DNA from: Peredibacter starrii
Lineage (GTDB): Bacteria > Bdellovibrionota > Bacteriovoracia > Bacteriovoracales > Bacteriovoracaceae
NCBI RefSeq assembly: GCF_034259205.1
Contig: NZ_CP139487.1
Coordinates: 744,001-808,000 of the forward strand
Length of the DNA: 64,000 bases
Reading direction: 5' to 3'
Each line of letters opens with the position of its first letter. Positions within the stretch are counted from its first letter, which is position 1. Position numbers and translations under genes: made by a program. This document shows, piece by piece, positions 1 to 64,000 of the stretch. The notes under the pieces are model-generated. The model was not told the DNA's origin and did no database searches. It was given only the letters and a program-made list of their open reading frames with translations.

Positions 1-1153
1 CATATTTTTTACTCATTGTGCTGATAGCGTAAACAAAGAAGATCATACTGGCATTATTTGCATCAAAGGTAACTTCAAATTGACTTGAAACAACAAAGGC
101 GACTCCCATAGGAACGATGAGTGCCCTATTTAGTCCTCCGGTCTTGAAAGCATGGATGGCCCAAGAAATTAGCCAACCTAGAAAGAAAAAGAGACCAATG
201 AAACCAGTTCCAGAAGTAATTTCTAGAAAAAGATTGTGCGAGTGAGCATCATCGTAACTTTTGGCATCGAGATTATATTGATTTTTAATCCTTTTAAGCT
301 GCGAGTGAAAGTTGGAGAGTCCCCAGCCTAAGACTGGTTTCTCTTGGATAGCGATGATTGCTGATTGCCATTGGCTTCTTCTAATAACATCTGAGGAGTT
401 ATTTTTATTAACCAGAAATCGTGACTCATATTTTCCGGAACCAAATAAATACATTCCACCTAGTCCTAAAACCCCTAAAACAGCTAGTCCACCTAAAGTA
501 AGTCCAAGTTTTGGTTTATAGAAATAAAGTAGGAATGGAAGACCACATAAGAAACCTAGAAGAGCTCCTCTTGTATAAGTCAGATACATCCCCATAAAGC
601 CAATAAGAAATGCCACTGCCCCTAATTTGAAGTTAAGCCAGTTTTTAGTTTTATCATGATGTAAAAGAGAACCTAAAAGCATCAGCAGCATCATGGCTGA
701 ACCGTAACCATACCTCATTGTTTCAGTTAAACTGCTGACTCGGGCTTCGCCAGATATAAAGAACTCCCACGCAGCATAAAGGCCAGCTACGATCATTGAA
801 ACTAGAAATGTACTGGTGAGAAAAGTTTTTATTTTATCGGTAGTTTCCTTTACCCAAACTCTTAAGACATAAATTCCACCTACTCCGAAAAGAAAATATT
901 TGATACGACCAAAGTTCTTTCCAGGTTTGGGGACAACGTCAAAGTTTATAACAAGGCTGATAAAAGCCACAAATGCGAATGCGAGCAAGAACCATGCGCT
1001 TTTAGGTAATTTGTAATCATTATTTTTAATTGCCCAATATGAATAGTAACAAAGCGGAATAACAAATAGGACTTGATAGGCGGAGAGAATACTAACAGAA
1101 GTTAGAATTCCAGCGGCCAGGAAGAAGAATGAGGCAGAAGTTAATTTATTCAT
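1..1153 (-). CDS. O-antigen ligase / polymerase-like membrane protein (partial, C-terminus outside window)
   Basis: Reading the minus strand from an ATG at 1153 gives 384 uninterrupted codons that run off the left edge of the window. The product begins MNKLTSASFFFLAAG and is a chain of hydrophobic segments, with about ten predicted membrane helices. The large loop contains RRSQWQSAIIAIQEKPVLGWG and, further on, DAHSHNLFLEI, the pattern typical of the Wzy_C / WaaL O-antigen ligase domain, where the His-containing loop faces the periplasm. The likely role is to attach or polymerise a surface polysaccharide. The polysaccharide-type genes ugd, galE and several glycosyltransferases lie within 20 kb. 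The family is fairly sure, but ligase versus polymerase cannot be decided from sequence alone. Confidence 0.8.
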   Translation of the reverse strand, partial: MNKLTSASFFFLAAGILTSVSILSAYQVLFVIPLCYYSYWAIKNNDYKLPKSAWFLLAFAFVAFISLVINFDVVPKPGKNFGRIKYFLFGVGGIYVLRVWVKETTDKIKTFLTSTFLVSMIVAGLYAAWEFFISGEARVSSLTETMRYGYGSAMMLLMLLGSLLHHDKTKNWLNFKLGAVAFLIGFMGMYLTYTRGALLGFLCGLPFLLYFYKPKLGLTLGGLAVLGVLGLGGMYLFGSGKYESRFLVNKNNSSDVIRRSQWQSAIIAIQEKPVLGWGLSNFHSQLKRIKNQYNLDAKSYDDAHSHNLFLEITSGTGFIGLFFFLGWLISWAIHAFKTGGLNRALIVPMGVAFVVSSQFEVTFDANNASMIFFVYAISTMSKKY

Positions 1154-1247
1154 GTGAAAAAAGGTAGCAGAGACCACCGCGTCAGTCTAGAAATTTGGGG
1201 GATTGACCCATCTGGCCATTATAGGAGTTGTGTTAAGATTTAGCTTC

Positions 1248-1664
1248 ATGAATAGATTACTTTTTTTGGTATTTCTTACTTCTTTATTCGGAGCCTGCAG
1301 TTCCGATCAAACGATCGTTCAAGGTTTTGCCGAGAAAGAGCTGAGTAGCGTGATCCAAAGGATTCGTGGATTAACACCCCAAGAAACTCTGAATAAACTC
1401 GGTAGTCCTGCGATACATGGAAAGTGCAAATCCTGTGGTGCTAAAAATCTCTACCGCATTATTTATTTGAATAGGGACATGAGAAGGTTTTATCTCGATC
1501 TTTCTTACAACACAGACATGGAAGTTGATTGTGTTGTTTTAGACTTTCTACCGAACCCTAAGTTAAAAAAATACGCTTTCTCGAAATACTCCATTCATAA
1601 AAACTGCAATCAAAGAGATGGAGAAATTATGAAGTTACAACAAATTCTAGATAATCCTCAATGA
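1248..1664 (+). CDS. small hypothetical lipoprotein
   Basis: The 138-residue product starts MNRLLFLVFLTSLFGACSS, a lipoprotein signal peptide with lipobox FGAC. I place the start at the ATG at 1248 because the 15 codons in front of it are not signal-peptide-like. The mature part has a CKSCGAKN motif and looks mixed alpha/beta. No family is recognised. The gene is convergent with the acyl-CoA dehydrogenase gene and overlaps its 3' end by 7 bp. The likely location is an inner or outer membrane leaflet, facing the periplasm. Confidence 0.7.
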   Translation: MNRLLFLVFLTSLFGACSSDQTIVQGFAEKELSSVIQRIRGLTPQETLNKLGSPAIHGKCKSCGAKNLYRIIYLNRDMRRFYLDLSYNTDMEVDCVVLDFLPNPKLKKYAFSKYSIHKNCNQRDGEIMKLQQILDNPQ

Positions 1665-3475
1665 TGAAGTTCCTTCACCTCGTTTTGGTTCGGATTCATA
1701 AGCTTGCGCTGAAAATAGGTTGTCTCGACAATCCCTTCTTCCAACCAGTTAAACTCATCTTTTTCAATTCTTTGAGCTAGCTTATATTTTTCGTTATCTG
1801 AGTTATGCCAGAGTTCACGGAAAAGAATTTCAATTTTTCTACGTGAATTTTCACAGAATACATCGGCGAGGTCTTGAGCATCTTTGCCTAATTTATCAGC
1901 TTTAGATTGAGTCGCAGCCATTACATAAAGTTCAGTGGCGATATCGACCACTCGAAATAGGAACATCTGCCGATTTTGAAGACCAGGTCCATAGAACAGC
2001 ATTCCATGAAAAATTTGTCTGGCTAATTTCTTGGTCGATCGCTTGATGAAACTTAAGTTAGAGCCTCCAAATGGCCATACCATCCAGAGAGTTGGATACC
2101 AAAGTGCATAGAAGATAAATATCTTAGGAAGGGCCAGAATCTTTTGGATCATTCTCTTATTCTTGTCCAAGAGTACTCCGCTCACTTTCAGATGTGTGTC
2201 TACCGCTTCTCGAGCAATGAAGAGATGCATAATTTCAGTTGTGCCTTCGAAGATACGATTGATGCGAAAATCTCTCATCATCCTCTCTACTGGAATGTCT
2301 GCTTCGCCTCTGGCGCGGAGTGAATCTGAGGTCTCATATCCGCGTCCCCCCCGCATTTGAAGAAGGTCATCAACATTTTCCCAACCTGTTTCTGAACAAA
2401 AGAGTTTCGAGACAGCTGCTTCGAGACGAATATCATGATGGTTATCATATAAGGCAGTCGCGAGATCCGAGATTGCACCCATTGCGAATGTAGAAGAGGC
2501 GAGATCCGCGATCTTTTGAGCGATGGCTTCGTGTTTATAGATTGGTTTTCCCCATTGCTCCCGCTCGCGGCACCACAGGCGTGCAATCTCGAGCATCTTT
2601 TTTGAACTTGCTGCAACAGCCGCAGGAAGTGAGAGTCGTCCAGTATTAAGAGTAATGAGTGCGAGCTTAAGCCCTTTTCCTCGTTCCCATAGAAGATTTT
2701 CTTTGGGGATTTTGACATTATCAAAACTTAAAACTCCATTCTCTAGCGCTTTGAGTCCCATGAAGTGGCAGCGATGTTCAACCTTTACTCCTTCCCATTT
2801 CATCTCGACAATAAAAGCGCTGATGAGATCATCCTCTACGTGCCGGGCCATGACGATGATCACATCAGCTATCGTACCATTCGTACACCATAGCTTGTGG
2901 CCATTGAGTACGTAATGATCGGATTCTGTCGTCACTGTCGTTTCAAGATTCGCGGGATCAGAACCAACATCGGGTTCGGTCAGAGCAAAGGCCGATATTT
3001 CTCCTTGAGCAATTCGAGTGAGATATTTTTTCTTCTGCTCTTCATTTCCGAACATGATGAGTGGTTGAGGAACGCCAATCGATTGATGAGCTGAGAGTAG
3101 AGCAACGATGTTGGCATCTTTGGTTGCCGTTAGTTTTAAAATTTCATTGTACTCAGATTGAGTAAAACCATGCCCGCCGTATTCCTTACCAATTTTAAGA
3201 GCGAAACATTTCATTTCCTTCAAGCGATCGATAATCTGTTTCGGTATTTTTCCTTCACGATCGATGAGATCAGAATCAACTTCGTCTTGAAGAAACTGTT
3301 TATAACGAGCAAGAAAATCCAAGAAGTTTTCGTCTTTTAATACATTCTGTTCAGGGAATGGGTGAATAAGATCATAGGTAAACTTCCCCATGAACATATC
3401 TTTTAAGAAACTGGTTTTCTCCCATTCATCTCGACTTGACTCAGCTACCTGTAATGATTTTTCGAAGGTTTTCAT
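1658..3475 (-). CDS. acyl-CoA dehydrogenase
   Basis: This is a flavoprotein of the acyl-CoA dehydrogenase family, about 605 residues, longer than the usual ~380 because of a C-terminal extension of about 170 residues. Family marks visible are FALTEPDVGSDPANL (FAD/substrate region), NGHKLWCTNGTIADV, the LQMRGGRGYE segment and RDFRINRIFEGTTEI near the end of the core domain. The long form with a helical tail resembles FadE-like or VLCAD-like enzymes of beta-oxidation. A TTG lies two codons upstream, but the ATG at 3475 is the more natural start. The substrate chain length cannot be told. Confidence 0.9.
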   Translation of the reverse strand: MKTFEKSLQVAESSRDEWEKTSFLKDMFMGKFTYDLIHPFPEQNVLKDENFLDFLARYKQFLQDEVDSDLIDREGKIPKQIIDRLKEMKCFALKIGKEYGGHGFTQSEYNEILKLTATKDANIVALLSAHQSIGVPQPLIMFGNEEQKKKYLTRIAQGEISAFALTEPDVGSDPANLETTVTTESDHYVLNGHKLWCTNGTIADVIIVMARHVEDDLISAFIVEMKWEGVKVEHRCHFMGLKALENGVLSFDNVKIPKENLLWERGKGLKLALITLNTGRLSLPAAVAASSKKMLEIARLWCREREQWGKPIYKHEAIAQKIADLASSTFAMGAISDLATALYDNHHDIRLEAAVSKLFCSETGWENVDDLLQMRGGRGYETSDSLRARGEADIPVERMMRDFRINRIFEGTTEIMHLFIAREAVDTHLKVSGVLLDKNKRMIQKILALPKIFIFYALWYPTLWMVWPFGGSNLSFIKRSTKKLARQIFHGMLFYGPGLQNRQMFLFRVVDIATELYVMAATQSKADKLGKDAQDLADVFCENSRRKIEILFRELWHNSDNEKYKLAQRIEKDEFNWLEEGIVETTYFQRKLMNPNQNEVKELHH

Positions 3476-3540
3476 AGGCAAAGTATGAAAGCCATACCTT
3501 CAGAGAGCAATTTAAGAAATTCTGTAGATGTAATGAGTAA

Positions 3541-4381
3541 TATTTTTTAGCTGCAAGCTACCAATCAACAAAAACAAATATTTGTGTATCCAAAACTTGG
3601 CGTGAAATTTTCATCCAATGAAAAAAGGAGGGAAGGGAAAGTTCATGTTAAGCGCTCATCCAGTTCCATGTTAACGCGGACCCCTTGGTGTGACAGCACC
3701 AGGGGCTGTGGCAAAAGTCACAGTCTCACCCTTCCTGTTTTTTATTCTACGACATGTATTTCTCGAATGAAATGTCCAAAAGGTGCCAGGTTGCTTTCTC
3801 TGGAGGAAGTAAAAAATTCTCTCGGAGTCAGTTCTTATTTTTTAGACATACTTGTGTCTCTCAACAAAAACAAAAACTTGTGACTTTGAAACTTGGCCTG
3901 AATTTTTCATTAAAGGCAGAAGGAGGGAAGGGAAAGCTCATGTACCCCGCTGATTCAGTTCAATGCTACACGTTCCCCTTGGTGTTCCAGCACCTAGGGC
4001 CCCTGACAAACGCCACGGGTCTTACCCTTCCTTTTTACATTTTAACTTATTCTCTGAATGGAGCCTATGTCCAAAAGGTGCCAGGTTGCTTTCTCTGGAG
4101 GAAGTAAAAAGTTCTCTCAGAGGCAGTTCTTATTTTTAGACAGTAGTTGTGTCTCCAACAAAAACCAAAACTTGTGAATTTGAAATTTGGACTGAATTTT
4201 TCATTCAAGTCAGAAGGAGGGAAGGGAAAGCTCATGTTACTTGTTTATCCAGCTCATCGTTAACGTGGACCCCTTGGTGTTACAGCACCCTTGGTTCTGA
4301 AAAACTTCAGAATCTTGCCCTTCCTAATTTGTATTTTAACTCATTCTCTGAATGAAGCCTACGTCCAAAAGGTGCCAGGTT
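3541..4381. repeat. tandem array of ~295-bp structured repeat units (2.85 copies)
   Basis: Three head-to-tail units lie at 3541-3835, 3836-4130 and 4131-4381 (the last truncated). The anchor GGTGCCAGG occurs at 3782, 4077 and 4371, and GGAGGGAAGGG also recurs once per unit. Edges are conserved and the middle third is diverged. Each unit has two adjacent hairpins. Hairpin I has stem CCCCTTGGTG / CACC.AGGGG at 3681-3705 and its counterparts in units 2 and 3, with unit 3 weaker. Hairpin II (3706-3723, 4000-4019, 4295-4312) has a different stem sequence in each unit but keeps pairing and an AAAA/AAAC loop. The array ends directly at the RAYT transposase gene. Open frames inside it do not resemble proteins. 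Confidence 0.9.
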
Positions 4382-4385
4382 GATT

Positions 4386-5018
4386 ATGACTAGACCATTG
4401 ATTTTAAAGTCGGCAGTCCATCCCTATCACGTCTCTGCTCGTACACAGAGCGGGGACTTTTTCCCTATATCTTTAGATGAGGTTTGGGCGATCATGCTGG
4501 ATGAATTACAATGCGCTCGCAAAATCCACAATCTTTGCATTCATGCATTCGTATTGATGGGTAATCACTTTCATCTTCTCTGTCATACGCCCAACGAAAA
4601 CTTAGATCAAATTATGCATCAGTTTATGCGAAACACTTCTTTAAGAATCCGTCGTCAATCAAAGTCCTCTTTCCCATTGTGGGCAGGACGATACCGATGG
4701 AGCTTGATTGAGTCTCAAAATCATTACTACCAAGTGTATAAATATATTTATCGTAATCCTATCCGGGCCAAAATGGTTTCAAAGGTTGAGCACTATCCAT
4801 TTTCCACTTTGAAAGTCTCTTCATTTCCGATTCATTCCTACATTGCAATGTCATTCGCAGGAGAAGAAGGAGAACGTTTGTGGTTGAATGAGCCTTTTGA
4901 TAAAGAAGCCGAGGGCCTCATAAAGCTCGGCCTTAAGAAGCAGTACTTTGATGTTAATAAACGGAAATTAAAAATCTTCAACCGACTAACGGTCCCTAAT
5001 ATACCACCTCACGAGTAA
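4386..5018 (+). CDS. REP-associated tyrosine transposase (RAYT, Y1 / IS200-like)
   Basis: The 210-residue product from the ATG at 4386 starts MTRPLILKSAVHPYHV, as RAYT proteins do. A TTG two codons upstream is possible but less likely. The HUH metal motif is NHFHLLCH (His 61 and His 63). The tyrosine helix is YYQVYKYIYRNPIRA (Tyr 114-120). RAYTs are single-strand DNA nucleases that cut and move palindromic repeats next to their own gene. Here the gene follows unit 3 of the 295-bp array with no gap, which suggests that the array is its substrate. The 3' end overlaps the convergent downstream gene by 23 bp. The protein looks intact. Confidence 0.92.
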   Translation: MTRPLILKSAVHPYHVSARTQSGDFFPISLDEVWAIMLDELQCARKIHNLCIHAFVLMGNHFHLLCHTPNENLDQIMHQFMRNTSLRIRRQSKSSFPLWAGRYRWSLIESQNHYYQVYKYIYRNPIRAKMVSKVEHYPFSTLKVSSFPIHSYIAMSFAGEEGERLWLNEPFDKEAEGLIKLGLKKQYFDVNKRKLKIFNRLTVPNIPPHE

Positions 5019-5859
5019 GCGCCAAACTGTAAGTGCAGGTTTCACCAGTAACTTCGTCGTTCATGTTGAGTGTTCCGGTGAAAGTAATGTTTGATGCTTG
5101 ATCGTAGAAAACTCCAGAAAGATTTAACGTTTTACAATTCCCTGTAATGAATGTTGTACCTGGAATGGATCCACATTCTCTTCCAGTAATACTCACATTA
5201 TTTGATTGAGGAGAGGGAAGAAATATTCCAATCGTTGTGTAATCGTTATTGATTGAATTGATGTAATTTGAATACAAATTAAACTCTGTATTTGTTGCTA
5301 GCTCAATTCGCGCTTGCCCAGACGAACTAATATCGCATCGATTAGCATTATCTGAAACCTCATTAAAGTTTCCGGAATAAAGACCACAATAACCAGTGAG
5401 TGCACCGAAACCAATCACACAGTTTCCGGTCTGAGGACTCCCCCGATCAGTCGCTGTCATAATTCCAGGGTTGTTTGCAAGTTCGATTACAGTTCCAAGA
5501 TTGTCTTGTGCTTTTAGTGTGAGCGGAACAGTCCCGCTGATTATTCCTGCACCTTGCATGTTGATAACAATAGATTTTACCCCTTCCATTTCCTCGGTCA
5601 GGATAGTGTTGAAACTTCGACCGTTAGTGGTAACTGTTCCCGAGACAACCTGCGGACCCTTTTGAGCGTAAAAATTATCCCTGTATACACCTTGAATGGT
5701 GGAGGAGGTTTCATTCCAATCGATGGTATAATTAACGGTCACTGGGAGATCAGTGTCTCTTTGAGCGGAAAAAGAACCCTCTAATTTGAACTGGTAGCTT
5801 TGAGCAAGTACTGGGAAGGACAGGAGAAATACGACGAAAAACTTTACTAGAGGACTCAT
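4996..5859 (-). CDS. hypothetical secreted protein
   Basis: The start is set at 5859 because a strong ribosome site, AAGGAGG, lies 6 nt upstream and the product then begins with a clean signal peptide, MSPLVKFFVVFLLSFPVLA, cleaved before QSYQFK. The mature part (~268 residues) is rich in Thr, Gly, Asn and beta-strand patterns, with several Cys residues (RCDISSSG, TGRECGS, TGNCKTLN, GETCTYS) that could form disulfides. No family is recognised. It may be an envelope or secreted beta-sandwich protein. Confidence 0.75.
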   Translation of the reverse strand: MSPLVKFFVVFLLSFPVLAQSYQFKLEGSFSAQRDTDLPVTVNYTIDWNETSSTIQGVYRDNFYAQKGPQVVSGTVTTNGRSFNTILTEEMEGVKSIVINMQGAGIISGTVPLTLKAQDNLGTVIELANNPGIMTATDRGSPQTGNCVIGFGALTGYCGLYSGNFNEVSDNANRCDISSSGQARIELATNTEFNLYSNYINSINNDYTTIGIFLPSPQSNNVSITGRECGSIPGTTFITGNCKTLNLSGVFYDQASNITFTGTLNMNDEVTGETCTYSLALTREVVY

Positions 5860-5966
5860 GTAACCCTCCTTGTTTCTAATCTCCTTAGATTCTCTTCCTC
5901 TCAATAGACAAAAGCACCAAAATTAACGAAAATGTCCCCACTTTTCACTCTTATTGGAGCTCTAGA

Positions 5967-7280
5967 ATGAAGCTAAGCATCATTGGCACTGGATATGTCG
6001 GTCTTGTAACAGGAACTTGTTTTGCAGAGATGGGTCACGATGTGACTTGTATCGATATCGACGCTGCGAAAGTTGAGCGCATGAAAAAAGGCGAGTGTCC
6101 AATTTATGAGCCGGGTCTAGAACCTCTAATGCAGTCAAACTACAAAGAGGGCCGCCTTCACTTTGCCAATAACTATGATTCAGTAACTAAAGCTGAAGCA
6201 ATTTTTCTAGCAGTAGGTACTCCATCATCTGATGATGGCCAAGCTGATCTTAAATATGTTTTTGGTGCTTGTGATTCAATCATTCCTTATCTTCAAGATG
6301 GTTCAATCGTTGTTGTGAAATCAACTGTACCAGTTGGAACAGGAAATAAAGTTCGCGAGTACATCAAAGGTAAGACTAATAAGAAATTCTACGTTGTGAA
6401 CAACCCTGAGTTCCTTAAAGAAGGTTCTGCGGTTGATGATTTCATGAAGCCAGAGCGTATCATCATCGGTGCTCAAGAAATTGAAGCAGCTCAAAGAATC
6501 GATGATCTTTATGAGCCATTCAATCGTCAGGTGAAGCGTACAATTCACATGAGTAACATTTCTGCAGAGATGACAAAATATGCAGCTAACTGTTTCCTTG
6601 CGACTAAGATCTCGTTCATGAACGAAGTTGCTCGTCTTTGTGACATTGTTGGTGCGGATGTTGAAGAAGTTCGTCACGGGATCTCAACTGACTCACGTAT
6701 CGGTTCTCAGTTCTTGTACCCAGGTCCTGGTTACGGCGGTTCTTGTTTTCCGAAAGATGTGAAAGCTTTGGTTTTCACAGCTAAAGAACATGGCGCTCGT
6801 TTCAAGATCGTTGAAGCTGTTGAAGAAGTGAACAAAGAGCAGAAGAAGTATCTTGTATCTAAAGTTAAGAAGCATTTCAAAGACGATCTTAAAGGCAAGA
6901 CTTTCGTTCTTTGGGGAACGGCTTTCAAAGCTAACACAGATGATATCCGTGAAACTCCAGCGATTGATACAGCGATTGCTCTTCACCAAGCTGGTGCTAA
7001 AGTTCGTTTCCATGATCCAGAAGCTGCCGATAACTTCGAGAAGCTTATGGGCCAGATGAATATTCCTGTAGATCAATTTGAAAACAAATACGACGCTCTA
7101 AACGGAGCTGATGGCCTTCTTATCATTACTGAGTGGAAGCAGTATCGTGCTCCGGATTTCGAAGAGATCAAATCACGTCTTAAGACGCCAATCATCTTCG
7201 ACGGAAGAAACCTGTACAATACGAAAAAAGTGTTGGAGATGGGATTCACATACTACGCAATTGGGAAGGCGATTAAGTAA
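5967..7280 (+). CDS. ugd: UDP-glucose 6-dehydrogenase
   Basis: The enzyme oxidises UDP-glucose to UDP-glucuronate with two NAD+, feeding capsule, exopolysaccharide or LPS synthesis. The 437-residue length is normal for bacterial Ugd. The Rossmann motif GTGYVGLVTG is at residues 7-16, the linking helix region is KYAANCFLATKISFMNE, and the catalytic cysteine lies in GYGGSCFPKDVKAL. The C-terminal UDP-binding domain contains WGTAFKANTDDIRETPA. Start at ATG 5967, with GGAG about 12 nt upstream. It fits the envelope-sugar genes around it (galE, glycosyltransferases, the O-antigen ligase-like gene). Confidence 0.96.
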   Translation: MKLSIIGTGYVGLVTGTCFAEMGHDVTCIDIDAAKVERMKKGECPIYEPGLEPLMQSNYKEGRLHFANNYDSVTKAEAIFLAVGTPSSDDGQADLKYVFGACDSIIPYLQDGSIVVVKSTVPVGTGNKVREYIKGKTNKKFYVVNNPEFLKEGSAVDDFMKPERIIIGAQEIEAAQRIDDLYEPFNRQVKRTIHMSNISAEMTKYAANCFLATKISFMNEVARLCDIVGADVEEVRHGISTDSRIGSQFLYPGPGYGGSCFPKDVKALVFTAKEHGARFKIVEAVEEVNKEQKKYLVSKVKKHFKDDLKGKTFVLWGTAFKANTDDIRETPAIDTAIALHQAGAKVRFHDPEAADNFEKLMGQMNIPVDQFENKYDALNGADGLLIITEWKQYRAPDFEEIKSRLKTPIIFDGRNLYNTKKVLEMGFTYYAIGKAIK

Positions 7281-8819
7281 TTAAAAAGGTGGAGTTTTCG
7301 AGTTACATGAAATAATCCAAGGGTATTGTTTAATATCTATATCAGTATATGATGTCGATATATGAATGTTTTTATAACCCCTAAGGAAAATTTTGTGAGA
7401 TTCGATCTCTCCTTTTATCCCATTAGATAGATCAGAGTCCACGTAGATAGGGATGTCAGAATCAAATTTTTCTGAGGAATTCAAAAAATCGTCGACTGTA
7501 CTAAAGGTTGCGAGATCTATTTGACTTCTCCTCGCTGCATTTTTCCATGCAAGTTGAAGAAATTTATCATCATCGATAAAAACAATTCTTTCCGGGTGAA
7601 ATACTCGAACCGGAATTTCAACAATGAATTCTGTACAATTAGGTTTAGAATCAAGGTAAAGATCTCCTCCAACTTGAAGAAGAAACGACTTAAGACTAGA
7701 TAATCCTATCCCGTTACCATTTTTTTTTGTTGTAAAACCTGGACTAAAGACTTTATTACGTATCGCTTCGGGGATTCCCTTACCATCATCTATTAGATGT
7801 AGGCGTAACCTATCTTCATCGTAATAAGAGGTTAATCTAATCTCTGTGGCCCCTGCCTCAGATGAATTCCTTCCTAAATTCATTAGTATATTTTTAAAAT
7901 CGAACTCACTAATTTCAATTTGAACTGAGTTCGGAATAATTATCAGGATTTTCAAATCGATTCCAAAAAGGGTGAGTAACTGCTCTTTAATATTAACAAG
8001 AGAATTTTGAACAGAGAATGTATCTAATTGGTTTTTGATCCCTAGAAGGCTATTAATATGGTAATCAATCTCACGGATACTTTTTTTAAGCTGAGATTGC
8101 GTTAGCTGTTGGCCCTCTGACATAATATTCAATGCGAGAATAGGATTTCTAATGTCATGTACTACTTTTTTAGCAAGTTTGAAGTAAGCTTCATTTTTTT
8201 CATACTGACGGATGTCCTCCTTCAGTTCGAAAAGTTTTTGGGAGATGAAGCTGAATTCATTTGGAGATTGGGTGTCGCTGCTTTCGGTAATTGATTTCTT
8301 TAACTCTTCTATTGGAGCAAGAAGATTTTTCCTGAAAAAAGATACTAGTACAAAGCATGTGAAAGCATAAAAAAATGCAGCTAGAAAAAATAGGTATTCT
8401 GCCTCAGCCTCTAAGAAATGATAAAATGAATAATGAAATCTATAAAATAGCAGAAGTTTCCTTGCGTTGATTGTAATTTCAATTTTTGAAAAAGACCTAT
8501 CAGAAAGTAAGCACAGATTCCTTGTAGTTGATAAGCTATTTGTGGAAATGAGGTCACAGTTTTTATCATACAACATCAATTCTTGGACCAAGGTCTTACG
8601 TTGTAAATCTCTTAATATAGAAGGATAATTTCTATCCAGAGTGTGATTGTTAAGTACATTCGTGCTAGCCTGAATACGGCGATGAATGTCCTCTGTCTTA
8701 CTTTTTTTGAAGAAGAAGTACGATGACCCTCCCATTAGAATAGTTAGAACAACAGCATATACAGCTGCTAGCTTGAAAATATGCAGATATGCTTTTCTGA
8801 ACAGAGACTTCGGTTTCAT
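7281..8819 (-). CDS. hybrid sensor histidine kinase with C-terminal receiver domain
   Basis: The 512-residue protein has membrane helices at about 12-36 and 139-161 that flank a periplasmic sensor domain of ~100 residues with no recognised family. The cytoplasmic part has the H box KKVVHDIRNP (His 221), N box ILMNLGRNSSEAG (Asn 314-318), G1 IDDGKGIP and G2 GNGIGLSS. From about 410 there is a receiver-like domain with acidic cluster IDDD (416-418), likely phospho-acceptor Asp 461 in IYVDSDLSNG, Thr/Ser at 488-490 and Lys 508 near the end. It is divergent from the peptide/SBP/YcaO genes, 67 bp away, and shares their AT-rich composition, so it may sense the peptide. No separate response regulator is nearby. 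Confidence 0.88.
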   Translation of the reverse strand: MKPKSLFRKAYLHIFKLAAVYAVVLTILMGGSSYFFFKKSKTEDIHRRIQASTNVLNNHTLDRNYPSILRDLQRKTLVQELMLYDKNCDLISTNSLSTTRNLCLLSDRSFSKIEITINARKLLLFYRFHYSFYHFLEAEAEYLFFLAAFFYAFTCFVLVSFFRKNLLAPIEELKKSITESSDTQSPNEFSFISQKLFELKEDIRQYEKNEAYFKLAKKVVHDIRNPILALNIMSEGQQLTQSQLKKSIREIDYHINSLLGIKNQLDTFSVQNSLVNIKEQLLTLFGIDLKILIIIPNSVQIEISEFDFKNILMNLGRNSSEAGATEIRLTSYYDEDRLRLHLIDDGKGIPEAIRNKVFSPGFTTKKNGNGIGLSSLKSFLLQVGGDLYLDSKPNCTEFIVEIPVRVFHPERIVFIDDDKFLQLAWKNAARRSQIDLATFSTVDDFLNSSEKFDSDIPIYVDSDLSNGIKGEIESHKIFLRGYKNIHISTSYTDIDIKQYPWIISCNSKTPPF

Positions 8820-8837
8820 ATAAAATCTTCACAAAAA

Positions 8838-8866
8838 TTGCATCGAATGGAATGATAGGCTAGATT
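8838..8866 (+). promoter_or_regulatory. possible sigma-70-type promoter for the peptide-YcaO operon
   Basis: A weak -35 (TTGCAT, 8838-8843) and -10 (TAGATT, 8861-8866) are separated by 17 bp, between the divergent kinase and the 53-aa peptide gene. Transcription would begin near 8873, right at the ribosome site AAGGAGAT, giving a very short leader. This is a low-confidence call because both boxes are poor matches. Confidence 0.25.
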
Positions 8867-8886
8867 TCGATGAAGGAGATACAAAC

Positions 8887-9048
8887 ATGAAAATTTTTAT
8901 CCTTAATATGCTTATTTTTTTTGGACTTTCGAAAGCTCAGGCTGGGGTTTCTCAGATTATCATAGAGTCAGTTGATCAATCTAAAGATGGAGTTAGTCCT
9001 GCCCAGTTCAAACCTGATTCGGATGGGACTGGATGCAGCCGCTGCTAG
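8887..9048 (+). CDS. 53-aa secreted-type peptide with CSRC terminus; candidate RiPP precursor or pheromone
   Basis: This short gene has a strong ribosome site (AAGGAGAT, 7 nt before the ATG). The product begins MKIFILNMLIFFGLSKAQA, a convincing Sec signal peptide with an AQA cleavage site, followed by a 34-residue hydrophilic part that ends SDGTGCSRC and then a stop. The only cysteines are residues 50 and 53, and Thr, Ser and Cys are the residues that YcaO enzymes cyclise. Its last 16 bp overlap the start of the peptide-binding lipoprotein gene, and YcaO follows, so the three are one transcription unit. Precursor or pheromone function is inferred from this context. No family is recognised. 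Confidence 0.7.
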   Translation: MKIFILNMLIFFGLSKAQAGVSQIIIESVDQSKDGVSPAQFKPDSDGTGCSRC

Positions 9049-10501
9049 TAATCTTAAGTTTTCTTATGTTTCTTATCGGCTGCTCAAAGGAAGTGAATGT
9101 GATTACTGTGTCTTTGAATCCACGAGAGGCCTTCAGTAGCCTGGATCCTATGGCCATACAATATACCAATGAATTCTATCTCTTAGAGAATTTAACTACA
9201 CGATTAGTTTCATTCGATGAAAATGGTGAATATCAGCTTGAGCTGGCTTCTAGTATTAATAAAATCAGCGAATACGAATACGACGTTAAAATAAGAAAGA
9301 CGTATTTTAGTAATGGTGACCTCGTAACTTTGAAAGATGTGAAACATTCTATTGAGCGATCATTGCAAGGAACTTCGCACACAAATCTGAAAGATTATAT
9401 AAGTGAGATCCTCTTATCTGAAGACAGCTTGAAAATAAAATTAAAAAAAGCCTCGAGATCATTTTTTTACTATCTTTCGCTCCCAGACTTAGGGATCCTT
9501 CATTCTAGTCAATATTCAAAAAAGACTCTTCTTGCCGCCGATTTTACTGCCATTTCATCCGGACCTTTTTATTACAAAATAGATGGAAGTAGTTTCAGTC
9601 TTTTGAAGAATAAGTATTATAATCTTGGAGTAGTTAATTATCCTGATGAGATTAGGTTAAGAAATCCTTTTAATGAAAATTCAATTTCACTCCTAAAGTC
9701 AGGGGATTAGACCTTGGACAGGTTAGTGTTAAGGACTTTTTGTCGGAACGGACATTGAACGAAAACTTACGTGTTATAGGGGTTCCTTCGGATTCATTAA
9801 CCTATTTGTATTTTAATGAGAATGCAAAAGGTTTCAAAGATGATAAGCACCGGCTATGGATTAAAAAATTAATACTTGAAAACTTCTCAGTACCTAAATC
9901 TCTCCATCAATTTGCTCGTCGGAGTGTTCAGTATTTTCCGCCAGAGTCAAAAGCATATATACCTGAAACACAGATTGACTCGATTGTAAGGTCTAATCTT
10001 CCAGCTAGTCCTCCAAAGGACTTCCCAAAAAAAGTTATTATCCATACGTATTCAACTGTTTATAACGTAACGATTGAAAATCTTGTTAGGCAACTTGAGA
10101 AGATACCTGATGTCAAAGTTGAAATTAAAAATGATATTAAACCTGCAGACTACATTAATAAAATGAAGTCTGGGGAATTCGAAATTTTCTTGAATGTCAT
10201 GTCAACGGACTTTCGGACCCCTGTTGAGGCAATTAATTTTGAATTTTTCTCTGCTGATTCTGTCCTTAGGGATAAAGATGGCAGCGTGAGTAGAAATTTT
10301 GAAAGATACCAAGCTGCACAAGATGGCATAGAGGAGATTAAAAGCCTTCAGGAGATTTCAAAGACAATCTTGTTAAGTGATCAGGTCATTCCATTGTTCC
10401 ATTCTGCTATCCCGTTTGTTTACAATTCAGACAAGGTCGATCTAAGTGATTTGAATCATCTATTCATTCTGAATTTTTGGAAGATCAAGAGTGGTAGATG
10501 A
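9033..10501 (+). pseudogene. peptide-binding ABC transporter lipoprotein (SBP_bac_5), one frameshift
   Basis: Two adjacent frames make one extracellular solute-binding protein of family 5 (DppA/OppA type). The first, from ATG 9033, begins MQPLLVILSFLMFLIGCS, a lipoprotein signal with lipobox LIGC, and includes LASSINKISEYEYDVKIRK, typical of the family, before a TAG at 9708. The second continues LDLGQVSVKDFLSERT up to 10501. Adding one T to GGGGATTAG near 9705-9709 would restore ...SGDLDLGQV..., so a single-base deletion or a sequencing error splits the gene. The total is about 489 residues, near family length. The 3' end overlaps YcaO by 4 bp (ATGA). No permease or ATPase genes are adjacent. 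Confidence 0.85.
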
Positions 10502-11484
10502 AACTGAAAAATCTTGTCGATGATTTAGTTCAGAAGCATAGCCTTAAATATTATTTTTATAATAAGGAAGCATTTTCAGATTTGTATCCCGCTGCATATT
10601 TGAAGATTGATTATAAAGGAAAAAGTTACGAAGCTTGGGGCGTTTCCAAAGGAGACAAAGATTTAGCTTTCTTTAAAGCATTGGTTGAATTGATTGAAAG
10701 AATAAGTATTTCTGAAACATGTGGATATTTTTTTAAAGAGAATCGTTTTTTTGGAGAAACTGTCACTTTAACTCAAATTTCTCAAAAGTTCGCTGTTGGA
10801 ACTAAGTTATTAAATTCTGACAATTCGAATGGAGCAGCTGTTCATCTTACTAAGTCGAAGGCAATAGAGTCAGGGCTCAACGAGCTGATTGAGAGGCATA
10901 CAATCTTGTCTGCTCTTTATCTTAATATCCCGCCTTTGCCCTATACTGGTAAGGTAATTTGCCTTAATGTTTTGGAGAAATATAAAATTAAATTCTACTA
11001 TTGGGGCTCAAACAATAGATATGTTGTAGTTGCTGTTCATCTATTGGATAACGGTGGTCTTCAATTCTCTCATGCGTGTTCCAAGAAATTAGATTCTGCT
11101 GTTTTGAAGTCATTTGAGGAGCTAACTCCAAATATAATATCGCAATTTGACAATCCCGTCGTTGTTAAGGATTTTGCTGTTAGAGAAGGAAGCATAAAGA
11201 GTTTTAATTTGTATTGGAAATATAGTGGAGATAGGCGGGTCCTTGATTTTTTTAATTCCAAGAGAGAGAGAGTTTCATCTCAAATTCCAGTGCTCAAAGA
11301 TATTTATTATTCAGAAATAAATATCTCAGAGGTATTTCAAAAGATAGGCTATCCCTTTTGTTGCCTTAAAGTTATATCCCCACAAGCTCAGCAGTTATTT
11401 TTTGATAATTGGAATGAAAAGTATATTCACCCAGATATTTATATCCCCGGACGTTTACCAGCTTTCCCTCACATTATTGCCTAG
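10498..11484 (+). CDS. YcaO-domain protein (stand-alone)
   Basis: YcaO enzymes use ATP to activate a peptide backbone amide, giving azolines, thioamides or amidines. The 328-residue product has the ATP/Mg-binding pattern: ALVELIERIS (Glu 64, Glu 67, Arg 68), then SNGAAVHLTKSKAIESG (110-126) and NELIERH (Glu 129, Glu 132, Arg 133). The C-terminus GRLPAFPHIIA is a variant of the proline-rich tail of azoline-forming members. No E1/ThiF-like partner, dehydrogenase or TfuA-like gene is next to it. It is translationally coupled to the solute-binding gene. The AT-rich codon use differs from the flanking glycosyltransferase and ugd, suggesting transfer. The family is fairly sure but the substrate is unknown. 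Confidence 0.88.
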   Translation: MKLKNLVDDLVQKHSLKYYFYNKEAFSDLYPAAYLKIDYKGKSYEAWGVSKGDKDLAFFKALVELIERISISETCGYFFKENRFFGETVTLTQISQKFAVGTKLLNSDNSNGAAVHLTKSKAIESGLNELIERHTILSALYLNIPPLPYTGKVICLNVLEKYKIKFYYWGSNNRYVVVAVHLLDNGGLQFSHACSKKLDSAVLKSFEELTPNIISQFDNPVVVKDFAVREGSIKSFNLYWKYSGDRRVLDFFNSKRERVSSQIPVLKDIYYSEINISEVFQKIGYPFCCLKVISPQAQQLFFDNWNEKYIHPDIYIPGRLPAFPHIIA

Positions 11485-11495
11485 CTGCTTCAATA

Positions 11496-12587
11496 CTAGC
11501 TACTAAAGATTTCTTCAAGACGATTCAAATTCACTTTCGAATCAAACTCTCTCTTCACTTTCCCAACACCATTCTCCACAACCGCCGCATTCGGATTACC
11601 ATTCTTAAAACTAGCTACAATCTTCGTCATAGCTTGAACATCAAAAGGCTTCACCAACCAGCCGGTCTTACCATCTTCAACGATCTCCGGATTTGAACTA
11701 ATGTCCCAACATACTGTCGGTAGACCATATTGGAGAGTTTCAATAAGTGTATTCGCCGAACCTTCATAAAGACTCGTGAACACAAACACTTCAAGTGAAT
11801 TAAAAAACGCCGGCATATCACTAACATGACCAAGAAGCTTCACTTGCTCCTGGAGCCCAGCTTCATCAATCATCTTCTGAAGATCTTTATGAAGTTCACC
11901 CTCACCAGCGATAAGAAGTTTGAAGTTCATGCCATCAGCTTTAAGAAGTTTCGCCATCTCAATCAAATATTTCTGACCTTTCTGTTCTGTCAGACGTCCA
12001 GCATTTCCAATAACAACTTCATTACCTTTCTTCTCATAAAGCTTCTTACTCTTATCAACTTCCTTCGAGGTATCCACACCATTATAGATCAGAACCATTT
12101 TATTCTCAGGAAACCAAGACTCGTTACCTTGTTTAAGACTGCGACCAATTTCCTTCGAATTCACCACAACGTGAGTCAGCACATTCGTGAACAAGAAACG
12201 GTTAAGCCACGTATTTCGAAGTGGGTGAGGCATCCCACGGCGATAAATGATTTTCTTAACACCTGCAATTCTAGCAGCTAGGCCAGCAAGCTTTAAATCC
12301 GCCGGTAAGTTAAGCACAATTGCATCCACGCCTTTAACTTTGAAGAAAACAGCCAGTGTTAAAACCTTAACTGGGTTTAAGAAGCTTAGATTTCCTACAT
12401 GAAAACGAAACACATCCAGACTTTCACGCACACCTTTATTCCCAAGTTCCGAACGCATGTTCGTAAGAAGGAGAACCTTGTTACCTCTGCGAATGAATTC
12501 CTTGGCCGTCGTGAAGTGCCACTTCTCTCCGCCTCCCCAGGCCTTGTTAGAGTTAAAGAAGCAAACAGTCTTTGTCGGAGTCGTCAT
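11496..12587 (-). CDS. glycosyltransferase family 4
   Basis: The 363-residue protein begins TKTVCFFNSNKAWGGGEKWH, the acceptor-side glycine-rich loop of GT4 retaining transferases. The donor-side domain contains VVIGNAGRLTEQKGQKYLIE and the EX7E motif region FTSLYEGSANTLIETLQYG, both diagnostic for the Glycos_transf_1 domain. It probably adds a sugar to LPS or another surface glycan at the cytoplasmic membrane face. It is convergent with the YcaO gene, with 11 bp between them. The donor sugar cannot be told. Confidence 0.92.
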   Translation of the reverse strand: MTTPTKTVCFFNSNKAWGGGEKWHFTTAKEFIRRGNKVLLLTNMRSELGNKGVRESLDVFRFHVGNLSFLNPVKVLTLAVFFKVKGVDAIVLNLPADLKLAGLAARIAGVKKIIYRRGMPHPLRNTWLNRFLFTNVLTHVVVNSKEIGRSLKQGNESWFPENKMVLIYNGVDTSKEVDKSKKLYEKKGNEVVIGNAGRLTEQKGQKYLIEMAKLLKADGMNFKLLIAGEGELHKDLQKMIDEAGLQEQVKLLGHVSDMPAFFNSLEVFVFTSLYEGSANTLIETLQYGLPTVCWDISSNPEIVEDGKTGWLVKPFDVQAMTKIVASFKNGNPNAAVVENGVGKVKREFDSKVNLNRLEEIFSS

Positions 12588-12650
12588 AATTGTCCTAAAG
12601 CTTAAAAAAATGTGGTTCGAGTCTACCGCGAGCGGTATAGGATATAAAGT

Positions 12651-13541
12651 ATGAAAAACCTCACTTTTGCTCTGACTTTAACCATTCTCACCACTTCGGC
12701 GTCTGCAAAAGAGGTCGAAAGAGTTACCCTGATCAATCACCAAGGGAACAAAGAAGTCTTCAATCGAAATGAGAAGGGCAACATTATTGGTACGAAAAAG
12801 GTATTTAGTCCCAGAGGGTATCTCATCTCAGAAGGTAAGTTTGAAGAGGGTAAGGAGATTGGTCTTCATAAGCGCTACTTTCCTAACGGTAAAATTGAAT
12901 CTCTCATCTATCACCCCGACATGCGGATCGATTACTCGGAAGATGGAAAGATCATTCAACTTGTGTGTGCTTCGGTTGCTTATCTAGAAGAAGATAAAAA
13001 CCTCTGCGGCTGGAACAAAATTTCAAATGTTACAGTCAATGGTCGAAATTATACCTATGAACAAGGGAAACTCATTAAGTTCCAAGATTTCCACTCCAAG
13101 GGAAAACTCAAAACTGAGAATGTGTATCAAGGTGAGAATGAAACTCGAAAGAATTTCTATCCCTCTGGAAAATTGAAGTCCGAAAAGTTTTTGGTATCAA
13201 AAGAACTTCAGGCAGAAAAAGACTACTATGAGAATGGTAAACTCAAGGCCGAATTTAAGTACGAGCTAAAAAACGGAGAAGTTTTTTATTATAAAAAAAC
13301 ATACTTCGAGAACGGTAATCCAGAAGTCGAAGGAAAATTTAAACGCGATCCCAAGCACAGTTATGATCTGGCAATTGGTCTTCGTAAAACCTACTACGAA
13401 ATCACTGGACTTGCTTATGAAGAGAATCATAACAACGAAGGTCAGTTAGATGGCGAAAGTATTTACTACGGAGAGAACGGACGAGTGACGATCAGACGCG
13501 TTTATAAAAACGGCGAACTCGTCAGCGAGAAAAATTTCTAA
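12651..13541 (+). CDS. secreted MORN / YwqK-like repeat protein
   Basis: The product (296 residues) has a signal peptide, MKNLTFALTLTILTTSASA, and then repeated units of about 23 residues built on 'YY/FYxNGKLKxE': RYFPNGKIES, NFYPSGKLKSEKF, DYYENGKLKAEF, TYFENGNPEVEG, YYGENGRVTIRR. This is the MORN_2 / YwqK pattern, often annotated as an antitoxin-like family although here it is a secreted protein. A small perfect palindrome, TACCGCGAGCGGTA (12624-12637), sits just upstream of the start. The function is unknown. Confidence 0.8.
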   Translation: MKNLTFALTLTILTTSASAKEVERVTLINHQGNKEVFNRNEKGNIIGTKKVFSPRGYLISEGKFEEGKEIGLHKRYFPNGKIESLIYHPDMRIDYSEDGKIIQLVCASVAYLEEDKNLCGWNKISNVTVNGRNYTYEQGKLIKFQDFHSKGKLKTENVYQGENETRKNFYPSGKLKSEKFLVSKELQAEKDYYENGKLKAEFKYELKNGEVFYYKKTYFENGNPEVEGKFKRDPKHSYDLAIGLRKTYYEITGLAYEENHNNEGQLDGESIYYGENGRVTIRRVYKNGELVSEKNF

Positions 13542-14008
13542 TAATTCGGAATCTTTCTCATGTGGTACAAGGTCCAGTTATCATGGATTTCTTGATCAAG
13601 AATCTCCCATTCATAGAATAAATACTCTGGGAAATAAGCATCGGCCGGTCCCTCATAATCTACAATCGAACATAAAAACTCAGAAAGATAAGGCAATGTG
13701 AGCTCATAGATCTCAGCTCCACCCATCACATAAATGGTCGTGATATCATTTTGTTCGGCATACTCGAGAATCTGATTCATCGTCTGAAAATAAGCCGAAT
13801 TGTTCTTACTCAGAACTAAGGCTTTTTTCGCACCTTCAATTCTCTGGCCATGATGATCAAAGTTTTTTCGTCCGACTAATACCACCTGATCTCGGATACT
13901 TTCCTTAAAATTTGCATACTCATCCGGTATGTTCCAGGGAACTTTTCCGTTGAGCCCAATTTCACGTTTTTTTCCGAGCGCCGCAATGGCAATAAACTTA
14001 ACCTTCAT
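13538..14008 (-). CDS. folA: dihydrofolate reductase
   Basis: It reduces dihydrofolate to tetrahydrofolate with NADPH. The length (156 residues) is normal. Family marks are IAALGKKREIGLNGKVPWNI (substrate/Met20-loop equivalent), the acidic active-site residue in PDEYANFKES, VLVGRKNFD, and ITTIYVMGGAEIYEL (NADPH-binding GG). The 3' end overlaps the convergent MORN-repeat gene by 4 bp. Confidence is high. Confidence 0.94.
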   Translation of the reverse strand: MKVKFIAIAALGKKREIGLNGKVPWNIPDEYANFKESIRDQVVLVGRKNFDHHGQRIEGAKKALVLSKNNSAYFQTMNQILEYAEQNDITTIYVMGGAEIYELTLPYLSEFLCSIVDYEGPADAYFPEYLFYEWEILDQEIHDNWTLYHMRKIPNY

Positions 14009-14078
14009 TCTTGAGATTATACCTCGGGCGGGGTGTCATTAGTAGACGTAGGGCTACCTATTTCGTAATATTGGGGGC

Positions 14079-15053
14079 ATGAAAATACTAATTACTGGTG
14101 GCGCAGGTTACATTGGCTCTCACGTTGTGAAGGCCCTTGGGCAGTTGGGCTACGACATTACCGTTTTTGACAACCTTTCTACTGGTCACAGAGAAGCAGT
14201 TACCTACGGCGATTTAGTTGTGGGTGATCTTTCTGATAAGGCCAAGTTGGATGAGCTTTTTAAAACTCGTAAGTTTGAAGCGGTTCTTCACTTCGCCGGA
14301 AGCATTGTAGTTCCAGACAGTGTTTCTGATCCTCTTGGCTATTACTTGAACAATACTGTGAACTCGCACTTTCTTCTGTCTCTTTGCCAGAAGTATGGCG
14401 TGAATCAATTCATTTTCTCTTCAACTGCTGCCGTATACGGCATGCCGGGTGATGGTGTTTGTCGTGAGGATTCTCCGCTTGCTCCTATCAATCCCTATGG
14501 CCAGTCAAAGCTTATGACTGAACATATGCTGAAAGATTTATCGTTTGCATCTAACTTCCGCTATGTGGCCCTAAGATACTTCAATGTATCTGGTGCTGAT
14601 CCGGAAGGTAGAATTGGCCAATCATTCCCTAAAGCAACTCACTTAATTAAAGTCGCTTCAGAAACTGCCTGCGGTAAACGCGAGAAGATGGACATCTTTG
14701 GAACAGACTACGCAACTCCAGATGGAACTTGTGTGCGTGATTATATTCACGTAACTGATCTTGCCGACGCTCACGTGAAGGCGCTTGAGTATCTTGCGAA
14801 AGGTGGAAAGTCTGAAGTTCTAAACTGTGGTTATGGCCATGGCTTCAGTGTTAAAGAAGTAATCGCTCGTGTGAAAGAAATTACAGGTGTGAGCTTCACT
14901 GTCGTTGAAGGCCCTCGTCGCCCTGGAGATCCAGCAAGCCTAACGGCCAAAGCTGATCGCATCCAGCAAGTGATTGGCTGGAAACCAAAGTACGATGATC
15001 TCAACGTCATCATCAAATCCGCTTACGAGTGGGAAAAGAAAAGACCTTTCTAA
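14079..15053 (+). CDS. galE: UDP-glucose 4-epimerase
   Basis: It interconverts UDP-glucose and UDP-galactose for surface glycans. The 324-residue short-chain dehydrogenase has the NAD motif GGAGYIG at residues 7-13, the FSSTAAVYG segment with catalytic Ser/Thr, the active-site YGQSK (Tyr-x3-Lys) and ALRYFNVSGADPEGRIG. It ends VIIKSAYEWEKKRPF, typical of GalE. Its stop overlaps the start of queC by 1 bp (TAATG), so both are probably translated from one message. Confidence 0.95.
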   Translation: MKILITGGAGYIGSHVVKALGQLGYDITVFDNLSTGHREAVTYGDLVVGDLSDKAKLDELFKTRKFEAVLHFAGSIVVPDSVSDPLGYYLNNTVNSHFLLSLCQKYGVNQFIFSSTAAVYGMPGDGVCREDSPLAPINPYGQSKLMTEHMLKDLSFASNFRYVALRYFNVSGADPEGRIGQSFPKATHLIKVASETACGKREKMDIFGTDYATPDGTCVRDYIHVTDLADAHVKALEYLAKGGKSEVLNCGYGHGFSVKEVIARVKEITGVSFTVVEGPRRPGDPASLTAKADRIQQVIGWKPKYDDLNVIIKSAYEWEKKRPF

Positions 15054-15760
15054 TGAAAAAGAAAGCTGTTGTTGTACATTCTGGTGGAATGGATTCAAGC
15101 CTCTGCCTTGCAGTGGCGATTAAAGAATTCGGCGCTGAAAATGTGCTCTCACTTTCATTTACATATAACCAACGCCATTCAATTGAACTTGCTCGCGCCA
15201 TTGAAATCTCACTTCATTTCGGAGTGGATCATGTGGAACTTGATCTAAGCTGCCTTTCTCAGATTACTGAGAGTGCTCTAATTGGTCACGGCACTGCCAT
15301 TGAACACAAGAAAGGCGAAACTCCGAACACGATTGTCATTGGACGAAACGGTCTTATGGCCCGACTTGCTGCCATTCACGCAAACACTCTAGGTGCTAAC
15401 TGCATCTATATGGGAGTAATGGAACTGGAAAGTGCGAACTCTGGTTACCGTGATTGCTCTCGTGCTTATATGGATGTTGTGCAAACCGCTCTTCGCATGG
15501 ATTTCGCGAACGATACATTTGAAATTCGCACTCCGCTGATTCTTATGAATAAAAAAGAATCAATGGAGCTTGGGTATAAGCTCGGTGTTTTAGAATACCT
15601 TCTGGAAAAAACTGTGACCTGTTACGAGGGAGTAGAGAAGGAAGGTTGTATGAAGTGCCCGGCCTGCAAGCTTCGTAATGAAGGGCTAAAGATCTTCTCT
15701 CTGGAGCATCCGGATTTCAAATACTCATACAAAGAGAAGATCCTGAATCTTATAGCTTAG
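15053..15760 (+). CDS. queC: 7-cyano-7-deazaguanine synthase
   Basis: QueC converts 7-carboxy-7-deazaguanine to preQ0 with ATP and ammonia, on the queuosine tRNA-modification path. The start at 15053 overlaps the galE stop. The N-terminus MKKKAVVVHSGGMDSSLCL holds the PP-loop (SGGMDSS). The zinc site is visible near the C-terminus as Cys-x8-Cys-x2-Cys-x2-Cys in TCYEGVEKEGCMKCPACKLR. It has 235 residues, a normal length. No other que gene is in the window. Confidence 0.95.
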   Translation: MKKKAVVVHSGGMDSSLCLAVAIKEFGAENVLSLSFTYNQRHSIELARAIEISLHFGVDHVELDLSCLSQITESALIGHGTAIEHKKGETPNTIVIGRNGLMARLAAIHANTLGANCIYMGVMELESANSGYRDCSRAYMDVVQTALRMDFANDTFEIRTPLILMNKKESMELGYKLGVLEYLLEKTVTCYEGVEKEGCMKCPACKLRNEGLKIFSLEHPDFKYSYKEKILNLIA

Positions 15761-16238
15761 TAGCGACGAACTCTTTCCACGTATCAAGCAGAAGTTCTTT
15801 AAATTCTTCGCCTTCATCATCCGTTGGCTCTTCATCAGCAAGATAGTCATCCATATCCGCAACTGTGTCTTCTAATTCATCAATCAGTTCCGCCAGGTCT
15901 TCATCGTCACAGTTTTCTGTATTCGTACCTGAAAGACTCATGGCCGTGAGGAAATAATCTAACTGATTTTTAGCAAGTTCAAGGAAACTACGAACGTCTT
16001 CTTCCGGTTGAAACATTTCAGAAAGAGCTTTCTTTAAATTGCGGCTTTGCTCGTCCCAAAGCTTACGAAGCTCGGGCTCAAGTGCTGTTCTCGCTTCTGG
16101 AACTTCCTCAAAAATTTCTTCCATCACCTTGTTAAAAGGCATTGGTTTTTCAGCACAGAGAACGCCTAAAAAGAAGGCCTTCACCTGGTCAGCGGTCAAA
16201 TCTAGGTCTGTTTGATTGATAAGTTCTTGAAGTTGCAT
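15750..16238 (-). CDS. acidic hypothetical protein, possibly UPF0149/YgfB-like
   Basis: The 162-residue, strongly acidic and helical protein contains ADQVKAFFLGVLCAEKPMPF early, and then FLELAKNQLDYFLTAMSL followed by a Glu/Asp-rich helix. That order resembles the UPF0149 (YgfB/YecA) family, whose members have an early 'HGxLCG' helix, but the match is loose. The 3' end overlaps queC by 11 bp (convergent). Function unknown. Confidence 0.55.
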   Translation of the reverse strand: MQLQELINQTDLDLTADQVKAFFLGVLCAEKPMPFNKVMEEIFEEVPEARTALEPELRKLWDEQSRNLKKALSEMFQPEEDVRSFLELAKNQLDYFLTAMSLSGTNTENCDDEDLAELIDELEDTVADMDDYLADEEPTDDEGEEFKELLLDTWKEFVATKL

Positions 16239-16334
16239 TGGAATAGTCCTCTTAGGTTTCGGTAATTATTACCAGAAACGGGCCTTTTTTCCCACCTATA
16301 AACCTTAAAAGGCCATAATCGGGCCGAGGTTTAT

Positions 16335-16433
16335 ATGAAAAACGTAGCATCATTCATGAACTTAATTTACTGGGGCACGAAAGTTACTTTGCTGCTCTAT
16401 TTCTTTAAAGAAGCTATCTCGTTTATTTCTTAA
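16335..16433 (+). CDS. possible 32-aa small membrane peptide
   Basis: An ATG at 16335 opens a 32-codon frame, MKNVASFMNLIYWGTKVTLL followed by LYFFKEAISFIS, a single amphipathic/hydrophobic helix. It overlaps the 3' end of the convergent GT2 gene by 11 bp and has only a weak GAGG upstream. Inverted arms GGCCTTTT / AAAAGGCC (about 16280-16313) lie just ahead and may be a terminator. This is weak evidence for a real gene. Confidence 0.3.
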   Translation: MKNVASFMNLIYWGTKVTLLLYFFKEAISFIS

Positions 16434-17211
16434 ACGGATCTTCCATTTTCTCGCCGTTCTGCAGACGCCAGATTTTTACTGCACGGATGAAAACGTTGTA
16501 GGCAGCGAGTGCTGAAACAACGAAACCATGAGTTCCATCTAGAATCCCCAAACGCCAGAAATAGTGACGAACAAAACGTCCAAACGGACGGAAGAAGAGA
16601 TACGCCAGACCGATCTTTTTACCGGTCTTTTGGAATTTATGATAGCGATCGAAAGCTCCCCAAGTGGTGTAACGATCGGCCTTCTTGAGGTATGAAGCAA
16701 GGTCTTTGTAAGTGTAGTGAAGAAGCTTATGCTTCAAGATGCTGATCTCACCTTTCGACTCAATCTCCGCATGCACGTGCTTGTTTTGATATTTACACTC
16801 ATCACGTTTAAATAAACGAATCACTTTATCCGATTGCCAGCCAGAGTAGTTGATTCTCTTATCCATGAAATTATTTCGACGATAGATCCAGAAACCAGAG
16901 TACTTCGTACCCGTTTTAAGCACGCCTTTGATTTCTTCCACGAGTTCCGGAGTGGGGCGCTCATCCGCATCCAACAGGAAGATCCAGGGATTACTTGCCT
17001 GAGGAATGGTCCAGTTCTTTTGAGAGGCAGAATGTTCATACTCACGCTGAAGGAGGCGAACCTGAGGAAATGACTTCACGATCTCAACCGTTTTATCAGT
17101 CGAAAAAGAATCAACTACAATGATCTCATCACACCAAAGAACCGATTCAATGGCGGCCTTAATGTGAACTTCTTCATTAAAAGTAGGGATGATAGCTGTG
17201 ATTTTTTCCAT
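16423..17211 (-). CDS. glycosyltransferase family 2 (WaaE-like LPS core transferase)
   Basis: The 262-residue protein starts ITAIIPTFNEEVHIKAAIES, with DEIIVVDSFSTDKTVEI giving the nucleotide-binding acid of GT-A folds. WIFLLDADERPTPELVEEI contains the DAD metal motif. Later RYTTWGAFDRY and the hydrophobic C-terminal helix resemble the WaaE/KdtX group, which adds glucose or heptose-linked sugars to the LPS inner core. It is divergent from a GT9 heptosyltransferase-like gene 39 bp away, which supports an LPS core role. The specific sugar is not known. Confidence 0.9.
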   Translation of the reverse strand: MEKITAIIPTFNEEVHIKAAIESVLWCDEIIVVDSFSTDKTVEIVKSFPQVRLLQREYEHSASQKNWTIPQASNPWIFLLDADERPTPELVEEIKGVLKTGTKYSGFWIYRRNNFMDKRINYSGWQSDKVIRLFKRDECKYQNKHVHAEIESKGEISILKHKLLHYTYKDLASYLKKADRYTTWGAFDRYHKFQKTGKKIGLAYLFFRPFGRFVRHYFWRLGILDGTHGFVVSALAAYNVFIRAVKIWRLQNGEKMEDPFKK

Positions 17212-17250
17212 AGTTTTTGCACTCTTGTCAGATTACAATGAGTGTAACTT

Positions 17251-18273
17251 ATGAGTGACGCCTCGTCTAAAAATATTCTTATTATCCAAACCGCTTTCAT
17301 TGGAGACACCATCCTTGCCAGCCAATTTGTACGCGCTGTCAAAGAGCAGTTTCCAAATTCCAAGATTCATTTTTTCCTTCGTAAGGGCAATGAATCAGTG
17401 ATTCAAGGGCTTCCTACCATCGAGAAAACCTGGATCTGGGACAAGCAGGGCGGAAAGACGAAAAATCTTTTTAAACTCATTTCTGAGCTTCGTAAGATCA
17501 AGTTTGATATGGTCTTCAATCTTCACCGCCATTTTAATTCTGGGCTGGTGACGTCGATGATGAAATCTCCTATTAAAGTGGGCTTTAAGCAAAATCCAAT
17601 GAGCTTTGCTTTCACTCATAAAGTAAATCACCAGATTCCTGATCCAAGAGGCTGGCATGAAGTTCAGAGAAATCTTGAACTTCTAAAACAAGCTGTCCCA
17701 ACTCTACAGATTGTGGATAACTCAAAAAATTACAAACCTGAACTTCCGATCCAGCAGAAGAACATCGATAAGGTTTCTCAGTACATCACTGATAACTATT
17801 TTGTGGTAGCACCTGCTTCGGTGTGGTTTACCAAAGCATGGAGTGAGCACAAGTATCGTGAACTCACAGTGGAACTTGCGAAGCTAGGGAAGGTTTACTT
17901 TATCGGCGCGCCTTCTGATAAGGATCTCTGCGATCGCATTAGACAGGACAATCCAAATACTGTGAATCTTTGTGGCGGTTTAAATCTTTTAGATTCGGCC
18001 GCATTGATGAAAAATGCTCGAAGAGTATTCGTAAACGATTCAGCTCCTCTCCATCTTGCTTCTTGTGTGAATGCTAAAACGACCGCCGTGTTCTGTTCGA
18101 CCATTCCTGGTTTTGGCTACACACCCCTGGCCGATGATTCAGTAGTGGTAGATGTAGGTGATTCACTATCTTGTCGACCTTGCGGTCTTCATGGTTATAA
18201 AGCTTGTCCTCTTGGACACTTTAAGTGCGCTGAAGACATCGAAATCAAGAAAGTCATGGCGACGATACACTAG
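17251..18273 (+). CDS. glycosyltransferase family 9 (heptosyltransferase-like)
   Basis: The 340-residue protein begins KNILIIQTAFIGDTILASQF, the GT9 start with the 'GD' acceptor-site motif. The C-terminal domain carries FVVAPASVWFTKAWS and, later, ARRVFVNDSAPLHLASC, which bind the ADP-heptose donor in WaaC/WaaF/WaaQ proteins. It probably adds heptose to LPS inner core. The 3' end overlaps the convergent sugar dehydrogenase gene by 20 bp. Which heptosyltransferase it is cannot be told. Confidence 0.92.
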   Translation: MSDASSKNILIIQTAFIGDTILASQFVRAVKEQFPNSKIHFFLRKGNESVIQGLPTIEKTWIWDKQGGKTKNLFKLISELRKIKFDMVFNLHRHFNSGLVTSMMKSPIKVGFKQNPMSFAFTHKVNHQIPDPRGWHEVQRNLELLKQAVPTLQIVDNSKNYKPELPIQQKNIDKVSQYITDNYFVVAPASVWFTKAWSEHKYRELTVELAKLGKVYFIGAPSDKDLCDRIRQDNPNTVNLCGGLNLLDSAALMKNARRVFVNDSAPLHLASCVNAKTTAVFCSTIPGFGYTPLADDSVVVDVGDSLSCRPCGLHGYKACPLGHFKCAEDIEIKKVMATIH

Positions 18274-19288
18274 GAACTATTCTTCCAAGTTCTCCACTGT
18301 CAGTTGAGAAATAGAGAAAACCATCCGGCCCAGGACGGAGATTTCTAAATCTATAACCAGCATCTGAAAATAGAATCTCTTGATTTGTTACGGTCGATCC
18401 ATCGAGAGAGATTCGTCGAATCTGCCGACCTCTAAGACACGCAATATAGAGATCCCCTTGGTAAAATGTAATTCCCGATGGGGCAATGGCAGGAGTCCAG
18501 CTTGCTAAAGGATCCACAAAGCCAGGCGCACTTTGTCCTAATTCTCCTGCAGGTTCTCCTCTTGTAACTAATGGCCAGCCATAATTGTTTCCTTGCTCGA
18601 TGATATTAAGTTCATCACCACCAGTGGGCCCGTGTTCTACTTCGAAGAGGTCATTCGTTCCTGGTCTGATGGCCAGTCCCTGAACATTTCGATGACCTGA
18701 ACTCCAGATCTCAAGTCCACTTCCATCATCATTCATTCTGACGATCTTACCTAGAAAAGAATTCGAGTCCTGCGCGCGACTAGGTTCATTTTGATCACCT
18801 AGACTTAAAAAAACTTTTCCAGCGTCATCAAATTCGATCCTACATCCAAAGTGAATAGAGGAACTATTAGCATTATTGGCAGAGAATAATTTTTGCACAT
18901 TATTGAGTGTGCTCTCATTGAGTTCACCACGTCCTAGCGCAATTGTTCGGCCTGGTTCCGAATAACAAAAATAAACCAGCTGATTAGAATCAAAGTTTGG
19001 ATGTAATTCAAGATCAAGTAGACCACTTTCACCAGATGAAGAAATAGGAGGTAAGCCTGAAATATCTGAGGTTGAATTTTGATTAGGATCCCAGACGAGT
19101 AAATGGCCTGATCGTTCGGTAAAAATGATTCGCTTATCAGGAAGAAAATCAAATCCCCAGATCACATCAGATCTATCGAGAAGAACTTCTAGTTGAGTAT
19201 TTTCCTGCTGAGACTGAGGAGCATCACTACCAGAATCGTTATTGCTGCAAGCGATTGCAAAAAAGAGAATGAAAATGAGAAAATGCAT
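18254..19288 (-). CDS. PQQ-dependent sugar dehydrogenase, lipoprotein (YliI/Asd-like), copy A
   Basis: A soluble-type quinoprotein aldose dehydrogenase of the GSDH fold. The signal MHFLIFILFFAIACS has a lipobox, so the enzyme is probably membrane-anchored in the periplasm. Family motifs: VIWGFDFLPDKRIIFTERSG, GESGLLDLELHP, HFGCRIEFDDAGKVFLSLGD, GHRNVQGLAI, EHGPTGGDELNIIEQGNNYG, and RFRNLRPGPDG at the C-terminus. The reading frame is intact at 344 residues. It is a tandem paralogue of the next gene, sharing motif order throughout, and lies 40 bp downstream of it on the same strand. Confidence 0.9.
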   Translation of the reverse strand: MHFLIFILFFAIACSNNDSGSDAPQSQQENTQLEVLLDRSDVIWGFDFLPDKRIIFTERSGHLLVWDPNQNSTSDISGLPPISSSGESGLLDLELHPNFDSNQLVYFCYSEPGRTIALGRGELNESTLNNVQKLFSANNANSSSIHFGCRIEFDDAGKVFLSLGDQNEPSRAQDSNSFLGKIVRMNDDGSGLEIWSSGHRNVQGLAIRPGTNDLFEVEHGPTGGDELNIIEQGNNYGWPLVTRGEPAGELGQSAPGFVDPLASWTPAIAPSGITFYQGDLYIACLRGRQIRRISLDGSTVTNQEILFSDAGYRFRNLRPGPDGFLYFSTDSGELGRIVPSVSSP

Positions 19289-19328
19289 AACTCCTCCTGC
19301 TTAAGTTCAAGCAAGAGGAGTGCCAGAA

Positions 19329-20369
19329 TTATTGAGAGATTCGCCCGAGTTTGCCTTCGTCCGTCGAGAAATACAGTTTCCCATCCGGTCCAGGTCTTAA
19401 GTTTCTAAAACGCCAATCAAGATTCTTATAAAGTTCATCTTGTTTAACGACCTTATTGTCCTTCATTTCCAGGCGATGAATGTGTTGACCTGAAAGTGTG
19501 GCGAGATAAATGTTTTTATTCCAAAAGGTCATGGCCGAAGGAGAGATAGAAGGAACCCAATGTTCAACTGGATTTTCCATACCTGCTTTCTGATTCCCTT
19601 CACCAATTTTCGGGCCGTAGTATTCGCGACCAAAAGTCACCACTGGCCAGCCGTAGTTCGCACCTTTTTTAATGAGATTGATTTCATCTCCTCCACGCGG
19701 GCCCATCTCGGCCTCCCATAGTTCCTGCGTCTCTTGATTCATCACAAGTCCTTGTGGACTTCTGTGACCCAATGACCAGATCTCTGGTTTTGCATCTTTA
19801 GTAGAAACAAATGGATTATCTTTTGGAACTGTTCCGTCTTCGTTGAAGCGAAGGATTTTTCCTTGATGATACTTTAGATCTTGAGCACGTTCTCTATTAT
19901 CGCGATCACCGACAGTAACGAAAATGTGACCTTTGCCATCGAATTCAATGCGCGAACCAAAATGTAGATCTTCTTTGTTAGGTTCATGGGCCGAAAATAA
20001 TTTCTTGAACTCAACCAGTCTGTTGTCTTGAAGTTTGGCGCGAGCAAAAGCAGTTGTCGCTTTTTCACCGACAGGTTCAGAGTAGGTGAAGTAAATGAAT
20101 CCATTTGTTGGATGAACTCTAACGTCTAATAGACCACCTTGTCCGACGGCATAGACCTTAGGAAAACCTGTAATAGGGACCTCTTTTTTGGTCTTCGGAT
20201 CGACCACAAAAACCTTTCCAGAGCGTTCAGTGAAGATGATTCGGCCATCCTTTAAAAAGTCGAAACCCCAGATCACGTCATCGTGATTTACCAACACTTC
20301 TGGCATGGGCTGCTTGGCGAAACTTAACGAAGAAATTACTGAAATTATTAGGATTGGAATGATTTTCAT
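19329..20369 (-). CDS. PQQ-dependent sugar dehydrogenase, secreted (YliI/Asd-like), copy B
   Basis: The 346-residue paralogue of the neighbouring gene has a normal signal peptide (MKIIPILIISVISSLSFA) in place of a lipobox, so it is likely free in the periplasm. Shared motifs: VIWGFDFLKDGRIIFTERSG, GQGGLLDVRVHP, LHFGSRIEFDGKGHIFVTVG, GHRSPQGLVM, EMGPRGGDEINLIKKGANYG, RFRNLRPGPDG. Such enzymes oxidise aldoses using PQQ. No PQQ synthesis genes are in this window. The two copies are probably co-transcribed, B before A. Confidence 0.92.
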   Translation of the reverse strand: MKIIPILIISVISSLSFAKQPMPEVLVNHDDVIWGFDFLKDGRIIFTERSGKVFVVDPKTKKEVPITGFPKVYAVGQGGLLDVRVHPTNGFIYFTYSEPVGEKATTAFARAKLQDNRLVEFKKLFSAHEPNKEDLHFGSRIEFDGKGHIFVTVGDRDNRERAQDLKYHQGKILRFNEDGTVPKDNPFVSTKDAKPEIWSLGHRSPQGLVMNQETQELWEAEMGPRGGDEINLIKKGANYGWPVVTFGREYYGPKIGEGNQKAGMENPVEHWVPSISPSAMTFWNKNIYLATLSGQHIHRLEMKDNKVVKQDELYKNLDWRFRNLRPGPDGKLYFSTDEGKLGRISQ

Positions 20370-20490
20370 GCATCCATTTCATCATAGAAATTAATAATAT
20401 CAAGCGCATAGCAATATATTAAGTTTGTCTAAACTTTAGGGGGAAAGCATACGATAAAATACTGACCTTTATCACGTTTATGAGGAATTT

Positions 20491-21942
20491 ATGAACCTAA
20501 GTTGGAAAAGTTTTAGCTTCCGTAAGAAGACTCTCACTCTCTTAGTTGCTGCTATGATCCCGCCATGGCTGATCGTTTCTTTCTATGTTCTCCCTCTAAT
20601 GAAGAAGAATATGTATGAAGATAAACAGACCGCTGTTCGCCAAACCGTGGACGTGGTTTCAAAGGCCCTTGAGCACTATCACACGCTTTATACTCAAAAT
20701 GTATTGAGTGAAGAAGAAGCAAAACAAGGTGCGCTTAATCTCATCAAACAATTACGTTATTCAGAGAAAGAATATTTTTGGATCAATGATCTTCATCCAA
20801 AAATGGTGATGCATCCACTTAAGCCCGAACTGAACAATTCGGATCTTACGAATAACAAAGATCCAAATGGAAAAGCATTGTTCATGGAAATGGTAAAGCT
20901 TGTACAAACACCGGCGAACGAAGGTATCGTTGAGTACATGTGGCCCAAGCCAGGTTCACCAAAGCCAGAACCAAAAATCAGTTTCGTTCGCCAATTTAAA
21001 CCTTGGAAATGGGTAGTTGGTTCAGGTGTGTATGTCGATGATATTGAAACGGCGATTTCTGCTTTCCGAATAAAAGTTTTATCGGGTTTTGCTTTTGCTT
21101 TCATCGTTGCCTACATCATTTTCTACGTCTTCACAGGACGTTTGATGGACATGCTGACTCAGACTGTTGCTGATACGACCGAGGCCGGTGGACAAGTTCT
21201 AACTGCTTCTGAAATGCTCGCGACTGCAGGTAATAATGTTGCTCAGGGTGCCACTGAATCTTCTTCTCGAATTGAGGAGTCGCTTAAATCGGTAAGTGAT
21301 CTTAATACGATTGTTCAAAACAATAAGAGTCGCGCTACTGCCGCGGCCGAACTGGCCAAGAGTTCCGAAGATGGAGCACATCAAGGTACAGTTGAACTTA
21401 AAAAGCTCATCGATGCTATTAATGTGATGGCCAAGACCTCGGAAGAGATCACTAAGGCCATGAGAATTATCGATGATATCGCCTTCCAAACAAACCTTCT
21501 GGCCTTGAACGCTGCAGTTGAGGCGGCCCGTGCTGGTGAACAAGGGAAGGGCTTTGCAGTAGTAGCGGACGCTGTTAGAGGTCTTGCTTCTAAATCAGCC
21601 GAGGCCGCAAAAGAAGTTCAGACTATTGTCCAAAATAGCGTGGATCAATCCCATCTTTCGCTGAAGCTTGCCGGTAACTCGGACAAGGCATTGGATAACA
21701 TTCTCTCGTTTGTTAAAAAAGTGAGTGTGCTTAACCAGGAAATTTCGGAATCCACTGAGCAGCAAACTCAAGGGATTGCTTCAATTCACGAGGCGATGGA
21801 AGCATTGAAGAATCAGTCTCATCACTTCGCTTCTGCCGCCGAAGAAACAGCAGCAACATCAGAAGAAATGTCTTCTCAAGCGAAGAACTTGCAGGAGATG
21901 GTGAATAAAATTGCCACTGAAGTAAAAGGTCGAGCGGCCTAA
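20491..21942 (+). CDS. methyl-accepting chemotaxis protein with single Cache domain
   Basis: The 483-residue receptor has an N-terminal membrane helix (~17-36) and a periplasmic sCache_2 domain (~37-190; [17 protein letters not shown] and [15 protein letters not shown] are typical). A second helix is [19 protein letters not shown], and a cytoplasmic coiled coil follows. The CheA/CheW-binding hairpin tip is intact: [20 protein letters not shown], then [18 protein letters not shown]. No obvious HAMP domain and no C-terminal CheR-binding pentapeptide are seen. sCache_2 receptors often sense small organic acids; the ligand here is unknown. The 3' end overlaps the convergent nitroreductase gene by 4 bp. 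Confidence 0.95.
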
Positions 21943-22712
21943 ATCACTCTGATGAATTGCTCTTTGGGCATTCTGATTCTTGGGCCGTAAACACCTTTCT
22001 TGTCTCTCTTACCAACACTAATTGCCATTACGACCTGGGTCTTTCTCGGAAGACCCAGGATCTTTTTAATGCGATTTGAATCGTAACCTTCCATTGGACA
22101 AGTGTCGTATCCATAGGCCGAGAAACCAAGCATGATGTTTTCACAGGCCAGTGCTGTCGATTTTACCGCCCAAATTTTCATATCAGACCATGAAGTAGGT
22201 TCACGAGGAATGGGTTTAAAAAAACCAATGGCCGTGATGCCGATTTTTTTAATTACGCCCCAAATTCCAAGGAAGCCTTGAGAGTAGGCTATAGGGACAA
22301 GCTTCTCATAATAAGCACGCGCAGACTTAGGTACGTTCCCTTGATCTTCAAAGTGCTTCAACATCTGAACACGAGTTTTCTTCCATTGTTCAGGATGCGC
22401 GACAGCTACGATAATTTCTTGGGCCGTCCTGGCCGCAGGTTGATTGAAGAGTGCCTCCACCAATGATTTCTTCTTCTCAGGATTTCTCACCCAATAAAAT
22501 TCCCAGCATTGAAGATTGGATGAATTAGGTGCCAGTAGTCCCCATTCCAAAACTTTTTGCACAACTTCTTCCGGCACTTTCTCATCTGTATAGACGCGTA
22601 CTGATCGTCTGTTCTGCACGATGTGATCAAACTCTTCAGGAGAAGTTTGATTCATCTTTTCATGATGTTCATAGTCTGGAATTTTTGTGAGGATTTCTGC
22701 GGGATCGTTCAT
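21939..22712 (-). CDS. nitroreductase family protein
   Basis: An FMN-dependent oxidoreductase. [20 protein letters not shown] is the N-terminal FMN-phosphate-binding Arg pair, [20 protein letters not shown] the second FMN segment, and [21 protein letters not shown] the C-terminal core. The ATG at 22712 is preferred over a GTG three codons upstream because AAGGTGA is correctly placed before it. It has about 257 residues. The substrate (quinone, nitroaromatic or other) is unknown. Confidence 0.9.
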
Positions 22713-22845
22713 GTTGGTCACCTTTGTCTCATCATATGCCCCGGTTTATTTTAACGTAAAGCTTTAAGTGACGAACATTTCACTCAATGATGCTGGCCTC
22801 ATTCCTGCATTCTAAAGAAACGTCAAATTTTGCAAAGGAGTGCAT

Positions 22846-23100
22846 ATGAATGAAGACATTCTAAAAGGTAAGTGGAATGAAATTAAAGGCGAGATTCGTT
22901 CACGCTGGGGCAAGTTAAATGACGACGAGCTAGAAGGGATGCGCGGCAATTTCACTTCGATTGGCGGCCTACTTCAGCAGCGCTATGGATTAAAACAAGA
23001 TGAGGCTCGTGATGGATTAAATAAAATCCTTTCTCGCTTCAATTCTCGTGTAGAGGATTTTAAAGACGATCTTCGAGACGATAATTCAGCTCATCCTTAA
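22846..23100 (+). CDS. CsbD family stress protein
   Basis: The 84-residue small hydrophilic protein begins MNEDILKGKWNEIKGEIRSR, the CsbD-like signature 'KGKWxExKGxxxxxWGxL', with RWGKLNDDELEGMRGNF next. AAGGAG lies 7 nt before ATG 22846; a GTG two codons earlier is less likely. CsbD proteins are general-stress proteins of unclear biochemistry. It is convergent with the SNF2 helicase gene. Confidence 0.9.
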   Translation: MNEDILKGKWNEIKGEIRSRWGKLNDDELEGMRGNFTSIGGLLQQRYGLKQDEARDGLNKILSRFNSRVEDFKDDLRDDNSAHP

Positions 23101-23109
23101 CAAAACAGG

Positions 23110-23143
23110 TTTCCAGCATCTTTAGCTCAGAAGATGCTGGAAA
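23110..23143. terminator. bidirectional hairpin between csbD-like gene and SNF2 gene
   Basis: A perfect 13-bp stem, TTTCCAGCATCTT / AAGATGCTGGAAA, with an 8-nt loop. The right arm encodes the last residues of the SNF2 helicase, so the terminator overlaps that gene's 3' end. The T-run afterwards is short on both strands (TGTTTT on the minus side), so termination is likely but not textbook. Confidence 0.6.
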
Positions 23144-26100
23144 TCTTCCATATTAAGTTTTCCACTGAAATACTCATCATCATCTTCCGCCATCAGATCA
23201 CGGAAAAGTTCACGCTTACTCTGTTGAAGAATAAGAACTTTTTCTTCCACTGATTCTTTAATGATCGGTCGATAGACTGTGAGTTTATTTTCCTGGCCGA
23301 TACGGTGAGCTCGGTCAATCGCTTGTCGCTCAACCGCCGGGTTCCACCATGGATCCATCAGGAAAATGTAACTAGCGGCAGTTAGGTTCAATCCGAACCC
23401 CCCCGCTTTAAGGGAGATTAAGAAGATCTGAGCGTCGCCATTCTGGAAAAGTTCAACTTGTTCGCCACGCTTTTTAATCGATTGAGAACCGTCGATTCGG
23501 GCCATCTTCCAGCCCGCAACTTTGATCTTGTTTTCAATCATATCGAGGTATGTGGTGAACTGAGAGAAAACGAGAGTCTTGTGACCTTCAGTCACAAGCT
23601 GCTCAAGGTTTTCCATCAAGAAATCAATCTTAGTTGAATTGAGGCTTGCTTGTTTCTGCCACAGACAAAGTTGTCTCATCTCAAGAAGAGATTTCAATAC
23701 TTCACCGTAACGTTTAGCACCTGGAGCGATCATATTTGAACGAACAGCATTGAGTTTCTGCTGATATACTTCACGCTCTTCCGGAGAGAAATCAAGGAAC
23801 ACATGGTTCTCAATTTTTTCTGGAAGCTCTTTTAATACCTGATCTTTCGTACGTCTTAAAATGAATGGCTTAACCGTTCTACGAGCAAGAAGACGGTTCT
23901 TGTTTTTCGAAGTGGATTTCACTACACCTAAGTCACCCCATACACCAGGAACACACAGATCCATGATGTTGTAGAACTCTGAAAGGTCATTTTCCACAGG
24001 TGTACCCGTAAGACAAATACGGAACTTCGCTTTAAGTTGTCGAGCAGCGTTGGCACCGAGTGAACGGATGTTCTTTAAGTGCTGAACCTCATCGAAAATA
24101 AGAATATCAAATTCTTCCTGGCCGAGAGTCGAGAACGACTCTTTTTTCATGAGACCGTAAGAAGTCAGCACCACCTGGGCACCAGTATTGAACTCACGCT
24201 CATCTCCATAATAGATAGAGTAGGTGAGGTCAGAGAATTTCTCTAACTCGTTTTTCCAGTTATAAAGAATGGAAACCGGACAAATGATAAGAATCTTCTT
24301 GGCCTTCTCTTTCAAAGTTTGAAGCAGCATGATGGTCTGGAGAGTTTTACCAAGACCCATGTCATCCGCAAGACAAGCACCAAACTTATGCTCATACAAG
24401 AAACGAAGCCAGTTATAGCCTCCCAACTGGTAAGGTCGAGCAATATCAACAAAGCGAGGATGCACATCATATTGAGGCATATCCTGCATCGTCATGATCT
24501 TTTCGCAGAACTTTTCTTCTTCTTCCGTCAGAGCACCTTCAATACCTAAACGTTTAAGTTCAAATAATTCAAAGATTCGAGAACGCTGAAGGAAAAGACC
24601 AAAGCGCGAAAGTCCTTTTGAAGACTCTTTCTTTTCGCCTTCAAACTTCGTATAGCGCTTCATAAAGCGCAAAAGATCTTTTTGTTCGTCAGAAAGAAGA
24701 ACCAGACCTTTGCTTGAAAGCAGGAAGTTATCTGTGATCTCAGCGTTCTTAATGACATCAAGATCATCATCATTAACAATCAGATCCAGCTGAAACCAAT
24801 CGAGCTTTTCTTTGTTTCTCTCGAAACGAATGCTGCTCTTCCATGTACGAATCTGCTGTTGATCGTAGAAAATAGGAATTTTAAGCGGAGTGAGCTGCTG
24901 ATAAAAGTTCGCAACACCCTCAAGTAAATTATTTTTAGGAATCTGGAATACGATCTTACGGTCTTCTTTAAAGTAGAACGAAGTCTTGAATCCAATTTCA
25001 CCAAAACTATCCAGGAAGGCCAGGAACACCTTACGGAAGGTCTTAGTGTTAAGCATGAAGATTTTTTTAAAGGCCGGATCAAAGAACGGAAGCTCGTCAT
25101 CTTTCATGATAAGAGAGATCCATTCCGACATGAGGTTCTTCTTCGAAGCAGTATGGAGATACTTTTTATGGAAGAAGGTCTCGCGATCAAAGTCTTCAAT
25201 CAAGGTCTTAAAGAAAAGAATCGCATCATTTTTAGTTCTGAAGCTTCCGGCCCACCCTTGCTCACTTACAAAAAGAAGGAACGGAGAAGGCATAGGTACT
25301 AATTTCTGATCAGCTGTGAATAGTTCCAGCTCAAGATTCAGGAAACTCTTTCTGGGAGATGGATTAATCGAAAAACGATACTCCATATCTTCCACTGGGA
25401 AGCTTTCCCACGCTTCACCCTCAATCAGAATGTCGCCAGTTCCTTTGTCACGAAGAGGAAGGAAAAGACGAATCAGATCCTGAACGTCTCCAATCACATC
25501 TGTGAGTTTTAGTTTTGAAACTAGTTCACGTAAATCGTTGGGAAGATCAAAGGCCTCACCCGTTTTCCAGTTGAAGAGATAAAGCACGTCAAAGATAGAA
25601 ACTTCTTTAACCGTATTATCACCATCGACCCAGCTAAACTGATAAGTGAACTTTTCATCTACATAAAGAACATCGCGATACTCTTCAAACTCAGAGGCGC
25701 GAATAAGATTTACCAGAAGCTTCCCCTTCCACTTTGATGGAGCAGGGAAGTTTACCACTTTACGATTAGTGAGGGTGTATTGAAGCGAGCTAAACGTTGA
25801 GTTCATCTTCGCACCAGGAATACTTGGTGCCGCTTTCATCAGAGTTCCGTAACGTTCTACGTGAACACCTTCTTGTGCCATGAGGCTCAGAGAAATAGGT
25901 TGGCCACCAGTTTGTTCCTGCTTATCTTGGAGATCAGAGAACTTAATTAAAAGACTGGCAGTATGGTGACAAGCCTTTTCCGGACTCCAAAGTTTACAAG
26001 TACATTGAGTCGTTAATTTCTCAACTCCTTCAACTCGCTTGAAACTAATTTTGGATTCGTAGTTCGTGTTGTTTTCAGCAACGATTCCCGAAACGATGAA

Positions 26101-26241
26101 GTAAGTTTCAAAACTTCCCTTCATGAATGAGAGAGAAACTCTTCCTTGTTCAACCATCTTCTGAGCGAGAAAAACTGTCGCAGCTTCAAAGCTTCTTTGA
26201 ATGAGTGCCTGAACCGGAGAATTATTATTCGTATATTCCAT
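23122..26241 (-). CDS. SWIM zinc finger / SNF2-family helicase
   Basis: The 1039-residue protein has an N-terminal SWIM zinc finger (CTCKLWSPEKACHH: Cys 80, Cys 82, Cys 91, His 93), a central region of ~450 residues like the bacterial SNF2-associated domain, and then a Swi2/Snf2 ATPase. The ATPase shows CLADDMGLGKTLQTIMLLQT (motif I), DILIFDEVQHLKN (motif II, DEVQ in place of DEAH), FRICLTGTPVENDLSEFYNI (III), HKTLVFSQFTTYLDMIENKI (IV) and QAIDRAHRIGQENKLTVYRP (VI). Bacterial relatives (RapA-like or HepA-like) remodel protein-DNA or polymerase complexes. The actual role is not known. It stands alone, with no restriction genes adjacent. Confidence 0.94.
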   Translation of the reverse strand: MEYTNNNSPVQALIQRSFEAATVFLAQKMVEQGRVSLSFMKGSFETYFIVSGIVAENNTNYESKISFKRVEGVEKLTTQCTCKLWSPEKACHHTASLLIKFSDLQDKQEQTGGQPISLSLMAQEGVHVERYGTLMKAAPSIPGAKMNSTFSSLQYTLTNRKVVNFPAPSKWKGKLLVNLIRASEFEEYRDVLYVDEKFTYQFSWVDGDNTVKEVSIFDVLYLFNWKTGEAFDLPNDLRELVSKLKLTDVIGDVQDLIRLFLPLRDKGTGDILIEGEAWESFPVEDMEYRFSINPSPRKSFLNLELELFTADQKLVPMPSPFLLFVSEQGWAGSFRTKNDAILFFKTLIEDFDRETFFHKKYLHTASKKNLMSEWISLIMKDDELPFFDPAFKKIFMLNTKTFRKVFLAFLDSFGEIGFKTSFYFKEDRKIVFQIPKNNLLEGVANFYQQLTPLKIPIFYDQQQIRTWKSSIRFERNKEKLDWFQLDLIVNDDDLDVIKNAEITDNFLLSSKGLVLLSDEQKDLLRFMKRYTKFEGEKKESSKGLSRFGLFLQRSRIFELFELKRLGIEGALTEEEEKFCEKIMTMQDMPQYDVHPRFVDIARPYQLGGYNWLRFLYEHKFGACLADDMGLGKTLQTIMLLQTLKEKAKKILIICPVSILYNWKNELEKFSDLTYSIYYGDEREFNTGAQVVLTSYGLMKKESFSTLGQEEFDILIFDEVQHLKNIRSLGANAARQLKAKFRICLTGTPVENDLSEFYNIMDLCVPGVWGDLGVVKSTSKNKNRLLARRTVKPFILRRTKDQVLKELPEKIENHVFLDFSPEEREVYQQKLNAVRSNMIAPGAKRYGEVLKSLLEMRQLCLWQKQASLNSTKIDFLMENLEQLVTEGHKTLVFSQFTTYLDMIENKIKVAGWKMARIDGSQSIKKRGEQVELFQNGDAQIFLISLKAGGFGLNLTAASYIFLMDPWWNPAVERQAIDRAHRIGQENKLTVYRPIIKESVEEKVLILQQSKRELFRDLMAEDDDEYFSGKLNMEDFQHLLS

Positions 26242-26304
26242 ATGCCCTAGCTTCTAAAAGATTAGTATAGGGCAATTTCTGTTAAATGGCAGGTTATTTA
26301 CTCA

Positions 26305-26334
26305 TGAAAAAAAAGGCCCTCTCGCGAGGGCCTT
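26305..26334 (-). terminator. intrinsic terminator of the trmB-dnaG-rpoD operon
   Basis: A perfect 9-bp stem, AAGGCCCTC / GAGGGCCTT, with loop TCGC (26313-26334), followed on the minus strand by a run of eight T (26307-26314). It begins 6 bp after the rpoD stop and is a textbook rho-independent terminator. Confidence 0.93.
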
Positions 26335-26339
26335 GATTT

Positions 26340-28079
26340 TTAGTTGTCTAGGTAAGACTTAAGGAGCTTAGCTCTCGACGGGTGACGAAGCTTTCTAAGT
26401 GCTTTCGCCTCGATCTGACGAATACGTTCACGTGTAACGAAGAAATCCTGACCAACTTCTTCAAGAGTATGGTCTGACTTCTCACCGATACCGAAACGCA
26501 TACGAAGAACTTTTTCTTCTCTTGGAGTAAGAGTAGAAAGTACCGAACGAGTCTGTTCAGAAAGAGTCACGCTCATCACAGCGTCAGCTGGAGAGATGAT
26601 CTTCTTATCTTCAATGAAGTCACCAAGTGATGAATCTTCTTCCTCACCGATTGGAGTTTCAAGAGAGATGGGCTCTTTCGAGATCTTGAACACTTTTTTA
26701 ACTTTATCTACAGAAAGCTCCATCTTCTCAGCGATCTCTTCCGGAGTTGGTTCACGACCAAGCTCTTGGATAAGCTGACGAGAAGTACGAGCTAGCTTGT
26801 TGATTGTCTCGATCATGTGAACCGGAATACGGATCGTACGACCCTGATCCGCGATGGCACGAGTGATCGCCTGACGAATCCACCAAGTAGCATAAGTCGA
26901 GAACTTATAACCACGACGGTATTCGAATTTATCAACCGCTTTCATAAGACCGATGTTTCCTTCCTGGATTAGATCCAAGAACTGAAGACCACGGTTTGTG
27001 TATTTCTTAGAGATTGAAACTACGAGACGAAGGTTGGCCTCAACAAGTTGAGACTTCGCTTTATCGGCCTTTTCCTCTCCCGTTACGATGATGTTGTACA
27101 CCGACTGGATATCTTCGAATGCCATACCGGCGTCAATTGCAAGACGACGAAGCTTACGAAGGATATCTTCCTGAGTACGGATCATTTGTTCGATTTTCGC
27201 GTCTGTAGTGAAAAGGTTACGAGCAAGCTCGCGCTTGAACGTATCATCTTCCATTAGACGGTCATAAAGAACTTTATAGGCGTCATCGTTGGCAACTTCG
27301 AGGAACTTGTAGATACGCTCTTGTTGCTCGTAAAGTTCACGGAACTGAAGGTAGTAAGACTTAACCGGCTCAGTGAACGAGTTAATGATCTTACGGTTGA
27401 ACGTTAGATCAACAAGCTCGTTGCCGACCTTGTCCATGATCTTCTGTTCTTCTTTTTCCATTTTCTTCAGCGTTCCGTCTTCGTTAACGATCTGGCTTAG
27501 AAGATCTTTAACGTGTTCAACTACTGCGAAAATACGGTCACGTGTTTCGTGAATTTCTTTTTCTTGTGATTCATCATCAAGACCACGAACGAGATCTTTT
27601 ACGAATTCGTTCTGCTCTTCAGCTTGAATCACTTTGTTTTTAAGTTTAACGATCTCTTCAAGAGCGTGTTTAGACTTTAGACATGAAAGAACGATTTCTT
27701 TTTCACCTTCCTCGATCTCTTTTGCGATTTTTACTTCGCCTTCACGAGTGAGAAGGGCAACAGAACCCATTTTTTTCAAGTATAGCTTAACCGGGTCGCT
27801 CGAAGACGCGCGAAGCTCAGCTTCTTCGTCAACCGATAGAGGATCTTCAGCAACTTCTGTGCTGGCCTTCTCAGCTTCCTCTTCATCAACTTCCGGTGTT
27901 TTCACCAGAATGCGGGCCTCTTCAATTTTGTCCATGATCTGATCAAGCGATGCCGGGTCAACGATGTTGGCCGGAATTGCGTCATTGATCTCTTCAGGAG
28001 TCAGATACGTCTGATCCTTACCTTTCATGACGAGACGAGAGAATTCCCGTGAGTTTAAAAATGCGACAACTACTGACAT
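26340..28079 (-). CDS. rpoD: RNA polymerase primary sigma factor (sigma-70)
   Basis: The 579-residue protein has a region 1.1-like N-terminus ([19 protein letters not shown]), region 1.2 ([22 protein letters not shown]), an acidic non-conserved region, region 2 ([20 protein letters not shown] and [20 protein letters not shown]), region 3 and region 4 with the [28 protein letters not shown] precedes ATG 28079. It follows dnaG after a 15-bp gap, as in the classic macromolecular-synthesis operon. Confidence 0.97.
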
Positions 28080-28094
28080 AGTATCTCCTAGAAC

Positions 28095-29966
28095 TTAGGG
28101 CACTGTATTTTTGAGATTCAAAATCTCTTTATCTACCTTTGAGATTTCGCTCAAAATAAGATCAACTTCATTTTGCGTTTGCGAGGACTGCTGACGAACG
28201 ACGAGTTCTTTGCGCTTTATCTTCAACTGGTCCATCCGTAGCATTAAGTGATAATCCTTCAACATCCGCTGAATCACTTTCTCGTTATATTTATTTCCAT
28301 AGTGGAAAAGAGCATCAGTTCCAATGTCGACCATTTCTTTTGAATAGCCTCCGTACTGAAGTTCATCTTGAACAATCGACACATATTCCGCATCGTCGAT
28401 TTCCAAATAAATTTTAACGAGCCATTGAATTAGTTTTTTTACCTCAACATGCCCAATAGTGGCAAGAAATTCATCTGCTTTCAAGTGCGTCAAGAACTCG
28501 GGATGACAGAGGATTTCTCGAATGAAGACCCTCTCGCTCTTGCTAGGAGGCAGGAGTACTTGACTTGCAATTTGAGTATGCAATTTCCGGGCCTCTTCCT
28601 CGTTTTCCAGAAGAATTTCTTCGTTTTCTTGAATTTTCGGTCTCTCTACAGTCTGAGGAACCTTTTCTTTTTGGCGACTTAGAAATTCTTTATAGCTATC
28701 CAAGATCGTGGCAGAGTCCGATCGTAGCCCTAGGCTTTTTGCCGCATTAACGATTCTTTCTGTGGCAGAAAGGTGTTCTTTCAAAGGAGATACCACTTCG
28801 AAAATGCGATGCAGGGTATTAAGTTTTAGATCGGTATTCTCTGGAATTGGAGAAGGCATGAGCTCCTGGATCAAGACGTCCAGGTAGATCGGAGCTTTTT
28901 CAATTCGCTCTAAAAGCGCCAAACGGCCTTCTTTTATGAGGAACTCATCCGGATCCTTATGCGGCTCAAAGGTCAAATATTTTGGCAGGACATTCACGCC
29001 AAGGAATTCTGCATTGATTCGTGCCATGGCCTTTTTACCGGCATTATCAGAATCCAATGCGAGGAAAATATTCTTCGTCATATTGGTCAGAAGACGAACA
29101 GATTGCTCAGACAACGCGGTTCCCATGGTCCCCACCGTTTGCTGAAATCCATACTGGTGCATCGTAATAACGTCGATGTTACCTTCTACCAGGATGACTT
29201 GATCGCTTTGTCGAATGGCATTCTTTCCAAAGCCAAATCCGAAGAGAATAGAGCCTTTGTTGAAAATGAATGAATCGAAAGAGTTGATATATTTTGCAAC
29301 GTGATCAGTAACAGTACGGGCACTGTAGCCGCGAATCTGTCCTGAATGATCGTGAATAGGGAACATGACTCTTTCTCTAAACTGATCGTAGATGCTATTT
29401 TTTTCTTCATTGAATCGAATGATGCCAATTTCTTTAGCGACTTGACGGGCGAAATCACCATCGGCACCGGGTAGGGAATCTAAATAGTGGAAGAGGGCAT
29501 TGTTCGCTGGAGCGTAGCCAATTTGCCATTGCTCAACAGTCTCGGGAGCAAGTTTTCGCTTCTCGATGAACTCCGTATAAAGTTGAGGATTTTGAGAAGC
29601 AACCTTCTTATAAAGTTTGGCCGAGGCATTTAGTACTCTCAGGGCCATTTCAATTTTTGGATTTTTCTTTTTTTCTTTTTGTTCTTCAAATGGCAGACCA
29701 AGAATACCGGCGATCTCTCGAAGAGCATCTACGAACTCAATGCGCTTAAATTCTTTTACGAATGTAATCGCATCACCACCAGCACCGCACACGAAGCATT
29801 TGTACATGCCTTTGCCGTCGTTCACTTTGAGTGATGGTTTGGTATCCGGGTGGAAAGGACAAATCCCTTCAAGATTGGCCCCACGCTTGTTCAAGGACAT
29901 ATAGTGCGACAGCACCATAGAAATTGGCGAATCTTTGATCCGGTCTTTCAACTCTTCAAAGGCCAC
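28095..29966 (-). CDS. dnaG: DNA primase
   Basis: It makes RNA primers for replication. The 623-residue protein has the N-terminal zinc-binding domain (CPFHPDTKPSLKV ... YKCFVCGAGGD; Cys 36, His 39, Cys 57, Cys 60), the TOPRIM catalytic core (VILVEGNIDVITMHQYGF and FLALDSDNAGKKAMARINA) and a helical C-terminal domain that would bind DnaB helicase. It lies between trmB (8 bp upstream) and rpoD (15 bp downstream), almost certainly in one operon. Confidence 0.97.
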   Translation of the reverse strand: MAFEELKDRIKDSPISMVLSHYMSLNKRGANLEGICPFHPDTKPSLKVNDGKGMYKCFVCGAGGDAITFVKEFKRIEFVDALREIAGILGLPFEEQKEKKKNPKIEMALRVLNASAKLYKKVASQNPQLYTEFIEKRKLAPETVEQWQIGYAPANNALFHYLDSLPGADGDFARQVAKEIGIIRFNEEKNSIYDQFRERVMFPIHDHSGQIRGYSARTVTDHVAKYINSFDSFIFNKGSILFGFGFGKNAIRQSDQVILVEGNIDVITMHQYGFQQTVGTMGTALSEQSVRLLTNMTKNIFLALDSDNAGKKAMARINAEFLGVNVLPKYLTFEPHKDPDEFLIKEGRLALLERIEKAPIYLDVLIQELMPSPIPENTDLKLNTLHRIFEVVSPLKEHLSATERIVNAAKSLGLRSDSATILDSYKEFLSRQKEKVPQTVERPKIQENEEILLENEEEARKLHTQIASQVLLPPSKSERVFIREILCHPEFLTHLKADEFLATIGHVEVKKLIQWLVKIYLEIDDAEYVSIVQDELQYGGYSKEMVDIGTDALFHYGNKYNEKVIQRMLKDYHLMLRMDQLKIKRKELVVRQQSSQTQNEVDLILSEISKVDKEILNLKNTVP

Positions 29967-29974
29967 GTTTATCC

Positions 29975-30691
29975 TTAGATCTTGCGTAGTACGATCGATT
30001 TAATCAATGTTCCCTGAGACAAGAATATCTTTTCAAACTTCGTCGTGAATTGCGATAGAAAATGTTCTGGATATTCATTACGCAGGTCACGAGACTGAAG
30101 CAGAATCTCAAAACGTTTTTCATCTTTAAGATGCTCAAGCATCCAGTCGAAGTAGCCATCGTGATCGGTCTTCACGAAAAGCGTTCCACCTGGCTTAAGC
30201 ACTTTGGCACAAGCGTTCAAAAATGGTTTTTGAAACAAACGCTTCTTGTGGTGACGAGTTTTGGGCCACGGATCCGGGAAGAAGTAGAAAACCGATTGTA
30301 CTTCATTCTCCTGGAACATGAATTCCAGACGCTCGCCGCGAGCACGAAGATAGCGGAAGTTTTTGTGTTCAAGTTTATCCAGTTTTTTGGCAACACTGAA
30401 GCTGCGCTTGAAACGGTGATCAAGACCGATGAAATTCACGTCGGGATATTTTTGACAATATTCCATCATGAATTCGCCGTAACCTGTTCCGATCTCAACT
30501 TCGATAGGTTTTTCGTTTTTGAAGAGCTGACCCCATTTACCAACATTGCTTTCAGCTTCTTCGTCACGAAGAACGAAAGAATCGAAGACCTCGAGCTTGT
30601 CGTGGTAAGGATTGTCGTGGGTGTACTTAAAATCAGAACGATAAGCGAAGTTATCTTCTAAGGTTTTTCTGGCCGGTTTTTCAATTGTCAT
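29975..30691 (-). CDS. trmB: tRNA (guanine-N7-)-methyltransferase
   Basis: It methylates G46 in tRNA. The SAM-binding motif is VEIGTGYGEFMMEYCQ, with IGLDHRFKRS following. The diagnostic TrmB motif FPDPWPKTRHHKKRLFQKPF is present, as is TLFVKTDHDGYFDWML. I place the start at ATG 30691; an in-frame ATG eight codons upstream (30715) would add a short hydrophobic stretch. The protein is about 238 residues, normal for the family. It is first in the operon with dnaG and rpoD. Confidence 0.94.
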   Translation of the reverse strand: MTIEKPARKTLEDNFAYRSDFKYTHDNPYHDKLEVFDSFVLRDEEAESNVGKWGQLFKNEKPIEVEIGTGYGEFMMEYCQKYPDVNFIGLDHRFKRSFSVAKKLDKLEHKNFRYLRARGERLEFMFQENEVQSVFYFFPDPWPKTRHHKKRLFQKPFLNACAKVLKPGGTLFVKTDHDGYFDWMLEHLKDEKRFEILLQSRDLRNEYPEHFLSQFTTKFEKIFLSQGTLIKSIVLRKI

Positions 30692-30731
30692 AGAGGGGAA
30701 ATAGCAAAAAAACACGTTGCAGTAAATAAAA

Positions 30732-30757
30732 AAGCCCTTCCGATTAAGGAAGGGCCT
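30732..30757 (-). terminator. intrinsic terminator of flagellin gene
   Basis: Stem GCCCTTCC / GGAAGGGC (30734-30741 and 30748-30755) with loop GATTAA, flanked by TTTTTT on the minus strand and CTTTTT on the plus side. It lies 22 bp after the flagellin stop. It could work in both directions, but the trmB gene on the left is transcribed away from it. Confidence 0.88.
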
Positions 30758-30779
30758 TGCTTTTTCAGATTCTAACGTC

Positions 30780-31613
30780 TTAGCCGATCAATTTAAGAGC
30801 ACTTTGACCATTCATGTTGGCCTGAGCGAGTACCGAAGTACCTGCAGAGCCAATGATCGAGTTACGGGCCTGCTTAGCAGTTTCCTCAGCATAGTCCACA
30901 TCACGAATACGGCTATTAGCGGCACTCATGTTCTCAGTGTACGTCTGCAAGTTATTCGAAGTCGATGTCAGACGGTTTTGAAGGGCACCAAGTACCGCTC
31001 TTTGACCCGACACTTTCTCGATAGCGGCATCAATCGATGCAAGACTATCTTGAGCGCCTTCTTTACTACCAACAGATAGTGAGCTTACACCCAGGGCCTC
31101 AACACCAGAATTTAATTGTCCTGGATCGAAACCAATTCTGTCTTTAAACTCATCTGCACCTGTACCGACCTGGAATTCTTGTTTTTCACCTTCACCATTC
31201 AGCAGTGTTTTACCGTTGAATTGTGTCACCTGAGAAATACGTTCCATCTCAGATTTCAGTTGTTGATATTCCAGATCCGTCATACCTCTTTCTACATCAC
31301 CTACCGTATCAGAAGAAGATTGGATCGCAAGCTCTCTCATACGTGTCAAAATGTTTGATGTTTCATTCAGACCACCTTCCGCTGTTTGTACCATTGAGAT
31401 ACCATCGTTGGCGTTACGGTTGGCTTGTTGAGCTGAACGAATCTCTGTTTTTAATTTCTCAGAGATCGCGAGCCCTGCTGCATCGTCTGCTGATTTTGTG
31501 ATTCGGTTACCCGAAGAAAGTTTTGCGAAACTTTCTTGTGTCTCACGATTCACTTTACCAACTGAGTTCTGCGCCTGAAGTGAAGCAACGTTTGTGTTAA
31601 TTCTGAAACCCAT
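30780..31613 (-). CDS. fliC: flagellin
   Basis: The 277-residue flagellin has N-terminal D0/D1 (MGFRINTNVASLQAQNSVGK, SSGNRITKSADDAAGLAISE) and C-terminal D1/D0 (RDVDYAEETAKQARNSII). It ends NMNGQSALKLIG, slightly different from the usual 'Q-P-Q-x-x-L-x-LL' ending. There is almost no variable D2/D3 region, as in the sheathed-flagellum Bdellovibrio flagellins. CGGAGGAT lies before the ATG. Only one flagellin gene is in the window. See the FliA-like promoter and structured leader upstream. Confidence 0.97.
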   Translation of the reverse strand: MGFRINTNVASLQAQNSVGKVNRETQESFAKLSSGNRITKSADDAAGLAISEKLKTEIRSAQQANRNANDGISMVQTAEGGLNETSNILTRMRELAIQSSSDTVGDVERGMTDLEYQQLKSEMERISQVTQFNGKTLLNGEGEKQEFQVGTGADEFKDRIGFDPGQLNSGVEALGVSSLSVGSKEGAQDSLASIDAAIEKVSGQRAVLGALQNRLTSTSNNLQTYTENMSAANSRIRDVDYAEETAKQARNSIIGSAGTSVLAQANMNGQSALKLIG

Positions 31614-31748
31614 AGACTATCCTCCGGTTAAAATCATTACCAACCTCCAAGTCAGATGATGGATTTGTTCGTGTCCATCATTGAGCAACCATGCTCTGTT
31701 TTTATTTTTAGGCCGCATCACCATGATGTTGCCGTTGTTGACCAAGCA
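31614..31748 (-). promoter_or_regulatory. structured 5' leader of flagellin mRNA
   Basis: About 130 nt separate the predicted start of transcription from the flagellin ATG. It contains a perfect hairpin ATGATGGA / TCCATCAT with a 10-nt loop near 31658-31683, and smaller ones GAGCAACCATGCTC (31684-31697) and CATCACCATGATG (about 31717-31729). The hairpin carries GGA, and the ribosome site is also GGA-rich, the kind of arrangement bound by CsrA in other flagellin leaders. A regulatory role is inferred. Confidence 0.45.
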
Positions 31749-31775
31749 TTTCGGTGCGTTTTTGAGGAAACATGA
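31749..31775 (-). promoter_or_regulatory. possible FliA (sigma-28) promoter for flagellin
   Basis: On the minus strand TCATGTTT (31775-31768), an 11-nt spacer and CACCGAAA (31756-31749) match the sigma-28 consensus TAAAGTTT-N11-GCCGATAA at about two thirds of positions. Flagellins are usually sigma-28 controlled. This is moderate evidence only. Confidence 0.4.
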
Positions 31776-31970
31776 GGAATATTTTGCCTAAAACATAAGA
31801 AAAAAATGGGAGAGTAATTTTGTTGAATTGATCTAAGTTCGCGAGAGAAAAAGAACGTCTGACTAGATGAGTCGTGTATTCGGTAAGATTTATTTTCAGT
31901 CAGCTTTCTCGACGTGCCATTTTAATTTAGGTAAAATTGCGAAAAAATTCTTCTTCAAAGAGAGAGTGAA

Positions 31971-33083
31971 ATGAAAGTTCCTTTTATCGATATCCTTCGT
32001 TACGAAAACAACTTCCTCGAAACAGTATCTGCAAAGGCCGCTGAGCTTCTGAAGAACGGTCACTTTGTAGGTGGTCCAGTTGTTGGTCAGTTCGAAGCTG
32101 CACTTAAAGATTATACAAAAACTTCGTATGCACTTGGTTGTGCTAACGGTACAGATGCCATTCAACTTGCACTACGTGCTGCTGGTGTAGAGAAGAACGA
32201 TAAAGTTCTTCTTCCAGATATGACTTTCTGGGCAACTTTCGAAGCGATCGTTAACGTAGGTGCTGTTCCATACACAATTGACGTATCTCGCGAAACTCTT
32301 CACCTAACTCTTGCTTCAGTGAAAGAGGGTGTAGAGAAGTTCAATCCTAAGGCGATCCTTATGGTTCACCTTTACGGATGGGCATGTCCGGAGACGCTTG
32401 AGATTCGTGAATACTGTAAATCTAAAAACGTAATCCTGGTTGAAGACTGTGCTCAGGCCATTGGTGTAAAAATCAAAGGTGAGTCGATTCTTACTAACGC
32501 TTCAGTTTCTACGACAAGCTTCTATCCTGCAAAGGTTCTAGGAGCGAGTGGGGACGCTGGTGGCGTATTCACAACTGATGAGAAAGTTGCAACTGCAACC
32601 AAGATCCTTCTTAACCACGGTCGTACTGGTCACTATGATCACGGAATGATTGGTTGGAACTCTCGTCTTGGTGCTTACGAAGCGATGTTCATGGTTGAGT
32701 CTCTAAAACACCTTGATGCTCGTCTTGATAGCCGTCGTCACGTTGTAGAAGAGTACCGTAAGAAAATTAACAATCCTGCGCTTAAAATGATGGCACCATC
32801 AAAAGACGTTTGGGAAAACGGATATCTTTCAGTTGCTCTTATGACTCCTGAAACTCGTCCAGCTTTCATTGAATATTTAAAAGCAAATGATATTGGTTAC
32901 GGAACAGTTTATCCGGGTGCCATGAGTGTTCAACCAGGAGCTGCTGCTCACATTGGTGGAAAAATCTCTCACGGACATGCTGAATGGATTTCGAAATCTG
33001 TGATCAATCTTCCATGTTTCGCTTATATGAAACAGGAAGAGATTGATTACGTTGTAGAAAAAGTGAACGCTTTTAAGGCCTAG
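31971..33083 (+). CDS. DegT/DnrJ/EryC1/StrS sugar aminotransferase
   Basis: A PLP enzyme that aminates keto-sugar nucleotides for surface glycans. The 370-residue protein begins MKVPFIDILRYENNF, has the cofactor region ALGCANGTDAIQLALRAAGV, the His/Asp segment ILVEDCAQAIGVK, the PLP-lysine region TTSFYPAKVLGASGDAGGV and the NSRLGAYEAMFM segment. It is close to the WecE/PseC/PglE group. The substrate is not identifiable. Its 3' end overlaps a small convergent gene by 11 bp. Confidence 0.93.
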   Translation: MKVPFIDILRYENNFLETVSAKAAELLKNGHFVGGPVVGQFEAALKDYTKTSYALGCANGTDAIQLALRAAGVEKNDKVLLPDMTFWATFEAIVNVGAVPYTIDVSRETLHLTLASVKEGVEKFNPKAILMVHLYGWACPETLEIREYCKSKNVILVEDCAQAIGVKIKGESILTNASVSTTSFYPAKVLGASGDAGGVFTTDEKVATATKILLNHGRTGHYDHGMIGWNSRLGAYEAMFMVESLKHLDARLDSRRHVVEEYRKKINNPALKMMAPSKDVWENGYLSVALMTPETRPAFIEYLKANDIGYGTVYPGAMSVQPGAAAHIGGKISHGHAEWISKSVINLPCFAYMKQEEIDYVVEKVNAFKA

Positions 33084-33267
33084 TCTTTTTCAGCCACTGC
33101 TCGATCACGAGCGCGGCCTTCTTCGCTAATTTAGGATCCCTCTGAATCATATCGTTGAGTCGTTTTTGAAGCGACTCAACGATTTTTTTTTCATGGAGGT
33201 TCTTTTCGTCTGCGCCTACCTGATAAAGCTTTGCATAGTCAGAAGGCCTTAATTTCGGTGCGGCCAT
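33073..33267 (-). CDS. small hypothetical protein
   Basis: The 64-residue, basic, all-helical protein begins MAAPKLRPSDYAKLYQVGAD. AGAAG lies before the ATG. It is 13 bp downstream of another small gene on the same strand and overlaps the DegT gene by 11 bp at its 3' end. No family is recognised; it is probably cytoplasmic. Confidence 0.6.
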   Translation of the reverse strand: MAAPKLRPSDYAKLYQVGADEKNLHEKKIVESLQKRLNDMIQRDPKLAKKAALVIEQWLKKTRP

Positions 33268-33280
33268 AACGATCTTCTTA

Positions 33281-33520
33281 TTAAGCTACGGCTTCTGGAG
33301 CGCGACGCTTGTGAGAAGCAACTTTTGTAAGATGCTCTTCGATGATTTCATAAAGTTCAAGTTTAGTTGATTTAGGGTCCATGCCTTCTGGCATTACAGA
33401 ATACACAACTTCATTGTTCACTTCAGAGAAGATGAACCAAGTGTTACCGATCTTTTGGAAAAGAACGTCTTTCACGTTGTTTTTTACAGTGTTTGATTTT
33501 TTTGTAGTTGATGTAGTCAT
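33281..33520 (-). CDS. small hypothetical protein
   Basis: The start is at 33520, where GGAGGG stands 5 nt before the ATG; an earlier in-frame ATG lacks this. The 79-residue product begins MTTSTTKKSNTVKNNVKDVL and has a compact central part (FQKIGNTWFIFSEVNNEVVY) with a basic tail. No family is recognised. It is in one unit with the 64-residue gene downstream. Confidence 0.6.
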   Translation of the reverse strand: MTTSTTKKSNTVKNNVKDVLFQKIGNTWFIFSEVNNEVVYSVMPEGMDPKSTKLELYEIIEEHLTKVASHKRRAPEAVA

Positions 33521-33655
33521 GTTACCCTCCATGGTTTCGACTAGCGAACTCACATCCTGTAAGTTCATTTGATCAACTCTTCGGTAGGGGCTGTTTAAAC
33601 TTTAGGCATTATGAAAAAAAATCTGAAAATTTTTTTTACACAATTCCCGAGCTAT

Positions 33656-34750
33656 TTAGTACGCGGATTGGATACCGATATACCCGCCTAACGTGAATGT
33701 TGTTCCTGTACTAAATTTATCATCACCGAGGTTTTCCCACCAAGAAGCCTGACTACCACCATTTTTTGCCTGGAAAGAAGTTGCCGTTTCCATCTCAAGA
33801 GCGGTTCCTAAGACGAAATCTACCTCTTCCAGCACGTTTTTACGGTGATATTGAAGGGCCAGACGTGGGCTAAAAGAGTAGCCCTGGTATTTGCGGGAAT
33901 CAGTAACAAGACCATCCGTTTGGGTAATGGAAAGCTGATTAAAAAGATTAACTATTAGATTCAAAGAAAGGTTGATGCGGTTTTTTTCGCCTTTAAAAGC
34001 GTCGTAACTCGCCGTAGGACCAAGTCCTAACTTAATGCCTTTTTCCTCAGAATAACGCTTCGTAAAGAAGGTATATGAGTTCTCAAATGAGCGGACATTG
34101 AGAGTTCCCCCAATGAAGAAGCGATTGTGATAATTGCCCTTGGCTTCTCTAAGAAGTGTAAGGTTCACATCAATGGGACTTTGATAGCCCTTGGTTCTAA
34201 CATCGTCCTTGTAGGGATAACTTTCAAAATAGGGCTGAGTTAGACCAATAATGAACTGTCCACGATAGCCCGAAGGATTTTTTAGAGGGTAGTTCTTTGG
34301 AAGAGGTTCCTCTAAACGGTAATCAGTCGGATCTTTCTTATTTTGAAACTGAGTAAATTCTCGAGAGTCATTGAAGTAAACGAAGATATGCTCTGAGAGC
34401 ACATACACCTGGTTACCTTGGCGATCGAGCGTCGGAATGAATTCATCTTCCAGATAATAGGTATTTTCAGCTTCACCACGAAAAAGAGGATCCTGATTGT
34501 ATTCAGGACTATTTTTCATTTTCATTTTTAGGGTCTCTAATTTTTGCTTAGAGGGCGCCATTCTTTGAAACTTGTTTTCATTCGCAACAGAAGGGTGAAT
34601 CTTGATCACATCACCTTTTCTTTTGTACTGAACAACTGGAGCGTCGTAGCTTTTGTATTTAAATAGAGGAGCTTCAAGAACCGTAATCACCGCATCCAAT
34701 GCCATAGCATTGAAGCAAAAAAAGAATGTCAGGAACAAAAACTTTTTCAT
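33656..34750 (-). CDS. secreted protein with SH3-like N-terminus and probable outer-membrane beta-barrel
   Basis: The signal peptide is MKKFLFLTFFFCFNAMA. Residues ~20-60 (VITVLEAPLFKYKSYDAPVV) look like a bacterial-SH3 strand pattern. The last ~200 residues alternate polar and aromatic residues (NRFFIGGTLNVRSFENSYTF, LSLNLIVNLFNQLSITQT, TFTLGGYIGIQSAY), as barrel strands do, and the protein ends in Tyr. The start overlaps the upstream gene's stop by 4 bp. The role is unknown. Confidence 0.7.
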   Translation of the reverse strand: MKKFLFLTFFFCFNAMALDAVITVLEAPLFKYKSYDAPVVQYKRKGDVIKIHPSVANENKFQRMAPSKQKLETLKMKMKNSPEYNQDPLFRGEAENTYYLEDEFIPTLDRQGNQVYVLSEHIFVYFNDSREFTQFQNKKDPTDYRLEEPLPKNYPLKNPSGYRGQFIIGLTQPYFESYPYKDDVRTKGYQSPIDVNLTLLREAKGNYHNRFFIGGTLNVRSFENSYTFFTKRYSEEKGIKLGLGPTASYDAFKGEKNRINLSLNLIVNLFNQLSITQTDGLVTDSRKYQGYSFSPRLALQYHRKNVLEEVDFVLGTALEMETATSFQAKNGGSQASWWENLGDDKFSTGTTFTLGGYIGIQSAY

Positions 34751-35754
34751 TGAAAGACCTGTGCGAAAGAAAGTCCAAAGCTCTTATTCGTTTCATTCGA
34801 AGCTTGAAGGGTAGAGGTATTGCTCTGATCTTTCATATTAAGCCATTGTGCCTGATAGAACACGCCAATGACGAATTCGCCCCAGCCATTTTTAATGGGT
34901 CTTTCAAAAGATGAAAGTAGATCAGCTGAATTAAACTTCTGGGTAAAGCTTCCATTCGGTCTTTCCGCTTGAGCGCGGGCAAGAGGACTCACACGGAATT
35001 GAGTCTGAAAACGGAGCGGTTGCCCCAGAATTTCAAATTCTTTGGTTTTAAATTGCGGTCCAAAAGATGGGGCCGTGTATTTAATCTTCCCGCCGTCATA
35101 GGCCGTCTGTTCAAAGTGAAGAACAGCACCGACCTTAAGCGGAAGTTTCCACTGCGTGAAAAAATGCACGCCATACTGAGTTGTGTTTCCGCTCGAGACA
35201 CTTGAGTCATTGAAAAGTTTTGCCATATAGTCACCCTTGGCAACACCGGCATAAAAACTAAACTCTGGAGGAATTGAAAGTTTTGTATCGTACTCCGCGC
35301 GAACAATATTATCCGGAGCGGGAGTGTACTTGAGAGGAGGTTCATACATCGCCAGTTCCTCTTTGATGGGCTCTACATAGCGACTCAAAATTCTCCAGGT
35401 CACAGTTCCATTCTTATTTTGAATGTACTTAAACCCGTTCTCATCTTCCAGATTGAAGTAACGGATATATGAATTACGAGAAAGGGTATAGTTCTTATTG
35501 TTTTCGATATTTCTTACCGGAACACCGGCACTGACCGCACCCATCTGGGTTCCGCTGTTCACAATGGTATTGTAGTGAACAATTTTCTTCGGTGGCTGAT
35601 ATTTTCGGTTTTGTCTTTCGAAATTTACCTCATCCTGAGAAGGCTGGTAGTCGTTAAACGTCGGAAGCTCTTCATCTAGTTCCTGAATCGCCTTAAGATC
35701 AGACTTTGTCTGAGCAAACGCCATTGGAGTAAGGAGAAGAAGCATCCACCACAT
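34747..35754 (-). CDS. secreted probable outer-membrane beta-barrel protein
   Basis: The 335-residue protein has signal peptide MWWMLLLLTPMAFA. The N-terminal third contains a structured repeat-like segment (NTIVNSGTQMGAVSAGVPVR and YTLSRNSYIRYFNL), and the C-terminal half is barrel-like (EFSFYAGVAKGDYM, FQTQFRVSPLARAQAE, GEFVIGVFYQAQWLN) ending FAQVFQ. It starts 1 bp after the Nudix gene stop and overlaps the next gene by 4 bp: a tight three-gene operon. It is probably paralogous in architecture to the gene after it. Confidence 0.7.
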   Translation of the reverse strand: MWWMLLLLTPMAFAQTKSDLKAIQELDEELPTFNDYQPSQDEVNFERQNRKYQPPKKIVHYNTIVNSGTQMGAVSAGVPVRNIENNKNYTLSRNSYIRYFNLEDENGFKYIQNKNGTVTWRILSRYVEPIKEELAMYEPPLKYTPAPDNIVRAEYDTKLSIPPEFSFYAGVAKGDYMAKLFNDSSVSSGNTTQYGVHFFTQWKLPLKVGAVLHFEQTAYDGGKIKYTAPSFGPQFKTKEFEILGQPLRFQTQFRVSPLARAQAERPNGSFTQKFNSADLLSSFERPIKNGWGEFVIGVFYQAQWLNMKDQSNTSTLQASNETNKSFGLSFAQVFQ

Positions 35755-35755
35755 C

Positions 35756-36202
35756 TTAGCCGCCCCAATGTTTCAGAAGATGTTGCGATTTAACCAGTGT
35801 CTCAAAATTTGATTCGTGTTTTACGATATCGCGATGGATCTCATCGATGCCGACCCATTTAAAATCCTGATGCTCATGAGAATCAATTTTTACTTCCCAC
35901 TTCTGATCCAGAATAATCAGAAAGCATTCCTCATGGCATTTTCTCTCACGTTGATCAGTGAACTCGTACTTTAAACCGAGGTTCAACATATCCATGATGG
36001 TTTCGATATTGAGACCAGTTTCCTCAATGGCCTCTCTAAGTCCACCTTCTTCATAGGTCTCATTGTCTTCGAGTTTTCCCGTCACGTTTTGCCAGAAGCC
36101 TCCGCGGCGTTCATTGGTTCTCATGAGGAGAAATTGGAATTTATGACTAGGTTGGTCAAGAGCGGCCAAGACCACCTGAGCTTTTTTAGTTTTTGAACTC
36201 AT
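35756..36202 (-). CDS. Nudix hydrolase
   Basis: The 148-residue protein carries a complete Nudix box: Gly-x5-Glu-x7-Arg-Glu-x2-Glu-Glu-x-Gly in GKLEDNETYEEGGLREAIEE (residues ~38-57). The N-terminus KAQVVLAALDQPSHKFQFLL and FKWVGIDEIHRD fit the dihydroneopterin-triphosphate pyrophosphatase (NudB)-like group, but the substrate is not sure. It is first in the operon with two outer-membrane-type proteins. Confidence 0.9.
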   Translation of the reverse strand: MSSKTKKAQVVLAALDQPSHKFQFLLMRTNERRGGFWQNVTGKLEDNETYEEGGLREAIEETGLNIETIMDMLNLGLKYEFTDQRERKCHEECFLIILDQKWEVKIDSHEHQDFKWVGIDEIHRDIVKHESNFETLVKSQHLLKHWGG

Positions 36203-36335
36203 AATTTATTATGAGCGACAAGATCAGGATTGTCCAAAAACTCGAGTGAGATTTTAGGTAGTTTGCTCTGCGTAGCTGACCTTAAAACTCAACTTATAAA
36301 TTGCGTCATATGGCCGGATTTGATATGAAGAATAG

Positions 36336-37022
36336 ATGAATGATTTGAATACGATACTCTTCAATATAGCTCAATCCCTGCCTGGGTTTTTGCTCGCAAT
36401 CGTGACACACGAAGCGGCCCACGCGTGGATGGCGAATAAATTTGGAGATCCAACTGCGAAAAACGCAGGTCGTTTAACATTAAATCCTGCTGCACACTAC
36501 GATCCATGGGGAACGATCTTCTTCCCACTTCTAGCTGCTGTAACAAATTTCGCCATGATCGGTTGGGCACGTCCAGTGCCGATCGAAGTTCGTAATTTCA
36601 AAAAGATCCGTTCTGGAATTTTCTGGGTAAGTTTCGCTGGTCCGCTATCGAACCTACTACTTGGAACTCTTTCAGCTCTCGTACTTGCAGTGATTGCAAC
36701 GAAAGTTTCTCCTGATTGGGGTTACTATCGCATTTCAATTCGCATGCTTCAGTACTCTGTATTCATTAACTTCATTTTGGCCTTCTTCAATTTGATTCCG
36801 CTTCCACCACTTGATGGTTCGAAGATGGTTTCATCTTTTCTGAAAGGTCAGGCGCTTTATAAGTACGAAAATTTCGCCCGTTACACACCGGTGATCTTCC
36901 TGATGGTGATGGCCCTGAGTTTCATGGGCATTCACACTCTGAGCTACGTACTTATGCCAGCTCAAGTTATTGCTAACTATTTGATGTTCACCTTTGTAGG
37001 ACTCTTCGGAGGAATCGTATGA
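36336..37022 (+). CDS. M50 family site-2 protease
   Basis: An intramembrane metalloprotease of 228 residues with several membrane helices. The zinc site is THEAAHAWMANKFGDPT (His 25, Glu 26, His 29), and the third ligand lies in LIPLPPLDGSKM. It lacks a PDZ domain, so it belongs to the short 'YwhC/SpoIVFB-like' group often placed next to scpA. Its stop overlaps scpA by 4 bp (ATGA). Confidence 0.93.
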   Translation: MNDLNTILFNIAQSLPGFLLAIVTHEAAHAWMANKFGDPTAKNAGRLTLNPAAHYDPWGTIFFPLLAAVTNFAMIGWARPVPIEVRNFKKIRSGIFWVSFAGPLSNLLLGTLSALVLAVIATKVSPDWGYYRISIRMLQYSVFINFILAFFNLIPLPPLDGSKMVSSFLKGQALYKYENFARYTPVIFLMVMALSFMGIHTLSYVLMPAQVIANYLMFTFVGLFGGIV

Positions 37023-37864
37023 CCGAGAATGAAATCCTAGTTAAGATAGATCGTTTCGACGGTCCTCTAGCACTTCTTCTGCACTTAGTTCAGAAAGAAG
37101 AAATGCGTATTCAGGAGCTTGAGCTCAATACGATCACTCATCAGTATCTTGATTATCTTCAAAAGATGCAGGATCTGAACTTTGATGTGGCCGGTGAATA
37201 TCTTTATATGGCCGCGACTCTTCTTTATTTAAAGTCGCAAACAATCGCGGATGAATCTCAGGATCAGAACCTGATCAAGATTACTGCCGGTGAAATGGGT
37301 CTTGAGATCCAGACTCGTGGTGATTTGATTAAGCGTCTTGAAGAGCTTGAGCGCTTCCAGCGTCTAGGTCAGCGTCTTTGGGGCCTACCAAAGAAAGGTC
37401 ACGAGATTTTCGTGAAAGGAAAAGTAGATCGTAAGGCGATCGAAGATTCCATCCTTACTCCAATTGATCTTCAGCAATTAACTGAAACCATGATGGATCT
37501 TATCCGTCGTGAGAAGCGTAAATATGCCGTTGTTAAGCGTGATCGTCTCTCTATTAAGGAGAAATTGGTTCGTCTTAAGTCTATGCTTAAGGAAGGCGAT
37601 ACAACTCAATTTGATAAGCTTCTAGATGAAAATGAAACAGGAATTATTGATAAAGTAATCACCTTTATCTCGCTTCTTGAGCTTGCTCGTCTGAAAAAAT
37701 TACAAATTTTCCAGAACGAGGATAAAGGCTCCATTTACATCGAGGTTAAGGAAAGTTTAGAGTCTTTCGATCCAGAAACAGCAAATGGTTTCGATCCGGA
37801 AGGCGAAGCAAACAAACCAAAAGAAGCGGCAGCCCCTGCGGAAGCAGCGGCCCCTATCCAATAA
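37019..37864 (+). CDS. scpA: segregation and condensation protein A
   Basis: The kleisin subunit of the SMC-ScpAB condensin. The 281-residue protein begins with the usual IDRFDGPLALLLHLVQKEEM, has YLYMAATLLYLKSQTI, and a C-terminal SMC-head-binding helix region (VITFISLLELARLKKLQIFQ). A proline/alanine/glutamate-rich tail of ~35 residues ends the protein. scpB follows after 9 bp. Confidence 0.95.
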   Translation: MTENEILVKIDRFDGPLALLLHLVQKEEMRIQELELNTITHQYLDYLQKMQDLNFDVAGEYLYMAATLLYLKSQTIADESQDQNLIKITAGEMGLEIQTRGDLIKRLEELERFQRLGQRLWGLPKKGHEIFVKGKVDRKAIEDSILTPIDLQQLTETMMDLIRREKRKYAVVKRDRLSIKEKLVRLKSMLKEGDTTQFDKLLDENETGIIDKVITFISLLELARLKKLQIFQNEDKGSIYIEVKESLESFDPETANGFDPEGEANKPKEAAAPAEAAAPIQ

Positions 37865-37873
37865 GGAAGTGCT

Positions 37874-39292
37874 ATGGATTCGATGAACGACATCAACTAC
37901 GAATGGGATCTTTCTGTTGAAGCGCAAGCTGCAGCGGAAATGTCGGAAGTTGAGACTGTTGAAACAGTTGAAGTTGCAGCTACTACTGAAACGGTAGAAG
38001 CCGAGGGCTTCTCGCTTGACCTCAATCACTATGATGAGAAAGAGCAAGAAGATATGCTTTGGCAGGCGCGTACGGGTCTAAATGCAGACACGCTTTGCGG
38101 TGCTATCGAAACAATCATTTTCATGTCTGACCGCCCGATCTCAATTCAAAAGATCAAAGCTCAGATTGATAACGAACTTCCACTACGTGTGATCCACGAA
38201 TCACTTTCTAAACTCCAGGCCGGTTACGAAGAAAAATTCCATGGTATTCGTCTGGTAGAGGTTGCGGAAGGTTACCAGTTCCGTACGAAAGCGACTTATT
38301 CGAAATTCGTTCAGAACCTATTTAAGATCAATTCACTTGTTCTTACTCCAACAGCTCTTGAAGTGTTGGCGATCATTGCCTACAAACAACCGGTTTCTAA
38401 AACTGAAGTTGAAAAAATCCGTGGTGTGGATTCATCTCACATCATCCGTGCTCTTATGGATAAGCGTCTGGTGAGAATCACTGGCCGTTCTGAAGAGCTA
38501 GGTCGTCCATCTCTATTTGGAACGACTGATGAGTTCCTTGAAGTATTTAACCTTGCTGATATCTCGGGTCTTCCACCTGAGTATGAGCTTGAAGAAATGG
38601 CGACTAAGAACACAATCGGTACAATTGCTGATATCAAGTCAGTAGTGTTTCGTTCTGAGAACCTTTCTAAATTCAGCGCTGATGAGTCTGACGAGCTTGA
38701 AAGACTTTCAAACGACATCAACCTTATCGCTGCTGATACAAATTTCACGGCCCTTCTTAAATCTGAAGAGAAGAGAAAAACTGACGGCGAAACTGCTGTT
38801 CGTAAGTCCGCTTTCGATATTCTTGAAGACTTCGTTAACCGTGAAGAGTCTGTACGTCAGACTAAGGCCGCAGCTGATTCAATCACTATTATGAACGTGA
38901 TTGATGCCAAGGTTGTGGACATCGCTCAAGAGGGTGTTGTTTTCAATGCTCCTGAAATCGATGAAGAGTTTGAAGCTCTAAGAGCTGCGGAAATTGCAGA
39001 AATTGAAGAAGCTGAAGCTGCTCACGTAGCAGAAGAAGTTGTTAACTTCGAATCAATGGATCTGTCTCAAGAAGCTGAGGAATTAGAGCGAGCTCTAGAC
39101 CTAGCATTCGAGAACCTGACTGGCGAAAAGCTAGAAGAAGGGGAGATGGCCTTTGATGTTGATGGTGATATCAACAACTTAGACTTCACAATTGATGAAG
39201 CAATTACCAAGGGTAAAGATTTTGATCTTGACCTGGCGTTCCTAAATGAAGTACCAGTACCAGCTATAGAAAATAACGACGAGAACCTGTAA
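37874..39292 (+). CDS. scpB: segregation and condensation protein B (with long acidic extensions)
   Basis: The core ScpB winged-helix domain is visible at about residues 70-245 (CGAIETIIFMSDRPISIQKI, VLTPTALEVLAIIAYKQPVS, GRSEELGRPSLFGTTDEF). The protein is 472 residues, against ~200 in most bacteria: there is an acidic N-terminal extension of ~70 and an acidic C-terminal tail of more than 200 residues with many Glu/Asp and Ala. GGAAG precedes ATG 37874. It partners ScpA upstream. Confidence 0.93.
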   Translation: MDSMNDINYEWDLSVEAQAAAEMSEVETVETVEVAATTETVEAEGFSLDLNHYDEKEQEDMLWQARTGLNADTLCGAIETIIFMSDRPISIQKIKAQIDNELPLRVIHESLSKLQAGYEEKFHGIRLVEVAEGYQFRTKATYSKFVQNLFKINSLVLTPTALEVLAIIAYKQPVSKTEVEKIRGVDSSHIIRALMDKRLVRITGRSEELGRPSLFGTTDEFLEVFNLADISGLPPEYELEEMATKNTIGTIADIKSVVFRSENLSKFSADESDELERLSNDINLIAADTNFTALLKSEEKRKTDGETAVRKSAFDILEDFVNREESVRQTKAAADSITIMNVIDAKVVDIAQEGVVFNAPEIDEEFEALRAAEIAEIEEAEAAHVAEEVVNFESMDLSQEAEELERALDLAFENLTGEKLEEGEMAFDVDGDINNLDFTIDEAITKGKDFDLDLAFLNEVPVPAIENNDENL

Positions 39293-39309
39293 GGGTTCTC
39301 GTTCTTTTC
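39279..39309 (+). terminator. terminator overlapping the scpB stop codon
   Basis: A perfect 9-bp stem, ACGAGAACC / GGTTCTCGT (39279-39287 and 39294-39302), with the TAA stop of scpB inside the 6-nt loop and TCTTTTCT after it. It would terminate site-2 protease-scpA-scpB transcripts, partly or wholly, before rluB. Confidence 0.75.
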
Positions 39310-39350
39310 TCTCAACCTTATAACTGCCGGGAGGCAGATTGGAGTCAAAA

Positions 39351-40379
39351 ATGTCTAATCAAGACCTATCTATCCGTTTACAAAAAGTTATCGCAGACTG
39401 TGGTGTTACTTCGAGAAGAAAAGCTGAAGGCTATATTCTTGATGGCCGAGTGACTGTTAACGCGAAAATCGTGACTGAGCTTGGAACAAAAGTTAACCCT
39501 CATACGGACATCATCCAGGTTGATGGTGTGACTCTAGAACTAGCAGCGATTGATAAAGTGTATGTTGTTCTTAATAAGCCACGTGCTTATATGACAACTC
39601 TATCAGATCCTGAAGGTCGTCCAACTGTGATGGACCTTATCTACGGTGTTAAACAAAGAATTTTCCCTGTTGGTCGTCTCGACTATCTTTCTGAAGGTCT
39701 TTTGATCCTTACGAACGATGGTGACCTTGCCAACATGATCATGCACCCTCGTTACGAAGTTGAGAAAGTGTACGAAGTAAAAGTTTTCGGTCACGTTAAC
39801 GAAGCACTTCTTGCAAAAATCAAGCGCGGGGTCATGACTGAAGACGGTCTTCTTAAGCCGAAATCAGTTCGTGTAATTGAGCAGCTTCCAAACAAAACAT
39901 GGCTTGAGTTCCGCCTTAACGAAGGTAAGAACCGCGAGATCCGTAAGATTTGTGATGCTGTAGATCTAACTGTAGATAAACTTCGTCGTGTTGCTATCGA
40001 AGGTCTGAACATTCAGTCTCTTCCAGTTGGCCAGTATATGTTCACAACTCGTAAAGAACTTCTTAAAGCATTAGGTCTTAATGAGCACGGTGAGAAAGTT
40101 GCTCTTCGTAAGTTCGTATCTGCGAAGAAGACACTTAACACAACAAAAGTTGCTAAGATTGTTTCTAAAACAGCTCGTCCTGCTGATGACAAACGCTTCC
40201 AAAGCTTCCGTAAGGAAAGTTATTACGAAACTGTTGCGTCAATTAAAGATCTTAAGATGCGTCAGGCAGAAGAAGAGGCTACAAAGAAAGCAGAGGCAGA
40301 AGCACAAGAAAGAGCTGCGCATTTCGCTAAGTCTATGAAGAAGTCTTCGAAGTCTAGAGGTTATGGAAATAAGAATTAA
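39351..40379 (+). CDS. rluB: 23S rRNA pseudouridine synthase (RluB-like)
   Basis: The start is at ATG 39351, with GGAG correctly placed upstream; a TTG four codons earlier is not favoured. The 342-residue protein has an N-terminal S4 domain (IRLQKVIADCGVTSRRKAEG) and the catalytic Asp 111 in PVGRLDYLSEGLLILTNDGD. The Lys/Arg-rich tail of ~100 residues is longer than in E. coli RluB. The RluB/RluE subgroup is assigned by similarity to the S4-containing type, so the exact position modified is inferred. Confidence 0.92.
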   Translation: MSNQDLSIRLQKVIADCGVTSRRKAEGYILDGRVTVNAKIVTELGTKVNPHTDIIQVDGVTLELAAIDKVYVVLNKPRAYMTTLSDPEGRPTVMDLIYGVKQRIFPVGRLDYLSEGLLILTNDGDLANMIMHPRYEVEKVYEVKVFGHVNEALLAKIKRGVMTEDGLLKPKSVRVIEQLPNKTWLEFRLNEGKNREIRKICDAVDLTVDKLRRVAIEGLNIQSLPVGQYMFTTRKELLKALGLNEHGEKVALRKFVSAKKTLNTTKVAKIVSKTARPADDKRFQSFRKESYYETVASIKDLKMRQAEEEATKKAEAEAQERAAHFAKSMKKSSKSRGYGNKN

Positions 40380-41466
40380 GAAAGGAAAGATCCTCATTTA
40401 CCGAGTCTTCGACATCGGTTCAGAGATCGACCTTGAAAAAGTTGAGGCCCTTTTTGAAGATACCAAGCTCAAAGGCCGCTTCAAACTAGATCGTAAGCAT
40501 AACATGTCCCTTATCATCTCGAGTTCACCGCTCTCAATTCAATTGGGATCGGTGAACATGAGATTACAAGACCAGATGGTCGCCGCCGAACTGATTGCAA
40601 AAGTTTGGTACTTCGGAACCGTCTCTCTTTGTTTCCAAATTCCAATTCCTGAAAATACAAACTGGCCTGAGCTTGTGAAGATCGCGAGCTGGATTGAGAA
40701 CGACAATGAGATCGAAGTTCTTGCCCGTGAGAAGGCGAAACAGTTCCAGAACGATATTAAGAACGCCATTCCTGTATTGAATGAATGGAGCATGAACGAA
40801 GACTACGTGACCTACTTCATTCAAGAGCTTGATGGTCTACAGGGTCCTCTTGCAACATTAACAGAAAAGGTTGATGTGCCGGCGCTGATTCTGGCCGAAT
40901 CAAAAGACATTTTGTCTGAACAAGTGAAGAAGAGCATTCTCGAAAACACTTACCAGTATTCGAGAGATGACCTGGTTGTTGTCGACTGGAACTCTGCACT
41001 TGTGGTTGAGCCAAACGGATCAATGGACGTGCCACTGGTTATTGAGTTTGCCCTTAACCAATTACTCGAACTCCGTTACTACGATGATCTTCTCGATCAG
41101 CGTTTAAATACTCTCTACAATGAAGTTGTAGGAAAGAAGCGTGGTCTTCTATCAAACAAATACTCGCGTCTTGCTGAAGATGCGGGACAAATTTATCTCG
41201 AGATTTCAGAGATCGTTGAGAACGTAGAGAACTCATTTAAGACAGTGGGAGATTTTTATCTCGCGACTATCTTCCGTGCGTCTTCAAAACGTTTCCGTTT
41301 CGATGACTGGCAGAAGAGCATTAATGAGAAGCTTGGCAACCTTGCCGAGATTTCAAAACTATTGCATTCAGAAGTGAGTGAATCGAGAAATCAGACGTTG
41401 GAGATCATCATCATCGTGTTGATTGCGATTGAGGTCGTACCGTTTTTGTACAACCTCTCGCAGTAG
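40363..41466 (+). CDS. RMD1 / DUF155 family protein
   Basis: The 367-residue protein is of the family named after yeast Rmd1. Its N-terminus, MEIRIKKGKILIYRVFDIGS, has the beta-rich start, WYFGTVSLCFQIPIPENTNW lies near residue 85, and near the end NQTLEIIIIVLIAIEVVPFL is a single membrane helix. The gene overlaps rluB by 17 bp, so it is probably co-transcribed. The biochemical role in bacteria is not known. Confidence 0.85.
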   Translation: MEIRIKKGKILIYRVFDIGSEIDLEKVEALFEDTKLKGRFKLDRKHNMSLIISSSPLSIQLGSVNMRLQDQMVAAELIAKVWYFGTVSLCFQIPIPENTNWPELVKIASWIENDNEIEVLAREKAKQFQNDIKNAIPVLNEWSMNEDYVTYFIQELDGLQGPLATLTEKVDVPALILAESKDILSEQVKKSILENTYQYSRDDLVVVDWNSALVVEPNGSMDVPLVIEFALNQLLELRYYDDLLDQRLNTLYNEVVGKKRGLLSNKYSRLAEDAGQIYLEISEIVENVENSFKTVGDFYLATIFRASSKRFRFDDWQKSINEKLGNLAEISKLLHSEVSESRNQTLEIIIIVLIAIEVVPFLYNLSQ

Positions 41467-41470
41467 AAAA

Positions 41471-41779
41471 CTAATTATCGATATTGTTCAGATTCTTTTC
41501 ATCCATAGATTCATTTAGAAAATCTACGGCGAATTCAACTGCCTGATCACCATAGGCCATTTCCTTGTGATCAACGGCGAAGTTCGCGTGCTTGATAAGT
41601 TCAGCGGTTTTTCTCATAAGTTCAGCACTAGCGTCGAAGTATTCACCTTCTTCTTCAGAAGCAAGTACGTGAGCGAGTAGGGCGTGAACACTTTTGATCA
41701 GACGAACTTGAGTAGAAGTCAGTTCTTCTGTATCAAGTTTCATCGTTAGTTCGCTGTTCTTCTGTCCTAGGCTATGCAT
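41471..41779 (-). CDS. hypothetical protein
   Basis: The start is at ATG 41779, with AAAGGA 8 nt before it; another in-frame ATG at 41803 lacks a ribosome site. The 102-residue helical, acidic protein contains VRLIKSVHALLAHVLASEEE and FDASAELMRKTAELIKHANF. No family is recognised. It lies 4 bp from the RMD1 stop (convergent). Confidence 0.65.
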   Translation of the reverse strand: MHSLGQKNSELTMKLDTEELTSTQVRLIKSVHALLAHVLASEEEGEYFDASAELMRKTAELIKHANFAVDHKEMAYGDQAVEFAVDFLNESMDEKNLNNIDN

Positions 41780-41875
41780 ATTTTGATCCTTTTTAAGCAC
41801 CATCAGGAACTTTATCGGGAGAATTCCTAGGAAATTTAGCTATTTATGCCGGAGTAAAAGATTTCGGGTTTTAGC

Positions 41876-41904
41876 TTTACAAGCTGGGTTAGGGAGCGTA
41901 TAAC
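41876..41904 (+). promoter_or_regulatory. sigma-70 promoter of tRNA-fMet
   Basis: A -35 TTTACA (41876-41881) and -10 TATAAC (41899-41904) with a 17-bp spacer, 31 bp upstream of the tRNA 5' end. A GC-containing discriminator region follows. This is a strong housekeeping-type promoter. Confidence 0.75.
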
Positions 41905-41935
41905 TACTTTAATTTCCAAGACTTTCATTATCAAT

Positions 41936-42017
<82 letters not shown>

Positions 42018-42061
42018 TTCAAATACATACACCAGATACAGAGACCACCAGTTACCCTCGG

Positions 42062-42078
42062 GCGTGAATTGGGCGTGA
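42062..42078 (+). promoter_or_regulatory. putative integrase arm-type site, left
   Basis: GCGTGAATTGGGCGTGA, a near direct duplication of GCGTGA, lies 44 bp inside attL. The identical 17 bp occurs in the same orientation at 56502-56518, near attR, and nowhere else that I noticed. Such shared sites near both ends are expected for arm-binding by a lambda-type integrase. Confidence 0.5.
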
Positions 42079-42090
42079 ATCCTTTTTCCA

Positions 42091-43269
42091 TCATACAGAT
42101 GCCACCGCATAGTCCTTACCCCTTTCGGACATTAGGGGAGGATAAGTCACGTCCAGATTTCTAGAAAAACTGTTCACCGAGAGCACATCAGCTCGTTTAC
42201 CAATGTTGGGCTGAATAATATCTCTCACTTCTTGAAGATACTCATTACTTAGGTGAGCATATTTTTCCGTCGTCTTGATGTCGACATGACCCAGAACTTT
42301 TTTTAGGTCGTAAAGATTCCCGCCATTCATCATAAATAGACTGGCATAGGTGTGACGAGCATCATGGATACGGATACGGCGTACTTCACATGCTTCAAAA
42401 GTCATGGCCCAAGTTCTGCTTCTAAAGTTGTTAGCATCAATTGGACGTCCAGTTACATTGCTAAAAATGAATGAACCGTTGGCAGAATTTTTAAGTGCTG
42501 CCAATTCAACTTTCAGTAGTGAGGGAAGGGGAACCGTTCGATCTTTTTTTCCTTTGGTTGTTCCTAAGAGTTTATGTTCTTTAGAGCACCAAGAGTCCGA
42601 AACGAGTATTCGATCCCGATCAAAGTAGATTTTATGCCATTCAAGTCCAAGCACTTCACCAAGTCTCATTCCTGTGAGGAAGAGAGTTAAGTAAAAGACG
42701 TGAATCCATCGCTCCTCACCAACAAATCTCTGATTAGTATAAGTTAAGATCTGATCCAGTTCATCGTGTTCAAGGAAATCCATTTCTTTGTTGTCGAGCT
42801 TTAGCTGTTTAAAGCTACGGCTTGGATTTCTAGCAATGTAATCATTGTTAAAGGAATGATTAAATACGGCCTTGAAGTGTTGAATAACCTTGTTCACGGT
42901 CGATTTTGAAAGCCCCTTCTTTATCTTCCCTGTAACAATCTTCTCAAAGTGCATAGAATTGATTTCGCTGATCCTAAGACCACTTAAAATCGGAGCGATA
43001 TACTGCTTATGCATTTGAACATCTTTTACGAGGGATGATTCTCTTTTTCTTGTTGAAGCATTCACATGCCAAAACTCAAAGATCTCATCGTACAGGTAAT
43101 CTTTTGCCTGACTACCTGTGAGCGCTTGAGTTTCAATCTGGGTGAGAGTGTCTCGTTCAAATTTGATTGCTTGGGCTTTTAAAGGGAAAGACTTGGTTAA
43201 GTGTCTTTTACCTTTATACCAAACTTCAACCTTCCATTTACCAGTCTTTTTGTTTTGTTGGATCGCCAT
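42091..43269 (-). CDS. int: tyrosine recombinase / integrase
   Basis: The 392-residue phage-type integrase has an N-terminal arm-binding domain (MAIQQNKKTGKWKVEVWYKG), a SAM-like core-binding domain (~60-160) and the catalytic domain with Arg 202 (LTGMRLGEVLG), Lys near 241, His 302 and Arg 305 (IHDARHTYAS), His 328 (VLGHVD) and nucleophile Tyr 337 (TTEKYAHLS). It lies 73 bp from attL, pointing toward it, as in many tRNA-integrated elements. The excisionase is 3 bp upstream. Confidence 0.96.
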   Translation of the reverse strand: MAIQQNKKTGKWKVEVWYKGKRHLTKSFPLKAQAIKFERDTLTQIETQALTGSQAKDYLYDEIFEFWHVNASTRKRESSLVKDVQMHKQYIAPILSGLRISEINSMHFEKIVTGKIKKGLSKSTVNKVIQHFKAVFNHSFNNDYIARNPSRSFKQLKLDNKEMDFLEHDELDQILTYTNQRFVGEERWIHVFYLTLFLTGMRLGEVLGLEWHKIYFDRDRILVSDSWCSKEHKLLGTTKGKKDRTVPLPSLLKVELAALKNSANGSFIFSNVTGRPIDANNFRSRTWAMTFEACEVRRIRIHDARHTYASLFMMNGGNLYDLKKVLGHVDIKTTEKYAHLSNEYLQEVRDIIQPNIGKRADVLSVNSFSRNLDVTYPPLMSERGKDYAVASV

Positions 43270-43272
43270 AGA

Positions 43273-43548
43273 TTACTCCTTTGAGTTCTCTTTGGCCCAT
43301 TTCTGAAGTTCACCTTTCTTAAAGCGAACACATGCCCCAATTTTGAAATAGGGGATTGTCTTCATGGATACCATTTTATCTATCGTCTTGATTGATACCT
43401 TAAGGAAGTCAGATGCTTCCTGTTTGGTTATCAATGCTTCATCATCGCACACTATTCGGTTGTCAAAGATTGGACTCGTAATAGCATTAGATGGAGTTTT
43501 TCTCTTTAAGCGTAGGGGTGAGTGTGAAAGAATTTCAGGCTTTCTCAT
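43273..43548 (-). CDS. excisionase-like helix-turn-helix protein (HTH_17)
   Basis: The 91-residue protein has an N-terminal basic tail and then the MerR/excisionase-type helix-turn-helix LITKQEASDFLKVSIKTIDK with the wing YFKIGACVRFKKGELQKWAK, the usual HTH_17 pattern. Its position directly before the integrase gene supports a role as Xis, setting the direction of recombination. Confidence 0.85.
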   Translation of the reverse strand: MRKPEILSHSPLRLKRKTPSNAITSPIFDNRIVCDDEALITKQEASDFLKVSIKTIDKMVSMKTIPYFKIGACVRFKKGELQKWAKENSKE

Positions 43549-43551
43549 AAA

Positions 43552-44238
43552 CTACTCCTCGTATCCCAAAGCTTTCAAGATCGTCATTGGGAGAGTGAGC
43601 CGGTTTTCAAAGATTAGCTTTCGGTGGGCGACGATGGTTTGAAGGTAAATCCTGTCGAGTAGTCTTTGCTTGGATCTAGAATCTACTTTTTTAAAGTTGC
43701 ACAGATCTTTGATGATATTTTGAACCGAAACGGAATTTATATCTTCATTATCTATTGCAAAGATCATTATGCCCATGTCTTCAAGAACAGCATATTTAAA
43801 ATTATCCTTTAACATAGAGACATACTGTTCATGAATTTCTCCATTTACTTCTATGCCAACGCCATTAAATGCAGCTCCATTGAATTGAAAACCAGAGTCC
43901 TTAGTTTGAAGACAAGATCCTTTAATACTAGGGAAGAATAAGTCGATATTCATGTTCCCAATCCAGAAGCTTTGGTGCACCTCAAGCTTAGTATGTAGTT
44001 TAATTTCTTTGAGAAGTAATTTCTCAAACTGAGTGACGGTTACTTGTTTTTTATGGGTTTTGTTAAGTAAGAGACAGACTTCTTCATAGGCTTGTTTAAG
44101 TAAGTCTGAACCGTAGTTCTTAAGCTTATTCTTTGTGGCGTAGGGTAAAGTTCTTCTGTCTAGAAACCTATTTTGAATTTTAGGCAAGCAAAGCGACCCG
44201 GAAGATCCTTCTGAGTCTGAAATTTTTATATTTTCCAT
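43552..44238 (-). CDS. DUF559 / Vsr-like nuclease-fold protein
   Basis: The start at ATG 44238 has AGGAGG 9 nt upstream. The 228-residue product contains FEKLLLKEIKLHTKLEVHQS, IGNMNIDLFFPS and GIEVNGEIHEQYVSMLKDNF then AVLEDMGIMIFAI, matching the order 'EKxLxxxL ... DFxxPxxK ... IEVDGxxH ... R-D-x-L-x-x-x-G' of DUF559 and Vsr endonucleases (acidic Asp, Glu residues at the active site). The homology is suggestive, and the function could be DNA cleavage in element transfer or defence. Confidence 0.55.
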   Translation of the reverse strand: MENIKISDSEGSSGSLCLPKIQNRFLDRRTLPYATKNKLKNYGSDLLKQAYEEVCLLLNKTHKKQVTVTQFEKLLLKEIKLHTKLEVHQSFWIGNMNIDLFFPSIKGSCLQTKDSGFQFNGAAFNGVGIEVNGEIHEQYVSMLKDNFKYAVLEDMGIMIFAIDNEDINSVSVQNIIKDLCNFKKVDSRSKQRLLDRIYLQTIVAHRKLIFENRLTLPMTILKALGYEE

Positions 44239-44357
44239 AGTATATAACCTCCTGTGGTTAGCAAATAGCATCTCTGTAATGGCTCAAGTTGAACGGCTTG
44301 GGTTATATAGACCGTGGGTTGATTTACAGGCCCGTAGTATAACTAGAGGTTTTTGGA

Positions 44358-45131
44358 ATGGAATTTTCTACGCATGAAAGTTTTGAGCTAAGTATTCAAA
44401 ATTATTTTAAAAATTCAATTAAAGACCAAATTTTCAGCAGGTTTGAAGACAGCAAATTGATTCAAATGTCAGATGAGTATCAGGAAATCATTCAAGGAAT
44501 AGAAAATGATCTACGTAAAAGACTTGTAGAATTCCAAAAACTTTCAAAGAAATTTCATCTTTCAAACCCTGGGTATTTTTTGGAAGAATGGCTTAATAGG
44601 CTCCCACGACCAACACATAAAGATTTGGTAATGACATGGGGAAGAGAGGTTAATCCTTCTCCAACGAAATCCAAAACAGATTTTCGAATATCAATTCGAT
44701 TTCTATTTATGATTGATATTTACGAACAAAATAATTTTAGTCTTGATTGGTTTAAACACTTTATTTCTTCCCAAGGAGAGTTATTTGAGTCGTTTAAAGA
44801 TGAAGGTGTAGAATACATACAAATTCAAAAGATGTTGCCTGCCATTAATAGAGCTTCGTTGGAAAAGAATAGATGGAAGACAACTCTGCGGCAAAGCCTA
44901 GAGAGGAGTCTTTTTCCGTCAGTAGACTCACCGTCAAATATTAATAAAGCTAAGTTAGATAATTTTTATGATGAGATGAGAAAGTCGAACTTATATACAT
45001 GGGATGGGTTCGAAAATATGGCCGGCACAGAGTGTTTTGATTTGGAAATGTATTACTATGATTATCTTCTGTCTGAGGATGAGAAGGCTAAAGATAACTT
45101 TATAAGGCGTACTTCAAAATCGTCAAAATAG
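44358..45131 (+). CDS. hypothetical protein
   Basis: The 257-residue, charged, helical protein begins MEFSTHESFELSIQNYFKNS. It contains a Trp/Arg-rich centre (WLNRLPRPTHKDLVMTWGRE) and an acidic C-terminus with ECFDLEMYYYDYLLSEDEKA. No family is recognised. It is divergent from the DUF559-like gene across an 86-bp gap and is followed by the cold-shock-like genes. It is intact and may be part of a defence module. Confidence 0.6.
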   Translation: MEFSTHESFELSIQNYFKNSIKDQIFSRFEDSKLIQMSDEYQEIIQGIENDLRKRLVEFQKLSKKFHLSNPGYFLEEWLNRLPRPTHKDLVMTWGREVNPSPTKSKTDFRISIRFLFMIDIYEQNNFSLDWFKHFISSQGELFESFKDEGVEYIQIQKMLPAINRASLEKNRWKTTLRQSLERSLFPSVDSPSNINKAKLDNFYDEMRKSNLYTWDGFENMAGTECFDLEMYYYDYLLSEDEKAKDNFIRRTSKSSK

Positions 45132-45265
45132 TTTAGTTGTCACTGCCATCATAAAAAACCTTCTTCTTCTAAAAAATCCTCAAGTTTGAGCAGATTTCTC
45201 CGATAAGTATCCTGTAGCTAGTTAAAAGCTAATAAAATAGCCCGTTTAGGCTTGAGGTTTGGGGT

Positions 45266-45544
45266 ATGAAGAAGGTTGGAAAGGTACTTTGGTGGTCCCA
45301 TAGAGATGAGAATGGGGTTATTTCAGACTCTCAGGGTAATGAGTACTATTTTGATAAATCCGTAGTAGGTTCTAGGATAATTGCCAAGATTGAGCGTGGG
45401 TCCATCGTTAATTTTGAGGCTGATAGATGCAATAGTATCCTAGTCGCGAAGTCGGTTAGTGTCCCAAATGGCAAGTCGCTTGTGAAGGTTCAAGAGCAGT
45501 TTCACTTAGAACTATCGCAGTTAAAACTTCCTATCGCTATATAA
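45266..45544 (+). CDS. cold-shock-domain-like protein A
   Basis: The 92-residue protein begins MKKVGKVLWWSHRDENGVIS, followed by DSQGNEYYFDKSV and RGSIVNFEADRCNS, the order 'GxVxWFxxxxGxGxIxxxxGxxxFxHxS ... GxxVxF' of cold-shock OB-folds but with altered RNP1/RNP2 residues (Asp in place of His). It is a paralogue of the next gene. GAGG precedes the ATG. It may bind single-stranded nucleic acid. Confidence 0.6.
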   Translation: MKKVGKVLWWSHRDENGVISDSQGNEYYFDKSVVGSRIIAKIERGSIVNFEADRCNSILVAKSVSVPNGKSLVKVQEQFHLELSQLKLPIAI

Positions 45545-45618
45545 CAGAGTCTTTTAGTTAAAACACTGTAAATCTTTTTTACAATCACTATCAAGTTCCC
45601 GGCCAGAACTCCGTAAAG

Positions 45619-45637
45619 CTGTCTAATTAAAAGACAG
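45619..45637 (+). promoter_or_regulatory. hairpin in the leader of cold-shock-like gene B
   Basis: Inverted repeat CTGTCT / AGACAG with a 7-nt AT-rich loop (AATTAAA) lies 6 nt before the AAAGGAG ribosome site of the next gene. It could be a weak terminator of the upstream gene, or a leader structure; there is no T-run. Confidence 0.35.
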
Positions 45638-45657
45638 TCATCAAAGGAGTTGATGGT

Positions 45658-45924
45658 ATGGAACTTATCGGAAGAGTTCTCTGGTATTCAGATAAAGACG
45701 AAAACGGAATCATCGTTGATCCGAACGGGAATGAGTTTTACTTCGACCGTTCAGTCTTAAATTTAAAATCCAATCAAGTAATCAAACGTAATTCAGTCGT
45801 TACCTTCAATTACAACGAGTCTATTAAAGACTGTTTGTGTGCATGCAATGTTGCCATGGCTTCTGCATCCCAAAGTAAAGCCATCCAGAGCAAAGTATCA
45901 CGTCAACCATCAGCAAGCGTTTAA
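45658..45924 (+). CDS. cold-shock-domain-like protein B
   Basis: The 88-residue paralogue of the 92-residue gene upstream (WYSDKDENGIIVDPNGNEFYFD, aligning with WWSHRDENGVISDSQGNEYYFD). AAAGGAG lies 8 nt before the ATG. It lies 15 bp before the type IIG restriction-modification gene and is probably co-expressed with it. The OB-fold role is inferred; a regulator of the restriction gene is one possibility. Confidence 0.6.
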   Translation: MELIGRVLWYSDKDENGIIVDPNGNEFYFDRSVLNLKSNQVIKRNSVVTFNYNESIKDCLCACNVAMASASQSKAIQSKVSRQPSASV

Positions 45925-45939
45925 TTCGAAGGAACAATT

Positions 45940-48900
45940 ATGAAAACAGTAAAAGATATTGTTGGAGAAAAAACAGAGTTTGGGCCAGGTAAAACAGCTC
46001 TTTATTATAACAATAAGGGGTTATTTGCAGATCCATTTTTAGAAGAGAGGCTTCCGAATCTCGAAAAATATTATAATCATCCTTCAACAAAGTTTTTACA
46101 TAACTTTTGGAATATTGAAGAATCAGATAATGCTCAAAACTATGAGCAGGCATTCCAAGCGATATTAAATTTATGGGAAGAGTTGGATCAAGATATTCCT
46201 AAGTATTGCAAGAAAGAGAGACAGCTTCAGAATAGTTGGATTGATAAGGTTTTTAAAATTCTCGGCTGGGAATATGAGCTAGAAGAATCCTCTCAGAAAC
46301 ATGGAGTAACTAACTACCCTGACTACACTCTCTTTGCGTCTAAAGAAGATTGGAAGAAGTCTAAAACTTCATCAAGTAATTTGAAATTTAAATCGGCACT
46401 AGCTGTTGCTGATGCCAAAGATTGGGGTGTCCCTCTTGACGGTAAGGGGGCAACAAATCAAAACCCATCGTTTCAGATTATTAACTATCTTAAGCAAACA
46501 GATAAGCAGTGGGGAATTCTCACTGATGGTAAATATTGGAGAATTTACTCTCTTCGTTCGGAGAGTAAGCACACAACTTATTACGAAGTTGATCTTGAGA
46601 AGATCTTAGCAACTAAGGACTACTCAAGATTTAAATATTTTTACAACTTCTTCCGTGTAGAAGCGTTTATCAATGACTCAAGATTAAATGATCGTACATT
46701 TTTGGATTTTGTTTTTGAGGACGGAAAATTTTACTCTCAACGTGTTGAGAATAATCTTCAGGAACGAGTATATAAGGTTGTGGATTCAATCTGCCAAGGC
46801 TTTCTGGAAACATATAAGGAACCGTCTGAAGATGATCTAAAAGAAGTGTATGAATATTCGATGTATTATCTCTTTAAGTTGATGTTCGTACTTAACTGTG
46901 AGTCGAAAGGTCTTCTTGAAGTCAACAAACAAGACGATTATTACGAATTCTCTTTAAGGAAAATGTGTATGGATATTAAAGAGCAATTTGAGGTTAAGAA
47001 AACTTGGTCGGGTCAGCCAAAGACATATAATCACATCAATGATTTATTCACCCTCCTCAAAATGGGTGATTCGAGAATTGGTGTCCATGGTTTTGGTGAA
47101 GAGCCTTTCGAGATTGGAAGCGAAGACTTTTATAGTAAACATAAGATATCAGATGAGTTTTTAAATAAGGCAATTCTTGACTTGTCTTGTGATCTTGATG
47201 AAGAGAAGAACCTTCAATTCATTGACTATAAAATTTTGTCCCCTGATCATATTGGTTCTTTGTTTGAGGGACTGCTTGAATTTAATCTAGTTAAGAAGGG
47301 AAAAAAGATAGAACTTCTAAATACGAAAGGTGATCGTAAATCAACAGGAAGTTACTATACTCCAGAATATTTGGTTGACCATATAGTTGAAGAAGTCATT
47401 TCGCCACTGGTGAATAAAAGGGATATCGGCGAAATTACGAAACTAAAAATCCTTGACCCATCAATGGGGTCAGGGCATTTCTTGCTTGGAGTTGTAAAAT
47501 TCTTAGAGAAAACTATTACTGAAATCCAAGATTCAAATGAGAAGGTAAAAGGTGCGATCGAATTCGACAAGATCAGAAAAGAAGTTCTCAAAAGCTGTGT
47601 TTTCGGTGTCGATATTAATCCATTAGCAACCCAGCTTGCCAAGTTTTCGCTATGGATTTATACATCACAGAAAGGCGATTCGTTAGAACCTCTTGCGGAT
47701 CAACTTGTTTGTTCGAACGCACTTTTAGATTCCTTAGATTACAAAAACGTGTTCAAGAATCAGATTAGACCAGGTTCACTTGATGCAATTGTTGGCAACC
47801 CTCCATATATTGGAGAGAAGGGAAACAAAGAAATATTTCATGCAGTAAAAAATGAATCGCTCGGAAGAAATTACTATCAAGGGAAGATGGACTATTTTCA
47901 TTTTTTCTTCCACCTAAGCTTAAATTTACTCAAAGATTCAGGGAGAGCAGGGTTAGTTTCTACAAATTATTTTGGTACAGCTACAGGAGCAAGCAATTTA
48001 AGGGCAGACCTGAAGCACAGAGCAACACTTTGGAAGATCCTTAATTTTAATGAGCTCAAAATTTTCAAAGGGGCACAAGGCCAACATAACCAAGTGACTT
48101 TTTTCAAGAAAGGAAAATCTGGGGCTGAATTATGTGATGTCTATACATCACCCGATAAGGGGGCTTGTGATCAAGGCAAGCTATTAAATCTACTATCATC
48201 GACGAACAAATCAAGTTTTTCGAATGATGAGATCTATATTGGCGAAGATAACCAGATTTTAATTAATTCAGGAAATAGTAACTCGACACAAGATTCAATT
48301 GTTTCGAAACTCCGTAAATGTGCCAAAAAATTGATGGATGTTGCTGATATTAATACAGGCGCTGATGTCACACTAAGCGAGATTAAAAAATCACATATGA
48401 AAAAATTCAGTGGTGATTTTCAAGAAAATGATGGCGTATTTGTTCTTGATCAGGATGAGATAAAATCGTTAAAACTTTCCAAGAGTGAAGTTGAGATTAT
48501 TAAACCCTTTGCTAAATGTTCGGACATTTCGAGCTACACCACAGCAAAGCTTAAGGGGAAAGGGCTCATTTATTTTACATGGGAGGATTCAATCTCTCCG
48601 TATCCCAAACTTGAAAACCATCTAAAACGGTTTAAGAAAATTCTTGTCGATCAAATGGAAAGATACGGTGAAGACTATCCTTGGTTTGCATTACATCGTC
48701 CTCGCAAGCAAGAGATGTTTGAAGCGAAGGACAAACTAATCGTTCCATACAGATCAAGACTGAATATCTTTTCATACTATCCTAAACCAGTATATTCAAG
48801 CAGGGATGTACTCTTCATTGTTCCGACAGCTGATATAGGAGCCAAAGAATTAGCAGTTTTGTTTAATTCTAAGATTTATTATTTGTGGCTTTATACGAAT

Positions 48901-49173
48901 GGCAAGAGGAAAGGGTCTGCATTGGAGCTATATCAAAACCCTCTTAGCAATCTTCCTGTCCCTGAACTTTCAAAACAGGATCGACAAAAACTAGTCAGCT
49001 GCTTTGATAAAATTTGTGACCAAAATCTATCAGAGAAATCCATCATGGAGGCTGAAAAGCTTGTTGGTAACTTAATTGGGTTGACAGAAAAAGAACTAGA
49101 TTATGTATTGAAGTTTTATGAACAGAACTATGTGCCGGGCAATACAGAGGAAGAAATGGATGAAGCCGCTTAA
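45940..49173 (+). CDS. type IIG restriction-modification enzyme (Eco57I-like)
   Basis: A single-chain restriction endonuclease and adenine methyltransferase of 1077 residues. The N-terminal nuclease shows a PD-(D/E)xK pattern: Pro 127-Asp 128 (NYPDYTLF), Asp 158-Ala-Lys 160 (VADAKDWG). The methylase has motif I DPSMGSGHFLLGV (~506) and motif IV NPPY (620-623) in AIVGNPPYIGEKG. The C-terminal half, with PYPKLENHLKRFKKIL and ELYQNPLSNLPVPEL, is the DNA-recognition and TaqI_C-like domain. A BREX PglX-type methylase is an alternative, but no other BREX genes are present. Confidence 0.9.
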   Translation: MKTVKDIVGEKTEFGPGKTALYYNNKGLFADPFLEERLPNLEKYYNHPSTKFLHNFWNIEESDNAQNYEQAFQAILNLWEELDQDIPKYCKKERQLQNSWIDKVFKILGWEYELEESSQKHGVTNYPDYTLFASKEDWKKSKTSSSNLKFKSALAVADAKDWGVPLDGKGATNQNPSFQIINYLKQTDKQWGILTDGKYWRIYSLRSESKHTTYYEVDLEKILATKDYSRFKYFYNFFRVEAFINDSRLNDRTFLDFVFEDGKFYSQRVENNLQERVYKVVDSICQGFLETYKEPSEDDLKEVYEYSMYYLFKLMFVLNCESKGLLEVNKQDDYYEFSLRKMCMDIKEQFEVKKTWSGQPKTYNHINDLFTLLKMGDSRIGVHGFGEEPFEIGSEDFYSKHKISDEFLNKAILDLSCDLDEEKNLQFIDYKILSPDHIGSLFEGLLEFNLVKKGKKIELLNTKGDRKSTGSYYTPEYLVDHIVEEVISPLVNKRDIGEITKLKILDPSMGSGHFLLGVVKFLEKTITEIQDSNEKVKGAIEFDKIRKEVLKSCVFGVDINPLATQLAKFSLWIYTSQKGDSLEPLADQLVCSNALLDSLDYKNVFKNQIRPGSLDAIVGNPPYIGEKGNKEIFHAVKNESLGRNYYQGKMDYFHFFFHLSLNLLKDSGRAGLVSTNYFGTATGASNLRADLKHRATLWKILNFNELKIFKGAQGQHNQVTFFKKGKSGAELCDVYTSPDKGACDQGKLLNLLSSTNKSSFSNDEIYIGEDNQILINSGNSNSTQDSIVSKLRKCAKKLMDVADINTGADVTLSEIKKSHMKKFSGDFQENDGVFVLDQDEIKSLKLSKSEVEIIKPFAKCSDISSYTTAKLKGKGLIYFTWEDSISPYPKLENHLKRFKKILVDQMERYGEDYPWFALHRPRKQEMFEAKDKLIVPYRSRLNIFSYYPKPVYSSRDVLFIVPTADIGAKELAVLFNSKIYYLWLYTNGKRKGSALELYQNPLSNLPVPELSKQDRQKLVSCFDKICDQNLSEKSIMEAEKLVGNLIGLTEKELDYVLKFYEQNYVPGNTEEEMDEAA

Positions 49174-49571
49174 TTCCAATGATCGACTGAGATATTTTTA
49201 GTGTAAACAATTCCCTTTTTCCCTTTGAACTCGATGGGGGGAGAGAAAGTTTTTATAACTTTTACCCCCCATCCATATTTCTTCTTATCTTTCCAGGCCC
49301 AAGGTGAATTCTTGTCCACCAGATGCTTTGAAACATCCTTATAGAATTCAGTTTTACTTTTATACTCAGTAGAAGAGACGAATTTTATAATGGCTACAAT
49401 TCGAGATTTAAACGCCTGTGACTTTCCTGGCGTTTCAATTAATAACATTTCTTGGTTTAAGAATTTTTCAGGAAGAGCGTAAGTTCGTGTTTCAATAGTT
49501 TTTCTCCCAGAAGTAATTTCTTCAGAGATTGGCCACTGAATATTGATTCCAGTATAAGTTCTAGATTTCAA
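49170..49571 (-). CDS. ASCH-domain protein
   Basis: The ASCH fold (PUA-like, RNA-binding or deacetylase) is suggested by INIQWPISEEITSGRKTIET and YGWGVKVIKTFSPPIEFKGK in the expected order. The start is either TTG 49571, with AAGGA 8 nt before, or TTG 49595 further upstream; I prefer the former. It overlaps the radical-SAM gene by 11 bp and the type IIG gene by 4 bp at its 3' end (convergent). About 133 residues. Expressed in one unit with the radical SAM protein. Confidence 0.7.
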   Translation of the reverse strand: MKSRTYTGINIQWPISEEITSGRKTIETRTYALPEKFLNQEMLLIETPGKSQAFKSRIVAIIKFVSSTEYKSKTEFYKDVSKHLVDKNSPWAWKDKKKYGWGVKVIKTFSPPIEFKGKKGIVYTKNISVDHWN

Positions 49572-50994
49572 ATCCGAAGTCCTTATTGATTTCAACAGAG
49601 CCAGTCGTAATTTGGAGTGGTTGTCCCAATGGAATATGTAGGGTTTCTTCTTTAACTGGTTTTAAGAGTTTATGGTTAGTAAACTTCATTCGCTGCTCCC
49701 ATGAAATATCACGAGACGTGTCTATGTTTGCAAATGACTTCACTCTATCAATAGCATTGCAACAGTCTTTTTTATTAGTCCACAAGTCTTGGTCTTTCCA
49801 GAAATGAGTTTCACCATTGCCAATATAACAAGTTGTAAACTGAATTCCGTTTTGAAGACATTTAGCATGAATTCTTTCGTAATATGCCCTAATCTCTTCA
49901 TCGCTATAATGGAAGTCACGAGACTTTTTATTTGTTTCATTTACGAAGCCGGACTGTTTTTTTGTTTCTGGTCGATAAAGGGCATGAAGATCACGGCCAA
50001 TAGCACTTTCCATTTGATTTAGTCCGAATGATGAAAGGCGAACAATCCCTGCTAATATAGATTGAACTCCATACTGTGCAATCTCATCAATCATTTCAAA
50101 TGATGAATAATGGAAAGGTTCAGGCATATTGTCTCGATCAAAATTAGGGTTTGTGAAATACCCGTCTGCATAGATTGGAAAGAATGGATTTAGACGAACG
50201 GTAGTCCAAAAGCCATTTTGGGTTAGTTTTTGAAGTGCTTTTAATCTACGTTTAGCACTTGGAGCACCTTTTTCAATAAGTTTATTCATTTCATCATTTG
50301 TAGATGAAATACTCATTTGGACTGAGCAAAGATCAGGATTCAAGAGATTCATGTAATCATCATGAGCAACAAGATCAGAGCGAGTAAACACGAGATAAGG
50401 GTACTTATAATAGTCAAGAATACGGAGAAGTTCTTTTGTTACACCATATTTTTGATCCATATGCATGAATGAATCAGACATTGACCCAATACGAAGAGGA
50501 ACACGTTTCTCCATGACTGAACGCCATTTGGAATTCTTATCAGTCTCAAAGACAGTGTAGAATGTTTTCCAAATATCGCTAACATCCACCGGCATAGGAA
50601 ATGGTTTGTTCCAATAACCATGAACTGTAAGCTCAGCTTTTGCGTAACAATATACACAGTCATGAGTACAGCCACGGCCATATGTATCTAACTCAAAAGC
50701 ATAAAGACATTGTTGGCAAGTTGTATGGCTATTAACGAGCTTGAATGGAGTGTTAAAGACAATCCCACCACGCGGTTGTTCAAGACCGAAACGTAATTCA
50801 AGTTTTCTGTAAGTATCGTAATCAAATTGCGATTTATAGCTTGAAACTTTTTTGAGCTTTTCCACTTGCTCGAAAATCTTATCACTTTTTGGAGTTGGAA
50901 TTTCAGGAATAGGAAGTTTCCGTTCTTCAGAAGGAAGGCCCGTGAACGGAAGTGTGACTACGTTGTTATTCTCTGGAGTCATAGTTGTACTCAT
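49561..50994 (-). CDS. radical SAM protein (spore-photoproduct-lyase-like)
   Basis: The 477-residue protein has the radical SAM cysteines Cys 109-x3-Cys 113-x2-Cys 116 in TYGRGCTHDCVYCYAKAELT, a second pair TTCQQC (93-96) and the PMPVDVSDIW and RIGSMSDSFMHMD segments of the SPL-like family (Rv2578c / SplB-related). These use a 4Fe-4S cluster and SAM to make radicals. No host protein substrate is evident. It starts by overlapping the stop of the 61-aa gene (TAATG) and ends overlapping the ASCH gene. Confidence 0.88.
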   Translation of the reverse strand: MSTTMTPENNNVVTLPFTGLPSEERKLPIPEIPTPKSDKIFEQVEKLKKVSSYKSQFDYDTYRKLELRFGLEQPRGGIVFNTPFKLVNSHTTCQQCLYAFELDTYGRGCTHDCVYCYAKAELTVHGYWNKPFPMPVDVSDIWKTFYTVFETDKNSKWRSVMEKRVPLRIGSMSDSFMHMDQKYGVTKELLRILDYYKYPYLVFTRSDLVAHDDYMNLLNPDLCSVQMSISSTNDEMNKLIEKGAPSAKRRLKALQKLTQNGFWTTVRLNPFFPIYADGYFTNPNFDRDNMPEPFHYSSFEMIDEIAQYGVQSILAGIVRLSSFGLNQMESAIGRDLHALYRPETKKQSGFVNETNKKSRDFHYSDEEIRAYYERIHAKCLQNGIQFTTCYIGNGETHFWKDQDLWTNKKDCCNAIDRVKSFANIDTSRDISWEQRMKFTNHKLLKPVKEETLHIPLGQPLQITTGSVEINKDFGFEI

Positions 50995-51179
50995 TATTGA
51001 ACCCTCTTATCTTCATTTGCTTCTAGTGTGCTTGGCTTTAAACGGAGTTCTGGCTTCTCGATAAAATTGATAATTGCCATGCGAGCCAGGGTTGAAAAAT
51101 CGAAATAAGGATTTTTTTCGAGAAAGTCCTTAATAGCCTTATCTTCCTTGTCATTGAATCGAACTGCTTTTGTACTCAT
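50994..51179 (-). CDS. small ribbon-helix-helix-like protein
   Basis: The 61-residue protein begins STKAVRFNDKEDKAIKDFLE, then NPYFDFSTLARMAIINFIEK, consistent with a strand-helix-helix (MetJ/Arc/CopG-type) DNA-binding fold. It is first in the operon with the radical SAM and ASCH genes and could be its regulator. There is no known family beyond the fold. Confidence 0.6.
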   Translation of the reverse strand: MSTKAVRFNDKEDKAIKDFLEKNPYFDFSTLARMAIINFIEKPELRLKPSTLEANEDKRVQ

Positions 51180-51414
51180 TAGTAATACCTACGAGTTTTA
51201 TTCGCTAATAGATGCGAAAAAGTAAAACATTGTTATACGGTCGATGGGTTCTACTAAGGCTAAGACGCATAGGCTAGATGGCTCAGTAGAGGAGAGTAAA
51301 TTTTACAAGTAAATGGACTGTAAGGGATTGAAATTACGAGTCCGTACTCATGGTGTTACTCAAGTTTTAGCTAAGGGAAACCGAATAGATAAGCATACTT
51401 AGTTGAGGTGGATC
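51180..51414. other. divergent intergenic region
   Basis: About 235 bp between the 61-aa gene and the 362-aa membrane-protein gene. I see a GAGTCCGTACTC palindrome near 51340-51351 and A/T-rich stretches but no convincing promoter. A minus-strand promoter for the radical SAM operon and a plus-strand one for the membrane protein are expected here. Confidence 0.4.
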
Positions 51415-52503
51415 ATGGAATTTGTCATCTTAGGCACTGGCATTATTTTTTCGATTTGTGCCTGGATAGTGATTCTTTTTCATAAAAGAAAGAAGGCTAA
51501 GCATGAAGCCATTGTCAAAAAAGAGCTTACTATTGGAATTTATCAGAATATGACCTTTTCTGAGTTCATGACACCTTCAATTGCTTCTGAAAAAGCACTT
51601 GCCTTTACCAATTGTTACTTAAGTAGCACTTACGGAGAGGTCGCAAGACTTTCATTAGATGCTTTCAGAGGGATTAGTGAGGGTCAATATTACAGAGCAA
51701 CTTTCACTGATGCTATTTCAAAAAGAATAAGTGAAGGTTCTGCACAGCTAATGAAAAACAAGCTTATTGCTGTAGATTCAAAAACAAAGAAAATTATTGG
51801 GAATCCGACAGAAATTTCAAAAGGTATGACGGACGCAAGTCAAGTTGCCTCAGTTATGAATGTTGCCATTGGGGCAGCCCATATTCTTTCTGGTTACGAT
51901 AATGCAAAAAAACTGAACTCATTAACGAAAGATGTTACGAAAATTCTTTCCTTCAGAAGTTGCGATATGTTGGGGGAGCTTGAAGCCATTTTTGAATGCT
52001 TTCAAGAAATAAACATCGAGAAGTTATCTGAAGATCGTGTGTTCCTTAACCAATTGAAGCTCAGAACTAAAACACTGCGAAATCAGTGGTTCTCTGAAGC
52101 AATTTCTGCTCTTGAAAATATCGAAGACCCAAATAAGAGAGGATTTTTTGCCAAGTTGTTTTCTACCCGTAAGGGCACTCTAAAAAAATATGAATCAGAA
52201 GAAAAGATAGCCTTAGCTCCACTGCATATTACTAGATCGGCTTTAGAATTGGAGAGAGCGATTTGCTTTCTTTTAGGCGAGGATGCATCTTTCGTTAACC
52301 AAACATTGATGAGTCAGAGAGAGAAAATTGAAAGGTTACAAGTACTTCTGATCGAAAAACGGGAAGCCATTACGATATATACAGAAGTCCCCCTAGAACA
52401 AGTTGAGGCTATGACCCAAGAGACGAAGAAGTATCTCTCAAGCTTAAATTTTGAACAATCTGGGTTGGAAGGTAAGTCTAAACAATTGAAGAAGGTTAGC
52501 TGA
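51415..52503 (+). CDS. hypothetical protein with one N-terminal membrane helix
   Basis: The start at ATG 51415 has GAGGTGG just upstream. The product (~362 residues) begins MEFVILGTGIIFSICAWIVI, one membrane anchor, followed by KKRKK-like basic residues and a long helical cytoplasmic part with SAQLMKNKLIAVDSKTKKII and CFQEINIEKLSEDRVFLNQL. No family is recognised. It is in the island and could be a defence effector or membrane anchor. Confidence 0.6.
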   Translation: MEFVILGTGIIFSICAWIVILFHKRKKAKHEAIVKKELTIGIYQNMTFSEFMTPSIASEKALAFTNCYLSSTYGEVARLSLDAFRGISEGQYYRATFTDAISKRISEGSAQLMKNKLIAVDSKTKKIIGNPTEISKGMTDASQVASVMNVAIGAAHILSGYDNAKKLNSLTKDVTKILSFRSCDMLGELEAIFECFQEINIEKLSEDRVFLNQLKLRTKTLRNQWFSEAISALENIEDPNKRGFFAKLFSTRKGTLKKYESEEKIALAPLHITRSALELERAICFLLGEDASFVNQTLMSQREKIERLQVLLIEKREAITIYTEVPLEQVEAMTQETKKYLSSLNFEQSGLEGKSKQLKKVS

Positions 52504-52510
52504 GATATTT

Positions 52511-53326
52511 TTACTGATTTATAAAACCATGAAAATGATTGATGTTTTGAAGTAGTGCTTTCAGAAGAGCTACTTGAAAACAATTTGTTCCTTGCACGCT
52601 TTCCAATGAATTTATTTTTCTGGTGATACTGTCTCGAAGGCTTGCATTATCATATCCTCGACATTCTCTTGCTGTCGATTCAAAGAAAGTTCCAATAGCA
52701 GAGTTGTATGTCTGTAACAAATTTAATTCTCTAAAATGATTTGAGACAATCAATTGTGCTGGTTGAGGTAGGCCTGCGAGATCAAGGGTGAAATTGATGT
52801 TGAGAGTGGGGATAAAATGAACATTACAAATGAGAAAGGGAATGTTTAAGTAGGTGTCATGATATAAGTTTATGAAGGATCTTTGTCCATTTGAATATGT
52901 TTTCAGTCCCTTTAATTGATTACAATCCTTGCAGCATGGAATTAAATTTGAAATGACTCCTGAAAACATTGGATAGGTTTCTTTGGGAAAAAAATGATCA
53001 ATGCTTCGGTTTAAGTTAATGCCGCAGTACTGGCATATATCTTTTTGAAAATTTGTAGGCTGCGAAGTTCTTAGTAAAGCTAGGTAGCTTCTAAATTCTT
53101 TAGTTTTACTAGAATAGATACTCTGGAAGTTTACTCGATCGGTGTCACTCATCATTTGAGGCTGTAAGTTTAATAATAATGGTGCTGCTGCATGATATGC
53201 ATCTATAGCTTGTTCAACATGTGCAAGGTGTGCATTCAAAAAAGATAGATATGGCTCTTGCTTAGAAGAGAAAGAAGAGCGATAAGCGAGCTTTACGTTA
53301 TCTTGAAGAGGTATTAGATTTTTCAA
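52511..53326 (-). CDS. HNH endonuclease, PtuB-like partner
   Basis: The 271-residue protein has an HNH core with zinc ligands: ICQYCGINLNRSIDHFFPKE (Cys 98, Cys 101, Asp 110, His 111), then NLIPCCKDCNQLKG (Asn 127, Cys 131-135). It starts at a TTG overlapping the ATPase stop by 4 bp (TTGA), so the two genes are co-translated. An ATPase followed by an HNH nuclease is the arrangement of Septu (PtuA/PtuB) systems, which cleave DNA on phage infection. The assignment to Septu rests on this gene pair. Confidence 0.75.
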   Translation of the reverse strand: MKNLIPLQDNVKLAYRSSFSSKQEPYLSFLNAHLAHVEQAIDAYHAAAPLLLNLQPQMMSDTDRVNFQSIYSSKTKEFRSYLALLRTSQPTNFQKDICQYCGINLNRSIDHFFPKETYPMFSGVISNLIPCCKDCNQLKGLKTYSNGQRSFINLYHDTYLNIPFLICNVHFIPTLNINFTLDLAGLPQPAQLIVSNHFRELNLLQTYNSAIGTFFESTARECRGYDNASLRDSITRKINSLESVQGTNCFQVALLKALLQNINHFHGFINQ

Positions 53327-54765
53327 GTACGGCCCTTGTAAAGACTTTTAAGATAAAGTTGTGCACCTAAGCTTAGTTTGTTTTCGAAGCTTCTCATTAC
53401 TTCATCGAAACTTTTATTTCGGGAAATTTCTAATAGCTTGGACTTGTACATACTTTCACTCTCAATAACGTTGAAGACATTTGAAGTAATATCGTTGAGA
53501 TTCCCACCGAAAGTTTCTATGTCTAACATCCTTACATCAACTCTACCCAAAACTTTATCAACGACTCTGATATATTTCCTCGGAATTTCGGCAAGGATTA
53601 GTGGCGAATGAGTGCATATGATTGCAAATGAATTAAAGTCTTCAAGAATTTTATAGAATACCTTCAGAATTGTTGAGGTAGCATTCGGGTGTAAGTGATT
53701 TTCGGGTTCATCAAAAAGTATTAAAGATTCTCTTCTGATGTTTGCTATAATGTCCGTCACAATCGATAGGATCATCATCTGTCCAGAACTGAGATTTTCA
53801 TTAGGGAAAATATCTTCTATCTTCAGCACTCCTTGGTGGCTATTAAAGTTTAAGATGTATTGGTTATGACTCATAAGTTCATATAGGACTTCTATCCATT
53901 TGCTGTTTCTTCTAAGGGAGTGAATCTCTTCGAGAGCAATATTTATTTTTTCTTTGAGTTTGGTTTTATTAAGGACGCCTGAATCATCCTGTAAGCCGCA
54001 ATATTTATAGCTAAATTTTTCACCAGAGACAGGTTTAACAATATTATCAAAAGCACTATAGGATATAGCAATGACCTTATCAAACAAGGGTGAATTCCCA
54101 TCGAAATAACCAAGACTTTTGTTTTCTTTGCTTAGTACATTCGCTAGCCGAGTCATACACTGCGTTTTGCCTGCACCATTTTTACCAACAAGAGCATTTA
54201 TTCTAAAAGGTAATAAGTCATTGTAGTCAAAATCAAAATCGATGTGATGTTCATTTTCAAATGATTCAAGTTTGAATTTAAAAGTGAACTTGAAGAAGTT
54301 GTCGCTTTTCGTCTTGTTTAAAATTGTCTGCCCTTCGGCGAGTGCTTTTTCTGCTGGAGAGAATCTTAACAGTGAAGTTTTGAAACCCTGATTGTCTTTG
54401 AATAAACGGTAAATGTCTGGATCATAAACAACATCTTTTAATGCTTTAAGGATTTCCTTTTGAGTTTTAGCTTTAAGGCTTGAAAGTTTTTCATAATATA
54501 ATGGTTCTTGGCCTAGTGAGCAAAAATTAGAGTCCAGGGTTTCAAATACAGGACTAAGAGTTGTTGTTTTCAGATCTTGATTTAATATTTTAACGGTTCC
54601 AATGCTTTCTTGGACTATCTCTCCTGTATTTATTCCTTTTAAATAAACCGATAGATGAAACGTGGTTTTATAAGTGTAGTCGTCCCAGTTATCAGCTCTT
54701 AAAACGCAATAAGGAGGTTTATCAGCTGGGGGAGATCCATATCTGTCTATTACGTAAAACTTCAT
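53323..54765 (-). CDS. ABC-type AAA ATPase, PtuA-like
   Basis: The 480-residue protein has an N-terminal ~150-residue domain of unknown fold, then an SMC/ABC-type ATPase: Walker A ALVGKNGAGKTQCMTRL (194-201), signature LSSGQMMILS (325-329), Walker B SLILFDEPENHLHP (Asp 352, Glu 353), and the H-loop CTHSPLILAE. Anti-phage ATPases of the PtuA / OLD-like group have this AAA_21 core. With the downstream HNH gene it forms a Septu-like pair. Septu PtuA proteins can lack the N-terminal domain, so this may be a variant. Confidence 0.8.
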   Translation of the reverse strand: MKFYVIDRYGSPPADKPPYCVLRADNWDDYTYKTTFHLSVYLKGINTGEIVQESIGTVKILNQDLKTTTLSPVFETLDSNFCSLGQEPLYYEKLSSLKAKTQKEILKALKDVVYDPDIYRLFKDNQGFKTSLLRFSPAEKALAEGQTILNKTKSDNFFKFTFKFKLESFENEHHIDFDFDYNDLLPFRINALVGKNGAGKTQCMTRLANVLSKENKSLGYFDGNSPLFDKVIAISYSAFDNIVKPVSGEKFSYKYCGLQDDSGVLNKTKLKEKINIALEEIHSLRRNSKWIEVLYELMSHNQYILNFNSHQGVLKIEDIFPNENLSSGQMMILSIVTDIIANIRRESLILFDEPENHLHPNATSTILKVFYKILEDFNSFAIICTHSPLILAEIPRKYIRVVDKVLGRVDVRMLDIETFGGNLNDITSNVFNVIESESMYKSKLLEISRNKSFDEVMRSFENKLSLGAQLYLKSLYKGRT

Positions 54766-54916
54766 AAATGCTGTCCTTTAATCTTCAATTTTATATGAAT
54801 ATAAAAAGAAATGTTGGCGCGCGTCGTTATTGGATAAAAGGTTCACTTCGCTGCCCTGGAGCCGAAAGAGAGCTTATAGAGACACCAAGACATTAGAGTT
54901 ATTTCGGCGGGGTGAT

Positions 54917-55303
54917 TTAAAGCTCAACTCCATCATAGATAGTGTCCTCTAAAGGTGGCGGAGCATCAAGGTTATAGGCAAGTTTAAACGTAAATTCAGT
55001 CTCGTATTCCTCTCTAGCTTCTTCGCTCCACTTTCCATGAGTCTTTAACCAGAACATGGTCATGTTTGGATATTTTCCAGATGTCGCCATTTTAAAAGCT
55101 GTACTTGCTACTGCTTCGATAGACTTAGCTTTGCCCATCTTCATCGCCCGTTCAATTTCTGAATCTTCTTCCATCCTTCTTTCGAAGGTAGACAGGGAAA
55201 TGCCCAAATAATCAGCAATATTTTGACGAGTGAGACCCCTAGAGGAGAGTTCTCTAATTGTTACAAGATGATTATCTGGTAAATCGACTTTCTTTCGTCC
55301 CAT
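54917..55303 (-). CDS. phage terminase small subunit-like HTH protein
   Basis: The 128-residue protein starts GRKKVDLPDNHLVTIRELSS, then a clear helix-turn-helix (GLTRQNIADYLGISLSTFER) followed by SIEAVASTAFKMATSGKYPN and MTMFWLKTHGKWSE, the N-terminal pattern of small terminases and related phage homeodomain-like proteins. It is short for a full TerS (~150-180 residues). A satellite-type terminase homologue or a simple DNA-binding regulator are both possible. Confidence 0.6.
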   Translation of the reverse strand: MGRKKVDLPDNHLVTIRELSSRGLTRQNIADYLGISLSTFERRMEEDSEIERAMKMGKAKSIEAVASTAFKMATSGKYPNMTMFWLKTHGKWSEEAREEYETEFTFKLAYNLDAPPPLEDTIYDGVEL

Positions 55304-55348
55304 GAGGCCATTCTCTCATAGGAAGATAAAAAATCAATTTCGAAGGCA

Positions 55349-55924
55349 CTATTCTAAAAAGAAACTTTGTAATTCATCTGTGGCAAATTCAAAAGTCTTG
55401 AGGCCATCTCTAAAAAAGCGAAGCTGAATTTTAGCAGTTTTGTATTGGTTCAAATTTCTGATGAAACGATCTTGGTTGTAAATTACAAGATAATCGTTTT
55501 TAGTATTTTGAGGGATTTTTATTTCATAGCTTTCAAGATTGTCATTTCCAAATTTGACTCTCATTTCTTCAAGCCTTCCAATTGCGATATGATTAAAACT
55601 TATTTGGCCCTTTGTAACTTCAATGGATGCAACTCGATGGCCATTACTGTATTTCACTAAGCCGATCTTGGCTTGAGTCCCGCCATGGTAAGGAAAGCTT
55701 AGGTTCACTTTATTTTTAGAGTGAGATACTGCCATGTATGTCACGCTATTATCCATAGGGTCTATCTGAGTCCCGTATTTCCAGTTCTTAGAGCTTTCCT
55801 GTTTAAACTGTGGGAGTGATGCTTTTTGCTTTTCTAACATTGAATTCATTTCTTTAGATGACCTAACTTGTACAAGTCCACATCCTGAAGAAATGATAAG
55901 GAGGAGAGTGAATAGCTTATTCAT
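55349..55924 (-). CDS. hypothetical lipoprotein
   Basis: The 191-residue product begins MNKLFTLLLIISSGCGLVQV, lipobox SSGC, so a membrane-anchored periplasmic or outer-membrane protein. The rest is beta-rich (GSQTQIDP-like strands, NKVNLSFPYHGGTQAKIGLV). No family is recognised. It begins 2 bp after a 57-aa secreted peptide gene on the same strand. Lipoproteins in prophage-like elements may act in superinfection exclusion, but this is only a possibility. Confidence 0.65.
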   Translation of the reverse strand: MNKLFTLLLIISSGCGLVQVRSSKEMNSMLEKQKASLPQFKQESSKNWKYGTQIDPMDNSVTYMAVSHSKNKVNLSFPYHGGTQAKIGLVKYSNGHRVASIEVTKGQISFNHIAIGRLEEMRVKFGNDNLESYEIKIPQNTKNDYLVIYNQDRFIRNLNQYKTAKIQLRFFRDGLKTFEFATDELQSFFLE

Positions 55925-55926
55925 GT

Positions 55927-56100
55927 TTAGTCCTTAAACTTACAGCTCAGTCCACCTGAGTCATGGAGATAGCAAATAGCTTCATCATTCTCTAAGCGGA
56001 GCATTCCATTGTTAAATCTTTCAGTGGTGAATTGGCTGCTTTGGACAGCATTCGTTTTTGAGAATGACACAATCAATAGGATGAGAAGAATCAGTCTCAT
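55927..56100 (-). CDS. 57-aa secreted peptide
   Basis: A 57-codon gene starting at ATG 56100. The product has a signal peptide (MRLILLILLIVSFSKTNA, cleaved before VQSS) and a ~39-residue mature peptide with two cysteines (EAICYLHD, LSCKFKD), probably one disulfide. GGAAGG lies 10 nt upstream of the ATG within the repressor gene. It overlaps the XRE gene by 4 bp and ends 2 bp before the lipoprotein gene, so the three are one operon. Confidence 0.7.
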   Translation of the reverse strand: MRLILLILLIVSFSKTNAVQSSQFTTERFNNGMLRLENDEAICYLHDSGGLSCKFKD

Positions 56101-56417
56101 TGTCTCTTTACCTTCCTGAGAACAACTTCAAAAATTCCTGCATTGATCTCACTTTCATACTCATTTAAGACTTTTTTTGGTTTAGGTTCTTTCCCAAAGC
56201 AAAGGTAATCCAAGCTTACGTCAAAGTAGTCTGCTACCTTCTTTAGCTGGGTAAGGCTTTTAGGTTCGGCCCCTGCAAGCCAGTTATGAAGCGTTTGAGC
56301 AGGTATTTTCGTGGCCCGAGATAAATGGGTCACTGTAATGCCTGAGTCTGCAATAAGCCTTTTTAAAGTCGTTTTGATAGTCACAATAGCTATCATGTCA
56401 GGTGTACGGTGTTTCAT
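56097..56417 (-). CDS. XRE-family transcriptional regulator
   Basis: The HTH is TVTHLSRATKIPAQTLHNWL then LTQLKKVADYFDVSLDYLCFG, a typical cro/cI-type (HTH_3) domain of ~60 residues. The ATG at 56417 is preferred to a GTG at 56441, because the latter lies inside a 15-bp operator-like palindrome. About 106 residues. It is probably the element's repressor: an operator cluster is upstream and a three-gene operon follows. A further possible start is ATG 56396. Confidence 0.85.
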   Translation of the reverse strand: MKHRTPDMIAIVTIKTTLKRLIADSGITVTHLSRATKIPAQTLHNWLAGAEPKSLTQLKKVADYFDVSLDYLCFGKEPKPKKVLNEYESEINAGIFEVVLRKVKRQ

Positions 56418-56430
56418 AAGCCTCAATCCG

Positions 56431-56478
56431 TTTAGTGACACTAAAATCCCTTTAGAGACATTAATTAGTGTCAGTTGA
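56431..56478. promoter_or_regulatory. putative operator cluster of the XRE regulator
   Basis: TTTAGTGACACTAAA (56431-56445) is a perfect palindrome. A related imperfect site TTTAGAGACATTAAT (56451-56465) and a half-site TTAGTGTCA (56465-56473) follow within 30 bp. They sit directly upstream of the regulator's start, where autoregulation by a cI-type protein is expected. Confidence 0.6.
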
Positions 56479-56501
56479 GATCTTTGAAACCGAATAGGTG
56501 A

Positions 56502-56518
56502 GCGTGAATTGGGCGTGA
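56502..56518 (+). promoter_or_regulatory. putative integrase arm-type site, right
   Basis: The same 17 bp as at 42062-42078, in the same orientation, 120 bp inside attR. See the left copy for the evidence. Confidence 0.5.
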
Positions 56519-56637
56519 GGACAGGTAGAAAAGGGTAGAAATTGAGGGAAATTCAGAGAATGGGCAAAGGAGAAAAATGTTAATAATTAGAAAGATTTAC
56601 ATTAGAATTCAGTGAGATACAGAGTTTTTCTTTGACC

Positions 56638-56688
<51 letters not shown>

Positions 56689-56710
56689 CCTTAAATTTAT
56701 AACTTAATGT

Positions 56711-56728
56711 ACTTTCGCCAGCGAAAGT
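56711..56728. repeat. perfect palindrome outside attR
   Basis: ACTTTCGC-CA-GCGAAAGT, an 8-bp stem with a 2-nt loop. It lies just outside the right island end and so would originally have followed the tRNA. It has no T-run. It could be part of the tRNA's old downstream region, or a recQ regulatory site. Confidence 0.5.
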
Positions 56729-56782
56729 GGGTCCTGCTTATATTCCACTTTTGAAGGATGGCCTTAAGAACTTAGATTGTTT

Positions 56783-56812
56783 TTGAAAGACCGTAAGAGC
56801 TTTCGGTAAAAT
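56783..56812 (+). promoter_or_regulatory. possible promoter of recQ
   Basis: TTGAAA (56783-56788) and TAAAAT (56807-56812) with an 18-bp spacer lie 28 bp upstream of the recQ GTG. Good match for a sigma-70 promoter. Confidence 0.5.
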
Positions 56813-56840
56813 ACCTAACTTCCATTGAAACGAGGTCTAG

Positions 56841-58655
56841 GTGAGAGAACAAAAGCTTCTTAAAATTCTTAAAGAGACATTTGGGTATACGTCCTTTCGT
56901 TTCGAACAACATAAAATCATCAATTCAGTTTTAGACGGTAACGATACACTCGCCATCATGCCAACTGGTGGTGGTAAATCCCTTTGTTATCAAATCCCCG
57001 CCCTTTATCTTGATGGTATTACGATTGTTATTTCTCCACTCATCTCTTTGATGCAAGACCAGGTGATGAATTTGAAAGAAGTGGGGGTCAAGGCCGTCTT
57101 TCTTAATTCGGCCCTGAGTCATCATGAATCGAGAAAGACGAAAGAGAAAATCAAACAAGGCAAAGTAAAGCTCGTCTATGTTTCCCCAGAGGGAATTCTT
57201 ACTCCGACGATGATCGAGTTTTTCAAGGACGTTGAGATTTCACTTATCGCCATTGATGAAGCCCATTGCGTTTCTCAGTGGGGACATGAATTCAGAAAAG
57301 ATTATACAAGACTTGGTGAACTCAAAGATTCATTTCCGGAAGTTCCGGTGATCGCTTTGACTGCAACAGCCGACGCAAAGACTAGAAGTGATATTTCTGA
57401 TCAGTTAAGATTGAAGTCCCCGGCACTTTTTATTTCTTCTTTTGACCGACCCAATATTAAATACATCATTCAAGATCGGAATGATGAACTTAAGCAGCTA
57501 GATGGATTCATCAAATCACATCATCCGGAAGACACCGGAATTGTCTATTGCCTCTCGAGAGATAAGGTTGAGAGAGTTGCGGCCTCTTTAAAGAAAATGG
57601 GCTATCCAGCAGTTCCCTATCATGCAGGACTTTCTCAAGAAGTGAGAACAAAAAATCAAGAGCGCTTCAATGCAGATGATAGAATCATTGTCGTTGCAAC
57701 CATTGCATTTGGAATGGGAATCGATCGTCCAGATGTTCGATTTGTGGCCCACTTGGATTTGCCTAAGAGTATTGAGAGCTATTACCAGGAGACTGGTCGA
57801 GCAGGGCGAGATGGTCTGCCTTCTACGGCCTGGATGATTTACGGTTTACAGGATGTGGTCAAGCTATCGCAGATGCTCGCGACGACAGATGCCGATGAAA
57901 ATTATAAAAAAATTGCCAGACATAAATTAGATTCAATGCTCGCTCTATGTGAGGCCGCTAGTTGCCGTCGTCAATTTCTTCTCCAGTATTTTGGTGAAGC
58001 CGGAAAGAGTACCTGTAATTACTGTGACACATGTCTTTCACCACCGGTCATGTGGGACGCTACTGTAGATGCCCAGAAAATAATGTCGGCCATTTACCGA
58101 ACGAAGCAGATTTATGGTGCTGGGCATGTGATCGATGTTTTACGAGGGAGTAGAAGTGCTAAGGTACTTGAGAGGAAGCATGATGAACTCTCAGTTTTTG
58201 GCATTGGAAAAGATCAGCCTAAAGAGCATTGGGACATTATTCTTAGGCAGCTAATGAATTTAAACTATGTTTCGATTAAGGACTGGGAATATCGCGGTCT
58301 CCATTTAAATCAGAAGTCCCTCGAAATCCTGACAGGTAAGCAGAAGTTACAGTTAAGAAAACAGAAGTTGGCCCCGGCAAAAGCTGATAAGAAAGAAAAT
58401 TCGAGGACGAGAGAAATTAAGCATGATCGCCATGATCTTTTCGAAGCTTTGCGTAATTTGAGAAATACTATCGCCAAAGAAAAGAAGCTACCTTCTTATA
58501 TTGTTTTTAACGACAAATCCCTCCATGATATGTGCCACCTTCTTCCCCGAGACGAGGATGAATTTCTAATGGTTCACGGGGTGGGGCAAAGTAAATTCGA
58601 GTCTTATGGGGATGCCTTTTTAGAAGTCATTGGAGAATATCTAAGTTCGCAGTAA
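56841..58655 (+). CDS. recQ: ATP-dependent DNA helicase RecQ
   Basis: The 604-residue protein starts at GTG 56841 (GAGGTCTAG before it). Helicase motifs: FRFEQHKIINSVLDGND, PTGGGKSLCYQIPAL (I), IAIDEAHCVSQWGHEF (II, DEAH), ALTATADAKTR (III), GIVYCLSRDKVERVA (IV), ATIAFGMGIDRPDVRFV (V), YYQETGRAGRDGLPS (VI). Next is the zinc-binding Cys cluster (ASCRRQFLLQYFGEAGKSTC) and CDTC, then RQC and HRDC-like C-terminal domains. A full-length, intact RecQ that unwinds DNA in recombination and repair. Confidence 0.96.
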   Translation: MREQKLLKILKETFGYTSFRFEQHKIINSVLDGNDTLAIMPTGGGKSLCYQIPALYLDGITIVISPLISLMQDQVMNLKEVGVKAVFLNSALSHHESRKTKEKIKQGKVKLVYVSPEGILTPTMIEFFKDVEISLIAIDEAHCVSQWGHEFRKDYTRLGELKDSFPEVPVIALTATADAKTRSDISDQLRLKSPALFISSFDRPNIKYIIQDRNDELKQLDGFIKSHHPEDTGIVYCLSRDKVERVAASLKKMGYPAVPYHAGLSQEVRTKNQERFNADDRIIVVATIAFGMGIDRPDVRFVAHLDLPKSIESYYQETGRAGRDGLPSTAWMIYGLQDVVKLSQMLATTDADENYKKIARHKLDSMLALCEAASCRRQFLLQYFGEAGKSTCNYCDTCLSPPVMWDATVDAQKIMSAIYRTKQIYGAGHVIDVLRGSRSAKVLERKHDELSVFGIGKDQPKEHWDIILRQLMNLNYVSIKDWEYRGLHLNQKSLEILTGKQKLQLRKQKLAPAKADKKENSRTREIKHDRHDLFEALRNLRNTIAKEKKLPSYIVFNDKSLHDMCHLLPRDEDEFLMVHGVGQSKFESYGDAFLEVIGEYLSSQ

Positions 58656-58749
58656 ATACTGCGTCAGCACCGTCGGCCATTCTGTCCGAAACTTGTACTC
58701 TAAAGGCCCAAATGTTAGAGTAAACGCTCAAAACGTTTAAGGAAGACAT

Positions 58750-60801
58750 ATGCGCCAATTAGAAAACTACGCTCTCGGTAAATGGACTCATGGCTTTGGT
58801 GAAGGTCAGCAGCTATTCAATGCTGTGACTGGTGAAGCTCTTTATACAGCAAGCTCACGCGGTCTGAATTTTGCCGATATGATGGATTATGCTCGTACCA
58901 CTGGAGGAAAGAAGCTTCGTAAGATGACTTTCCAGGAACGTGGGCGCATGTTGAAGGCACTCGCACTTCATCTCAATGAGAAAAAAGAAGATTTTTATAA
59001 GATCAGTTACCTCACGGGTGCTACTCGTGTGGATTCCTGGATTGATATTGAAGGTGGTATCGGTAACTTGTTTGCCTATGCGTCTCTTCGTCGTCAGTTT
59101 CCTGATCTTCCTTATTACGTAGATGGCGGTATGGAAAAGCTCTCTAAGGGCGGAAGCTTTGTGGGTCATCACATTGCTGTTCCTAAGCAGGGTGTAGCGA
59201 TTCATATTAACGCTTTCAACTTTCCGGTTTGGGGAATGCTTGAAAAAATCGCGGTTAACCTGTTCGCGGGTGTACCGGCGATTGTGAAGCCTGCGACCAT
59301 CACAAGTTTTTTAACTGAAGCAGTAGTAAAAGAAATAGTGGCCTCTAAAATTTTACCTGAAGGATCACTTCAGCTTATTTGTGGTTCTGCAAACGGAATT
59401 CTTGATCACGTCATCAATCAGGATGTGGTGACATTCACTGGTTCTGCCTCAACTGGTAAAATGCTTAAGTCTCACTCACGTTTAGTGCAAGAATCAGTAC
59501 CGTTCAATCTGGAAGCAGATTCTTTAAATGCCATGGTTCTTGGTCTTGATGTGAAACCTGGTTCAGCTGAGTTTGATATCTTCATTAAAGAAGCCGCTAA
59601 AGAAATTACAATCAAAGCAGGACAAAAGTGTACGGCCGTACGTCGTCTCATCGTTCCTGAAAATCTTATCGAAGCTGTTCAAGAGGGCATTAGTAAGCGT
59701 CTTGCTACAACAACTATTGGTAGCCCTGAGAACAAAGATGTTCGTATGGGTTCACTTGCTGGTGAGACTCAACGTCAAGAAGTGCGTGAGAAAGTTAATC
59801 AATTGAGCCGTTCACAAAAAATCGTTTACGGTAACCTTGATGAATTTAATGTCGTAGGCGCTGATGCTAAGAAAGGGGCCTTCATGCCACCGATCTTGTT
59901 CTTAAACGATAGACCGTTTGAAAAAACTGACTGCCACAACATTGAGGCCTTCGGTCCAGTTTCAACTATCATGCCTTATAAAACGACCGACGATGCGATT
60001 GAACTTTCTCGCATGGGACTTGGTTCACTCGTTTCTTCAATTGCAACCGCAGACGATGATATTGCTCGCGAGTTTGTGGTTGGTGCTGCGAACATGCACG
60101 GACGTATTCTCGTGTTCAACGCTGATTGTGCCAAAGAGAGCACAGGTCACGGTTCTCCAATGCCAATGCTGGTGCATGGTGGCCCGGGTCGCGCAGGTGG
60201 TGGGGAAGAGATGGGTGGTAAGCGTGGAGTGATGCACTATCTTCAGCGCACGGCCATTCAGGGTAGTCCGACAACTCTAACTAAAATTACGAATCAATAT
60301 CAGTATGGGGCAAAGCAGACGATCTGTGATGTGCACCCATTCCGCAAGTACTTCGAAGAACTTAAAATCGGTGAGACTCTTGTTACTGAAAAACACCATG
60401 TGACTTTGGAAGACATTGAGAACTTCGCTGATCTGTCAGGCGACAAATTTTATGCTCACATGGATGAAAAATCCCTCGAAGGCACAATGTTCAAGGGGAG
60501 AGTGGCCCATGGTTACTTCATCCTATCGAGAGCAGCTGGATTGTTCGTGGATCCTCCCAAAGGTCCGGTTCTTCTTAATTATGGTCTTGATGAGTGCCGT
60601 TTCATTAAGCCTGTATATCCTGGCGCCACAATTGGCGTGCGTTTTACCTGTAAAGAGAAAGTCGACCAGGAAAAGAAGTCACCCGAGGACATCGCTAAAG
60701 GCATCGTGAAATGGTTAGTAGACGTCTACGATGAGACTGGTGATTCTGTGGCCATTGCGACAATCTTGACCATGGTGAAGAAAAAAAATCAGAACGCTTG
60801 A
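58750..60801 (+). CDS. paaZ: bifunctional oxepin-CoA hydrolase / aldehyde dehydrogenase (PaaZ-like)
   Basis: A fusion of an aldehyde dehydrogenase (~1-525) and a MaoC-type hydratase (~535-683), as in PaaZ of phenylacetate breakdown. ALDH marks: INAFNFPVWGMLEKIAVNLF, TFTGSASTGKMLKS, catalytic-site Glu in NLEADSLNAMVLG and Cys in KAGQKCTAVRRLIVP. MaoC marks: ENFADLSGDKFYAHMDEKSL and VAHGYFILSRAAGLF. AGGAAG precedes ATG 58750. No other paa genes are seen, so it may act alone or on other CoA esters. Confidence 0.92.
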   Translation: MRQLENYALGKWTHGFGEGQQLFNAVTGEALYTASSRGLNFADMMDYARTTGGKKLRKMTFQERGRMLKALALHLNEKKEDFYKISYLTGATRVDSWIDIEGGIGNLFAYASLRRQFPDLPYYVDGGMEKLSKGGSFVGHHIAVPKQGVAIHINAFNFPVWGMLEKIAVNLFAGVPAIVKPATITSFLTEAVVKEIVASKILPEGSLQLICGSANGILDHVINQDVVTFTGSASTGKMLKSHSRLVQESVPFNLEADSLNAMVLGLDVKPGSAEFDIFIKEAAKEITIKAGQKCTAVRRLIVPENLIEAVQEGISKRLATTTIGSPENKDVRMGSLAGETQRQEVREKVNQLSRSQKIVYGNLDEFNVVGADAKKGAFMPPILFLNDRPFEKTDCHNIEAFGPVSTIMPYKTTDDAIELSRMGLGSLVSSIATADDDIAREFVVGAANMHGRILVFNADCAKESTGHGSPMPMLVHGGPGRAGGGEEMGGKRGVMHYLQRTAIQGSPTTLTKITNQYQYGAKQTICDVHPFRKYFEELKIGETLVTEKHHVTLEDIENFADLSGDKFYAHMDEKSLEGTMFKGRVAHGYFILSRAAGLFVDPPKGPVLLNYGLDECRFIKPVYPGATIGVRFTCKEKVDQEKKSPEDIAKGIVKWLVDVYDETGDSVAIATILTMVKKKNQNA

Positions 60802-60822
60802 TTATTGAAAAAAGCGTTCTGA
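60788..60822 (-). terminator. intrinsic terminator of the cytochrome operon, overlapping the paaZ stop
   Basis: Stem CAGAACGCTT (60789-60798) / AAGCGTTCTG (60811-60820), 12-nt loop. On the minus strand a run of eight T follows (TTTTTTTT at 60788-60780), so it terminates the convergent operon. The same hairpin covers the last codons and stop of paaZ, and it may also end paaZ transcripts. Confidence 0.75.
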
Positions 60823-60826
60823 GTTG

Positions 60827-61972
60827 TCAGGGCAAGGTCCATTGCTTTTTCGACTGAATCATTTTTTCAAGATTATTCAGTTCTTTTTGTACATCCTCGG
60901 GGATGTTAGTTCCTGAGGATCCTGAGAAATCAAACATAATGCTTTCTCGATACTCATCAAGGCATTGTTTTGCGACCGGAGATTTATAATATTTCTTAAT
61001 ACATTGTTTTAAGAATAAGTCTCCGGAGCCAAAGAACTGTTCTCTTTTAAGATATTTCTCTGACCATCCTATCCAGTAGCTGATTTCAGGGGCCAGAGAG
61101 GAATTTGGATTTTCAAAAATAAAGTTAGAAAGAAGACCTGAGGAAAATAATAGATCAACGTCAAAATTTTCAATCGAGCTATTTTGTTTTTTTAATGGGA
61201 TTAACTCTTTAGAAATAAAAGCTCTGACTTCTTTGTCATTTGTTAGACCAGATAAATATTTACTTCCCTTCCAGTGTTTTGCTCTTCTTGTCCATATTTT
61301 AAGCTCAGTGCGGACTTCCTCTGGTATGTCCTTCTTTATTGAATAGCTTTCCAAAAACTTTTCAAGATTGGCCGGATCCTTTTGGACCTTGGCCTCAATA
61401 AGTAGTACTTGTTTGAAAGGAAGGATAAGATCCTTAAAATCTTTTTTAATTAGTTTATCATCGATGTTTCGAGTGAAACTTTGCTTAGCGTCCACGTATC
61501 GACGGACGATGAGTTGAGCGATCCCTAAATTGTAACTATCAGTGAATTTAGAACTATCAATTGAGAGCTCTCCATTTTGGAAACTAGAAGGATGAGAAGG
61601 GGGCATTCTTGTGTGACAGTCCAGACAGAGCGAAGTGGTTTCCTGGAGTCTCCAATGAGCGTAATCTTTTTTCCCACTTTTGTATGCTTGGAGGCTATCC
61701 TCAAGGTGTTCATTTACTAAAGCATAAGAAGGGGCAAAGATGTCCTCTTTTAAGAGACTGTCATGTTTTGCATTTTTAAAAGCTGTTTGTAACTCAGCAA
61801 TCTTGGCCGTTATAACTTCTTCGTTCTTCTTATCCATGAATTTGTCTCTGTCAGTTATAAATGGGATCAAGTCAGTAAGAGCAAGAAATGCTTTGTTCAT
61901 TTGTAAAACTGGCCCGCTAATTGCGAGACCACAAATTAACATAGTGATGAAGGCCAAGCTTAGTTTGAACAT
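60827..61972 (-). CDS. monoheme cytochrome c-type hypothetical protein
   Basis: The start at 61972 has AGAGGA in front. The product (~381 residues) begins MFKLSLAFITMLICGLAISG, a signal peptide or membrane anchor. A single heme-binding motif CLDCH is near residue 120 (ETTSLCLDCHTRMPPSHPSS), the CxxCH pattern with a Met in reach downstream. The remaining ~250 residues are helical, with no family. It is probably periplasmic and possibly a redox partner. It is last in an operon with the 201-aa protein. Confidence 0.7.
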   Translation of the reverse strand: MFKLSLAFITMLICGLAISGPVLQMNKAFLALTDLIPFITDRDKFMDKKNEEVITAKIAELQTAFKNAKHDSLLKEDIFAPSYALVNEHLEDSLQAYKSGKKDYAHWRLQETTSLCLDCHTRMPPSHPSSFQNGELSIDSSKFTDSYNLGIAQLIVRRYVDAKQSFTRNIDDKLIKKDFKDLILPFKQVLLIEAKVQKDPANLEKFLESYSIKKDIPEEVRTELKIWTRRAKHWKGSKYLSGLTNDKEVRAFISKELIPLKKQNSSIENFDVDLLFSSGLLSNFIFENPNSSLAPEISYWIGWSEKYLKREQFFGSGDLFLKQCIKKYYKSPVAKQCLDEYRESIMFDFSGSSGTNIPEDVQKELNNLEKMIQSKKQWTLP

Positions 61973-61982
61973 AAATCCTCTA

Positions 61983-62588
61983 TTATTTTTTGTCTTTAAT
62001 CGTAAATTTTTCAATGATCAGAGCACCTGTCATTAATGCTCCCGCTGATAGTATCAATCCTCTTTGTATTTGTTGAATACCTTCCGGTTGAAGCGGTGAG
62101 GCGGTTAACGATTGCATTAGGAGCATTGCGGAGGTCATTGTAATTGCTGACGCAATTTCAGTACTAACTGGAATTGACCAAGGAGCGAATGAATCCGCTT
62201 TCAGGATTAGATAATCTTGTTTTCGGGGAAAGTCTTGCATGTCGCCAATGTCCCCAATCCTTTTAAGCGAAATAGGCTTTACTGATTCGATGACAAATAC
62301 CGGCTTCATTTGTCCGTTACCATCGGAATCGAATTTTTGAAAAATAACGTGACCTTTTACAAAGGCCTCATCTGCGGACTCTAAGGAGCTTATGCTGTTT
62401 ATTAATTTCTGATCTTTCACAAGACTTGGTACGGCCATGGCATCCGATTGATTTCTTGGAATGAATTCAATTGAATTACCTTTCATTTTGACTTTACCCA
62501 GAACCTCAATTTCGGCAAATGACTCTGCCTTAATTAAAGAAGGGACCAAGAGTGAGAATAGAAATATTTTGAGCATGAGGAATTTCAT
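61983..62588 (-). CDS. hypothetical secreted protein with C-terminal membrane region
   Basis: The 201-residue protein has signal peptide MKFLMLKIFLFSLLVPSLIKA, a beta-rich central domain (IEVLGKVKMKGNSIEFIPRN, KGHVIFQKFDSDGNGQMKPV) and a hydrophobic C-terminus with STEIASAITMTSAMLLMQSL and GLILSAGALMTGALIIEKFT, probably membrane segments. It ends 10 bp before the cytochrome gene. No family is recognised. Confidence 0.65.
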   Translation of the reverse strand: MKFLMLKIFLFSLLVPSLIKAESFAEIEVLGKVKMKGNSIEFIPRNQSDAMAVPSLVKDQKLINSISSLESADEAFVKGHVIFQKFDSDGNGQMKPVFVIESVKPISLKRIGDIGDMQDFPRKQDYLILKADSFAPWSIPVSTEIASAITMTSAMLLMQSLTASPLQPEGIQQIQRGLILSAGALMTGALIIEKFTIKDKK

Positions 62589-62628
62589 GCTTCTGATTTT
62601 ATCTAAGAAATCGTGAAAATTTGCTGAT

Positions 62629-63423
62629 CTATATCAGTTGCCAATAATTGATGAGTCTTTGAGCGGACTCCAAAGAACTTTTGATCCCATGACTTCCGAA
62701 ATAGTCCCCCGCCAAAAAAATATTATCCTCAGCAAAACTAAACTGATGTTCGGGCCCAAGAGAGGTTAAAGCTTCTGAATAACGCCATTTATGAGCATGA
62801 GAGTCTAAAACAATACCCTCAACCAAAGACAAGCACTCATTTTTTATGGCTTCTTTCTCCTTTCCCAGGACTTCTTCGAGGTATTCAGACTTTACTTCAA
62901 ATAAAGAAAAACACTGATTGTTAGGCAGAGTTCTGCGAATCTTAAGATTGAAATACTTTTCTAATAGCTCGAAATTAGAATTCAGATTTGTTAACACCAA
63001 AAATTGAACAATCGATGTGTATTTTATTTTTTCTAGGAAATGAGCGCTTTTTCTCGACCTTTCGAGAATTAACTTACTTTGAGGAGCGGGACATGTCAGT
63101 ATTACCTTTTTACTTTCAATGACCCTTTCGTTTGTCCCAAGAATTTTAATTTTTCCACTATCATGTTCTAAATGGGTAACTTCCCAATTGTTTAGAACCA
63201 TCAGTTCTTTTGATTCATCTTTTATCCATTTATGTGGATCTTTTATTGAGATATTTTCAATCTGGATTTCTTGAGGTCCATGATTAAAAGGATGACCATC
63301 TAATCGGCGAGAGGCAATTCTTCCTCCTACTCCTCGTGACTTCTCTAGAAGGATTGAATCTGATAATTGCTTTGCCAGGTGAATACCTGTAATTCCTGCG
63401 CCTATAATGCAAATTTCGTTCAT
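62629..63423 (-). CDS. FAD/NAD(P)-binding oxidoreductase (renalase-like)
   Basis: The start at 63423 has AGAGGA before it. The protein begins MNEICIIGAGITGIHLAKQL, the Rossmann GxGxxG motif, then SRGVGGRIASRRLDGHPFNH, the FAD signature of amine-oxidase-like enzymes (GGR motif), and ends HQFSFAEDNIFLAGDYFGSH. About 264 residues. The closest resemblance is to the renalase / NAD(P)-binding Rossmann group. The substrate is unknown. Confidence 0.8.
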   Translation of the reverse strand: MNEICIIGAGITGIHLAKQLSDSILLEKSRGVGGRIASRRLDGHPFNHGPQEIQIENISIKDPHKWIKDESKELMVLNNWEVTHLEHDSGKIKILGTNERVIESKKVILTCPAPQSKLILERSRKSAHFLEKIKYTSIVQFLVLTNLNSNFELLEKYFNLKIRRTLPNNQCFSLFEVKSEYLEEVLGKEKEAIKNECLSLVEGIVLDSHAHKWRYSEALTSLGPEHQFSFAEDNIFLAGDYFGSHGIKSSLESAQRLINYWQLI

Positions 63424-63507
63424 TATGTCCTCTGAATGGTCAACTAAGTCCATTCTGAACGATTGAACAAGGCTTTGCGATTAATTCTTTGTTTGTGTAA
63501 GGAATGT

Positions 63508-63870
63508 TCAATTCTTTTTGAAGCATTCCAACTTATGAACCAAACGACCATCAACAATCGAGATTTGAAGTCGACCATCTTTTGAGAATTCGGCCGTGCT
63601 TAATGAACCTTTGGTATAGTCCGGTTCTTCGGTGATGCTGATGAAGTAGGGTCCGTATTCCTTGTTTCCGCTTAGGGTGAAGCCACGTCCATCAAGATCG
63701 GTCGAAAGTGAAATATGAACAGGATTTTCTGTCTCTACAGTAAGTTCCTTCCTTTCTTGTCGAGTTGATCCGTCAGGAAAACTTTCAAAGACTTGGGCCG
63801 TACACGAGATTGATTGAGCTTGAGCAGTTGATACGATGAATGAAAACGCTAATAATGTAAAAAGACGCAT
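63508..63870 (-). CDS. small secreted hypothetical protein
   Basis: The 120-residue protein has signal peptide MRLFTLLAFSFIVSTAQA and a mature part of ~100 residues with two Cys (SISCTAQV, KLECFKKN at the end), probably one disulfide in a beta-rich domain. The ribosome site GGGAG lies in the arm of a hairpin (63878-63908). No family. Confidence 0.65.
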   Translation of the reverse strand: MRLFTLLAFSFIVSTAQAQSISCTAQVFESFPDGSTRQERKELTVETENPVHISLSTDLDGRGFTLSGNKEYGPYFISITEEPDYTKGSLSTAEFSKDGRLQISIVDGRLVHKLECFKKN

Positions 63871-63877
63871 AAATTTT

Positions 63878-63908
63878 CTCCCTCACTCATTAAGGATGAG
63901 TGAAGGAG
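63878..63908 (-). promoter_or_regulatory. hairpin that pairs the ribosome site of the 120-aa secreted gene
   Basis: On the minus strand CTCCTTCACTCAT pairs with ATGAGTGAGGGAG, 12 of 13 bases, with a 5-nt loop. The 3' arm contains the GAGGGAG ribosome site of the 120-aa gene. It may be the terminator of the gene on the right as well; there is no T-run directly after it. Confidence 0.55.
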
Positions 63909-63924
63909 AGGTAAATGACAATTT

Positions 63925-64000
63925 TTATTTGAGCATGATGTCTTCGAACGATGAGAGACCGGCCTTGGCACCTTCACCCATTGCGATGATGATTTGCTTA
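63925..64000 (-). CDS. C-terminal end of AhpF / thioredoxin reductase-like flavoprotein (partial)
   Basis: Only the last 24 residues and the stop lie in the window. They read KQIIIAMGEGAKAGLSSFED and end IMLK. This matches the C-terminal helix of alkyl hydroperoxide reductase F and thioredoxin reductases ('[21 protein letters not shown]'). The rest of the gene is outside the window on the right, so the two cannot be told apart. Confidence 0.75.
   Translation of the reverse strand, partial: KQIIIAMGEGAKAGLSSFEDIMLK

Follow-up and report, generated by a model that had tools for sequence, protein, structure and literature searches.

REP sequences are short palindromes of 20–40 bp with a GT[AG]G foot, present in many dispersed copies in a genome. 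The genes of the REP-associated tyrosine transposases (RAYTs) are described in PMC6006769 as single, vertically inherited genes that are kept for an uncharacterised benefit. In REP, BIME and REPIN sequences and in REPtrons, as presented in PMC2817692 and PMC6006769, palindromes and a repeated intergenic head lie adjacent to a RAYT. Structured leaders are described for two further transposase genes. In IS200, whose gene belongs to the same Y1/HUH superfamily as the RAYT studied here, the structured 5′ end of the transcript (tnpA leader/5'tnpA sRNA) regulates the transposase gene, according to PMC12594629. In ISPpu9, an IS inserted in REPs, the same role is assigned to a structured tnp 5′-UTR in PMC8450116. 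The ends of IS200/IS605 elements carry imperfect hairpins beside the Y1 transposase gene. Searches of the open PMC literature yielded no account of a conserved, structured element ahead of RAYT genes.

Here, we analysed a window of 64,000 nucleotides (positions 744001–808000 of the 4.15-Mb single-contig genome of Peredibacter starrii), in which a RAYT gene is directly preceded by a folded, tandemly repeated module on the same strand. The likeness to the IS200 and ISPpu9 leaders concerns position, strand and fold: in contrast to them, the module has a closing stem with inner hairpins, occurs in tandem copies followed by a REP-like head and accompanies a RAYT whose chromosomal locus is conserved. 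With REP elements and REPtrons it shares the adjacency to a RAYT, the palindromes and the repeated intergenic head, but its units of 294–295 bp lie in a single orientation and the RAYT is not flanked by inverted module copies. A sequence-only reading of the repeat had judged that it is not the usual REP, and we agree, since the 108-nt module is multi-branched, lacks the GT[AG]G foot and has three copies, all at the RAYT. Unlike in IS200/IS605, no right-end counterpart of the module was found, and the gene holds one locus in relatives. The array is most likely a structured transposase leader, tandemly duplicated, tied to a domesticated RAYT and absent from Rfam 15. A compensating fold that is fixed 5′ of a RAYT and repeatedly duplicated implies selection on expression or on the binding target of the protein. 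It also adds a structured element beyond Rfam 15 to the Bacteriovoracaceae, a poorly studied family of predatory bacteria.

The array was delimited by TRF at 3565–4382, with a period of 294, 2.8 copies and 80% matches, while the spacing of the 17-nt heads sets periods of 295 and 294. Both confirm the earlier claim of three units with a period of 294–295 bp, which occupy 3541–4381 head to tail (Table 1). Each unit runs from a TTGGCC block through the folded module and a TATAnC linker to the REP-like head; u3 ends four bases before the ATG of the RAYT, and the last head lies six bases ahead of it. Among the three units, identity reaches 100% in P1a and the REP head and 80–90% in the TTGGCC block, compared with 48–57% in P4. 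To this extent the edges of the units are indeed better conserved than their centres, as had been proposed. The proposal does not hold for u1, whose outer leader (60%) and linker (43–46%) have diverged too, nor after the head of u3, where the sequence is that of the RAYT gene and no repeat. A coding repeat was ruled out by the absence of a common open frame and by the periods of 295 and 294; no frame through the core stays open in more than 10 of 19 copies.

Table 1. Coordinates (window numbering) of the tandem units, their parts and the RAYT gene.
Feature	Position	Strand	Remark
Unit 1 (u1), farthest from RAYT	3541–3838	+	
Unit 2 (u2)	3839–4132	+	
Unit 3 (u3), head running into RAYT start	4133–4381	+	
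Conserved TTGGCCnnnAnTTTTCAT block before module 1; possibly promoter	3597–3614	+	also 3893–3910, 4187–4204
Module 1 (P1–P4)	3629–3736	+	101.9 bits (covariance model)
Module 2 (P1–P4)	3924–4032	+	71.3 bits (covariance model)
Module 3 (P1–P4)	4218–4325	+	95.4 bits (covariance model)
P1 of module 1	3630–3637 pairing with 3729–3736	+	19-copy alignment
P1 of module 2	3925–3932 pairing with 4025–4032	+	
P1 of module 3	4219–4226 pairing with 4318–4325	+	
P3 hairpin, GGTG/CACC core	module 1 3682–3705; module 2 3976–3999; module 3 core 4276–4289	+	
P4 hairpin of module 1	3706–3723	+	CTGTGGC-AAAA-GTCACAG
P4 hairpin of module 2	4000–4019	+	CCCCTGAC-AAAC-GCCACGGG, two mismatches
P4 hairpin of module 3	4295–4312	+	TTCTGAA-AAAC-TTCAGAA
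REP-like head GTCCAAAAGGTGCCAGG, 17 nt	3774–3790; 4069–4085; 4363–4379	+	
Small 6-bp hairpin CTTTCTCTGGAGGAAG past head	u1 3794–3809; u2 4089–4104	+	absent in u3
RAYT (REP-associated tyrosine transposase, Y1/HUH), 210 aa, ATG start	4386–5018	+	

The module of each unit comprises about 108 nt, with a long-range closing stem P1 (GGGAAGGG/CCCTTCC), a weak P2 region and the hairpins P3 and P4, the latter with a purine-rich loop that is mostly AAAN. The second hairpin of the sequence-only reading corresponds to P4, and its stems and loops, including the two mismatches in module 2, were found as described. That reading overlooked P1, the REP head within the unit and the small hairpin that comes with it, as well as the site directly before the ATG of the RAYT. 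Its mention of RAYT proteins was correct but fell short, since a RAYT gene directly adjoins the array. The P2 segment of about 30 nt has YGYT anchors and is exactly 30 nt long in 17 of 19 copies. We did not accept it as an established helix (81.6% of its cells paired, a single pair with a two-sided change), nor a general P5 hairpin in the linker, which gave a p below 0.05 by shuffling in only 7 of 19 copies. In five of 11 tandem pairs the P2 segment (e.g., window 3646–3675) evolves faster than the remainder of the unit (p 0.0001–0.006), an effect that is absent in the other six.

A covariance model was built from 10 copies, and an alignment of 19 rows (A5) was then fitted to it. Because its rows were aligned to a model made from 10 of its own 19 sequences, A5 favours the structure, and it is under this condition that 94.1% of the 437 structure cells pair, compared with 79.6% after shuffling and 49–58% in slid registers. 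In A5, which covers 19 copies from nine genomes, two-sided changes occur at 14 of 23 pairs. P1 has all of its cells paired and two-sided changes at five of eight pairs, and P4 has 92.6% of its cells paired and such changes at all five pairs. The P4 stems were also anchored at their loops and their arms swapped, a check that is independent of A5. The 10 distinct stems pair 4.7 of five positions with their own arms but only 2.2 of five with foreign arms, and full pairing occurred in two of 90 swaps; in this set, G147 was omitted for its odd loop, and the stems of G017 and G025 are shared with others. Both the A5 pairing and the swapped arms support the earlier suggestion that the paired changes reflect selection on the folded structure.

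For P4 of u1, u2 and u3, respectively 0, 9 and 0 of 500 composition shuffles were as low in energy, and the P4 segment folds better than most of its shuffles in all 19 copies (p ≤ 0.018). Whole-core z-scores average −2.8, with −1.2 for u2. At the level of whole units the energy is unremarkable (z −1.3, −1.6 and 0.0 for the three units); the case for the fold rests on the relatives. Strand evidence is mixed. Over all stems read on the RAYT strand, 41 G–U stand against 9 A–C cells, 21 of the G–U being within the doubtful P2; the RAYT strand is the more stable one in six of 19 copies, so that folding energy favours neither strand. Taken together, a conserved, covarying fold under selection as a single strand is supported. 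A known RNA family was excluded by the lack of Rfam matches: none across the nine loci reached the gathering score, nor did any in window 3000–5100 (e.g., 17.8 bits vs 50).

The covariance-model search that the sequence-only reading had suggested recovered 19 copies in nine of the 129 family genomes. Within the genus, the P. starrii genome, G010 and G025 hold three copies each, G024 two, and G003, G017 and G021 one each; in other genera, G142 has three and G147 two. A search of 368 genomes of the phylum, with 10 candidates scored per genome, returned the identical nine genomes. In the P. starrii genome no module beyond these three was detected at E ≤ 10, with 150 of 1690 first-look candidates scored. 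The expectation of many dispersed copies thus failed for the full repeat, with its three modules, and stood only for the 17-nt head with its 10 exact copies; with no further module among the scored candidates, a dispersed mobile repeat was rejected for the module. Among 80 named RAYT loci, one extra weak match was found (L270, 25.7 bits, E 0.007), which is rich in G/C runs and partly masked. Away from RAYT genes the module is nearly absent. In L270, from a Bdellovibrionaceae MAG, a closing stem and a long hairpin are located at 2291–2399, about 100 nt before the RAYT.

All 17 copies on RAYT-bearing contigs are situated upstream of the RAYT and on its strand, 15 in an array adjoining the gene and two one gene away. 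The distance from P1 to the ATG is 56–61 nt in five of the seven genomes with an adjacent copy, and 78 and 82 nt in the others. The two copies of G147 lie on a 5.4-kb contig without a RAYT, antisense to the genes there, and this genome has a distant RAYT elsewhere. In G021 an ORF6N gene is found between one module and the RAYT (L074, about 15.5–16.2 kb), and in G025 an AAA_14/DUF4143 gene (L072, 5148–6596), as if these genes had been inserted inside or beside the array.

Within the genus, 13 genomes have a RAYT orthologue (identity at least 50%), and seven of these carry the module, which none of the 13 remaining genomes does. It is missing at six of the 13 orthologues and is therefore dispensable. 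G009 and G012, which lack the module, carry another sequence with several hairpins at this site, and that of G012 folds with a z of −2.5. In the window and in 10 of 13 relatives checked, the RAYT is followed within about 4 kb by a UDP-glucose dehydrogenase gene (UGD); in G009, G010 and G142 it was not on the stretch examined. This RAYT–UGD neighbourhood is kept in most relatives of the genus irrespective of the module, so that the gene to which the module belongs is an orthologue inherited vertically, at which the module is variably present.

The TTGGCC block was matched genome-wide with at most one mismatch only in u1 and u2, which does not support it as a general promoter; the copy of u3 has two mismatches, as has one unrelated genomic site. 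In G024 and G021 no copy is preceded by the block, nor is the second copy in G147, and a similar block precedes module-less RAYTs in L029, L031 and L034. The linker has degenerate TATAnC-like letters 7–11 nt past the module, with a full match in 15 of 19 copies. On the + strand, a sigma-70 scan gave no promoter-like site and a terminator scan no site after P1; both scans were judged uninformative.

Usual REPs exceed 100 copies per genome, and the 17-nt head is far scarcer. Genome-wide, it has 10 exact copies and two with 1–2 mismatches, of which three are inside the units and nine outside, the latter mostly intergenic; a further nine matches with three mismatches are at control level. The most fitting reading of the head is a REP-like sequence that is non-canonical and low in copy number. 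Some REP-like subclasses without a GT[AG]G foot are described in PMC6006769. The small hairpin follows only some copies of the head: ACTTTCGCTAGCGGAAGT or a similar one trails two dispersed heads, and in u3 its place is taken by the start of the RAYT gene. In relatives, the counterpart of the head is the palindrome GTCGAAAAGGTAnCGnCTACCTTTTCGAC, which is dense only in G011 among the sampled genomes. There, nine such palindromic REPs occur in 80 kb (L081, L132–L135), unlike in the sampled relatives, with 0–2 in 60–80 kb in other module-less RAYT genomes and 0–1 in 41–80 kb in module-bearing ones. We do not claim that loss of the module unleashes the spread of REPs, because REP-rich stretches turned up in this single lineage alone.

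What these observations favour is a folded, cis-acting 5′ leader of the RAYT, probably RNA, which sets RAYT output and is tandemly triplicated, an explanation that we hold to be narrowly probable. It is favoured by the position of the module, by its single orientation, by a distance to the ATG that is constant in five of seven genomes and by non-dispersal, and P1, with 11 G–U and no A–C cells on the RAYT strand, also counts in its favour. Against it count the neutral folding energy of the two strands, the lack of a promoter-like site and the antisense copies of G147 without a RAYT. The leader would be present three times through tandem duplication, and the single-stranded fold would act in cis, most probably as RNA within the leader of the RAYT transcript, where it may limit or tune RAYT production. 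Feedback could arise if RAYT bound the head next to the start of its gene, and additional upstream copies would offer more binding or folding sites. Transcription of the array, an RNA rather than a ssDNA form, a lowered RAYT output and binding by RAYT are what we infer here. The main rival, possible but in our judgement unlikely, regards the module as a ssDNA element that is recognised and cut by RAYT, comparable to the subterminal hairpins of IS200/IS605 or to a REPtron. The REP head would then be part of the recognition site, and the tandem copies would be products of RAYT activity. This would suit a RAYT that keeps its HUH and Tyr residues, a REP-like head that is present in every unit and also dispersed, palindromic REPs that flank RAYTs in relatives, the orphan copies of G147 and a folding energy indifferent to strand. 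However, the module is not dispersed in its own genome, all 17 RAYT-linked copies share one orientation and there is no canonical GT[AG]G foot; moreover, the 108-nt multi-branched fold does not resemble known REP or IS ends.

Distinctly more doubtful is the idea that each unit is a small-RNA gene which starts at the TTGGCC block and acts in trans like the 5'tnpA of IS200, with copy number as dose. Each window unit has the block at a similar distance before P1, the structure is kept while the sequence of P4 drifts, and P2, nearly fixed in length, diverges faster in five of 11 unit pairs. On the other side stand the scan of the + strand, in which no terminator-like site follows P1, and the block itself, which is not supported as a general promoter in the genome and which G024, G021 and the second copy in G147 lack ahead of the module. 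A bolder case, which we consider very improbable, takes the array for a multi-copy structured RNA that is the dedicated partner of RAYT, the latter forming a ribonucleoprotein system instead of a plain ssDNA enzyme. A constant scaffold of P1, P3 and P4 would carry a variable segment of 30 nt, differing between tandem copies, that might direct or license the RAYT protein. As P2 is faster in only five of 11 unit pairs, a hypervariable, guide-like P2 was rejected as a finding and is kept solely for this case. Least probable of all is that intergenic DNA or a coding stretch was simply duplicated in tandem and that its fold has no function. The unremarkable energy of the whole units and the open frames in the window would agree with it, but it leaves unexplained the two-sided pair changes over nine genomes and the P4 stems that pair with their own arms and poorly with swapped ones, and the frames of the core are open in no more than 10 of 19 copies.

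With regard to the origin of the tandem copies, units within G010, G024 and G025 are 85–92% alike, whereas their likeness to units elsewhere is about 72% at most; the arrays were thus formed or homogenised separately, several times. The units of the window are 66–74% alike and hardly closer to each other than to the copy of G003. The module is no dispersed repeat but most likely a folded 5′ leader that was duplicated, at one orthologous locus, in several lineages. The RAYT tree, against which the module tree was set, is poorly resolved, with one of 12 inner branches starred and three label changes, and supports no firm order of gain and loss.

The RAYT of the window scores 27 bits against Pfam Y1_Tnp, above the cut-off of 23, and 72.8 bits against NCBIfam REP_Tyr_transpos, below the cut-off of 80; the latter model matches all 15 aligned relatives at E ≤ 0.01. 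Among solved structures, E. coli TnpArep 4er8 comes closest (E = 0.004). The protein contains NHFHL (HFH) and YYQVYKY, which we take to be the HUH motif and the catalytic Tyr region, respectively. Among named records, the same RAYT is found closest by in Bacteriovoracaceae MAGs, of which several are labelled Bacteriovorax stolpii. At locus L022, heads lie upstream of the RAYT only and in one orientation; in some relatives, palindromic REPs are present at both sides of the gene. In the RAYT of G142 (L120), the first HUH His is missing (RFH for HFH), and three tandem modules are kept together with a palindromic REP at the RAYT start. The G142 RAYT is possibly catalytically dead with a retained leader.

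Three of the dispersed heads, near 1107 kb (−), 2659 kb (+) and 3450 kb (+) of G000:C1 (L090, L091 and L094), are located about 70 nt past related, very short hydrophobic frames, two of which can be read as 24-aa peptides while one is degenerate. Each is followed by a GGGG-type stem-loop, and these may be genes of small membrane peptides that have a 3′ REP-like head in common.

What the first reader, a model, noticed from the sequence alone, without database searches (positions are those of the whole stretch)
8819..11484. RiPP-like cassette: hybrid kinase, CSRC peptide, peptide-binding lipoprotein and stand-alone YcaO
Seen: three overlapping plus-strand genes (16-bp and 4-bp overlaps) encode a 53-aa peptide with a Sec signal and a CSRC tail, an SBP_bac_5 lipoprotein and a YcaO enzyme. 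A hybrid histidine kinase is divergent 67 bp away. All are AT-rich compared with ugd and the glycosyltransferase beside them. Known: YcaO enzymes modify Cys/Ser/Thr or backbone amides in RiPPs; SBP_bac_5 proteins bind extracellular peptides. Inference: a modified secreted peptide that is sensed or recaptured by the same locus. I know of no described family with this set, and no E1-like partner, dehydrogenase or exporter is next to it.
Basis: partly seen in the sequence, partly recalled or inferred. Interest (0 to 1): 0.88.

Follow-up and report, generated by a model that had tools for sequence, protein, structure and literature searches.

The report
Self-made peptide signal sensing cassette
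This locus is one copy, with its binding-protein gene broken by a frameshift, of a widespread but apparently undescribed gene cassette in predatory Bdellovibrionota that seems to make, chemically modify, export and then sense its own small cysteine-tailed peptide, and that often rides on conjugative DNA elements.

Summary
It is split by a one-base frameshift at about 9700-9712; relatives L009 and L010 have it whole. In 61 loci of 51 Bdellovibrionota genomes (window included) a stand-alone YcaO sits beside an SBP_bac_5 gene, almost always with a histidine kinase. Directly upstream of 52 of 61 SBP genes lies a signal-peptide ORF (control genes 38/420); 36 of these end in a Cys-containing tail (control 12/420). 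Precursors form a family detectable across taxonomic families; one has two tandem core repeats (DTQPCxxC), a RiPP hallmark. A sigma-54 response regulator accompanies 24 loci; conjugation gene traC lies within 20 kb of 21 of 44 YcaO genes (1.5 expected). The window's chromosomal slot (ugd|glycosyltransferase) is empty in some congeners; in five others it holds different enzyme + kinase cassettes sharing the same receiver domain. Best reading: exchangeable peptide-pheromone modules, in which YcaO modifies the peptide, Sec exports it, and SBP plus kinase sense it. Chemistry and ligand are inferred, not shown.

The parts
7281..8819 (-). Hybrid histidine kinase, 512 aa: 2 TM segments, ~113-aa periplasmic sensor region with two Cys (C88, C103, invariant in 4 orthologues), HisKA/HATPase_c, C-terminal receiver
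7284..7607 (-). Receiver domain of the kinase; 28-45% identical to receivers of non-YcaO cassettes in the same chromosomal slot of congeners
8887..9048 (+). Putative RiPP precursor, 53 aa: signal peptide plus ~33 aa ending GTGCSRC; conserved G-C-x-x-C tail in L009 and L010
9034..9045 (+). Codons of the CSRC tail, the putative modified core
   Evidence: sequence; overlaps the SBP start at 9033
9033..9710 (+). N-terminal half of a frameshifted SBP_bac_5 lipoprotein gene (profile positions 2-162)
9700..9712 (+). Frameshift junction (one base missing against intact homologues)
9740..10501 (+). C-terminal half of the SBP_bac_5 gene (profile positions 186-358)
10498..11484 (+). Stand-alone YcaO, 328 aa, ATP-binding Glu/Arg residues E64, E67, R68, E129, E132, R133 and E208 conserved
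5967..7280 (+). ugd, left border of the exchange slot (not part of the cassette)
11496..12587 (-). Glycosyltransferase, right border of the exchange slot (not part of the cassette)

Best explanation
The locus is one copy of a peptide-signalling module widespread in Bdellovibrionota. Step 1 (inferred): the small precursor is made in the cytoplasm and the stand-alone YcaO uses ATP to modify its Cys/Gly/Thr-rich C-terminal end, for example to a thiazoline, thioamide or amidine; the exact chemistry is unknown. Step 2 (inferred from sequence): the N-terminal signal peptide sends it out through Sec. Step 3 (inferred): the membrane- or lipid-anchored SBP_bac_5 protein binds the mature peptide. Step 4 (inferred): the loaded SBP, or the peptide itself, is sensed by the periplasmic domain of the linked histidine kinase, whose own receiver or a linked sigma-54 response regulator passes the signal on. 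The module moves as a unit, sits on conjugative elements in many relatives (where it probably times transfer), and at the ugd|GT slot is exchanged with other enzyme + kinase + receiver cassettes. In the window genome the SBP is frameshifted, so this copy is probably impaired unless the frameshift is a sequencing error. Shown here: gene linkage, co-inheritance, precursor family with conserved Cys tail, catalytic residues, slot exchange, conjugation linkage. Not shown: modification, export, binding, signalling.
For: 61 loci in 51 genomes with YcaO next to SBP_bac_5, 54 with a kinase within 300 bp, and correlated distances (r 0.80/0.64/0.63, best of 2000 permutations 0.27). A signal-peptide ORF lies directly before 52/61 SBP genes against 38/420 control genes, with a terminal Cys in 36 against 12; Cys is 5.3% of the last 18 residues against 0.8% of the middle. 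A precursor HMM trained on one taxonomic family finds precursors at the expected place elsewhere (E 1e-7 to 1e-2; all 11 hits in 3854 ORFs are at that place, two of them in a further locus of the training family or a second paralogue). L127 has two tandem cores, DTQPCEVC / DTQPCVGC, and L118 has two precursor paralogues. The precursor precedes the SBP even where YcaO is moved upstream (L076, L135, L145). YcaO ATP residues are conserved in the aligned members. An NtrC-type regulator is linked in 24 loci. TraC lies within 20 kb of 21/44 YcaO genes against 1.5 expected, with pilin, TraL and TraC beside the cassette in L135 and L138. In the same slot congeners carry other enzyme + kinase cassettes with a homologous receiver. 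No ABC permease recurs, so uptake is not the obvious role of the SBP.
Against: No product, binding or signalling data. The window SBP is broken. 15 of 52 called precursors lack a Cys in the last 18 residues, and one subfamily ends SDGSKTEKASK. Signal peptides were judged by hydrophobicity only. Sec-exported YcaO substrates have no proven precedent that I found. The slot also holds non-signalling cargo in some genomes (L011, L158). The window genome has no TraC_F_IV.
Confidence: 0.55

Rival explanations
1. The window copy is a decaying relic: a one-base deletion has inactivated the SBP, and the remaining genes persist only because the loss is recent. (This concerns the window copy, not the family, and is compatible with the best explanation.)
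For: Split SBP in the window, intact in L009 and L010; isolated lesion in an otherwise intact window; single copy in the genome.
Against: YcaO, kinase and peptide frames are all intact. A single-base error beside a GGGG run in a one-contig assembly would look the same.
Confidence: 0.55
2. A metal system: the CxxC peptide, after YcaO modification, binds a metal like methanobactin or a bufferin; the SBP binds the metal-peptide complex and the kinase senses metal status.
For: CxxC tails in the window clade (CSRC, CGTC, CSGC, CRDC, CEVC/CVGC). SBP_bac_5 includes nickel binders (NikA among PDB and NCBIfam hits). Sec signals are known in bufferin precursors (PMC12452194).
Against: Most precursors have one terminal Cys in a (G/S)(S/T)IC-like end or none; no TonB receptor, permease or metal gene recurs; linkage to conjugation and to non-metal slot-mates is unexplained.
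Confidence: 0.12
3. A sensor of foreign (for example prey) peptides: SBP and kinase detect outside peptides; the YcaO modifies another protein and the small ORF is an accessory secreted protein.
For: SBP_bac_5 proteins bind peptides; these bacteria are predators; SBP-kinase pairs that sense nutrients are known (PMC11113362, seen).
Against: The small gene with conserved Cys tail is almost as constant as the SBP (52/61); core repeats in L127; the slot is swapped for other enzyme-plus-kinase sets, which fits self-made signals.
Confidence: 0.12
4. A bacteriocin or element-competition system: the modified peptide inhibits cells lacking the element, and SBP/kinase give immunity or regulation.
For: YcaO products are often antibiotics; linkage to conjugative elements; many divergent paralogues.
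Against: No dedicated ABC exporter, protease or immunity gene recurs; a regulator and kinase are the constant neighbours; very short, variable tails.
Confidence: 0.1
5. The YcaO does not build a heterocycle or thioamide but cuts the precursor as an ATP-dependent peptidase, as reported for MusD.
For: MusD (7u58) is among the closest solved relatives.
Against: Closer relatives are the archaeal McrA-thioamidating YcaOs (6pe3, 6ci7); a Cys-focused core suggests Cys or backbone chemistry.
Confidence: 0.07

Closest known systems
Stand-alone YcaO enzymes (MJ1094 / M. kandleri YcaO, McrA glycine thioamidation; streptamidine and bottromycin YcaOs)
   Same: Single-domain YcaO fold, conserved ATP Glu residues; best sequence match 6pe3 (E 2e-20), best fold match 6ci7
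   Different: ~320 aa, 12-17% identity in the fold alignment; linked to secreted precursor, SBP and kinase; no NCBIfam YcaO model reaches its cut-off for the window protein
Bufferins / MNIO RiPPs (PMC12452194)
   Same: RiPP-like precursor with Sec signal peptide and Cys motifs
   Different: Enzyme is YcaO, no MNIO or DUF2063 partner seen; kinase and SBP linked instead
Gram-positive peptide quorum sensing (agr, ComQXPA; from general knowledge)
   Same: Precursor, modifying enzyme, histidine kinase and regulator in one exchangeable locus
   Different: YcaO chemistry, Sec export, SBP_bac_5 receptor, Gram-negative hosts
Enterococcal pheromone-responsive plasmids (PrgZ/TraC; PMC7117660)
   Same: SBP-type peptide receptor encoded on a conjugative element with a small peptide
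   Different: PrgZ feeds an Opp importer; here a kinase and sigma-54 regulator replace import, and the peptide has a dedicated modifying enzyme
Ralstonia PhcB/PhcS (PMC8578825)
   Same: Enzyme plus kinase signalling module; slot-mates L150-L154 have methyltransferase-like, hydrolase or acyltransferase-like enzymes with kinase and receiver
   Different: No homology test made; the window cassette uses a peptide and YcaO
SBP-dependent sensor kinases (AgtS, AruS; PMC11113362)
   Same: SBP gene adjacent to its kinase
   Different: There the ligand is a nutrient; here a peptide made by the same operon is proposed

Membership tests
YcaO superfamily (PF02624) | HMM score above Pfam cut-off | tested here: met
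   37.2 against 25.7 bits
YcaO superfamily (PF02624) | Conserved Glu/Arg ATP-Mg site | tested here: met
   E64, E67, R68, E129, E132, R133 in 45/45; E208 in 43/45; align with MJ1094
TOMM / LAP cyclodehydratase (TIGR03604) | Score above the SagD model cut-off (219 bits) | tested here: not met
   22.6 bits
TOMM / LAP cyclodehydratase (TIGR03604) | E1-like/ocin-ThiF partner and dehydrogenase | tested here: not met
   Only SBP, kinase, regulator and precursor recur at scale in neighbour clustering; no specific HMM for each partner was run
Thioamitide / TfuA-dependent YcaO | TfuA gene adjacent | tested here: inconclusive
   No such recurrent neighbour, and no room for one in the window cassette; no TfuA HMM run
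RiPP (general) | Small precursor gene beside the enzyme with conserved core-like tail | tested here: met
   52/61 loci, Cys-tail enrichment, core repeats in L127
RiPP (general) | Enzyme-modified peptide product | not testable with these tools
   Needs mass spectrometry
Bufferin / methanobactin | MNIO (DUF692) enzyme | tested here: not met
   No MNIO in the window cassette; YcaO in its place; no such recurrent neighbour
SBP_bac_5 (PF00496) | Full-length domain in one open frame | tested here: not met
   Window gene split; met in L009 (50.8 bits), and 31 of 34 relatives match the family
Peptide-pheromone two-component system | Precursor, kinase and regulator linked | tested here: met
   Kinase within 300 bp in 54 loci, NtrC-type regulator in 24 loci; window kinase is hybrid, no separate regulator beside it
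Peptide-pheromone two-component system | Mature peptide activates the kinase | not testable with these tools
   Needs a reporter or phosphorylation assay
Pheromone-controlled conjugative element | Module located with conjugation genes | tested here: not met
   Not met for the window: its genome has no TraC_F_IV. Met for relatives: 21/44 YcaO genes within 20 kb of TraC, 13 of them modules read in full

The most novel reading that the evidence does not exclude
Bdellovibrionota use a family of YcaO-modified, Sec-exported peptides as pheromones, received by an SBP plus a histidine kinase and, on conjugative elements, controlling transfer; the signal-plus-receptor cassette is swapped at a fixed chromosomal slot, changing the 'language' of a strain while keeping the output receiver.
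Probability: 0.35. Interest if true: 0.92.

Novelty: new variant of a known kind. Interest (0 to 1): 0.82.

Why it matters
If true, it is a large uncharted family of Gram-negative modified peptide signals with its receptor encoded beside it, in predatory bacteria for which I found no described peptide pheromone. It would give YcaO enzymes a signalling role with substrates exported by Sec, and would make peptide control of conjugation in this phylum directly testable in cultured Bdellovibrio (L114-L116 come from single-contig genomes, one of the size I recall for B. exovorus JSS; that identity is from memory).

Tried and rejected
A single-sequence scan of genome contigs found nothing; an alignment scan returned only the same four relatives plus a distant Micrarchaeota YcaO. 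Plasmid tblastn with a relative's YcaO: no match. Programmed frameshifting in the SBP: rejected, as relatives are unbroken and GGGGATTAG is no classical slippery heptamer. A -24/-12 (sigma-54) promoter before precursors: 5/51 against about 1 expected, none in the window; weak, not used. Ordinary peptide uptake: no permease recurs. E. coli-type YcaO: the two other YcaOs of the genome look like that type, this one does not. NCBIfam matches of the precursors were chance-level. Distribution outside the phylum was not testable beyond. Literature: none of the 10 searches turned up this gene set; the library holds open-access papers only.
Full report
OBSERVATION. The N half (9033-9710) matches SBP_bac_5 positions 2-162 and the C half (9740-10501) positions 186-358. 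The reading changes by -1 at TCAGGGGATTAGACC. Homologues L009 and L010 run through without a break. The remaining window has long intact genes, so this is one isolated lesion or one sequence error.

CLOSE RELATIVES. A protein search of 98 related genomes found four homologues besides the window's own. L009 and L010 have the same divergent kinase, a small secreted peptide overlapping the SBP start, an intact SBP and YcaO. L011 is cut by the contig end after YcaO and part of the SBP. L012 is a diverged variant with the kinase downstream and a 127-aa secreted peptide. The peptides of window, L009 and L010 share the signal region and a terminal G-C-x-x-C.

PHYLUM-WIDE FAMILY. A profile of the YcaOs matched 31 of 129 genomes of the family, and a wider profile 185 of 369 genomes of the phylum at E <= 1e-3 (weak hits will include other YcaO types). 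I read about 80 neighbourhoods. In 61 loci from 51 genomes, window included, an SBP_bac_5 gene adjoins the YcaO. The kinase is usually next in line; 54 loci have it within 300 bp. Distances between loci computed from YcaO, SBP and kinase correlate at 0.80, 0.64 and 0.63, against a maximum of 0.27 in 2000 permutations. The only other recurrent neighbour at scale is an NtrC-type response regulator, in 24 loci. No permease, exporter, protease or E1-like protein recurs.

PRECURSORS. Directly upstream of the SBP lies a 45-215 aa ORF with a basic N-terminus and hydrophobic core in 52 of 61 cases; other genes in the same loci have one in 38 of 420. A Cys in the last 18 residues is found in 36 against 12. 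In the precursors Cys makes up 5.3% of the last 18 residues and 0.8% of the middle. A large subfamily shares 'SIxxxLxxxGxL...(G/S)(S/T)IC'. A profile trained only on Bacteriovoracaceae precursors finds those of other families at the right place. In the window's clade (SBP tree) the tails are CSRC, CGTC, CSGC, CRDC, and in L127 two tandem cores DTQPCEVC and DTQPCVGC; the window itself is not in that tree because its SBP is split, and is placed by its YcaO and kinase. Where YcaO lies upstream of the SBP, the precursor stays next to the SBP (L076, L135, L145). Signal peptides were judged by hydrophobicity only; no signal-peptide predictor was available.

ENZYME. The window YcaO model is confident (pLDDT 88, pTM 0.90) and its fold is nearest to archaeal single-domain YcaOs. 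By sequence the family is nearest MJ1094, which is of the McrA-thioamidating type. The Glu/Arg ATP residues are kept. Which bond is made cannot be read from sequence.

RECEIVER SIDE. The kinases have two membrane segments and an ~80-120 aa periplasmic domain without a Pfam match. The window kinase model shows a receiver at the C-terminus. Many SBPs carry a lipobox or an N-terminal hydrophobic segment, which would place them at a membrane near the kinase.

MOBILITY. TraC of F-type conjugation lies within 20 kb of 21 of 44 YcaO genes in TraC-bearing genomes; random placement predicts 1.5. Thirteen of the 21 are modules I read in full; the others were not opened. In L138 the order is regulator, precursor, SBP, YcaO, kinase, then pilin- and TraL-like genes, with TraC in the same contig 4.5 kb from YcaO; L135 has conjugation genes, the module and a serine-recombinase-like gene. 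The SBP tree mixes taxonomic families, and conjugation-linked modules occur on several deep branches. The window genome itself has no TraC_F_IV.

THE SLOT. In the window and in L010 (another genus) the cassette sits between ugd and a glycosyltransferase. In G024, G002, G020 and G025 the two genes are adjacent. In G003, G012, G006, G013 and G009 the slot holds other cassettes: a methyltransferase-like protein and hydrolase with a hybrid kinase (L150, L151); an SBP_bac_5, kinase, hydrolase, methyltransferase-like protein and separate receiver (L153, L154); a hydrolase, hexapeptide transferase, kinase and receiver (L152). Their receivers are 28-45% identical to that of the window kinase. L011 and L158 have non-signalling cargo there. 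Different enzymes with a shared output receiver in one slot is what exchangeable signalling alleles would look like; this is inference.

CONCLUSION. The family is real and coherent. The most economical function is self-made peptide signalling, with control of conjugation in element-borne copies. Modification, export, binding and response remain untested, and the window copy may be inactive.

Noticed in passing
window 41936-43269: tRNA-Met followed by an integrase-like ORF (42091-43269), suggesting a genomic island starting there.
   Followed up: no
L080 6033-7439, L081 6000-7332: Another stand-alone YcaO with a 117-137 aa precursor-like ORF without signal peptide ending GFTTLTATNxSSYCDxS; no SBP or kinase.
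   Followed up: no
L050 5055-7614, L052, L053: YcaO preceded by a B12-binding radical SAM protein, a different YcaO cluster.
   Followed up: partly
L057, L061, L070: YcaO with an upstream GNAT-like protein (GNAT domain confirmed for L057) and no SBP.
   Followed up: partly
L150-L154: Non-YcaO enzyme + histidine kinase + receiver cassettes (ICMT/PEMT-like methyltransferase, hydrolase, hexapeptide transferase) in the ugd|GT slot; possible small-molecule signalling modules.
   Followed up: partly
L116 9697-13063: Long array of short repeats beside the module in a 2,657,893-bp single-contig genome, probably CRISPR.
   Followed up: no
L118 8914-9692: Two tandem precursor paralogues before one SBP.
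   Followed up: no
window 4380-5018: IS200-like (Y1_Tnp) transposase near the slot, relatives also near the modules L010, L011, L059, L068.
   Followed up: no

Follow-up and report, generated by a model that had tools for sequence, protein, structure and literature searches.

A gene for a 53-aa peptide, found in a 64,000-nucleotide stretch of the Peredibacter starrii genome (contig NZ_CP139487.1, positions 744,001 to 808,000; here called the window), probably specifies a precursor for a RiPP-like signal peptide, which would be modified by a YcaO enzyme, exported, and sensed through an SBP and a histidine kinase (HK). The gene, its conservation, the cassette in which it lies, the link between precursor and maturase, and the YcaO fold with its ATP-site-type glutamates were observed directly.

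The small frame and its locus

The features of the locus are listed in Table 1, in window positions. As an earlier note on this DNA had claimed, the frame at 8887–9048 is preceded by a strong ribosome site and begins with a predicted Sec signal peptide, in which K2 is followed by a hydrophobic region (residues 3–14, mean hydropathy 2.6) and by an AQA/G junction, with a likely cut by SPase I after residue 19. Also as claimed, the only Cys residues of the peptide are Cys50 (codon 9034–9036) and Cys53 (9043–9045), and the last 16 bp of the frame lie inside the next gene, an SBP frame starting at 9033. The TGC codon of Cys50 has its first two bases in common with the ATG of the SBP (9033–9035), and that of Cys53 lies outside this start codon.

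Table 1. Features of the peptide locus and its flanks in the window
Feature	Position	Strand	Description and basis
UGDH-like frame (UDP-glucose dehydrogenase by eye)	5967..7280		437 aa; flank
Divergent sensor histidine kinase	7281..8819	-	512 aa; Pfam HATPase_c 4e-14; homologues at cassette in L006, L007, and L009
Shine-Dalgarno AAGGAG	8873..8878	+	8 nt 5' of the peptide ATG; from sequence
Precursor frame, putative	8887..9048	+	53 aa, MKIFILNMLIFFGLSKAQAGVSQIIIESVDQSKDGVSPAQFKPDSDGTGCSRC; homologues in L006 and L007
Sec signal peptide, predicted (residues 1–19, AQA/G)	8887..8943	+	Hydropathy and sequence
C-terminal tail DGTGCSRC, putative core	9022..9045	+	Aligned with TGCGTC (L006) and SCSGC (L007); Cys-tail enrichment
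SBP_bac_5 lipoprotein, N-terminal half	9033..9710	+	Signal with lipobox IGC; Pfam SBP_bac_5 5.3e-11
SBP_bac_5, C-terminal half, different frame	9740..10501	+	Pfam; single intact frames in L006, L007, and L009
YcaO enzyme, putative maturase	10498..11484	+	328 aa, C-terminus PHIIA; Pfam YcaO 2.8e-09
Glycosyltransferase	11496..12587		Domain scan; flank

The same four genes, in identical order, were found at the related loci L006 and L007, whose peptides (MKKFLLRLLILVGFIRPYMGTAAVVIEIVSNDGEATSGGTERPGPETGCGTCIHSYH and MKIFLKLLIILGVLKPYTGIASLIKSKVPQAKDSVSSGGNGGSGGDRPMSCSGCIKC, respectively) both overlap the start of the SBP. Global alignment with the window peptide gave scores of 75.5 for L006 and 73.0 for L007, and neither score was reached by any of 2000 region-wise shuffles. 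Because homologous ORFs stand at the same position in both loci, with scores beyond those of the shuffles, these comparisons indicate that 8887–9048 is a genuine gene, under selection as a protein. The earlier note would have given the gene up had the peptide frame been broken in close relatives beside an intact SBP and YcaO; the two closest homologues are intact, and the broken gene of the window is the SBP. Its expectation of a conserved CSRC behind a variable middle held for the variable middle and for a Cys-bearing tail, but not for CSRC itself, which is CGTC in L006 and CSGC in L007. At the cassette of L009 there is a signal-peptide ORF of a different type (127 aa), and the L008 locus is interrupted by a contig end. 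No Pfam or NCBIfam family was matched by either of the two precursors scanned, that of the window (P0001) and that of L218.

The kinase has two likely transmembrane segments, an H-box (VVHDIRNP), and a receiver-like C-terminus (FIDDD/IYVDSD/SKTPPF). These features were identified by inspecting the sequence, and the C-terminus, which has no match to a Pfam receiver, is short, contains conserved Asp and Lys, and carries no output domain. No response regulator is present in the window cassette. The SBP frame is broken between about 9,683 and 9,740, close to a short G run, and the own-genome profile matches to SBP_bac_5 are split at the same place, the remaining five matches of that genome being unbroken. 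The break may be a mutation or else an assembly error; if it is real, the receptor of this copy may have been lost, with the peptide, YcaO, and kinase frames still open. A structure model of this SBP was too poor (pLDDT 49.4) and was left out of the results. The two sugar genes that flank the cassette in the window also flank it in L007, which belongs to another genus. Three genomes have an IS200-like transposase gene at most several kb from the cassette: in the window (4380–5018, called by Pfam Y1_Tnp) and, called by resemblance, in L007 (21–473) and L008 (10890–11513).

The structure model of the window YcaO (pLDDT 73.7, pTM 0.79) was matched by Foldseek to McbD, which was the top match, and to the YcaO proteins of M. 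kandleri and E. coli (6gri, 6ci7, 4q85). In an alignment of 22 cassette YcaOs, the residues E64, E67, R68, G112, E129, E132, and R133 are invariant, and we take these conserved Glu and Arg residues to be equivalent to the known ATP site of YcaO enzymes. Judged by its modeled fold and its ATP-site-type residues, the window protein is a member of the YcaO superfamily. An E1-like partner was sought with TIGR03882, which had no match in the own genome and none recurrent in the cassettes; in the 14 control genomes this model matched in five, never above its cut-off. The TfuA partner model PF07812 had no match in the own genome either. Since neither partner was matched there, the enzyme would act alone or with an unrecognised partner, and an azoline, a thioamide, or an amidine are the candidates for its product.

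Cassettes in Bdellovibrionota and the link to the maturase

With the window YcaO as query, matches were obtained in 5 of 98 genomes, its own included. Profile searches found YcaO in 31 of the 129 genomes of the family, then in 44 of them with another profile and threshold, and in 124 of the 368 genomes of the phylum. Four of the loci have named records, which are MAGs of Bacteriovoracaceae or Halobacteriovorax. Scanning named genomes was too insensitive to gauge the spread beyond the phylum: one scan gave no matches, and another matched four records of Bacteriovoracaceae type and an archaeal YcaO whose fetched region contained no SBP.

We examined 97 YcaO regions (the window, L006–L009, L042–L081, and L121–L172), and in 66 of them a script detected a small signal-peptide ORF directly 5' of an SBP adjoining YcaO. 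The script assigned the remaining loci to three groups: 22 without an adjacent SBP, 4 with the SBP cut by a contig end, and 5 without the ORF. Three further loci with a precursor ORF (L139, L144, and L156) were recognized by eye, L156 having been missed among the 22 because the overlap of its SBP and YcaO was above the limit of the rule. Of the same 22, two (L059 and L079) start where their contigs do, and the others may contain different YcaO types. Other YcaO loci in the family that have no SBP next to them include L046, L048, L049, L060, L064, L077, L078, and L124.

The order precursor–SBP–YcaO predominates (54 of the 66 cassettes), and the remaining 12 have the order YcaO–precursor–SBP. 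A profile detected an HK at 65 of the 66 loci with a precursor, and HK homologues from 66 loci fall into one cluster. Both SBP and HK stand beside YcaO in all of the 20 non-family loci that were fetched first (L133–L152). An NtrC-type regulator was present in 30 of the 66 fetched cassette regions, and the six regulators that were scanned all had receiver and sigma-54 activator domains.

One uniform ORF rule, run over all SBPs of the 133 regions fetched, detected the small signal-peptide ORF before 65 of the 78 SBPs with YcaO nearby, vs 1 of the 32 without. Nine of these 32 have an HK nearby, and the rule fired for one of the nine. In L218, this sole positive without YcaO, the small ORF is immediately preceded by a radical-SAM gene (PF04055, 2.3e-22); an NtrC-type regulator lies upstream, and the SBP and HK lie downstream. 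The precursor thus tracks YcaO or radical SAM across the SBPs, and the ORF therefore goes with a RiPP-type maturase.

A search of the phylum with the L218 enzyme gave matches, mostly weak, in 73 of 368 genomes at 1e-10. Among the 18 close radical-SAM loci (L218 and L249–L265), some of which are incomplete because contigs end, a small signal-peptide ORF follows the enzyme directly in 17, an SBP is present in 15, and precursor, SBP, and HK occur together in 14; the three distant loci L266–L268 have no SBP. Among NCBIfam models, those nearest to the enzyme describe SPASM-type maturases and heme enzymes, and none came near its cut-off. In the radical-SAM cassettes the small precursors form a family of their own, with what look like conserved signal-peptide sequences. 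What argues most strongly for the ORF as the substrate of the maturase is that two unrelated RiPP-type maturases occupy the same slot next to ORFs of one kind. As in RiPP loci generally, a gene-encoded precursor adjoins a putative modifying enzyme, here YcaO or radical SAM.

These counts also bear on what else the small protein might be. It is unlikely to be an unmodified exported signal or an accessory of the SBP, with the substrate of YcaO elsewhere (the SBP, the kinase, or another protein). That no known YcaO partner was found would suit such a role, as would the 23 of 66 precursors whose last 20 residues are free of Cys, because of which Cys cannot be the universal target. Against it, the ORF accompanies only one of the 32 SBPs without YcaO and is missing at eight of the nine SBP–HK pairs, and it is present again where radical SAM replaces YcaO, which fits the substrate of a maturase better than a helper of the SBP.

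Broad recurrence around the 66 cassettes is limited to HK, SBP, YcaO, and the response regulator. No gene family for a permease, exporter, peptidase-transporter, immunity protein, TonB receptor, or metal function recurs there, nor does a peptide ABC importer in which permease and ATPase accompany the SBP, the neighbors in the window being the two sugar genes. The earlier note had offered modification after import by the SBP as one way to reconcile a Sec signal with YcaO; this suggestion lost ground, since the absence of permeases around the cassettes disfavors import of the peptide.

The same neighborhoods weigh on two other functions. An antimicrobial or anti-prey role of the modified peptide, whose production the kinase and regulator would control, would be in keeping with RiPP-type maturases often yielding bacteriocins and with a phylum that includes predators; we hold it to be quite improbable, given the lack of a recurrent immunity gene, dedicated exporter, or peptidase-transporter around the 66 cassettes and the SBP in every one of them. 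We judge it very improbable that the product is a metallophore or metal buffer of the methanobactin or bufferin kind, which the SBP would recapture. The grounds for it are the CxxC of the window tail, SBP matches that include NikA-like models far below cut-off, and the existence, according to PMC12452194, of Sec-exported, Cys-containing RiPP precursors that bind copper; the tails, though, vary from locus to locus, many lack Cys, and neither a metal gene family nor a permease or TonB receptor is recurrent.

Tails of the precursors

The reading as a precursor of a modified signal peptide is further informed by the sequences of the tails. The small ORFs are hypervariable, and precursor lengths range from 47 to 205 aa. 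The 69 precursors used for counting Cys, including the doubtful ones of L157 and L136, form 61 clusters at 45% identity, and in 40 of these clusters Cys occurs in the last 15 residues, whereas 5000 shuffles of the mature parts averaged 16.9 (sd 3.0) and never gave more than 30. The frequency of Cys is 0.059 in the tails vs 0.008 in the remaining mature part. Most relatives have one Cys within a short variable tail, for example SSICIGGG, SDVICVGG, GTICF, PTCWGH, and SGKCEGI, and some have none, which rules out CSRC or CxxC as a signature of the family.

Gene overlap may account for part of this signal. Of the 66 precursors, L157 and L136 again included, 43 have a Cys within the last 20 residues. 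Among these 43, every tail Cys codon is a possible SBP start in 16, and in the other 27 at least one tail Cys is left unexplained by the SBP start, 9 of the 27 having no overlap at all. That the frame is a translational-coupling leader of the SBP, with Cys a by-product of the overlapping start codon, is an idea that the 16-bp overlap, the bases shared by Cys50, and the 16 start-codon cases invite, but with homologues of both signal peptide and tail at the L006 and L007 loci, and with precursors reaching lengths of 171 aa and more, it is extremely improbable, and as the sole cause of tail Cys it is ruled out by those 27.

Many of the long precursors have an upstream motif in common, near S-[IL]-x-[ED]-x-L-x-x-x-G-x-[ILV], which was obtained from a set without L157 and eight close homologues. 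Its likelihood gain was 299, vs 177–204 in six shuffles, with 60 restarts for the real data and 25 for the shuffles; some assigned sites lie elsewhere, and the motif is a mixture. The window peptide belongs to the short class, without this motif. In the L145 precursor (6936–7250, minus strand) the tail unit is duplicated, DTQPCEVC...DTQPCVGC, and this DTQPCxxC duplication resembles multi-core RiPP precursors. In the last 12 residues of seven close precursor pairs, the tails are identical in L063/L069, near-identical in L071/L076, and changed in the other five, so that this sequence comparison gives mixed evidence.

Proposed mechanism and related systems

We infer the following route through modification and its chemistry, Sec export, processing, binding, and signaling. 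The stand-alone YcaO would act in the cytoplasm on the C-terminal tail of the precursor, where the most likely target is Cys50/Cys53 or the preceding bond, giving an azoline or a thioamide. The signal peptide would then route the modified precursor through Sec, and signal peptidase, probably together with another protease, would free the tail. At the cell envelope, the tail would be bound by the SBP_bac_5 lipoprotein, which looks like a receptor beside a histidine kinase, and the loaded SBP would pass the signal to the divergent kinase, which in about half of the relatives probably works with the NtrC-type sigma-54 activator.

The earlier note had called a Sec signal on a YcaO substrate unusual, and this is in agreement with PMC12452194, in which such signals are a rare feature of RiPP precursors, yet one with a precedent, the use of Sec having been shown experimentally for bufferins. 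There, preliminary evidence also has the signal peptide forming part of the recognition sequence, and by analogy it is plausible that in our cassettes the signal peptide doubles as the recognition leader. Like the MNIO-modified bufferins and oxazolins, whose Sec-signal precursors with Cys motifs are modified before export (PMC12452194), the cassettes have a Sec-signal precursor; unlike them, with their MNIO, DUF2063/RRE partner, and metal role, they have YcaO without such a partner, plus a sensing module. No MNIO with DUF2063 was seen in this role, the recurring enzymes of the cassettes being YcaO or radical SAM.

In searches of openly accessible papers, we found no description of the cassette or of such peptide communication in Bdellovibrionota. 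In the passages considered, PMC8067016 merely lists RiPP among the cluster types of Bdellovibrionota, and PMC10352776, PMC10885120, and PMC12710340 do not describe the cassette.

With the azoline-forming LAP/TOMM systems (microcin B17, McbBCD), the cassettes share the YcaO fold, the Glu/Arg motif, and tails with Cys, Ser, or Thr; they differ in the missing TIGR03882 partner in the own genome, the missing exporter family, and a Sec signal in place of a plain leader. A YcaO enzyme may dispense with an E1-like partner, as among the stand-alone or TfuA-linked enzymes that make thioamides or amidines (bottromycin enzymes, McrA thioamidation, ItfB). The window enzyme has this possibility in common with them and differs in its neighbor genes and in the absence of a TfuA match from the own genome.

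The closest parallels in signaling are ComQXPA and agr, the peptide two-component systems of Gram-positive bacteria, which consist of maturase, precursor, kinase, and regulator. The Bdellovibrionota cassette is likewise small, with variable peptide tails and often a response regulator, and its HK is linked to precursor and maturase in 65 of 66 loci. In place of the prenyltransferase or AgrB, the maturase is YcaO or radical SAM, and the Sec signal peptide, the proposed SBP_bac_5 receptor, the NtrC-type regulator, and the Gram-negative hosts are further differences. Peptide pheromones are also sensed by Opp-type SBPs, for example in the control of conjugation in Enterococcus. The combination of SBP_bac_5 with a small, presumably exported peptide is similar here, as are the conjugation genes next to nine cassettes, but no permease is present and the signal would go to a kinase instead of being imported.

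At these nine cassettes (L058, L150, L154, L155, L156, L158, L161, L166, and L170), TrbC/VirB2-like pilin genes, with Pfam matches partly below cut-off, lie nearby on the opposite strand, and at four of them a TraC-like ATPase is also present. Control of conjugation is a lead to a possible output of the nine and is no finding for the window. In several genomes there are between two and four cassettes, whose tails differ, for example in G145 (DTCRCAR in L047, GLECIPVE in L121, and CFSECGEKG in L122), and G203 and G241 have both YcaO and radical-SAM cassettes. In a wider reading, which we regard as evenly balanced between right and wrong, these would be modular systems found throughout the phylum, in which interchangeable YcaO or radical-SAM maturases produce private signals that are exported by Sec and relayed through SBP and HK, with or without the NtrC-type regulator, in several channels per genome and with conjugation as the output in some lineages.

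Should the proposal be true, this would be the first YcaO-made pheromone known to us, and it would give ComQXPA a Gram-negative counterpart whose receptor is a lipoprotein. Two unrelated enzymes in the slot of the maturase would offer a ready test of chemically diversified signals with a constant reader module, and the cassettes make dozens of unannotated precursors accessible to genome mining, with a concrete output suggested by the cassettes next to conjugation genes. Bdellovibrionota is a phylum of largely predatory bacteria, and these predators and their relatives would own many private chemical channels made of modified peptides.
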